Program-made: the position numbers and the translations under genes | IMG/VR virus record: IMGVR_UViG_3300025577_000060 | Span: 1-24,386 of that record | DNA length: 24,386 nucleotides | Source: a virus | Direction: 5' to 3' (one strand) | Notes under the pieces: generated by a model | Database searches by the model: none | What the model was told of the DNA's origin: nothing | Seen by the model: the letters and a program-made list of their open reading frames with translations, nothing else | Shown here: piece after piece, positions 1 to 24,386 of the stretch | Position numbering within the stretch: the stretch's first letter is position 1 | Layout: each line of letters starts with the position of its first letter

Positions 1-317
1 ATCAAATAAGACCACAACAAACTTATAATATCGTTGGTTATGATTTTGTTAGATGGCAAGATAATAGATATTATAATCCATATAATGATTATAGGTATGA
101 TTACAGATATCACGATAGCAGGTGGAGATATCATGGTAAAGCAAATGGCACATATGGTTATGTAATACCAAACCCAAATAATAATAATAACGCACCTATC
201 ACAGTGGGTAACGCTGGTGGATCACAAAGCTATGGTGGTAACACAACAGGCGGTGGAGGTAACCCAGTTGCTGTAAATCCAGTCACATCAACAGGTGGCG
301 GTAAAAAAAATAATTAA
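1..317 (+). CDS. C-terminal end of a Tyr/Arg-rich protein, low-complexity tail (partial)
   Basis: An open frame runs in from the left edge (first whole codon at position 3) and ends at TAA 315-317. The visible 104 residues begin with a segment rich in Tyr, Arg, Asp and Asn (repeated NRYYNPYNDYRYDYRY-like text). A Gly/Asn/Ser/Thr-rich tail with NNNNN, GGNTTGGGG and a final GGGKKNN follows. No enzyme motif is visible. Such tails occur in virion or surface-exposed proteins, but the function is unknown. The next gene starts directly after the stop (TAAATG). The N-terminus lies outside the window. Confidence 0.7.
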   Translation, partial: QIRPQQTYNIVGYDFVRWQDNRYYNPYNDYRYDYRYHDSRWRYHGKANGTYGYVIPNPNNNNNAPITVGNAGGSQSYGGNTTGGGGNPVAVNPVTSTGGGKKNN

Positions 318-566
318 ATGGCAATAAGAAAAACTACAAAGGGAAAGGGACGTAACTTTAGATCAACTAAAGAAGGAGCTGGCATGACAGCTAAAGGCGT
401 TAGAGAATACAAAAAGAAAAATCCTGGTAGTAAATTAAAAACAGCTGTAACCGGTAAAGTAAAGCCTGGTAGTAAAGCTGCTAAACGTAGAAAATCATTT
501 TGCGCTAGATCAAAAGGTTGGACAGGTGAAAGAGGTAAAGCCGCTAGACGCAGATGGAAATGTTAA
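318..566 (+). CDS. Small basic protein, DUF6321-like
   Basis: This 82-residue protein is very rich in Lys, Arg and Gly. It contains the pieces GAGMTAKGVREYKKKNPGSK, LKTAVTGKVKPGSKAAKRRKS and FCARSKGW, and ends in RRRWKC. I recognise this pattern from small proteins of marine phages grouped as DUF6321; that name is from memory and unchecked. The function is unknown. The charge suggests binding to nucleic acid or packing inside the particle, which is inference. The start ATG directly follows the previous stop and no Shine-Dalgarno is visible. Its stop overlaps the start of the next small gene by 7 nt. Confidence 0.8.
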   Translation: MAIRKTTKGKGRNFRSTKEGAGMTAKGVREYKKKNPGSKLKTAVTGKVKPGSKAAKRRKSFCARSKGWTGERGKAARRRWKC

Positions 567-733
567 AAAAATATTTATATAATCTTGCTATGAAATCACC
601 GATACGCAAGTGGGCTTTATCTTTAACAGGCTGGAAATGGTGGTTTTATCAAGTAGTAATCGGTGGCATTGGGTTTATACTTATAGAATACTTATTAAAT
701 AAAATAGGTATGACTATGTTACCTTGGCAATAA
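560..733 (+). CDS. 57-residue single-pass membrane protein, unknown function
   Basis: A short frame starts at ATG 560, inside the last codons of the previous gene, and ends at TAA 731-733. The N-terminus is basic (MLKKYLYNLAMKSPIRKW). A Trp-rich stretch with GWKWWFYQ is followed by a hydrophobic helix (VVIGGIGFILIEYLL) and a short tail ending MLPWQ. This looks like one membrane span. Holin-like or other membrane roles are possible but unsupported. It sits in an unbroken run of tiny plus-strand genes with short or overlapping junctions, which is the main reason to believe it is a gene. Confidence 0.6.
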   Translation: MLKKYLYNLAMKSPIRKWALSLTGWKWWFYQVVIGGIGFILIEYLLNKIGMTMLPWQ

Positions 734-737
734 AGAA

Positions 738-896
738 ATGAAATCAAGAGGATTAGGAGATAGTATACATAACTTCACAAGTAAAACTGGTATTAAGTCT
801 GTAGTAGATAGAGTATCAGATGGTTTAAATATACCTTGCGGATGCGAAGGTAGACGTGAAGCTTTGAATATAATGTTTCCTTATAAAAACAAATAA
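738..896 (+). CDS. Conserved-looking 52-residue phage protein with CGC motif
   Basis: The frame from ATG 738 to TAA 894-896 encodes a peptide beginning MKSRGLGDSIHNFTSKTGIK. It continues with a Val/Asp-rich helix-like part, then NIPCGCEGRREALNIMFPY near the end. The combination 'GLGD-IxxFTxxTGIK...DCGCxxRRxxLNxxFPY' is one I associate with small proteins next to structural genes in phages of Bacteroidota (recollection, not a search). The two close cysteines could bind metal. Function is unknown. It starts 4 nt after the previous stop in an A-rich context. Confidence 0.65.
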   Translation: MKSRGLGDSIHNFTSKTGIKSVVDRVSDGLNIPCGCEGRREALNIMFPYKNK

Positions 897-898
897 TT

Positions 899-1042
899 AT
901 GGGTAAAATTAGTCCGGCATGTAAAGCTGCAGCAAAAAAGAAATTTAAAGTATGGCCTAGCGCTTACGCTTCAGGATGGGGTGTGAGATGTACTAAAGCT
1001 GGTGGTCCAGGTAGATTTGGTGGAGGTAAAAAGAAGAAGTAA
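899..1042 (+). CDS. 47-residue basic Cys-containing protein (KFKVWPSAYASGW motif)
   Basis: The ATG 899 to TAA 1040-1042 frame gives a small basic protein: MGKISPACKAAAKKKFKVWP, then SAYASGWGVRCTKAGGPGRF and a Gly/Lys tail. The 'K(F)KVWPSAYASG-x-V-x-C' pattern recurs in many small phage proteins, in my memory within or near DUF5872-type sequences. The activity is unknown. Its stop overlaps the next start by one base (TAATG), suggesting coupled translation with the next mini-gene, which carries a related kind of motif. Confidence 0.65.
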   Translation: MGKISPACKAAAKKKFKVWPSAYASGWGVRCTKAGGPGRFGGGKKKK

Positions 1043-1146
1043 TGAAAAAAGATTATAAGAAAAAACCTAAATGTTGGACTGGTTATAAACAAGTTGGCTT
1101 CAAAAAGAAGGGTGGCAGACGTGTACCCAATTGTGTAAAAAAATGA
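1042..1146 (+). CDS. 34-residue basic Cys-containing mini-protein (KKGGRRVPNC motif)
   Basis: The ATG 1042 to TGA 1144-1146 frame encodes MKKDYKKKPKCWTGYKQVGF followed by KKKGGRRVPNCVKK. The 'CW-x-GY-x-x-VG-x-KxKGGR-x-VPNC' pattern is one I recognise from short phage proteins found beside KFKVWPSAYAS-type peptides. It has two cysteines about 20 residues apart and is strongly basic. It starts in a TAATG junction and ends in an ATGA overlap with the phosphatase gene. This supports it as a real link in a coupled chain despite its length. Confidence 0.6.
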   Translation: MKKDYKKKPKCWTGYKQVGFKKKGGRRVPNCVKK

Positions 1147-1691
1147 AAGATTTATTTAAAGACTTTGATGTTGATAAGTTTAAAGGTAAAAAACCACCTG
1201 CAAATAAATCACTTGGTACTTACAATGAGGTAAAAGAAATATCAAAGATACCAATGAATAAAAAATTTGTTGATGATAAAGACGATATAGCAGGTACATT
1301 TAGTAATGTTGCTAAAAAAAATAAAGTATCGCACGATAAGAAATTAGTTGATTCTTTAATAGAACAAAGTTCAAAGCCTATATTAGAACTAAAAAGGTTT
1401 TATAAAAGACCTAGGCCTAAAAGAGTTGCAGAAGAAATTGATATTGATTTAAAGCAATATGAGCTTAACAGCATGAAGACACCTTCATACCCATCAGGTC
1501 ACTCAGCACAAGGTGTTATGATAGGTAAATTATTAGCAGATAAACATCCTAATGCAGCAAAGGACTTCATACAGGCTGGTAAAGATATTTCATACAGCAG
1601 AAATGTAGCTAAAGCACACTATAAATCAGACTCAACGTTTGGAGAGGAAATAGGTGATGCAATGTATAACCACATTAAAGATAAGGTATAA
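1143..1691 (+). CDS. Soluble PAP2-superfamily phosphatase
   Basis: This 182-residue protein carries all three parts of the PAP2/vanadium-haloperoxidase phosphatase signature with correct spacing. K84-x6-R91P92 lies in KRFYKRPRP, PSGH is at 117-120, and S152R153-x5-H159-x3-D163 lies in SRNVAKAHYKSD. In this family the His of the third motif forms the phospho-enzyme and the PSGH His acts as acid. No membrane helices are visible, so it resembles soluble class A acid phosphatases rather than membrane lipid phosphatases. The substrate is unknown. I chose ATG 1143, which overlaps the previous stop as ATGA, over an in-frame TTG at 1131. It ends as TAATG with the next gene. Confidence 0.85.
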   Translation: MKDLFKDFDVDKFKGKKPPANKSLGTYNEVKEISKIPMNKKFVDDKDDIAGTFSNVAKKNKVSHDKKLVDSLIEQSSKPILELKRFYKRPRPKRVAEEIDIDLKQYELNSMKTPSYPSGHSAQGVMIGKLLADKHPNAAKDFIQAGKDISYSRNVAKAHYKSDSTFGEEIGDAMYNHIKDKV

Positions 1692-1945
1692 TGCCAAAAA
1701 GTAAAGTAAAGGGTGGTGGAACAAAGAAAGTTTGTTTACCATATAAGAAATACAAAAGTATGAGTAAAGAGCAGAGGCAAAAAGTAATTAGTGCCAAGAG
1801 ATCTGCTGCAGCTCAAGGTAAATATAAAAGATCCAGTAAGTCTAATGTTAAAGGTGCTAGAAAAAAAGGTGCTACATTACGTGACTGGTTTCAAAAAGAA
1901 AATTGGGTTAACATAGCCAACGGCAAGCCTTGCGGAGCAAAATGA
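1691..1945 (+). CDS. 84-residue basic protein, DUF5872-like
   Basis: This Lys/Arg-rich protein starts MPKSKVKGGGTKKVCLPYKK. It has a central basic region (KRSAAAQGKYKRSSKSNVKG) and ends with the tidy motif LRDWFQKENWVNIANGKPCG. The 'W-V-x-I-x-x-GKPCG' end is one I associate with DUF5872-type small phage proteins. With the 47- and 34-residue neighbours it may form one set of short basic cysteine proteins. Function is unknown. It is linked on both sides by overlapping junctions (TAATG before, ATGA after). Confidence 0.75.
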   Translation: MPKSKVKGGGTKKVCLPYKKYKSMSKEQRQKVISAKRSAAAQGKYKRSSKSNVKGARKKGATLRDWFQKENWVNIANGKPCGAK

Positions 1946-2079
1946 AATTTAATTTTTTTGATTTAAATGAAAACGGTAAATATGACTGGTGGGAATATAT
2001 ACTACCAATTGTTATATTATTAATTATTGAGGTTATAGCTGAGGTTATAGCTAGATTTTTGACACAGCCGTTTTTCTAG
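1942..2079 (+). CDS. 45-residue membrane peptide with EF-hand-like loop
   Basis: The ATG 1942 to TAG 2077-2079 frame encodes MKFNFFDLNENGKYDWWEYI followed by a hydrophobic helix LPIVILLIIEVIAEVIA. Residues D7-L-N9-E-N11-G12-K-Y-D15-W-W-E18 fit the 12-position EF-hand calcium loop (D-x-N-x-N-G-x-x-D-x-x-E). A second protein with such a loop (DINKNGKLDQWE) begins at 24295. Calcium binding is inferred from the loop only. It starts in an ATGA overlap and its last 29 nt overlap the tail end of the convergent gene on the other strand. Confidence 0.65.
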   Translation: MKFNFFDLNENGKYDWWEYILPIVILLIIEVIAEVIARFLTQPFF

Positions 2080-2845
2080 CCACACTTCTTATTATCTTCT
2101 GACCCTTCATCCAACCAGTATATTTAACTTTATTTCTTTTCATATCACTTAACGCGTGCCACTCAAGCAAACCATCACGTTCTAACTTACTCACATATTG
2201 ATTTTCTAAATTACGATCATGCGCTGAATGCCTTGTAGTATAAAGAGGTAAATGCCAGCTGTGAGGATCACATTCACCATTACCGTCTTTTACGTTCTTA
2301 GCCATATATGTATTCTTCTTTACGCTCTTATGAAAGAAGTCATATCCAATAATACTCAATTTCTTTTGAGTACTAATTTCCCTAATAAAATATAGTATTG
2401 TTAAAAACCCAGCTGAAGGCCTGAGTTGTAAGCTGTACATTGAATTGCCAAAACCGTTCCAGAGTGATTCTAGTTCTGCGTCTGACCACATCTGAGTATA
2501 AGGCATACCCTTTGGTAGATGATCTTCTAATACCCAGTCTTTGAGTAAAAAATTACCACGACATCTATTAAGTAATATTTCAACATCTTTAAATTTACCT
2601 TTTGTAAATTCTTTATTACGCCTCTTCCATATAGGAGCTCTGAACTGACCAGTCACCCATATGTTTGTTTTACTACCTAATTGTTTTCCTTTATCATCAG
2701 CTATACTATCAACAGCTCTACCAAAGCGTACAACAATATCATGGCTATCTATGAACTTGCCATAATCATGATGCATTAACTCTACAGAGTTGCCAACAAG
2801 TATTACTGATTTATTTTTTACAAGCTGTTGTATACGCTCCACCAC
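2051..2845 (-). CDS. GT29 sialyltransferase-like glycosyltransferase
   Basis: This 264-residue protein shows features of the GT29 family. An L-motif-like segment starts at about residue 13 (SVILVGNSVELMHHDYGKFI, then DSHDIVVRFGRA and GSKTNIW). An S-motif-like segment lies near 143 (RPSAGFLTILYFI, then KLSIIGYDFF), and a His-rich part (DPHSWHLPLY) follows. GT29 enzymes use CMP-activated sugars. Plant GT29 members are linked to transfer of Kdo-type sugars, so a Kdo-transferase role fits the kdsA-kdsB neighbours (inference). The start is GTG at 2845 or 2842; the first in-frame ATG falls inside the conserved L-motif and is too late. The start overlaps the end of the GT8-like gene by 28 nt. Confidence 0.7.
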   Translation of the reverse strand: MVERIQQLVKNKSVILVGNSVELMHHDYGKFIDSHDIVVRFGRAVDSIADDKGKQLGSKTNIWVTGQFRAPIWKRRNKEFTKGKFKDVEILLNRCRGNFLLKDWVLEDHLPKGMPYTQMWSDAELESLWNGFGNSMYSLQLRPSAGFLTILYFIREISTQKKLSIIGYDFFHKSVKKNTYMAKNVKDGNGECDPHSWHLPLYTTRHSAHDRNLENQYVSKLERDGLLEWHALSDMKRNKVKYTGWMKGQKIIRSVARKTAVSKI

Positions 2846-3468
2846 TCTTCTGATAACTCTCCATCCTTATACTTATCAAACCAAGGCCCACCGTTAGTAT
2901 AATGTATCGCTTTTATGTCATCATTTTTTTCGTAATAACCTACTAAGTGATTATATTTAACGGGTATCTCAGCTATCTCACTATCATCTACCCACTCAAA
3001 CTGATGTAATTGCTGTGGTGTAGCATTGTCTAAATATTCTTTAGTTAATATACCTTTTAATTTCTCACAGTTAAATACCATTAATGAACTCCAACATTTC
3101 TTTGGGTACATTTTGTTTTTAACTCCATCCATCTTTGTTCCTTTAACATCATCAATTTTATGTTTTACAACCGCTACTGTTTTATCTCCTAAGTACTGCA
3201 CAATCTCTTCAGGATCACACTTCCAAACGAAGTCATTATCACAGAAGATGGCTATGCCATTCCAGTTGTTACACAAAGGTGTATAAAACCTTGTAAAAGA
3301 AAATTCTGTTGATTCATTAGGCACATCTTTTCTACCATAAATACCACGCTTAATTAGCTGCGCTTTTACTAAAGACATAACCTCGTGATCACCGTTGTCT
3401 AGTATAGACTTTCTAACTACTTTTGTAGCTTGCGGATGACGTGAATCACTTCCTATAAATATTCTCAT
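2818..3468 (-). CDS. GT8-like nucleotide-sugar glycosyltransferase
   Basis: This 216-residue protein opens with a Rossmann-like strand and substrate pocket pattern (MRIFIGSDSRHPQATKVVRK). It has an STEFSFTRFYTPL segment, a DxD metal and nucleotide-sugar motif in AIFCDNDFVWKCDP, and a late AIHYTNGGPWF. This order is typical of GT-A glycosyltransferases near family GT8. Donor and acceptor are unknown. It starts in an ATGA overlap with kdsA and is followed by the GT29-like gene, so the two transferases probably act on the same glycan. A role in sugar decoration of DNA cannot be excluded from sequence alone. Confidence 0.7.
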   Translation of the reverse strand: MRIFIGSDSRHPQATKVVRKSILDNGDHEVMSLVKAQLIKRGIYGRKDVPNESTEFSFTRFYTPLCNNWNGIAIFCDNDFVWKCDPEEIVQYLGDKTVAVVKHKIDDVKGTKMDGVKNKMYPKKCWSSLMVFNCEKLKGILTKEYLDNATPQQLHQFEWVDDSEIAEIPVKYNHLVGYYEKNDDIKAIHYTNGGPWFDKYKDGELSEEWWSVYNSL

Positions 3469-4223
3469 GCTATAAATTTTAATATTGTTTCAAAATTATT
3501 TAACGGTACCATGTTAGGACCATCGCTTAAAGCGTTGTCTGGGTCAGGGTGTACTTCAAAGAAGTAACCATCAACATCAACTGCTTGTGCTAACTTAGCT
3601 ATGTATGGTGCATACTTTCTATCACCACCACTTTTATTGCCAAGAGCGCTAGGCTTTTGAGTTGAATGAGTAACGTCCATAACTATAGGTACGTTAAATT
3701 TTTTCATATCTAGTATCTGTCGGAAATCTACAACTAAGTTACCTAAACCAAACATAGTTCCACGCTCAGTTACCATTATATTATTATTACACGTGGATTG
3801 CACTTTTTTAATTGGGTGCTCCATGTTGTTACCACTCATAAACTGTGCCTTCTTTATATTTACGGTCTTACCTGTTCTGCCGGCTGCAAGTAAAAGATCT
3901 GTTTGTCTACATAAAAAAGCAGGTATTTGTATAACATCAACAACATCTTTAACTTGTATAGCTTGTATAGGTTCGTGTATGTCTGTTGTTATTTGAACAT
4001 CAAACTCTTTTTTAACTTTAGCTAGTATTTCTAATCCCTCTTGTAAACCTGGTCCTCTGTATGAGTCTACAGAAGTTCTGTTTGCTTTATCAAATGAAGC
4101 TTTAAATATGTAATCAAAACCATACTTAGCTGTAAGTTCTTTTACTTTCTCTGCTATTTTCATGCATGTGTACTCGCTTTCTATAACACATGGTCCTGAT
4201 ATTATAAACTTATCCATTAACAT
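3465..4223 (-). CDS. kdsA: 3-deoxy-8-phosphooctulonate (Kdo-8-P) synthase
   Basis: The enzyme condenses arabinose-5-phosphate with phosphoenolpyruvate to Kdo-8-phosphate in the cytoplasm. Hallmarks visible in the 252 residues are SGPCVIES (about 9-16), FKASFDKANRTS then YRGPGL (40-60), FLCRQTDLL, VNIKKAQF, VTERGTMFGLGNLVVDF and DVTHSTQ. The four metal positions of the metal-dependent class are present: C12, H186, E223 and D234 (Aquifex C11, H185, E222, D233). It is therefore predicted to be metal-dependent, unlike the E. coli type, which has Asn at the Cys site. Length is slightly short (usual 260-285). It overlaps kdsB by 14 nt and the GT8-like gene by 4 nt. An alternative ATG lies 6 nt downstream. 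Confidence 0.93.
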   Translation of the reverse strand: MLMDKFIISGPCVIESEYTCMKIAEKVKELTAKYGFDYIFKASFDKANRTSVDSYRGPGLQEGLEILAKVKKEFDVQITTDIHEPIQAIQVKDVVDVIQIPAFLCRQTDLLLAAGRTGKTVNIKKAQFMSGNNMEHPIKKVQSTCNNNIMVTERGTMFGLGNLVVDFRQILDMKKFNVPIVMDVTHSTQKPSALGNKSGGDRKYAPYIAKLAQAVDVDGYFFEVHPDPDNALSDGPNMVPLNNFETILKFIA

Positions 4224-4842
4224 CTTCTTGTGTATTTATTTCTCTACCTTCATATTTAACCTCACATACTTTAATATCATATAAACCTAAATATCTATTT
4301 TGTTCTAAGTTTTCTTGTGGATATTCATCATCTAATAAGTCATAACACTGTAAAGCGTATGGTCTATACATATATATACCAAGGTGTCTATCACCATAAC
4401 CAATATCAGATCTAGTAAACCACATAGCTTTACCTGCTTGATGTACAACCTTAACACCGTTTGGCTCGTAACCTTTTGTGTAAGCTGTGTATACTACAAA
4501 ATTATTTTTAGCTCTATCAATAAAAGGCTTTACAGTTTTATGTGTTATATCTATCATGTCACCCTGTATATTGATTATAGTTTGATACTGGTTTAAAAAT
4601 TCATGAGCTTGAGCTATTCTAGCTGTCCCATTTTCTGCCTCATGAGACATGATAACATTGTTGCTAGGTATAACTTCTGCTATTTTAGGACTATCAGTTA
4701 TAACAAATGTATCATAACCCATAGTACGTACTTTATCAAATACTATACGTATTAGTGGCTCATCATCAAACATCATAAGCATTTTATGTTTTAGCCTAGT
4801 ACTCTCTAGTCTAGCTGGTATTACAAATACTATATCTTTCAT
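4210..4842 (-). CDS. kdsB: 3-deoxy-manno-octulosonate cytidylyltransferase (CMP-Kdo synthetase)
   Basis: KdsB activates Kdo with CTP to CMP-Kdo. The 210-residue protein has the N-terminal nucleotide-binding signature VIPARLESTRLKHKML and the NGTARIA segment (KdsB usually has GTDRIAE). It also has INIQGDMID (usually NVQGDEP), HLGIYMYRPYAL, PQENLEQNRYL and the end motif INTQEDV (usually IDTPEDL). Length is below the usual 240-255, with the middle shortened; the family core seems complete. It starts in an ATGA overlap with the cupin gene and runs into kdsA, so Kdo-8-P synthesis and activation are encoded together. No KdsC phosphatase or KdsD isomerase is visible, so those steps would come from the host. 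Confidence 0.9.
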   Translation of the reverse strand: MKDIVFVIPARLESTRLKHKMLMMFDDEPLIRIVFDKVRTMGYDTFVITDSPKIAEVIPSNNVIMSHEAENGTARIAQAHEFLNQYQTIINIQGDMIDITHKTVKPFIDRAKNNFVVYTAYTKGYEPNGVKVVHQAGKAMWFTRSDIGYGDRHLGIYMYRPYALQCYDLLDDEYPQENLEQNRYLGLYDIKVCEVKYEGREINTQEDVNG

Positions 4843-5183
4843 GCTCTCTTACCTGATGTTCTTCTTTTTATATCATCGTGGTTAAACTCAGCCCAGTATA
4901 ACTCAAAAGCTACACCATCTTCAATACCTTCAAACTGATGATATTTACCAGGTTTAACCATAGTAAAATCACCTGCTTCTAATATTGTCTCATCTAAAAG
5001 ATTTTGATCATCTTGCCAGACTCTGATTAACATTTTACCGGACTCTACATAAAATCCGTTCCATTTAAATTCATGCTCGTGTTCTGAGCATTTAAATCCT
5101 TTATTAAATTCTATTCGGTGAAACTCAAAAACTCCATTAGCGTGGATCTTTTCAGTTTTTCCCCATATTTTTCCTGCTTTCAT
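4839..5183 (-). CDS. Small cupin-fold protein
   Basis: This 114-residue single-domain cupin has conserved metal-site positions in CSEHEHEFKWNGFYVESGKM (H-x-H...E-x-G) and a second box LEAGDFTMVKPGKYHQFEGI (PGxxHxF). Small cupins like this often act as sugar isomerases or epimerases, or as binding proteins in polysaccharide gene clusters. The exact reaction cannot be read from the sequence. It overlaps the SDR gene by 32 nt and kdsB by 4 nt, so it is part of the same translated chain and likely acts on the same sugar pathway. Confidence 0.75.
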   Translation of the reverse strand: MKAGKIWGKTEKIHANGVFEFHRIEFNKGFKCSEHEHEFKWNGFYVESGKMLIRVWQDDQNLLDETILEAGDFTMVKPGKYHQFEGIEDGVAFELYWAEFNHDDIKRRTSGKRA

Positions 5184-5751
5184 TTAATTTTATTTGTTTT
5201 TGTTTTTGTACTTCTACATAAGACTCATTGTGATACAAATCTATTGAGCCTATTTCTAATTTTCTTCTTTGAGTAGCGTTTTGAATTACCCATACTATAG
5301 TATGTGCCGCTTCTTTATATGTTAAACTGGGTAAATCTGATTCAAGTAAACCTAAGTTAACATCTACTATCTTACATTTTTTAGGTGTAGTAAATTTTAA
5401 ACTATCTGATAAATGTGATAACGAAGCTTTAGAAGCCGAATACATAAGACCCTTTGATAGGTTAGGATACTTTGCTCTACTATTTATATTTACAATAACT
5501 TTACTTGAGTCATTAGCCCATAAGTTAAACACAGCCGCTAACACTTCTGTCTGACAAAATGTTTCATGAGCGTTGTTTATAAAAACTCTATACTCAGGGT
5601 TTTTTAATTCTTCAGTTAATGCATTTATACATTTAGGACAGCATATATCATACTTAGGCCTATTAAAACCTACTGGTACCCACTTGCCACACAACTCATT
5701 TTGTATTGCTTTACCTAAGCCTCTAGTTGTTCCCGTTATCGCTACTTTCAT
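5152..5751 (-). CDS. Short-chain dehydrogenase/reductase (SDR)
   Basis: This 199-residue NAD(P)-binding protein has MKVAITGTTRGLGKAI (TGxxxGxG cofactor motif), VFINNAHETF (variant of NNAG), VNINSRAKYP and YSASKAS (catalytic YxxxK, with the upstream Ser likely in NSRA). It is shorter than typical SDRs (about 250), mostly at the C-terminus, which ends in a Lys/Gln-rich tail. It probably oxidises or reduces a sugar or polyol, given the Kdo cassette downstream, but the substrate is unknown. It overlaps the radical SAM gene by 29 nt. Confidence 0.82.
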   Translation of the reverse strand: MKVAITGTTRGLGKAIQNELCGKWVPVGFNRPKYDICCPKCINALTEELKNPEYRVFINNAHETFCQTEVLAAVFNLWANDSSKVIVNINSRAKYPNLSKGLMYSASKASLSHLSDSLKFTTPKKCKIVDVNLGLLESDLPSLTYKEAAHTIVWVIQNATQRRKLEIGSIDLYHNESYVEVQKQKQIKLNESRKNMGKN

Positions 5752-6661
5752 AATGTTTATTTATAAGATCAAAACTAGGCTTACCAAATAAATCACCTTT
5801 AACAGAGCATTTATCACATGGGCTCTGTGATCTATCACCGTGCTTTAATCTTTGTCTTATCTCTTTCATATCATCAGCCATCCAAACCTCTTCTAAAGTT
5901 TGTTTAGCTATATTACCTATCTTTCTTTCTTTACCCCAATCGTTTGAGCAAAACAATACATCGCCATTCCAGTCAACAAACATTTTATAAAATGGATAAT
6001 GACATGGTTTACCTTTCAACTCTTCAATATCGTGATCTTCAAAACCTATCCAGTCTATTACACCACTTCTATTATTAAGCTTTAAACCATAATCTTTTAA
6101 ATTATAATGAGCTCGCAAACTAAACTTACGTTTTGATACACCAGCCTCTTCCATTATTTTAAGAAAGTGATCGGCTTGATCTGGTCCATCATACATATTT
6201 ATATACAACATATCTAAGCCTGAGTTATATAGGTCCTGAGGATTTACTCTCGTACCTAACACATCACCATTTGTGTTACACTCTAGTAGATTATCTTTTA
6301 AATGTTTTCTAAAAGTAAAAACTATATCAGCAAAGCTTTTATTTAATAGTCCTTCACTGTATCCACTAAAAGATATTCTACCTGTATAATTAGCATCAGC
6401 TAAATGCTTAGCTATTTTTTCAGCAACTTCAACACTCATGTTTAAATTCCTATTAGGATAAACATCAGCCGCAAACCTTGGACAAAATATACATTTTCTA
6501 TTACACAACTCAGTTGTATTAAGTTCAATAGTAAGTATAGCATCTAACGGATTAGTACTACCTTTTATTCTATTTAAATGTACTTGTTCTTGTTTTCTTC
6601 TATATTCAAGAAAAGTGTCTGCATCGTGTACTTGATGATTTTTTCTTTCTTCTTGTTTCAT
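5723..6661 (-). CDS. Radical SAM protein with SPASM-like C-terminal domain
   Basis: The radical SAM cluster motif is C53-x3-C57-x2-C60 in TTELCNRKCIFCPRF. Downstream comes a typical barrel pattern (RISFSGYSEGLLN, LLECNTNGD, MLYINMYDGP). The SPASM-type tail has CHYPFYKMFVDWNGDVLFCS, then KIGNIAKQTLEEVW and a final CDKCS pair, likely ligands for extra Fe-S clusters. SPASM proteins often modify peptides or sugars; the substrate here is unknown. I chose ATG 6661, which follows the oxygenase stop as TAACATG, giving 312 residues. Longer readings extend into the coding region of the previous gene. It lies between the JmjC-like oxygenase and SDR genes. Confidence 0.85.
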   Translation of the reverse strand: MKQEERKNHQVHDADTFLEYRRKQEQVHLNRIKGSTNPLDAILTIELNTTELCNRKCIFCPRFAADVYPNRNLNMSVEVAEKIAKHLADANYTGRISFSGYSEGLLNKSFADIVFTFRKHLKDNLLECNTNGDVLGTRVNPQDLYNSGLDMLYINMYDGPDQADHFLKIMEEAGVSKRKFSLRAHYNLKDYGLKLNNRSGVIDWIGFEDHDIEELKGKPCHYPFYKMFVDWNGDVLFCSNDWGKERKIGNIAKQTLEEVWMADDMKEIRQRLKHGDRSQSPCDKCSVKGDLFGKPSFDLINKHYESSDNGNN

Positions 6662-6662
6662 G

Positions 6663-7442
6663 TTACCATTTTCTAGAATGTTTCCATTTGTATGGAAAGT
6701 CTTCATTATTTCTATAACCATCAGCATCATACTTTTCTGGTTGCCATTTATACCATGGCTCACGTTTAGAATTTTTTGATATTTGAAAATTCTTTAATGA
6801 CTGCTTTGGTTTGTTTGGAAAATGAATACTACATAATATTCTAGCGCCAATAGGTATAACCTCATGATATTGAAACTGTGGTATATATAATAAATCACCT
6901 GCTTCTAATATAAACTCTTCAAGTATTTCTTTAGGTTTATCTGGTGCAAACTCTTTAAATATTCTCCATTTAACTCTACCTTGAGTATGAAATAAAAAGT
7001 TTTCTGTATTATCAGCGTGCGCTGGAAAACTTTTAGATCCTTTACCAGGCGATGCGTATACATTAACCTGACCTTTTGCAAAATACCTTTCAAATGTTTT
7101 ACAAACATTCATAAGTACTTCTTTTCTATATTCAGCAAATGGTATTACAAATGACTTACCATCTGTCCATGCTTTGTGTACTTGTGTTTTAGTTAGCATA
7201 GGTAATTTTAATTTACCTTTTTTAACCTTATCAAGACACCACTTCTCATGTTTATCATCCCAACCTATTATTTGTAGGTTAGGTATTTTAGGAAACTCGT
7301 TCACATACTGCTCAAAGTCATTCCAATTAAACAGGTTTTTAAATTTATTTCTTCTTAATACTAAATGCTTTTTACCCCAGTACTCTTTAAAAAATACTTT
7401 AGGATCAACAGGATCTAGTAACTCTTTCATTAAATTATCCAT
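6663..7442 (-). CDS. JmjC/cupin-4 type 2-oxoglutarate Fe(II) oxygenase
   Basis: This 259-residue protein begins with a segment like ribosomal oxygenases of the RoxA/YcfD group (FFKEYWGKKHLVLRR). The cupin core VNVYASPGKGSKSFPAHADN follows, with the HxD iron ligands H142 and D144, then TENFLFHTQGRVKWRIF. The distal histidine is at 193 in LEAGDLLYIPQFQYHEV. Such enzymes hydroxylate proteins or nucleic acids using 2-oxoglutarate; the target is unknown. The ATG at 7442 lies inside the last codons of nrdA; a GTG one codon upstream (7445) is the alternative. It is followed within 1 nt by the radical SAM gene. Confidence 0.8.
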   Translation of the reverse strand: MDNLMKELLDPVDPKVFFKEYWGKKHLVLRRNKFKNLFNWNDFEQYVNEFPKIPNLQIIGWDDKHEKWCLDKVKKGKLKLPMLTKTQVHKAWTDGKSFVIPFAEYRKEVLMNVCKTFERYFAKGQVNVYASPGKGSKSFPAHADNTENFLFHTQGRVKWRIFKEFAPDKPKEILEEFILEAGDLLYIPQFQYHEVIPIGARILCSIHFPNKPKQSLKNFQISKNSKREPWYKWQPEKYDADGYRNNEDFPYKWKHSRKW

Positions 7443-9156
7443 CACAACTTAAACAGTTAGGGTCCATTGCTTGTTTGGCTATATCACCTCTAAGCACAGA
7501 CTCGGTTCTCATATAATACAATGTTTTTATTCCTCTTTTCCAAGCTTCTAAGTGTGTTTTGTTTAACCACTTAGGATCTACCTCAGAAGGAAATGCTAAA
7601 TTTAAACTAACAGCTTGATCTATATATTGCTGACGTATGCCAGCTTGATTAACAAGCTCTAGTTGATTTATCTCTTTAAATGTTTTGTAAACATCTTTTA
7701 TAGGTACATCGTGTTCACCTACAGTAATCTTATCTAATGCCTTTATACCTTGCACAGATCCACCATCAGCTAATATCTGATCCCATACCTTGTCATTATT
7801 CAAGTTGTGTTTCTTGAATTCTTCGACAAGAGTCGGATTCTTACGGATAAACGTGCCCTTCGCGCTTTGATCCGTAAATACATTAGCAGCCCACGGCTCG
7901 ATTCCTGGGCTAATATTGCCAGCAAGCTTTGAGTTAGAAACGGTAGGTGCAATAGCACGAAGGTGAGTATTACGGAATCCGGAACCCACGCACCATAGCG
8001 GCTCACCATACGTCTCTGCAAGCGCCATGCTAGCCCTTTCACTTTCAATTTTAATCTGACTAAAAATCCTTCTTGTTTCATATTGTGCTAATAATCCTTC
8101 GAAAGGAAAACCTAATTGTTGTAAATAAGTATGCCAACCTAAAACACCTAAGCCTAAAGCTCTGCTTTTCTCAGCAAACCTTACAGCGTTTTCAAAGCCT
8201 CTTCTGTTCTTAGCCTTCTGTATAAACTCTTCTAGTACGCCATCTAAAAACCATATACTATCGTATATTAGATTTGTATCTTTCCACTCATGATATTTAG
8301 CTAGGTTTAAACTAGATAAACAACATACAAAGCTATGGTTCTCATCTGTATGTAATACTATTTCAGAACATATGTTAGTCATATAAACTTTCAAAGCATT
8401 ATCTTTATACATACTAGGGTTTTGTTTATTAACATTACCCTTGAACATTATATAAGGCTCACCAGTTGCTTTACGTTTTTGTAATAGCTTACCCCACTTT
8501 CTTCTTGCAACCTTATCACCAGCAGCAAGCTTTCTCATGAACTTATCACCAATAACAGTGCATTGATGTAAGTTAAGTGATTGTCTATTAACGTCACCCT
8601 TTGGCTCTCTTATCTCTAACCAGTCTTCCCAGTCTTTATGTTCTATATTTAAATTAACTGATGCTGCACCTCTTCTTACAGCACCTTGGTTTGTAGCAAG
8701 TATAGTTGAATCATATATCTTACAGAAAGGTACAACACCATCCGATGTACCGTTCATTGTAATCTCTGATCCAGCTGGTCTAATTTGATTTATACCTATA
8801 CCTACGCCACCACCGTGTTTAGCTAATAGCATCATCTCTAGGTTTTTTTGTCCTATGTCTTGTATACTATCAGCTACATCAATACCAAAGCAAGAGATAG
8901 GTAAACCTCTCTCTGTACCTAGGTTTGATAAAACTGGCGAAGCTAAACATAACCAACCATTCCATATATACTCAAAGAATTTTTCTTCAAGCTCAGGCTT
9001 TTTAAGTCGCATTGCAGCTGTTTTAGCTACACGTTTGTAAGCTTCTTTAGGTGTCTCTCCGTTATAAAGATAACCACCAGTTATTGTTTTTTTATACACA
9101 TCAGCGTCTGCCCACTCTGGGTAGTCCTGACCTTTTATCCATCTGTTACTCCACAT
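7435..9156 (-). CDS. nrdA: Class I ribonucleotide reductase, large (alpha) subunit
   Basis: NrdA reduces ribonucleotides to deoxyribonucleotides. The 573-residue protein has all catalytic elements. C89 (ISCFGI) and C279 (VCCLSSLNL) form the redox pair, N261-x-C263-x-E265 (TNICSEI) is the active site, and PTVSNSKLAGNISPGIEP is the phosphate loop. LYYMRTES carries the two radical-transfer tyrosines, and the C-terminal CLSC pair (C568, C571) exchanges with thioredoxin or glutaredoxin. It lacks the N-terminal ATP-cone found in longer NrdA proteins (about 760 residues), so dATP inhibition at that site is not expected. It starts 7 nt after nrdB. A patch near 7861-7920 is 52% G+C, against 30% at 8281-8340. 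Confidence 0.95.
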   Translation of the reverse strand: MWSNRWIKGQDYPEWADADVYKKTITGGYLYNGETPKEAYKRVAKTAAMRLKKPELEEKFFEYIWNGWLCLASPVLSNLGTERGLPISCFGIDVADSIQDIGQKNLEMMLLAKHGGGVGIGINQIRPAGSEITMNGTSDGVVPFCKIYDSTILATNQGAVRRGAASVNLNIEHKDWEDWLEIREPKGDVNRQSLNLHQCTVIGDKFMRKLAAGDKVARRKWGKLLQKRKATGEPYIMFKGNVNKQNPSMYKDNALKVYMTNICSEIVLHTDENHSFVCCLSSLNLAKYHEWKDTNLIYDSIWFLDGVLEEFIQKAKNRRGFENAVRFAEKSRALGLGVLGWHTYLQQLGFPFEGLLAQYETRRIFSQIKIESERASMALAETYGEPLWCVGSGFRNTHLRAIAPTVSNSKLAGNISPGIEPWAANVFTDQSAKGTFIRKNPTLVEEFKKHNLNNDKVWDQILADGGSVQGIKALDKITVGEHDVPIKDVYKTFKEINQLELVNQAGIRQQYIDQAVSLNLAFPSEVDPKWLNKTHLEAWKRGIKTLYYMRTESVLRGDIAKQAMDPNCLSCDG

Positions 9157-9163
9157 ATATTAC

Positions 9164-10123
9164 CTACCAAATATCTTCGAAATCTTCGCCTTCGTTCGCT
9201 TTGCTGTAGTCTGTTGGCCTAATAGCAAAAAAGTCGGTATGAGTATGCCCGCCAGTAAGATGATAAAACCAATCCAGGTTTTTCGCGGCTTTTTTGTCGT
9301 AGTCGAAGAGCTCTTCATATCCGAGTTCCTTAAGTTTCTCATTTGTTCTTCTTCTTATAAATTGTTTTAAATCATAAGCAGTTAAGTTTTCCAGATCACC
9401 CTTCTCAAACATCTTGTCTATATATTTTTCTTCTAATTCTAGCATTGTCATAGCTGCATCATGAACATGAGGTTTACAAGCTTTACGCAATAGTGGTTTT
9501 TCTTCACACATGTGATTAAACAACTTGCAACCCATTTTACTATGAAGCGATTCATCTCTAACAGACCACTTCATTTGTTGACCGACACCTTTTAACAAGT
9601 TTCTTAGTTGAAAGCTATATAGTACCGCAAACGCAGAGTATAAGCTTACACCTTCAGCAAATGCACTAAACACTGCTAAAGATTTACCTATCTCTATTGG
9701 ATCTGTACCATCATAACTAACTAAGTTATCGAACCTTTCTGCTGTAGCAGGTTCGTGTAAAAACGCTTCAAAGTCTTCAAGACCTAGCGTTTCGTTTAAA
9801 TAGGAATATGCTACTGCGTGTATTGTTTCTTGACTTCCAAACATCATAGACATCTGTTGTATCTCATGTTTAGGAAACCAACCAACAACTTTCTGTGTCC
9901 AGTAATCTGACACGGCACACTCAGTTTGAGCAAACCCTAATAATATGTTACCAACTAAATGCTTTTCTTCTTTAGTAAGTTTTTCGTTCCAGTCTTTCAC
10001 ATCACCTGACATAGGTATTTCTGTGTGTAACCAAAACGCTTGCGCTTGTGGTAACCAACCTTCTGTATAGTATTCTGGATACTCAAAAGGTTTATATGCA
10101 ATTCTTTTATCAAATAGTCCCAT
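9164..10123 (-). CDS. nrdB: Class I ribonucleotide reductase, small (beta) subunit
   Basis: NrdB carries the di-iron tyrosyl radical that starts catalysis in NrdA. In the 319-residue protein the metal ligands E68, E99 and H102 (QETIHAVAY) and RDESLH further on are in place. The radical tyrosine is Y106, four residues after H102 as in E. coli (H118, Y122). The first metal ligand is Glu rather than Asp. The C-terminus ends in an acidic EGEDFEDIW that should dock on NrdA. I chose ATG 10123, which follows the upstream stop by two bases, over an in-frame TTG at 10150. Gene order is beta then alpha. Confidence 0.94.
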   Translation of the reverse strand: MGLFDKRIAYKPFEYPEYYTEGWLPQAQAFWLHTEIPMSGDVKDWNEKLTKEEKHLVGNILLGFAQTECAVSDYWTQKVVGWFPKHEIQQMSMMFGSQETIHAVAYSYLNETLGLEDFEAFLHEPATAERFDNLVSYDGTDPIEIGKSLAVFSAFAEGVSLYSAFAVLYSFQLRNLLKGVGQQMKWSVRDESLHSKMGCKLFNHMCEEKPLLRKACKPHVHDAAMTMLELEEKYIDKMFEKGDLENLTAYDLKQFIRRRTNEKLKELGYEELFDYDKKAAKNLDWFYHLTGGHTHTDFFAIRPTDYSKANEGEDFEDIW

Positions 10124-10125
10124 AA

Positions 10126-10275
10126 TTATTCGTAGTATAAAGATAAACAAATATCAAATAAGAATACATACAACACGTGATCAACTTTTAAATTATCGTT
10201 ATCAATGTACTGCCTGTATCCTGCTAAAAACCCTGGATAAATTCCAAAGCTTAATTCCCAACTAATTAATTTCAT
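10126..10275 (-). CDS. 49-residue conserved-looking phage protein
   Basis: The ATG 10275 to TAA frame encodes MKLISWELSFGIYPGFLAGY, a polar stretch (RQYIDNDNLKVD) and a hydrophobic, aromatic end (HVLYVFLFDICLSLYYE). I have a recollection of similar MKLISFE...GI...YVLYV-type small proteins in phages, but no function. Its start overlaps the previous mini-gene stop as ATGA, and its stop lies 2 nt before the nrdB ATG. This supports both genes and the chosen nrdB start. Confidence 0.6.
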   Translation of the reverse strand: MKLISWELSFGIYPGFLAGYRQYIDNDNLKVDHVLYVFLFDICLSLYYE

Positions 10276-10412
10276 CTTCCTTGTCCTCTGTAGCTAGACC
10301 CACTATAATACTTACCGTTTATATTTTTTGTATTCCTATTTTTAGAGTGAATACCTGGTCTTTTCTTTTTAGGTTTAAACCTATACGCTTGTAAGTTTAA
10401 TGTTCTAGCCAT
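10272..10412 (-). CDS. 46-residue very basic phage protein (KKKRPGIHSKN motif)
   Basis: The ATG 10412 to TGA frame encodes MARTLNLQAYRFKPKKKRPG followed by IHSKNRNTKNINGKYYSGSS and YRGQGR. The 'KKKRPGIHSK...N.KKY.G..YRGQGR' pattern recurs in small proteins of many phages, in my memory. It is strongly basic and may bind RNA or DNA (inference). Its start overlaps the end of the endonuclease-like gene by 8 nt, and its stop joins the next mini-gene as ATGA. Confidence 0.65.
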   Translation of the reverse strand: MARTLNLQAYRFKPKKKRPGIHSKNRNTKNINGKYYSGSSYRGQGR

Positions 10413-10848
10413 GTTTTATTAATTTAACAACTTCATCGCACTCGTTTTGTTTTTGAGGTTTAAATAACCTCACTTTAGGGTAGTTATCAGCTATAACTTT
10501 TTTGAATAACTTCCAACGTAGTGGAAATGATTCATTAGCTCTACCCTTACATTCAATAATAAAATTCGTGCCTTCAAAATCTGGTGTATAATTTATAGAT
10601 AAAACCTTTTTGTTTCCTCTATTAATCATATCACCTTTACCGTTTGATTGCCTTTCATATGATGAATTTTTTAATTCAAATGAAGGTTGTAATTCAAACG
10701 AACGTTTCTCGTACTGAGCTTTTATCTTAGCTTTCTTTAAAGCTCTATACATATAGGCTTCAAGTCCACTAGCAAACTTAATCCCATCAACAGTAACTTT
10801 TTTACTGACGACAGGACCTCGTTTTTTTCTTCTAATTTTTCTCCTCAT
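10405..10848 (-). CDS. Endonuclease, T7 endonuclease I-like (PD-(D/E)xK fold)
   Basis: This 147-residue protein has the layout of phage Holliday-junction endonuclease I. E30 sits in KFASGLEAYMYRAL, D90 in NYTPDFEGT, and E99-C-K101 in FIIECKGRANES, matching the E...D...ExK active site of T7 gp3 (RSGLE, YTPDF, ETKG). The N-terminus is a string of Lys and Arg. It would cut branched replication and recombination intermediates. DUF1064-type nucleases share parts of this pattern and are the main alternative. It overlaps the MazG-like gene by 17 nt. Confidence 0.75.
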   Translation of the reverse strand: MRRKIRRKKRGPVVSKKVTVDGIKFASGLEAYMYRALKKAKIKAQYEKRSFELQPSFELKNSSYERQSNGKGDMINRGNKKVLSINYTPDFEGTNFIIECKGRANESFPLRWKLFKKVIADNYPKVRLFKPQKQNECDEVVKLIKHG

Positions 10849-11080
10849 CTGGATAACTATATATTATTTTATCTCCTAAACATTTCTTAGCAGCTTGTAT
10901 ATATAACAATGCATCCATTATCTCTTCTTGAGTATCATCTAAAAAATCATTAAGATCTTTCATGCCTTGTTCGACCTCACTGGTCATCGTTTGGCCATAC
11001 TTTTTTTGGCCAACTAAACTTCTTTCATCCATCTTCTTGATGACGTCAAGAACTATTTGATCTTTAGTATTAACCTTCAT
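10832..11080 (-). CDS. Small MazG-like (all-alpha NTP pyrophosphatase) protein
   Basis: This 82-residue all-helical protein has ERSLVGQKKYGQTMTSEVEQ, then DLNDFLDDTQEEIMDALLYI. The EE-x-x-D helix followed by a hydrophobic helix is typical of the all-alpha NTP pyrophosphatase superfamily (MazG, dUTPase-2), and the R...KYG helix is common in phage members. It probably hydrolyses a nucleotide triphosphate; which one is unknown. It follows a second MazG-type domain fused to GIY-YIG and overlaps that gene by 11 nt. Confidence 0.6.
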   Translation of the reverse strand: MKVNTKDQIVLDVIKKMDERSLVGQKKYGQTMTSEVEQGMKDLNDFLDDTQEEIMDALLYIQAAKKCLGDKIIYSYPDEEKN

Positions 11081-11840
11081 CTTTTACAAATGTACCGTTA
11101 ATCATTTTGCCTTTTCTCTTAGCAATAACATTATATGCTTCTGCTATACACGTTTCAATGTGTACACCATTTAAATGTGCTAAGTTAGTTAATACTACAA
11201 CCATATCACCAATAGCATCTATAACTTCTGGCTTATCGTTTTCTAATGTAGCTTTAGCTAGCTCACCCATTTCTTCTTGTAGTTTGATTAATTGAGTTTT
11301 TGAATCGCCTTCAGCGTATATACCTCTCTCTTCAGCCCAAGATCTAATACTTTCAAACATCTTAAGAGGTTTTTTAGAGCATTTAACACTAGGTTTACTA
11401 GCAAATACTGAAAACGCTTTGTTATATATGTAAGATCTGTTAGGATTATACATAGAAGTTTTAACGTTTTTCATTATCCATTGTATTGTATCACTGTCTA
11501 TTTTAAATCGACCGTGATCTGTTTCCCACTCCATACCGATAACATCGTGTAATCTACCTTTTAGTCTATCGATAGGTACTGGAAACGTAGTAGTTTGTTC
11601 TGTTACGTTTATTTTCATTTTGGTTTTGGGGTTTAAAGTTTTATAAAGTCTATGGTCAACCTTGTAACCATATTCTTTTTGTAATTCTAATTCTCTATTA
11701 GAAACAACATCTATATCTTTATGTGTTTCTAGTATTTCGTATTCGTCAGGTGCATAACCTTGTTGTGCAGTGACCCGGTTATTAAGATCACACGTCACAC
11801 CAATCTTTTTACCTGGTATGTGATAAATGTAGTATATCAT
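11070..11840 (-). CDS. Fusion of GIY-YIG nuclease-like domain and MazG-like pyrophosphohydrolase
   Basis: Residues 1 to about 80 begin with MIYYIYHIPGKKIGVTCDLN then NRVTAQQGY, which fits the GIY-YIG nuclease start (YYIYHI...KIG) and its Arg helix. Residues about 160-250 form a MazG-like domain: FESIRSWAEERGIYAEGDSK, LIKLQEEMGELAKATLEND (EExxE), then VIDAIGDMVVVLTNLAHLNG and a Lys-rich end. MazG proteins remove pyrophosphate from NTPs or lower ppGpp. The nuclease half may be inactive, since a clear catalytic Glu is not obvious. It starts in an ATGA overlap with the hydroxymethylase-like gene. Confidence 0.75.
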   Translation of the reverse strand: MIYYIYHIPGKKIGVTCDLNNRVTAQQGYAPDEYEILETHKDIDVVSNRELELQKEYGYKVDHRLYKTLNPKTKMKINVTEQTTTFPVPIDRLKGRLHDVIGMEWETDHGRFKIDSDTIQWIMKNVKTSMYNPNRSYIYNKAFSVFASKPSVKCSKKPLKMFESIRSWAEERGIYAEGDSKTQLIKLQEEMGELAKATLENDKPEVIDAIGDMVVVLTNLAHLNGVHIETCIAEAYNVIAKRKGKMINGTFVKDEG

Positions 11841-12478
11841 AATTTGTCATTATATAAATGCATGTTATGTGCATGATGATAATACCATCCGACCTCCTTA
11901 TTTACATCCTCTGAGACTTTCTTTTGCAACATACTGAAACAGTATTGATCGTTACAAAAGCCGTACCAGAGATCATTAGATCGCATGTACACAGACATAC
12001 ATAGTTTATCATTTATTATTGTAAACTGAACCGCATAAGTACACGGTGTATCATACATATATTTACTACTAGCTTCTTTGCCGTCGTAAATTGATATAGC
12101 AGCGTGGCGTGTATCAGGTTTATCTCGCAATTTATTAACAATATAATTTAATTGTCCATTACGTTTCCACTGATAACCATAATTACTATTTACGTTACCA
12201 TTATCATCCGCCATACGCTCCCATATAGGAGGTACTTTACCGTAGATCTCACCTAGTTTATCTATGTTCTGATCGCCTGATAAATACCATTGCCATTCGG
12301 CATCTGCATATTCATATTTCCAACCACGTTCTTCATTTACTATGTGGTTATCTAATGGGTTTTCTATATAAAACCCACAGTTAAATATAGCTTTTGTATT
12401 ATCAAAATCTATACCCTTTCTAATTATCAAATCGTGATAATAATTAAATGCGTGATTTGCGTTATAAAATCTTTTCAT
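11837..12478 (-). CDS. dCMP hydroxymethylase-like enzyme (thymidylate synthase family)
   Basis: This 213-residue member of the thymidylate synthase superfamily resembles T4 gp42 (recalled sequence) more than ThyA. Shared text includes VNSNYGYQWK, PDTRHAAISIY, TPCTYAVQF with nucleophile C146, and MRSNDLWYGFCND. Asp177 stands where thymidylate synthase has the uracil-reading Asn177, as in T4 dCMP hydroxymethylase (Asp179). The late HNMHLY keeps the His and Tyr. It would add hydroxymethyl to dCMP using methylene-tetrahydrofolate. I chose ATG 12478, which overlaps the primase stop as TAATG; an in-frame ATG lies 9 nt upstream. A thymidylate synthase or dUMP hydroxymethylase is the alternative. Confidence 0.75.
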   Translation of the reverse strand: MKRFYNANHAFNYYHDLIIRKGIDFDNTKAIFNCGFYIENPLDNHIVNEERGWKYEYADAEWQWYLSGDQNIDKLGEIYGKVPPIWERMADDNGNVNSNYGYQWKRNGQLNYIVNKLRDKPDTRHAAISIYDGKEASSKYMYDTPCTYAVQFTIINDKLCMSVYMRSNDLWYGFCNDQYCFSMLQKKVSEDVNKEVGWYYHHAHNMHLYNDKL

Positions 12479-14193
12479 TAGCTCCATGGTAATTCTTCCT
12501 CAACTGGTTTCTCATCAGGTATATAACAACCTGACTTTGGCTCCCATTTAAAAAATGCTTCAGCACCGTTTTCACCTAAGTTTTGGAATTTAACTTTTAA
12601 TACTTTTACTTTTGTGTTCTTAGCCTCATAGTCTCTGTGTACTAACAAGCCGTGATAACTTGCATCATACCACTCACCACCACCTTTGATGTTATACATA
12701 GTTGGCTCTTCAATTTTACCATCTTGTGTTCTATACATCTTAGTAGGGTGTGCTACTATAATAACTAATACATCATATTTCTTAGCAAAGACTTCTATTT
12801 CAGTTAGATAATCTAATGTATATTTATTAACATCATCAGATTTACAATCAGTATTTCTAACTTTATTAAAAGGATCAATGACTAAGCATTTAATACCTTT
12901 ACGTTTAACAAGCTCAGCACCTTTTTTAAGTACTGACTTGAGGTCATACTTGTCCATATCAATAAAAAAGAAGTTATCGTCTACATGTGATGACACATGT
13001 TTCCAAGTCTTATTATCAATATCAGAGGGTAATGGCAGATCCTGCCAAAACTTACGCATTAATTTATGTGCGTGTAAAAAGGTTGGTTGGTTTTCCGGGG
13101 AAGCGTATGCTGTTTTCCAGCTGTACTTTTGGTTATATCCAACAACCATTTGGTCTACAAAGTCAGACTTACCTGACGACGGTATACCTGTTACAGTTAT
13201 AAATTGACCTGTATATGTACTAAATACTTTATCAAAGTTATCTAAACCTATTTGATATCCAGGTTTAAAACCATGTTTGACAAAGTCTTTTAGTTCCTCT
13301 TCAAAGTCTTTCAAAGTTGAAACACCTTCAAGTGGCACAGGTTGTGCGATCGCTATTATATTTGCAAGATCTTCCTTACCATATTTAACGAGATATTCAT
13401 TAGCATCTTTACAGTCTTTTAGATCTATAACGTGACAGATTTCAGCGCCGAGCCTACGTATAAGCTCTTGTTGTAACGCTTGACCTGCTTCGTCATTGTC
13501 TATAGCTAAAACAATTTTAGTTTTATCTTCAAAATAATCTATACAATTATCAAGATAATCTAAGTTGTTACTGTTTAATGTAGCTCCGTTAGGAACTGAC
13601 ACAACTGACTTGACGCCAGCTTCATGTAAAGATAATGCATCTATCTCACCCTCAGTTATAACACACCAATCATATCCAACAACACTATCTACGTTATAAA
13701 ATATCTTTTCTGCTCCTTTATATAATTTAAAGTTTTTTCTACCATCACGGTATTTAACATTAACGAGCTCACCGCCCATGCGGTAATTAAACTTAATAGC
13801 GTTTTCGATCTGATTAGTTTGAGGCATATACTCAGGACCCTCAGATACGTCAAACGTATCTAATGTATCCTGAGATATTCCTCTTGATTCAAACCACCTC
13901 AACATTTTACTACCCGGAGGTTTATTAGTAGTATCGTTAAACTCCGGTTTTACATATTCCTTGGCAGCACCTCCTTTTCTCTCATATGTGTGTAGTTGAA
14001 ATGTTTCGTTGCAGTTGTGACAAGTACCGAGACCTCGCTCCCAATCATAGCTAGCACATTTAAGCTTTCTATTCTTGGGTTTGCGATCATGAGAACATAA
14101 AGGACACGTGCCTTGTGGTTTACCCACATCCAGCTTGTGTTGATTGAAGTTATCAATCGTAAATCCGTTAATCTCTGTCTCGTTTACTTTCAT
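12478..14193 (-). CDS. Replicative primase-helicase (T7 gp4-like)
   Basis: The 571-residue bifunctional protein has an N-terminal zinc ribbon (C30, C33, C58, C61 in CPLC...CHNC). A TOPRIM primase domain follows with E181 (VITEGEIDALSLHEAG) and D232-N-D (LAIDNDEAG). The DnaB/RecA-type helicase has Walker A GIPSSGKS at 336-343, Walker B CLVIDPFNKV and VIIVAHPTKM as the H motif. Size and order match T7 gp4 (566 residues). It unwinds DNA and makes primers at the phage fork, with the SSB-like protein encoded 3 nt upstream. It ends in TAATG with the hydroxymethylase-like gene. Confidence 0.93.
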   Translation of the reverse strand: MKVNETEINGFTIDNFNQHKLDVGKPQGTCPLCSHDRKPKNRKLKCASYDWERGLGTCHNCNETFQLHTYERKGGAAKEYVKPEFNDTTNKPPGSKMLRWFESRGISQDTLDTFDVSEGPEYMPQTNQIENAIKFNYRMGGELVNVKYRDGRKNFKLYKGAEKIFYNVDSVVGYDWCVITEGEIDALSLHEAGVKSVVSVPNGATLNSNNLDYLDNCIDYFEDKTKIVLAIDNDEAGQALQQELIRRLGAEICHVIDLKDCKDANEYLVKYGKEDLANIIAIAQPVPLEGVSTLKDFEEELKDFVKHGFKPGYQIGLDNFDKVFSTYTGQFITVTGIPSSGKSDFVDQMVVGYNQKYSWKTAYASPENQPTFLHAHKLMRKFWQDLPLPSDIDNKTWKHVSSHVDDNFFFIDMDKYDLKSVLKKGAELVKRKGIKCLVIDPFNKVRNTDCKSDDVNKYTLDYLTEIEVFAKKYDVLVIIVAHPTKMYRTQDGKIEEPTMYNIKGGGEWYDASYHGLLVHRDYEAKNTKVKVLKVKFQNLGENGAEAFFKWEPKSGCYIPDEKPVEEELPWS

Positions 14194-14196
14194 ATA

Positions 14197-14508
14197 TTAA
14201 AATGGTATATCATCATGTTTATCTGCAACTGCTTGTGGAGCAGGTTGTGAAGCACCTTGTGCTTTAACCGGCTCAGGAAAAGTACCGTTTGTCCAAACTA
14301 CCTTTGAATTACCTAGGTAAACCTTAGGAGCTTTGGCCTCTCTTTCTTCCTTAGTCTGATCAACGATCACAGGACCGTTGTTACCAAACTGATCAGGTTC
14401 ATCATTAACACTGATAGATATGGGTAAATATTTACCTTTTTTACCCGTGATAATCTTATCCTTAGGAATAAGTGTAAGGTTGATACTTGTTTTTATAATA
14501 CCAGCCAT
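14197..14508 (-). CDS. Single-stranded DNA-binding protein-like
   Basis: From ATG 14508 the protein has 103 residues, starting MAGIIKTSINLTLIPKDKII. A beta-rich part (KYLPISISVNDEPDQF, then KVYLGNSKVVWTNG) is followed by a Pro/Ala/Gln-rich linker and the tail DKHDDIPF. An acidic tail ending in Pro-Phe is the hallmark of SSB proteins that recruit replication partners. The fold is not proven by sequence. I chose ATG 14508 because the upstream gene ends TAA just before it (TAATATG); the in-frame GTG 14562 would overlap that gene. The primase-helicase follows after 3 nt. Confidence 0.72.
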   Translation of the reverse strand: MAGIIKTSINLTLIPKDKIITGKKGKYLPISISVNDEPDQFGNNGPVIVDQTKEEREAKAPKVYLGNSKVVWTNGTFPEPVKAQGASQPAPQAVADKHDDIPF

Positions 14509-14509
14509 A

Positions 14510-14677
14510 TTAGTAGGTTGATATTTGGTTAAACATTCTAGACATCTGGTCTTTACTTGCACCAGTTAGTCTTCTTAAATTGTCCACGGCTTTCACGTGG
14601 CTTTGGTTTGTGTAAAAATTATTTACGCTTGTTGTCATGCCTGTTACGTCGCATGTTCTTTTTCTGGTTCTTGCCAT
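14510..14677 (-). CDS. 55-residue unknown phage protein (TGASKDQM motif)
   Basis: The ATG 14677 to TAA frame encodes MARTRKRTCDVTGMTTSVNN, then FYTNQSHVKAVDNLRRLTGA and SKDQMSRMFNQISTY. The first half has Cys-Asp-Val-Thr-Gly like a small zinc-type start, and the second half reads as two helices. It looks familiar from small phage proteins with 'VDN-RR-TGA---QM--MF' helices, but I know no function. It fills the gap between the nuclease and SSB genes and its stop sits directly before the SSB start. Confidence 0.6.
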   Translation of the reverse strand: MARTRKRTCDVTGMTTSVNNFYTNQSHVKAVDNLRRLTGASKDQMSRMFNQISTY

Positions 14678-14686
14678 AATATTAAA

Positions 14687-15427
14687 TTAAAGTGTTTTGG
14701 TTATAAAATATTGCTTAGGATCGAAATCCTTAGTCTTAAAAAATAAATCATAAATTCCGCTAGCCCTCTCTACCTTCAAATCCCCACGCTGTAAGAATTC
14801 ATCTGAGCAGTCAAATATTCCTATTTGCTTTGTGCTCTTATCGATTACTATGAAAACGAAGTCATATCCAAATAGCTTTTGATATATAAACGCTTGTGAA
14901 TCGTAATTATAACGATATGCACTAGACGTAAATTTATTTATATCAGCCGTTGTTTTCAAATCAACTACAACTTTTTCATCATGGTTAACAATATCAGCCT
15001 TACCCTTCCATTTATTGCCATATAATTCGACAATACCTGGTTCTTCATACTCCACGTTATTGCTACCATCTGAACCTAGTATTAAGTTTCTACATACTTC
15101 ATTGTCCATAATCTTTGCCGTCATAGCCTCGATCATATCAACTTCTTTTTCTAGTAGGCATAGCTCTCCGCCTGACATCTCTTTATAAACTTTAGTATTA
15201 CGAGTCGATGACTTTATAATCTTAAAGCTTTTCAATTTGTCTGGCTCAAGTATTGCAGTATGAAAATACTTACCTACTAAAAAAGCAGAAGTTTCAGTAC
15301 TTGGTTGTCCAAGTGCTAGAGGATTGTTAAACAACGTACCGATGTCACTGTTACTTAGGAACTTCTTTCCATAATCTCCGTAGTAAAGCTCGTCGTTACG
15401 AAGCTTTTCAATCGCCTGTTTATTCAT
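14687..15427 (-). CDS. RecE-like PD-(D/E)xK exonuclease
   Basis: This 246-residue protein matches the RecE C-terminal and DUF3799-type exonucleases. There is an upstream GKYFHTAILEPD (H56, E61) and catalytic D145 in WKGKADIVNHD. D156-L-K158 follows in VVVDLKTTAD, then a QAFIYQKLFGYDFVFIVIDK helix-strand. Such enzymes chew one strand of linear DNA to expose single strands for annealing. The ERF protein encoded just upstream is the expected partner, giving a RecE-RecT-like pair. Only one base separates it from the ERF stop. Confidence 0.85.
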   Translation of the reverse strand: MNKQAIEKLRNDELYYGDYGKKFLSNSDIGTLFNNPLALGQPSTETSAFLVGKYFHTAILEPDKLKSFKIIKSSTRNTKVYKEMSGGELCLLEKEVDMIEAMTAKIMDNEVCRNLILGSDGSNNVEYEEPGIVELYGNKWKGKADIVNHDEKVVVDLKTTADINKFTSSAYRYNYDSQAFIYQKLFGYDFVFIVIDKSTKQIGIFDCSDEFLQRGDLKVERASGIYDLFFKTKDFDPKQYFITKTL

Positions 15428-15428
15428 C

Positions 15429-15965
15429 TTAAATAGATTTAAGTTGTGACTCTATCTCACTTGACATAGAGTACTTCTTCTTAATCGCGTCAACTTTCCC
15501 ACCTGCCTTAACATAGTCAACAGCTTTAGTAAACGAGTCTGTTCCAGCTTTCAAAAAAGCTTTATTAGACGTTTTGCCGTGACTGTTAGTCGCATCACTA
15601 TCCTGCGTATCATCGATTAAGAATAAATTACCAAGCGCGTACTTTTTACCATACGAGCTTGCACTGCCAAATTGCTGCGGCACTTGCATACCTTTTTGAG
15701 CAAGGTCTACACCAACAACCGCGGCAGCACTTATTGAATCAGTGCCGTCAGTAATTGTAGCAGTAGTCTTTATTATAGGACCAAATTCGCCTATAACAAG
15801 ATCTTCATTAACTATAACAGTTACATTGTGCTTAGTTAAATGAGGCTTTACAGCTTCAAGTATATCTTCAGCAGACCTGAAATAATACTTACCGAAGCTA
15901 TTAAACCTAGTTTTCTTAGCTTTAAAATGTACCTGTATGTCTTTTAATTTTTGGTTTAAATTCAT
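15429..15965 (-). CDS. ERF-family single-strand annealing protein
   Basis: This 178-residue protein shows ERF family marks. These are KTRFNSFGKYYFRSAEDILE then AVKPHL near the N-terminus, a central beta part (GPIIKTTATITDG), and the conserved QFGSASSYGKKYALGNLFLI with DDTQDSDA after it. ERF proteins anneal complementary single strands in phage recombination. The C-terminus is a Ser/Lys-rich helix. It overlaps the sigma factor gene by 4 nt (ATGA type) and precedes the RecE-like nuclease. The motif-coding DNA here is visibly richer in G+C than the flanks. Confidence 0.88.
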   Translation of the reverse strand: MNLNQKLKDIQVHFKAKKTRFNSFGKYYFRSAEDILEAVKPHLTKHNVTVIVNEDLVIGEFGPIIKTTATITDGTDSISAAAVVGVDLAQKGMQVPQQFGSASSYGKKYALGNLFLIDDTQDSDATNSHGKTSNKAFLKAGTDSFTKAVDYVKAGGKVDAIKKKYSMSSEIESQLKSI

Positions 15966-16723
15966 GGTATATAATCTAAAATTTCTGAATGTTTTACATT
16001 CTGTTTTAATCTTTCAACAGCTTGTTTTTTAAGCTGTGAAACTCTTACATAAGCACTCTGGCCTTTAATCTGTAATTTATATGCTATTTCTTTAGCGCTG
16101 TGTTTTGGACAGTCTAGGCCATAGCTTAATCTTAGTACTTCGTACTCTTTTCTATTTAAATACCTTTGTAATAAAGATTTTAAATAAATACTAAACATTT
16201 CCTCATTGTACTCGGGTTGTTTATCCGGTATTTCAAAGACCTGGTTGTTATTCTCAGATATCTCTTCGATACTTAAAAACAATGAGTCAAAGAATTTACT
16301 TACAGCATTTTGATCAGCAGTTTGATTCCTCATTTCTGCGAGCTTATGCTCTGGTATACGTAAACCACCTTTATTTATATCAATAGAACGTCTTATGTTT
16401 CCTTTGATACGTTTAGATAAAAATGATTTCAATGTATTATTCTTATCCTTTGATTCATCTAGTTTTTCATGTACAATCTTATCGACAGCGTTTATTAAAC
16501 CTATATTACCAAACTGTATAAGATCTAATATATCTAATACACCTGATGCAGGTTGCGCTGTTGAAAACTTTTTAGCTATATTTTCTACTAAAGGTAGAAA
16601 CTTGTGTATGAGATCATCACGAGTCATACTCTTGAAGTCCTCACTTTCATATAAGTCTTTTGTTAAGACGTTTCCTACATCGGTTTTATACCTGATATAG
16701 TTCTCAACGTTATACTTTCTCAT
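15962..16723 (-). CDS. Phage sigma-70 family RNA polymerase sigma factor
   Basis: The 253-residue protein has region 2 text DDLIHKFLPLVENIAKKF and LDLIQFGNIGLINAVDKI, with an Arg-rich helix (KRIKGNIRRSID) and a region 3-like LRIPEHKLAEMR. The region 4 helix-turn-helix is LNRKEYEVLRLSYGLDCPKH, SAKEIAYKLQ and YVRVSQLKKQAVERLK. It should direct host RNA polymerase to phage promoters. The repeated 31-bp or 45-bp elements in this window are candidate targets (inference). Its start overlaps the HTH gene by 14 nt, so both are probably made together. Confidence 0.88.
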   Translation of the reverse strand: MRKYNVENYIRYKTDVGNVLTKDLYESEDFKSMTRDDLIHKFLPLVENIAKKFSTAQPASGVLDILDLIQFGNIGLINAVDKIVHEKLDESKDKNNTLKSFLSKRIKGNIRRSIDINKGGLRIPEHKLAEMRNQTADQNAVSKFFDSLFLSIEEISENNNQVFEIPDKQPEYNEEMFSIYLKSLLQRYLNRKEYEVLRLSYGLDCPKHSAKEIAYKLQIKGQSAYVRVSQLKKQAVERLKQNVKHSEILDYIP

Positions 16724-17330
16724 CTAACATATTGTTTAATTGTTCTTTTTCATTTTTTAATTCATCAGTCATATGTCTATGAATAGTTCTTGAAGAACAT
16801 TTCAAACAATTAGCTAGCTTAGCTATAGTTATCTTTTGTTCCAAGCTGTTAATGTTCAACATCCACTCATAAATATCATTTGTTGATATTCTCCCCCGCC
16901 CAATTAACGACCCAACTATTTTTAGTTTTTTAGATACATCAATTATTAGGTTTGGCTTAAATATAATCTTCCTCAATTTATTCTTAGGAGGCTTCTTAGT
17001 TTTAGCAAAACTGTTAATTAAAATATCAAGGGTTTTACTTGGTATTGTAAAGGTAATAAATCCATTTGACTTATCACAGATAAATTGTGATAAATTTTCA
17101 AACTTTTTTCTATCAATGTTAGGATTTAACCACCATAACACGGACAAATGCCACTTTAAAGATCTAAACGTAGTAATCTTGGCTGTACTTCTAAACAACT
17201 CATAACATTCATAAGTACCTTGTTGATAATAACTACCCCACCAATATGACTGCGTAGGTTCGTCGTTATCAGGATAACCTCTGTATATTATTCTTTTACG
17301 ATGTAAATACTCTAAATTTCTGTGTGACAT
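16710..17330 (-). CDS. Putative DNA-binding protein with C-terminal HTH
   Basis: The 206-residue protein is not one I recognise as a whole. The N-terminal half is aromatic (PTQSYWWGSYYQQGTYECYE, LKWHLSVLWWLNP), the middle is basic (KTKKPPKNKLRKIIFK), and the end has a clear HTH, KITIAKLANCLKCSSRTIHR then HM. It could be a repressor, an activator or an initiator. Its ATG lies inside a 45-bp element whose near-twin sits at 23806-23850, which suggests self-regulation and control of the plus-strand genes. If AATAAT at 17340-17345 is the -10 box, its mRNA would be almost leaderless. Confidence 0.65.
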   Translation of the reverse strand: MSHRNLEYLHRKRIIYRGYPDNDEPTQSYWWGSYYQQGTYECYELFRSTAKITTFRSLKWHLSVLWWLNPNIDRKKFENLSQFICDKSNGFITFTIPSKTLDILINSFAKTKKPPKNKLRKIIFKPNLIIDVSKKLKIVGSLIGRGRISTNDIYEWMLNINSLEQKITIAKLANCLKCSSRTIHRHMTDELKNEKEQLNNMLDEKV

Positions 17331-17368
17331 TAGCCTGTTATTATTATACTATATAGGGCTTTTGTCAC
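17324..17368 (-). promoter_or_regulatory. 45-bp promoter/operator element before the HTH gene
   Basis: On the minus strand this begins GTGACA and continues with AAAGCCCTATATAGT, then ATAATAATAAC, and ends TGTCAC. It matches the plus-strand element at 23806-23850 at 38 of 45 positions. GTGACA and AATAAT are 17 bp apart, a good sigma-70-like spacing (5/6 match to TTGACA). The ends are inverted (GTGACA/TGTCAC), and an inner inverted repeat (ATATAGGG, 9-nt loop, CCCTATAT) spans 17351-17375. It covers the first codons of the HTH gene. Confidence 0.65.
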
Positions 17369-17379
17369 CCTATATTAAA

Positions 17380-17784
17380 TCATTTAAAAAATGATTTTTC
17401 GTGGGTTAAGATAACTTTTTCCCATTTACCACCTTTCATACTTTGTGGTACAAGAAAATCTATACGTTTTCTAAACCTTGGATTCATACGATCTCTTACA
17501 AACCATATACCATCAAGAAGTCCTGCGCCTTCAACATGGACTTTATCACCCATCTTAAATTTGTATTCGTTCTCAAGATCCCAACTTACAGCTATTATCC
17601 TATCGGATAATGGGTCATCTATATTAATTTTATAGCCTGACGCTGTAATATCTGGTGTACTATCGGTTTGTGCTTCAACAGCATGATATATTGTAGCAGT
17701 TACATAAAGTCTCTGCTTTTCATTATTTAAGTTGCTACTGTCACATGACAATAGGCTTGTAAATATAATTAATAACTTTAACAT
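17380..17784 (-). CDS. Lipoprotein with 3D (double-psi beta-barrel) domain
   Basis: The 134-residue protein starts with a short lipoprotein signal, MLKLLIIFTSLLSC, with Cys14 as the likely lipidated residue. The rest fits the 3D domain: YVTATIYHAVEAQTDSTPDI, TASGYKI, IIAVSWDL, MGDKVHVEGAG and WFVRDRMNPRFRKRIDF, with the three conserved aspartates (DSTPDI, RD, IDF). 3D and RlpA-like barrels are found in peptidoglycan-acting proteins. As a phage lipoprotein it could act at the envelope during lysis or block reinfection (inference). It lies among replication genes, which is odd for a lysis protein. Confidence 0.8.
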   Translation of the reverse strand: MLKLLIIFTSLLSCDSSNLNNEKQRLYVTATIYHAVEAQTDSTPDITASGYKINIDDPLSDRIIAVSWDLENEYKFKMGDKVHVEGAGLLDGIWFVRDRMNPRFRKRIDFLVPQSMKGGKWEKVILTHEKSFFK

Positions 17785-17799
17785 ATAATAATTATTTAG

Positions 17800-18282
17800 T
17801 TAATAAATTGGTATTTCTCTATATTTATTTTCAGTTTTACCTGCAATATGAGATTTATCATTAATATAATATTGCCAATAAGCAATAATACTATCTTTGT
17901 GTTTATACTCATCAGGCATAGCCTGTGGAGGTTGTGACCACTCATCACCTTGAATATGTTTAGGTGGTGTGGCTAAAAAATCTTTGCATTTAGTAATTGT
18001 TAAATGTGTCTTACCATATCTAACATAATACTCTGTACCAAGAGCCATCATGTGGTCATATAACCACATGTAAGTAGACTTAGATTGTCTAGCCCATACT
18101 GTTGATGGATGATTCAGATGTGCTTGTTTATAAGGTACATTAGCTTTTTGTTCAGCGCTACCATAGCAATGATGCGCTGTACATAACATCTGAGCCGACT
18201 CAAGTATCATTTTAACAACATGCTTGTTGTATTGATATATAGCGGCAAGCTTAGGATCTTTATCTAAGTAAAATATATTCAT
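17800..18282 (-). CDS. Conserved phage protein of unknown function (KHVVKMILESAQML motif)
   Basis: The 160-residue protein starts MNIFYLDKDPKLAAIYQYNK, then HVVKMILESAQMLCTAHHCY, HLNHPSTVWARQSKSTYMWL and EYYVRYGKTHLT. I recall close relatives in many marine T4-like and other phages, without a proven function. The conserved His, Lys, Asp and Arg residues suggest an enzyme or nucleic-acid binding protein. It starts in a TAATG overlap with the ligase gene, so it may work with it in DNA repair, but that is context only. Confidence 0.75.
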   Translation of the reverse strand: MNIFYLDKDPKLAAIYQYNKHVVKMILESAQMLCTAHHCYGSAEQKANVPYKQAHLNHPSTVWARQSKSTYMWLYDHMMALGTEYYVRYGKTHLTITKCKDFLATPPKHIQGDEWSQPPQAMPDEYKHKDSIIAYWQYYINDKSHIAGKTENKYREIPIY

Positions 18283-19154
18283 TACTCGTAGTTACGTATT
18301 GCTTTGAACAATGGGTGTCTGTAACTACCTGCTTTAGTTCTTTCAAAGTATGTGAAAGTAGCAGTCTTGCCAACCCAGTCTTGCATGGCTTTAAAGTTTT
18401 TCTGTAGATATACAAACTTGTCCATGACTGGCATACCGAATTTAATGCCATCACTGTCAACAGCAATGAACTTACCGATTGTGCCACGTCTTTTGCCTTT
18501 GCCTTCAACCCAACTTACAATTGTAGCTTCGGTATCGCTGAAGTCTTTAAACTTCATAAGATCATATGACCTGCCATTTTTGTACGCACCGTCTAGTCTT
18601 AGTATAGAGCCTTCATAGCCTTGTTCTAGAAAATTGTTGTGTATTTCTTTGGCTTTATCAAGTGTGTGTACACCTCTTGCAGGTACATATCGAATATGTT
18701 TACCGTACATGTTAGAGCGAGTTAGTTGATCATGACGTTTGCCGTATCTATTCATATCAGACTCTATTAAATCTACTTTGTTTTCATTTGGATTACAAAA
18801 CGCGTAGTCGTACACATGATATTGTATGAGCTTGCGTGCCTCTTTCCTGTCGTCGTCTGTTGGTTTTTGTTTTCTGACTAATGATATGATTTTTTCAAAA
18901 TCATCTCTTAGATCATGATTATACAACTCACCGTCAAGGACAAGCCAAGGGTTTTGTTTGAACATACTGAACATTTTTGGTGTAAATAAATGTTGTAAGT
19001 TCATGAATTTTTTACCGGTACGTGAGAACGCGCCGTCTTTTGTAAACACGCAGCGAACGCCGTCGAGTTTAGGTTGTATAAATACTGGTTTGGACCAGTC
19101 AACTCGCTTATTATCGAATTTGTGTGCGAGCATAGGTTTAAAGTGTTTTGTCAT
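18282..19154 (-). CDS. ATP-dependent DNA ligase
   Basis: The 290-residue ligase shows motif I IQPKLDGVRC with the adenylated K29. Motif III follows as WLVLDGELYN, motif IV as GYEGSILRLDG, motif V as DLMKFKDF, and an OB-fold tail with FERTKAGSYRHPLFKAI. Its small size, with no N-terminal DNA-binding domain, matches minimal phage and T7-like ligases. It seals nicks during replication and recombination. The DNA coding for motif I (19021-19080) is 52% G+C, above most of the window. It overlaps the coiled-coil gene by 17 nt. Confidence 0.92.
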   Translation of the reverse strand: MTKHFKPMLAHKFDNKRVDWSKPVFIQPKLDGVRCVFTKDGAFSRTGKKFMNLQHLFTPKMFSMFKQNPWLVLDGELYNHDLRDDFEKIISLVRKQKPTDDDRKEARKLIQYHVYDYAFCNPNENKVDLIESDMNRYGKRHDQLTRSNMYGKHIRYVPARGVHTLDKAKEIHNNFLEQGYEGSILRLDGAYKNGRSYDLMKFKDFSDTEATIVSWVEGKGKRRGTIGKFIAVDSDGIKFGMPVMDKFVYLQKNFKAMQDWVGKTATFTYFERTKAGSYRHPLFKAIRNYE

Positions 19155-19344
19155 ATTGTTTTAGTTTTTGTTCTTTGTTTTTAAGTAATCGTATTAATCG
19201 TTTTTGTTTAGCAAGTACAAGACCTGCTTTTTCGTATTCTTCTGAATCTACATAAGATTCTTCTATCTCTCTTAGTCTATCAACTTCCCACATCATGTCG
19301 GATATTTCAAGTCTTAAATCGAATTCATCAGTATTATCTTTCAT
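19138..19344 (-). CDS. 68-residue acidic coiled-coil-like protein, start uncertain
   Basis: The protein reads MKDNTDEFDLRLEISDMMWE followed by VDRLREIEESYVDSEEYEKA and a Lys/Leu-rich helix ending KLKQYDKTL. It is rich in Glu, Asp, Lys and Leu and is probably helical or coiled-coil. Function is unknown. The ATG at 19344 lies inside a copy of the 31-bp repeated element (19331-19361). If that element is a promoter with GATAAT near -10, this start would fall before the transcript, and a downstream Met near 19296 would be used. Confidence 0.55.
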   Translation of the reverse strand: MKDNTDEFDLRLEISDMMWEVDRLREIEESYVDSEEYEKAGLVLAKQKRLIRLLKNKEQKLKQYDKTL

Positions 19345-19361
19345 ATATCGTATTTATATTG
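19331..19361 (-). promoter_or_regulatory. 31-bp repeated element, copy E
   Basis: On the minus strand this copy reads CAATATAAATACGA, 7 nt, then AAGATAATA. It keeps the exact spacing of the other five copies, although it overlaps the first codons of the 68-residue gene. It contains a TATAAATA string, identical to the T4 late promoter core. Confidence 0.5.
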
Positions 19362-19362
19362 T

Positions 19363-19860
19363 TTAATCGTAACCTGATGGGTGTAGTATATCTTTTGCAA
19401 CATACTGTTTTTCTTGTTGTGATCTGGTTTGTGTAGCAAAGTCTGTGTAGCTATACTTCTGATTACTATACTTTGCAAGTATCTTGTCAGGAGTAAGCAC
19501 AAATACATTCGCTGTTGCGTATTGATCATAGCAGCTCACCCATATATCTTTGTTATCACCTGTCCATATCACGTATGTATAGTTGTGATCTATATCTTCT
19601 GGTGATGCATATAGGTAGCAACTGTCATAGTACATATCATGTACCATTTTAGCCGCAAGCCTAGTGCCATCAGTAATTGTTTGGTTAGCTAGTAACCAGT
19701 TAGCTAGTTGTACGCCTTGCCACTCAGGATAACCATCGTGATGCAGGTACATATTAACATAGCTATGTTCTGTTAGCAACTCAGGGTTTTGTGCAAAACC
19801 TAGTTCGTGGTTGCTTGCGTAATCTCTATCGATTACCATTGTTAAGTTTCTAGTGCTCAT
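19363..19860 (-). CDS. Unknown 165-residue phage protein (VNMYLHHDGYPEWQG motif)
   Basis: The protein begins MSTRNLTMVIDRDYASNHEL and has SYVNMYLHHDGYPEWQGVQL, ANWLLANQ, and a Tyr/Asp-rich second half (SPEDIDHNYTYVIWTGDNKD). The MSTRNLTMV... and 'YxHxDGYPxxxG' text is familiar to me from conserved phage proteins of unknown role. The His-Asp-Gly-Tyr-Pro motif is the most likely functional site. It overlaps the next upstream gene by a few nt, and its stop lies at the 5' edge of the repeated element at 19331-19361. Confidence 0.7.
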   Translation of the reverse strand: MSTRNLTMVIDRDYASNHELGFAQNPELLTEHSYVNMYLHHDGYPEWQGVQLANWLLANQTITDGTRLAAKMVHDMYYDSCYLYASPEDIDHNYTYVIWTGDNKDIWVSCYDQYATANVFVLTPDKILAKYSNQKYSYTDFATQTRSQQEKQYVAKDILHPSGYD

Positions 19861-20152
19861 CTAATAATTGTTTAAATTTGTGTTTAGTTATTTCTTCATT
19901 GCAATAAGTATATATTGTTTCTTCATCTTGTGTTACGCATAATTCTTTTACTTTATTTCGCGTACCAAAGTCTACACATATATCTTTTTTGCAGTCCCAA
20001 TAAACTTTCCATATAGACTCTAATGTTCTACGTGGATCGTCAGTAGTGCCAACGATATGTTCGTCGCCACATATAAATCTGTACTTGTATTTTTTCTTTT
20101 TGTACTGAGATTTCTTTATTAAGTTACCTCTTGCATCACTTCTTATTGGCAT
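19850..20152 (-). CDS. 100-residue unknown protein, Lys/Cys-rich
   Basis: From ATG 20152 the protein reads MPIRSDARGNLIKKSQYKKK, then KYKYRFICGDEHIVGTTDDP and RRTLESIWKVYWDCKKDICV. I do not recognise the family. It has several cysteines, a basic N-terminus and a mixed C-terminus ending KQLLDEH. A TTG at 20158 is in frame but ATG is preferred. Its start lies inside the last codons of the 29-residue membrane peptide encoded upstream (17-nt overlap), so the two are probably co-translated. Confidence 0.65.
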   Translation of the reverse strand: MPIRSDARGNLIKKSQYKKKKYKYRFICGDEHIVGTTDDPRRTLESIWKVYWDCKKDICVDFGTRNKVKELCVTQDEETIYTYCNEEITKHKFKQLLDEH

Positions 20153-20225
20153 TGTCAAGTACTGTTATCATTGCCACAAAAAATAATGCCATACTCATAA
20201 TAATAAATATTGATTCTATTGTCAT
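20136..20225 (-). CDS. 29-residue membrane micro-peptide
   Basis: The ATG 20225 to TGA frame encodes MTIESIFIIMSMALFFVAMI followed by TVLDNANKK. One hydrophobic helix of about 18 residues with a short polar tail is visible. The start overlaps the previous stop as ATGA and the end overlaps the next gene by 17 nt. The junctions support a real micro-gene, but its length makes this uncertain. Function is unknown. Confidence 0.45.
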   Translation of the reverse strand: MTIESIFIIMSMALFFVAMITVLDNANKK

Positions 20226-20380
20226 TTTAATCCTCTTTTCATATCTTTAATGATCTCATGGATGTCACCGTGATAGTCACCCCATTTATCTCTGTGTTCT
20301 TCATAAAAAGACTGTTCACATCTTTTCTTCATATCGTCTTTTATTATTTTTAATAGACTCTGTAAGTGATCTGTTCTCAT
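20222..20380 (-). CDS. 52-residue charged helical micro-protein
   Basis: The ATG 20380 to TGA frame encodes MRTDHLQSLLKIIKDDMKKR, then CEQSFYEEHRDKWGDYHGDI and HEIIKDMKRGLK. It is highly charged and probably all helix, with His and Asp enriched in the middle. It starts in an ATGA overlap with the DUF1599-like gene and ends in an ATGA overlap with the membrane micro-peptide. I do not recognise it. Confidence 0.55.
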   Translation of the reverse strand: MRTDHLQSLLKIIKDDMKKRCEQSFYEEHRDKWGDYHGDIHEIIKDMKRGLK

Positions 20381-20685
20381 CTTTCTTCTTTAAATAATGC
20401 TAAGCCAAGCTTCGCATAGTTAATAATATCAGCAAACCTACTGTCAATAGACTCTGCTTTCTTTACATTAGCATGATTTACATGCGCAAATACACTATTT
20501 ACCTGCTTATCAAAGTATGTAGCCCATACTTTTAATGCGCTGGTATTCAGCCTGTTAGCTGTACTTTTAAAGTTATTTAGTACATCATCGTCCATTAGTG
20601 TATACTCAGGGCCTTTATCACCCATAATATTCTTAGCCATTAAATCAATAGCTTTATTTAGCTTGTTAAACTCTGCTTGTGTCAT
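20377..20685 (-). CDS. DUF1599/nucleotide-modification-associated-domain-like protein
   Basis: The 102-residue helical protein has NIMGDKGPEYTLMDDDVLNN, FKSTANRL, VWATYFDKQVNSVF and ESIDSRFADIINYAKLGLAL. The pattern 'K-x-x-x-Y...D-x-L-x-NF...W...KQ/H...E-S-I-x-x-R-x-x-D-x-x-NY-x-x-L' resembles DUF1599, also described as a nucleotide-modification-associated domain in phages (from memory). It may bind nucleotides or take part in base-modification metabolism, which would fit the dCMP-hydroxymethylase-like enzyme. This is a weak to moderate call. Confidence 0.5.
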   Translation of the reverse strand: MTQAEFNKLNKAIDLMAKNIMGDKGPEYTLMDDDVLNNFKSTANRLNTSALKVWATYFDKQVNSVFAHVNHANVKKAESIDSRFADIINYAKLGLALFKEER

Positions 20686-20779
20686 TTTTTATCATTTTAT
20701 TTAATAATTTTTCAATTCTTTCTACAGACTTACGTAGTTTGTTAACTTCGCTTATACTTGTTACGTTTTTTCTTATCAT
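20666..20779 (-). CDS. 37-residue coiled-coil-like micro-protein
   Basis: The ATG 20779 to TAA frame encodes MIRKNVTSISEVNKLRKSVE followed by RIEKLLNKMIKNDTSRV. Hydrophobic residues at 3-4 spacing (VNKLRKSVERIEKLLNKM) suggest a short coiled coil. Its start overlaps the previous stop and it overlaps the next gene start by 20 nt. Function is unknown; the tight junctions are the evidence for coding. Confidence 0.45.
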   Translation of the reverse strand: MIRKNVTSISEVNKLRKSVERIEKLLNKMIKNDTSRV

Positions 20780-20928
20780 TAGTTTATTCTCTTGCCGTTT
20801 GGCATGTCATTATATAATTCTATTAACGTATCTGTCTTTGCTTCTGCAATCAATCGTTCGACTTCTTGCTCGCCATAATGCGCGCATAGTTCTTCGATCA
20901 TCTGCTGCTCGTCTAATAATGCTTTCAT
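20779..20928 (-). CDS. 49-residue acidic micro-protein
   Basis: The ATG 20928 to TAA frame encodes MKALLDEQQMIEELCAHYGE, then QEVERLIAEAKTDTLIELYN and DMPNGKRIN. It is acidic and helical with one Cys and one His. It begins 3 nt after the stop of the upstream gene and overlaps the next micro-gene by a single base. I do not recognise the family. Confidence 0.55.
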   Translation of the reverse strand: MKALLDEQQMIEELCAHYGEQEVERLIAEAKTDTLIELYNDMPNGKRIN

Positions 20929-20931
20929 TCA

Positions 20932-21153
20932 TTAGTATTTAGTATTAAACATGGTTTCAGGCCAAAGAATATCAGTTGATGATACACCACCGAATGCTCT
21001 GATCTGCTTAATATCGCCGATAGTTAGCTCGTTGTAGTATCTAGTAGACTTTAGTCTTTCAACAACACCACTAACGCTTACAGCGTACTTGTCACTGTTA
21101 CTGTGTAACCTTGACTTAATTTCTGGTTTTAGTTTTTGGTATAAATTTTTCAT
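20932..21153 (-). CDS. 73-residue unknown protein
   Basis: The protein reads MKNLYQKLKPEIKSRLHSNS, then DKYAVSVSGVVERLKSTRYY and NELTIGDIKQIRAFGGVSST, ending DILWPETMFNTKY. A helix-rich N-terminus followed by 'LTIGDIKQIRAF' might be a small HTH or ribosome-type fold, but this is not clear. It starts 4 nt after a copy of the 31-bp element (21158-21188), so it may be the first gene of a transcript. Confidence 0.65.
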   Translation of the reverse strand: MKNLYQKLKPEIKSRLHSNSDKYAVSVSGVVERLKSTRYYNELTIGDIKQIRAFGGVSSTDILWPETMFNTKY

Positions 21154-21157
21154 ATCA

Positions 21158-21188
21158 ATATTATCTATTAGTAATCGTATTTACTTTG
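21158..21188 (-). promoter_or_regulatory. 31-bp repeated element, copy D
   Basis: On the minus strand this copy reads CAAAGTAAATACGA, 7 nt, then TAGATAATA. It spans the final codons and stop of the 21168-21392 gene and the short gap to the next start. Compared with the other five copies it keeps all positions of TAGATAATA and AAATACGA. Confidence 0.6.
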
Positions 21189-21392
21189 TATAACTTTTAA
21201 TTCCTCTTCAATTTCCTCTCTGTGGTGAAGTATATCGTCACAGTAGGCTAACATATCTATCAGACCATTTCTTTCGTGTTCTGTTAGATCTCTATAATCG
21301 CCGTCATTTATGGCGTCCAAGCAGTCGCTTAAAGCTCTACTTGTATTCTCGAATCTGCAATAACTCATATTCATATCGGTAACAGTAGGCAT
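21168..21392 (-). CDS. Unknown phage protein (MSYCRFENT motif)
   Basis: From ATG 21392 the 74-residue protein reads MPTVTDMNMSYCRFENTSRA, then LSDCLDAINDGDYRDLTEHE and RNGLIDMLAYCDDILHHREE. The 'MSYCRFENTxxALxDCxDAxNDG...L...ER...I..C.DI' text is one I remember from small conserved phage proteins of unknown function. A GTG at 21413 and an ATG at 21368 (MSYCRFENT) are alternative starts. The chosen ATG lies in one arm of a 9-bp inverted repeat (21381-21389 with 21435-21443), so its translation may depend on RNA folding. Confidence 0.65.
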   Translation of the reverse strand: MPTVTDMNMSYCRFENTSRALSDCLDAINDGDYRDLTEHERNGLIDMLAYCDDILHHREEIEEELKVIQSKYDY

Positions 21393-21443
21393 TGCGACTC
21401 GGTAACGCTGCACCCTTCTTGTCCAGGCTTGGTACCTACTGTT
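21381..21443 (-). repeat. 9-bp inverted repeat flanking a translation start
   Basis: AACAGTAGG (minus strand 21443-21435) pairs perfectly with CCTACTGTT (21389-21381), leaving 45 nt between. The 3' arm covers codons 2-4 after ATG 21392. In RNA this could hide or present the start codon. Confidence 0.4.
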
Positions 21444-21447
21444 TAAG

Positions 21448-21555
21448 AGATCAGTGGAGGAATCGAACCTCCATTGTTTTCAACACATGATCAACTGTGT
21501 TTCCTGTATTACTTGATGCGTAAACTTAATTACGTCGCAAGTCCATACCTGATCT
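21448..21555 (-). ncRNA. tRNA-like RNA candidate: acceptor-like helix plus consensus T-arm
   Basis: AGATCAG at the 5' end pairs perfectly with CTGATCT at the 3' end (7 bp). Just before the 3' strand is a T-arm with TGGAGG/CCTCCA and the loop TTCGATT, matching the tRNA T-loop rule. The 108-nt span is too long for a normal tRNA. The D side is replaced by a hairpin (CGTAA, 6-nt loop, TTACG, with an outer ACTTG/CAAGT). An AACACA/TGTGTT hairpin has an 8-nt loop with TTGATC in it. There is no CCA in the DNA. It may be a decayed tRNA, a tRNA mimic or another structured RNA. Confidence 0.4.
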
Positions 21556-21668
21556 GCGCTCTCGACCCTTGAAAGTCTTACATCTGCTTTGTACTCCTAT
21601 TTAAGATATACTCTGTACTCTTAATTTGAAGTGCATCAATGCTTTCTAGGTTTAGAGCTTATATACAA

Positions 21669-21890
21669 CTATATGTTTCTTAACATAGTGCCGTAACCTC
21701 TGCGCTCGGTTAGCTTACGTATACGTTTCGCCTGTGCTTTCGGCATAATTTGGATAGTGTTGCCGGTTTTGTGGTATGTGAGTGCCACACAGCCATAAGG
21801 TTCAACAGTGGAACAGTCGACGCAAGAGGTATAACCTAGTGCCAACCGTGCTTGAGGTATTATATTTTTATTACATTTGTTACATATCAT
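21669..21890 (-). CDS. Small zinc-ribbon-like phage protein
   Basis: The 73-residue protein reads MICNKCNKNIIPQARLALGY, then TSCVDCSTVEPYGCVALTYH and KTGNTIQIMPKAQAKRIRKL. Two CxxC pairs (residues 3-6 and 23-26) probably bind zinc. The text 'ALGYxxCVDCSxVExxGCVxxxxHKTGNTI' is familiar from conserved phage proteins of unknown role. A copy of the 31-bp element ends 5 nt before its ATG, suggesting its own promoter. The stretch downstream to 21414 is non-coding and carries the tRNA-like element. Confidence 0.75.
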   Translation of the reverse strand: MICNKCNKNIIPQARLALGYTSCVDCSTVEPYGCVALTYHKTGNTIQIMPKAQAKRIRKLTERRGYGTMLRNI

Positions 21891-21894
21891 ATAA

Positions 21895-21925
21895 ATATTA
21901 TCTAATAGTTGTCGTATTTATATTG
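21895..21925 (-). promoter_or_regulatory. 31-bp repeated element, copy A
   Basis: On the minus strand this copy reads CAATATAAATACGA, 7 nt, then TAGATAATA, just upstream of the zinc-ribbon gene. The part AATACGACAACTATTAG resembles the T7 RNA polymerase promoter AATACGACTCACTATAG at 11 of 17 positions. It also contains TATAAATA. Confidence 0.65.
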
Positions 21926-21928
21926 TAT

Positions 21929-22132
21929 TTATTTTTCTTTTGTTACACCCATTTGAATCGCTATTCTTTTAGTGACAGCTTTCATCAGTGTGCCATGAAT
22001 TTCATTGAAATCTTTCTTGATTTCGTATCCATCTAGTGCCCAATCGCACGCTCTATATATATCTTTTATAGATTCTTCAGCAGTTTGATCTGCTAATTTC
22101 TCAAATTCTTCAATACTTAGTTTACTTAGCAT
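21929..22132 (-). CDS. 67-residue acidic helical protein, unknown
   Basis: The protein reads MLSKLSIEEFEKLADQTAEE, then SIKDIYRACDWALDGYEIKK and DFNEIHGTLMKAVTKRIAIQ, ending MGVTKEK. It is probably three helices; no motif is recognised. Its start overlaps the previous gene by 11 nt, and copy A of the 31-bp element begins 3 nt after its stop. Confidence 0.65.
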   Translation of the reverse strand: MLSKLSIEEFEKLADQTAEESIKDIYRACDWALDGYEIKKDFNEIHGTLMKAVTKRIAIQMGVTKEK

Positions 22133-22553
22133 AGTTCTTTAAATAATAGTTTAACATATAGTTCATCATAGCAATACTTTCATGTATTATTTCATAGGCA
22201 AGAGTATTATATCTTCTAGTTTTCAACTCTCCGTTAATAGTTAGTAAAGTATGTTGCACATTTTGTCTATACCTTTTGTTAATTGGGTAAGGACAGTACG
22301 CACCATTTTGTTTTCTTACATAACCATTTTTAAATATAGCCATTCTAAGTCTAGTTTTTGGTAGTGAATGCTCACTATGCCACTTAATCATTTGCTTACT
22401 GAAGCAACTAACAGGGAATTTAAACTCTCTAGTGCCATTTTTAGCTTGTCTTTGCGTAGTTACTTCACGTATATCATAGTCAAGTAACATTTTTCTTGCG
22501 AAAGCATCTTCTAATGCTTGCTTTTCTTGTTGGTATTTAGTTATTCCAGCCAT
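22122..22553 (-). CDS. 143-residue unknown basic protein
   Basis: The protein begins MAGITKYQQEKQALEDAFAR and continues with KMLLDYDIREVTTQRQAKNG. It is rich in Lys, Arg, Gln and Tyr (NKRYRQNVQHTLLTINGELK) and ends with hydrophobic Tyr-rich helices (ESIAMMNYMLNYYLKNYAK). I do not recognise the family; an RNA- or DNA-binding role is possible from charge alone. It overlaps both neighbouring genes by a few codons. Confidence 0.65.
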   Translation of the reverse strand: MAGITKYQQEKQALEDAFARKMLLDYDIREVTTQRQAKNGTREFKFPVSCFSKQMIKWHSEHSLPKTRLRMAIFKNGYVRKQNGAYCPYPINKRYRQNVQHTLLTINGELKTRRYNTLAYEIIHESIAMMNYMLNYYLKNYAK

Positions 22554-22707
22554 TTCTTTTGTTGTATTTATGTTTAAAATAGTCTTTTATTTCATTACCT
22601 TTACCATCATGGACGGTTATAGCGTCGCCAAATAGTTCGTATAAATCTTTTTCTGTTGTGTTTTTACCACATTTAATTGATTGGTAAGCGTTGTATTGTA
22701 TCGCCAT
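22537..22707 (-). CDS. 56-residue unknown small protein
   Basis: From ATG 22707 the protein reads MAIQYNAYQSIKCGKNTTEK, then DLYELFGDAITVHDGKGNEI and KDYFKHKYNKRNGWNN. A longer reading from ATG 22740 adds 11 residues. I prefer the shorter start because its leader (AAAAACAAAAACT before ATG) looks like that of nearby genes. No family is recognised. It overlaps the 50-residue gene upstream by 35 nt in another frame. Confidence 0.55.
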   Translation of the reverse strand: MAIQYNAYQSIKCGKNTTEKDLYELFGDAITVHDGKGNEIKDYFKHKYNKRNGWNN

Positions 22708-22825
22708 AGTTTTTGTTTTTAATAGTATACCAAGAGGCATACTGGTTAGTGTTATTTATTTTGTTTAATAATGTTTTATTATTAAGTAGTATTTTATTGT
22801 TTGGTAGAAATTTAATTGTATTCAT
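22673..22825 (-). CDS. 50-residue Asn/Lys-rich small protein (MNTIKF start)
   Basis: The ATG 22825 to TAA frame encodes MNTIKFLPNNKILLNNKTLL, then NKINNTNQYASWYTIKNKNY and GDTIQRLPIN. Copy B of the 31-bp element ends 12 nt upstream. Its leader and first codons (ACAACTATGAATACAAT) are identical over 17 nt to those of the 75-residue gene at 23119-23346. This supports a shared expression signal. The function is unknown and the low-complexity composition lowers certainty. Confidence 0.5.
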   Translation of the reverse strand: MNTIKFLPNNKILLNNKTLLNKINNTNQYASWYTIKNKNYGDTIQRLPIN

Positions 22826-22837
22826 AGTTGTTTATAT

Positions 22838-22868
22838 ATATTATCTATTAATGATCGTGTTTACATTG
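22838..22868 (-). promoter_or_regulatory. 31-bp repeated element, copy B
   Basis: On the minus strand this copy reads CAATGTAAACACGA, 7 nt, then TAGATAATA. It overlaps the last codons of the 36-residue frame and precedes the MNTIKF gene by 12 nt. Spacing is identical to the other copies. Confidence 0.6.
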
Positions 22869-22971
22869 TAAACTCATCACTTGAATCTAACCTGTCATAC
22901 CAGTTATCTAAAACCATTTGTATTTCTTCTGAGGTTAGTATAGTTATCCTATTATTATTAGTGTTATCCAT
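22861..22971 (-). CDS. 36-residue acidic micro-protein
   Basis: The ATG 22971 to TAA frame encodes MDNTNNNRITILTSEEIQMV followed by LDNWYDRLDSSDEFTM. It reads like a small helical domain (LTSEEIQMVLDNWYDRL). It overlaps the upstream membrane micro-peptide by 28 nt in another frame, and its end lies in element copy B. It could be a real early micro-gene; no family is known to me. Confidence 0.4.
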   Translation of the reverse strand: MDNTNNNRITILTSEEIQMVLDNWYDRLDSSDEFTM

Positions 22972-23042
22972 AGTAGTAATGTTAAAAGTGTTAAGAAAGT
23001 TATAGACATTAGTGTCTCTGTAATTAGTTTATTATTCTTCAT
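22944..23042 (-). CDS. 32-residue membrane micro-peptide
   Basis: The ATG 23042 to TAA frame encodes MKNNKLITETLMSITFLTLL followed by TLLLWITLIIIG. A basic N-terminus and one hydrophobic helix of about 20 residues suggest a small membrane protein. Function is unknown. Support is limited to composition and its place in a chain of small genes. Confidence 0.4.
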   Translation of the reverse strand: MKNNKLITETLMSITFLTLLTLLLWITLIIIG

Positions 23043-23060
23043 AGTAAGTTGTAATTTAGT

Positions 23061-23103
23061 TCTAGTGTGAGTAGTCGAAACCCACCTCTGCTCCAAGACT
23101 AGA
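23061..23103 (-). ncRNA. Mini tRNA-like hairpin candidate (T-arm plus short closing helix)
   Basis: TCTAGT at the 5' side pairs with ACTAGA at the 3' side (6 bp). Inside, 13 nt (CTTGGAGCAGAGG) precede a T-arm-like hairpin TGGGT-TTCGACT-ACTCA whose loop fits the tRNA T-loop rule. No full cloverleaf can be built. It sits between the 75-residue gene and the membrane micro-peptide. It may be a tRNA remnant or a structured leader. It resembles the candidate at 21448-21555 in design. Confidence 0.3.
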
Positions 23104-23118
23104 TGAGGTAAAGAGCTA

Positions 23119-23346
23119 TTAAACTAACTCTTTATCTCTAAGTACTAATGGAATATTATTAGTAGCAGTGTAACTCTTATACTTTAACCAACATGGTAAG
23201 TTAGTGAGAGTATCTTTCATTATATTAAATACTTTATCGTGTGAGTAAGTAATTTCTTTTCCTTTTTTATTAGTGAAAGTTATGTTTGTGTTTGTATTAA
23301 GAAGACTTTTTCTTACTACAAATCTTTTAGAAGTGATTGTATTCAT
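23119..23346 (-). CDS. 75-residue unknown basic protein (MNTITSKRF start)
   Basis: The protein reads MNTITSKRFVVRKSLLNTNT, then NITFTNKKGKEITYSHDKVF and NIMKDTLTNLPCWLKYKSYT, ending PLVLRDKELV. It has a beta-like first half and helical second half; no family is recognised. It is preceded by element copy C 34 nt upstream and by the leader ACAACTATGAATACAAT, shared with the 22673-22825 gene. Confidence 0.65.
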   Translation of the reverse strand: MNTITSKRFVVRKSLLNTNTNITFTNKKGKEITYSHDKVFNIMKDTLTNLPCWLKYKSYTATNNIPLVLRDKELV

Positions 23347-23380
23347 AGTTGTATTTGTTTTATGTTTAAGTTGTATAGTA

Positions 23381-23411
23381 ATGTTATCTTATAGTTATAG
23401 TATTTACATTG
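23381..23411 (-). promoter_or_regulatory. 31-bp repeated element, copy C
   Basis: On the minus strand this copy reads CAATGTAAATACTA, 7 nt, then AAGATAACA. It differs slightly from the consensus but has the same length and spacing. It lies upstream of the 75-residue gene with a 34-nt A-rich leader. The bases from 23412 to 23481 show no further feature. Confidence 0.55.
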
Positions 23412-23481
23412 TAAAGTAGTGTAATTGTTTATTGTATATTTTTAGTTAGTAAAGTATACCGCACTATCTCTCTTTTTCTAT

Positions 23482-23613
23482 TTATTTTATTATTATATAA
23501 TAAGAATCTAAATAATCAGTTTCAATTGTGTAATCATTATTATTGGAATCTAGTGAATCAATAGTTTGAATGAATTTTGTGTAGTCAAGTGAAGTGAATT
23601 TTAATTTAGTCAT
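23482..23613 (-). CDS. 43-residue acidic micro-protein, first gene of the minus-strand block
   Basis: The ATG 23613 to TAA frame encodes MTKLKFTSLDYTKFIQTIDS, then LDSNNNDYTIETDYLDSYYI and IIK. It is rich in Asp, Asn, Thr and Tyr. It is preceded by element copy F and an A-rich leader, so it is likely the first gene read leftward from the divergent control region. Function is unknown. Confidence 0.5.
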   Translation of the reverse strand: MTKLKFTSLDYTKFIQTIDSLDSNNNDYTIETDYLDSYYIIIK

Positions 23614-23642
23614 AAGATATATTTGTTTTTGTTTGTATAGTA

Positions 23643-23673
23643 GTATTATCTATATGGCATCGTATATAGATTG
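23643..23673 (-). promoter_or_regulatory. 31-bp repeated element, copy F
   Basis: On the minus strand this copy reads CAATCTATATACGA, 7 nt, then TAGATAATA, 29 nt upstream of the 43-residue gene. It is the outermost copy and faces the whole minus-strand block. Confidence 0.6.
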
Positions 23674-23716
23674 TTGAAAATAATAATGTTGCATTTCTAG
23701 AATATTGGTGGGGCCC

Positions 23717-23763
23717 ATTGTCATATTGTCATTTTTATTTTTATATGTATGACATAATGTCAT
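23717..23763. promoter_or_regulatory. Operator-like half-sites: tandem ATTGTCAT and palindrome
   Basis: Two exact tandem copies of ATTGTCAT lie at 23717-23732. A near-perfect palindrome ATGACAT-A-ATGTCAT lies at 23749-23763. The same TGTCA/TGACA half-site forms both ends of the 45-bp elements. These are likely protein-binding sites in the divergent region; the HTH protein is a candidate binder (inference). Confidence 0.5.
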
Positions 23764-23805
23764 AGTACAACACTCTACTTCTAATTATCTCACAATTTTT
23801 TTATA

Positions 23806-23850
23806 GTGACATTAGCCCTATATAGTCTAATAATAAGGGCCTATTGTCAC
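23806..23850 (+). promoter_or_regulatory. 45-bp promoter/operator element facing the plus-strand genes
   Basis: On the plus strand this reads GTGACA, then TTAGCCCTATATAGT, then CTAATAATAAG, and ends TGTCAC. It matches the minus-strand element at 17324-17368 at 38 of 45 positions. GTGACA and AATAAT are 17 bp apart. The predicted transcript would begin near 23841, about 40 nt before the 23882 gene. Confidence 0.65.
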
Positions 23851-23881
23851 ACTACTTAAATACTAATAGAAACCTGTAATT

Positions 23882-24292
23882 ATGATTAATATGAGAAACG
23901 CACCACTTAACTATGTAAATTTACCTCAGCAAAATAAGCGAGGATTAGGCTTAAAAGGCATAACTAAAAATATAGGTAATAGAATATCAGAAGGCATCGA
24001 CAATTTAAAAGAAGGCGCAGCAGTACAAATGGATTTTAGATCGTATAAAAAAGCAAATAAAGATCTTATAAAGCAATATCCTGATTTTGATGCAGCAGAT
24101 ATGTACAATGCTAATGTTCAAAAAGGTGATACTATAGTAAGTACATTAGGCATTAAAAATGCATTTAACAAACAAGTGGTTAACAGAGAGATGTTTCAAC
24201 CAGGGGGTGGCGAAAACGTAAGAAAAGTAGGTATTGGAGGCAGTAACTATGCGATAAAAAAACAAGAATTTTCAAAGTATAAATTAAAATAA
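23882..24292 (+). CDS. 136-residue unknown protein, first plus-strand gene after the control region
   Basis: The protein begins MINMRNAPLNYVNLPQQNKR, then GLGLKGITKNIGNRISEGID and NLKEGAAVQMDFRSYKKANK. It later has FNKQVVNREMFQPGGGENVR and ends in a Lys-rich tail. I do not recognise it; the basic, Gly/Asn-rich make-up resembles small virion-associated proteins. ATG 23891 is an alternative start. It is the first gene downstream of the 45-bp plus-strand element and is followed after 2 nt by the EF-hand-like gene. Confidence 0.7.
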   Translation: MINMRNAPLNYVNLPQQNKRGLGLKGITKNIGNRISEGIDNLKEGAAVQMDFRSYKKANKDLIKQYPDFDAADMYNANVQKGDTIVSTLGIKNAFNKQVVNREMFQPGGGENVRKVGIGGSNYAIKKQEFSKYKLK

Positions 24293-24294
24293 CA

Positions 24295-24386
24295 ATGGCA
24301 GCAAAGAAATACACACCTAAGGATATTAACAAAAACGGTAAGTTAGATCAGTGGGAAATAAACAAATATAAATTAATAAATAAAGG
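24295..24386 (+). CDS. EF-hand-like small protein (partial at window end)
   Basis: The frame from ATG 24295 runs off the right edge: MAAKKYTPKDINKNGKLDQW then EINKYKLINK. D-I-N-K-N-G-K-L-D-Q-W-E fits the 12-residue EF-hand calcium loop at all key positions. The 45-residue membrane peptide at 1942-2079 has a similar loop (DLNENGKYDWWE). Function is unknown and the C-terminus is outside the window. Confidence 0.65.
   Translation, partial: MAAKKYTPKDINKNGKLDQWEINKYKLINK

Follow-up and report, generated by a model that had tools for sequence, protein, structure and literature searches.

Exchangeable tRNA-like structures as candidate mRNA-processing signals in a phage lineage

Ahead of their genes, a group of related phages carries tRNA-like structures (TLS) that may serve as exchangeable RNase Z/RNase P processing signals setting the 5′ ends of messenger RNAs. 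We give this explanation, in which cleavage is deduced from sequence features, an even chance of being right. The features on which it draws, namely structure, covariation, a GG dinucleotide, a tail, start-codon geometry and exchange before the same gene, are displayed by the sequences themselves. The window (the whole 24,386-nt stretch analysed, positions 1 to 24,386 of IMG/VR record IMGVR_UViG_3300025577_000060) contributes a four-armed member of this set that exceeds chance by fold, homology and covariation.

Results

A structured tRNA-like RNA on the minus strand of the window

The RNA lies on the minus strand at 21554-21448, a strand that an earlier note on this DNA had not given, and spans positions 1-73 of a tRNA-like fold that we call class W. 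Its minimum free energy is -34.2 kcal/mol, compared with -22.3 kcal/mol (sd 3.2) for shuffled sequences (z -3.7), and 0 of 200 shuffles folded equally low. The minimum-energy fold contains an acceptor, a hairpin at the D position, an anticodon-like arm and a T-arm, and thus holds the T-arm (GGAGG-TTCGATT-CCTCC), D-position hairpin and 8-nt anticodon-like loop (GUUGAUCA, 21488-21495) that the earlier note had picked out. The perfect 7-bp acceptor-like helix of that note, AGATCAG/CTGATCT, forms with all seven pairs in the window, but its outermost pair, between positions -1 and 73, is available to 3 of the 8 aligned members, the other 5 having A.A there; the conserved acceptor has 6 bp (5′ strand 21549-21554, 3′ strand 21449-21454). 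It stacks on a 6-bp T-stem (arm at 21455-21473), giving 12 pairs, as in tRNA, and both helices are 100% paired across the alignment; the T-loop is the consensus UUCGAUU. What had been described as a hairpin replacing the D-arm is an arm at 21506-21548 with a 4-bp stem, GUAU/AUAC, whose overgrown loop holds both a GG (21543-21544) and an extra hairpin; this stem is predicted by the fold and, being nearly invariant, lies outside covariation support. The anticodon-like arm (21482-21501) has a 6-bp stem, unpaired in one relative (L027) as aligned, and loop letters U-U-G-A-U-C in the window versus U-A-G-A-U-C in most relatives. We also considered that the palindromic loop letters (TGATCA, AGATCT) might support kissing dimers, and set the idea aside. 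Position 73 is followed by C74-U75 (21446-21447), and the next base is U in the window and A in most relatives, such that positions 74-76 read CUU, a tail found after 3 of the 106 T-arms surveyed below.

IMG/VR pattern scans, which over loci from at least 120 stretches returned 123 matches, mostly chance, yielded seven full-length relatives and one ending at a contig end, the true ones being chosen by eye (L001, L013, L027, L030, L034, L071, L079 and L130). Our alignment of 8 sequences, A2, leaves out the relative at the contig end (L071) and two RNAs, L251 and L304, that share acceptor and T-arm and have differing bodies. Its 22 named pairs are standard in 96.6% of cells, and 7 of the 22 change on both sides (4 of 6 in the acceptor, 2 of 6 in the anticodon-like arm, 1 of 6 in the T-stem), a count matched by 1 of 500 shuffles; because the sequences are few and related, these covariation figures are not probabilities. 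No shuffle reached the covariation score, and sliding the partners by 1 to 3 columns lowered the paired cells to 30-46%. By one of five covariation measures, further pair types, the alignment scored 7 against 9.9, below every shuffle. A covariance model built from A2 added L251, L071 and L304 at E<1e-5, its weaker matches (E 5e-4 to 1) being mostly other TLS and tRNAs; model R1 gives the window RNA 105.7 bits, with the window one of its own input sequences. Folds of single relatives varied: L013 reached z -1.67 (11/200 shuffles equally low) without the D-like stem, L304 reached z -0.69 (39/200), and L027 formed a different second arm. We set aside an integrase attachment site at the window RNA because both acceptor strands covary.

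The RNA is tRNA-like and yet no normal tRNA, as the earlier note held: together with the tRNA-type fold and the covariation among relatives stands an ARAGORN run that returned 0 tRNA or tmRNA genes in the window and no gene at the counterpart of this RNA in 7 relatives (22 related loci run). The anticodon-like loop has 8 nt in place of 7 nt with U33. Rfam at gathering thresholds gave no match on the window, L001 or L002, and at E<=10 window positions 21300-21700 gave four matches, miRNA-type and uc_338, all far below cut-offs and of chance type. A group I intron suspected by eye beside the L002 element likewise had no Rfam match, and DNA similarity of the region to named phages came to three short weak matches, none credible.

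Phage group and probable hosts

Window genes supported by searches include a primase-helicase, a thymidylate synthase domain and an ATP-dependent ligase domain; ribonucleotide reductase subunits were recognized by eye, and sigma-70 region 2 gave a weak match. Two ORFs at 3465-4842 (minus strand) resemble, by eye, sugar-acid enzymes (a KDO-type synthase and a CMP-sugar transferase). Among named phages, the primase is closest to that of Cellulophaga phage phi10:1 (42.8% identity), and its relatives are encoded in at least 562 IMG/VR stretches, of which we used the best 80. Bacterial and archaeal assemblies held 13 related primase loci, 7 in Bacteroidota-named MAGs and 6 in MAGs otherwise named, phage contigs being easily misbinned. 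Shine-Dalgarno (SD) motifs are not enriched before ORFs of at least 100 aa in seven records (14/328 versus 16.1 in shuffles), which fits Bacteroidota (PMC6847099, in excerpt). The hosts of the group are probably marine Bacteroidota.

A set of TLS with a phage-specific tail and start codons at position 76

We scanned 88 records (80 primase loci and 12 earlier contigs, 92 in all, minus 4 duplicates) for T-arms, defined as a TTCGANY loop on a 5-bp stem. These hold 106 T-arms, 36 within ARAGORN tRNAs and 70 in TLS, counts inflated by kinship, as some records are near-identical (for example L243 and L244). T-arms occur in 52 of the 88 records, on a single strand within each; the 36 records without a T-arm of this form are partly short loci, and also include one of 66 kb (G010). 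A T-arm plus CTA pattern matched 62 times in 40 records, one strand in each, versus 4 times for the reversed control, and was missing from 9 of the 40, the window's record included. By acceptor and insert, 68 TLS sort into class W (10), class A (27), mini (22) and other (9), the remaining two having their acceptor partner outside the available DNA. The first GG falls 2-4 nt past the 5′ acceptor strand in 61 of 68 TLS (background 0.084), a count that uses a hand-set acceptor partner for G003 21204 and becomes 60 with the automatic one. In tRNA, G18 and G19 join the T-loop to form the elbow read by RNase P, RNase Z and the CCA-adding enzyme (PMC4810234, in excerpt), and the GG of TLS could apparently form such an elbow.

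CUA occupies positions 74-76 in 55 of 70 TLS and 33 of 36 tRNAs (88/106 together). In four MAGs with related primase loci, CTA follows 1 of 110 GGTTCGANTCC sites at that distance, and this lone site looks class W by eye; the tail is therefore a mark of the phages. CCA is encoded after 2 of the 110 MAG sites, MAG tRNAs being mostly CCA-less. A U just downstream favours RNase Z, which prefers CU. RNase Z matures CCA-less tRNAs by cutting directly after the discriminator (PMC8549757, in excerpt).

An ATG starts exactly at position 76 in 20 of 70 TLS, as CTATG in 19 and CCATG in 1, and in 17 of the 20 it opens an ORF of at least 30 aa, in 12 gene clusters; of 113 random positions, about 1.7 would open such ORFs at this distance. 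An earlier pattern run on 20 records gave 14 matches, of which 12 had exactly this leader length where a range of 18 was allowed. Other common leaders measure 13-15 and 19-21 nt, like those after true tRNAs, and for 18 of 70 TLS no ORF of at least 30 aa starts within the stretch searched.

This geometry bears on whether a TLS might control translation in cis while uncut, blocking or recruiting the ribosome at the adjacent AUG, a reading that we regard as quite improbable, as we do its likening to an internal initiation element or a ligand-controlled leader. Besides an acceptor end that stops two nt short of the AUG in 20 of 70 TLS, it can draw on an A at -3 in 15 of the 20, a base that favours initiation in F. 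johnsoniae (PMC6847099, in excerpt). The AUG, however, adjoins the acceptor end, away from the decoding end, a placement more in keeping with end processing than with ribosome mimicry. Structure near start sites reduces initiation, according to the same excerpt, and an uncut acceptor helix 2 bases before the AUG should therefore hinder it. Further, true tRNAs occupy the same places, and excision is their normal fate.

Class A resembles tagless tmRNA

In all 27 class A TLS, a 5′ strand GGG pairs with UCC, giving G3.U70, and position 73 is A; none ends in CCC, and four pair types occur at 4-69. It is G3.U70 that confers alanine identity. Class W lacks G3.U70, with U-A or C-G at pair 3-70. All nine short class A loci match Rfam tmRNA families below the cut-offs: seven match RF00023 with E values no higher than 4e-5 (best 29.9 bits, E 1e-9), L325 follows at E 0.001, and L333 contributes a fragment only, to beta_tmRNA at E 0.009. 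T-arm fragments from four loci outside class A also reach tmRNA models (E 0.02-0.4), and three class W loci gave no match to tmRNA families. Class A thus resembles, in sequence, a tagless tmRNA. The compact tmRNA-like relic suggested by the earlier note accordingly does not describe the window RNA, which has no match to RF00023 at the curated cut-off and, at 107 nt, no room for the usual tmRNA messenger part, but comes close for this sister class, which stands before homologues of the same genes.

The class A pattern occurs in at least 121 places in at least 120 IMG/VR loci. The matches listed comprise 68 ARAGORN tmRNAs, 1 tRNA, 25 class-A-like RNAs and 27 unassigned; one of the 68 (L406) is a TLS of the phage group with a doubtful tag. 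Among the class-A-like RNAs listed, 7 of 25 encode CCA, and some sit in other phages. Seven tagless tmRNA-like RNAs end in CCA with no start codon at the end (L347, L348, L361, L369, L374, L404 and L417; L347 and L404 are alike, as are L348 and L417), and look like tmRNA reduced to its tRNA-like domain (TLD). In G012 and G018, a conserved hairpin, AGGTTATGGCACTTGCC...ATAACCT, precedes class A.

The processed RNA might itself be the functional product and mimic tRNA or tmRNA in trans, with the downstream gene merely co-transcribed. We think this unlikely; examples of such action would be titration of SmpB, of AlaRS, of the CCA-adding enzyme or of a defence nuclease that cuts tRNA. The G3.U70 and A73 of all 27 class A TLS, their Rfam tmRNA matches and the conserved class W body speak for it, as does the TLD-only tmRNA on record for mycobacteriophage DS6A, with a similar RNA inhibiting tmRNA, perhaps by titrating SmpB (PMC4131195, in excerpt). 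SmpB was found in 0 of 24 phage records versus 10 of 14 control genomes. A mimic in trans nonetheless leaves unexplained both the AUG at position 76 before 12 gene clusters and the replacement by true tRNAs ahead of one and the same gene, and class W is without G3.U70.

Different tRNA-like RNAs stand before the same gene

The gene downstream of the window RNA (21168-21374, minus strand) encodes 68 aa of a family that we call NMSYCRF, a PHROG of unknown function, and tblastn against named phages gave no match. We placed its ATG at 21374 because its homologues begin MNMSYCRF; with this start, the gene-free stretch around the RNA, given in the earlier note as 255 nt, becomes 294 nt (21375-21668). 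The upstream gene (21669-21890, minus strand) has homologues in most related contigs.

Homologues of the NMSYCRF gene are preceded by class W with a 2-nt leader (G002, G007), by class A with a 20-21 nt leader (L254, L304) or by tRNA-Met with a 20-21 nt leader (L271, L274, L302). A second gene, MEHPNA, follows class A (2 nt), tRNA-Met (3 or 20 nt) or tRNA-Gln (21 nt), and a third gene cluster follows class W at 2 nt or other TLS at 34-60 nt. Across the set, then, a tRNA-like 3′ end lies at a fixed distance and is replaceable by true tRNAs, the distance in the window being 73 nt. What is conserved before a gene, judging by these loci, is a tRNA-like 3′ end and no particular RNA. This exchange at one gene is the strongest argument for a processing role.

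The tRNA-Met and tRNA-Gln genes before homologues of the same genes would also be expected if TLS were decayed, functionless remnants of tRNA or tmRNA genes that happen to survive where the genome is rich in tRNAs. We hold this to be very unlikely, and do not favour the decayed tRNA suggested in the earlier note: the acceptor, T-stem and anticodon-like arm carry compensatory changes, and such RNAs are found again and again in front of genes. Moreover, G3.U70 persists in 27 of 27 class A TLS though the neighbouring pair 4-69 takes four pair types, and start codons fall repeatedly at exactly position 76. The window RNA may still derive from a tRNA.

In the window itself, the AUG of the NMSYCRF gene lies behind a second hairpin (21381-21443, minus strand; z -1.96, 6/200 shuffles equally low), and sequence similar to this region also follows the TLS in G005 and L251. 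A cut at the window RNA would therefore give a message with 73 nt of structured leader, and within the window this is what tells most against the tight form of the processing model.

The window holds a second TLS, of the minihelix type, at 23060-23103 (minus strand), about 44 nt long with a GG linker and a T-arm. Its acceptor covaries in relatives (UCUAGU/ACUAGA versus UCUCUU/AAGAGA), and its fold is no better than that of shuffles (z -0.01). It lies downstream of an ORF at 23119-23346 (minus strand), and 17 nt past it begins a short ORF of 32 aa (22944-23042, minus strand).

Several other motifs recur nearby. A gene leader, TAAATACGAnnACnnnTAGATAATATTnATATG, is repeated on the minus strand at about 21153-21180 and 21890-21925, and also after several TLS in relatives; it may act as a promoter or translation leader of the phage. 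Upstream of the TLS in L013, L030, L034 and L130 lies a small hairpin, TAGG-TTTGATCA-CCTA, with a loop similar to the anticodon-like one of the window RNA. A stretch close to AAAGCAGATGT recurs before a TLS or tRNA in L254, L271, L013 and the window.

Discussion

Under the processing explanation, host tRNA-maturation enzymes would recognize TLS inside polycistronic phage transcripts. Each TLS would retain the half of a tRNA that these enzymes read, consisting of the acceptor/T-arm helix, the T-loop and, apparently, the elbow GG, leaving the remainder of the fold free to vary or vanish. RNase Z would cut past position 73, ahead of C-U-A, and RNase P may cut the 5′ side. The message so freed would begin CUAUG, with its 5′ end 2 nt ahead of the start codon, or CUA plus a short A/U-rich leader, and a small stable RNA would be released as well. 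If a cuttable tRNA-like 3′ end at a fixed place is what matters, true tRNAs, tagless tmRNA-like RNAs and minihelices should for that reason be interchangeable. We infer transcription, cleavage, the enzymes involved and the gain for translation from the arrangement of these sequences.

Class W conserves more of its body than a cutting signal would require, which counts against a model of processing only and suggests that the released class W RNA may have a task of its own. Further points against the processing explanation are the CUU tail in the window, the 18 TLS followed by no ORF of at least 30 aa, the 36 records lacking a T-arm of the form scanned, the 9 records lacking the CTA pattern, and minihelix folds that do no better than shuffles. 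In its broadest form, the proposal is that phages of one lineage, infecting SD-less hosts, use host tRNA-maturation enzymes to shape their messages. Their kit would consist of interchangeable tRNAs, tagless tmRNA-like RNAs, minihelices and a four-armed TLS, each positioned for RNase Z to make leaderless (CU-AUG) or short-leader mRNA, position 76 doubling as the A of AUG; we put this a little short of an even chance.

Were the RNAs cut, processing could generate leaderless messages in hosts with ribosomes that disregard SD sequences. The TLS also offer graded, naturally occurring reductions of the tRNA fold, the smallest about 44 nt, on which the requirements of RNase Z, RNase P and the CCA-adding enzyme could be tested. 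A literature search at the level of the titles and abstracts listed, in which subscription journals are poorly covered and whose silence is weak evidence, found no tRNA-like processing signals at phage start codons.

Among known RNAs, class A is closest to tmRNA, including the TLD-only tmRNA of DS6A, with which it shares G3.U70, A73, a D-loop-like GG and T-arm/acceptor sequence; unlike tmRNA, the window's class W is without alanine identity and tmRNA model match. The class A relatives would join the one TLD-only phage tmRNA named in the excerpted text of PMC4131195. M3 RNA, C4 RNA and plant-virus TLS are phage and virus RNAs cut by RNase P (PMC11143913, in excerpt), and resemble the RNAs proposed here as viral non-tRNA substrates of that enzyme; in contrast, the excerpt does not describe them as lying before start codons or as replaceable by tRNAs. 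The overall pattern also has counterparts in eukaryotic cells. At the 3′ end of MALAT1, mascRNA, a tRNA-like RNA of reduced form, defines one end of a second RNA, although it is nuclear, eukaryotic and sets the 3′ end. In mitochondria, the tRNA punctuation of transcripts, an organelle feature, relies on tRNAs that lie between genes and are excised by tRNA enzymes to make mRNA ends. The phage genes are likewise separated by tRNA folds, but the mitochondrial signals are true tRNAs, whereas the phage set mostly lacks a decoding arm and its cutting is deduced. If these RNAs are cut, the phages would have evolved a form of tRNA punctuation.
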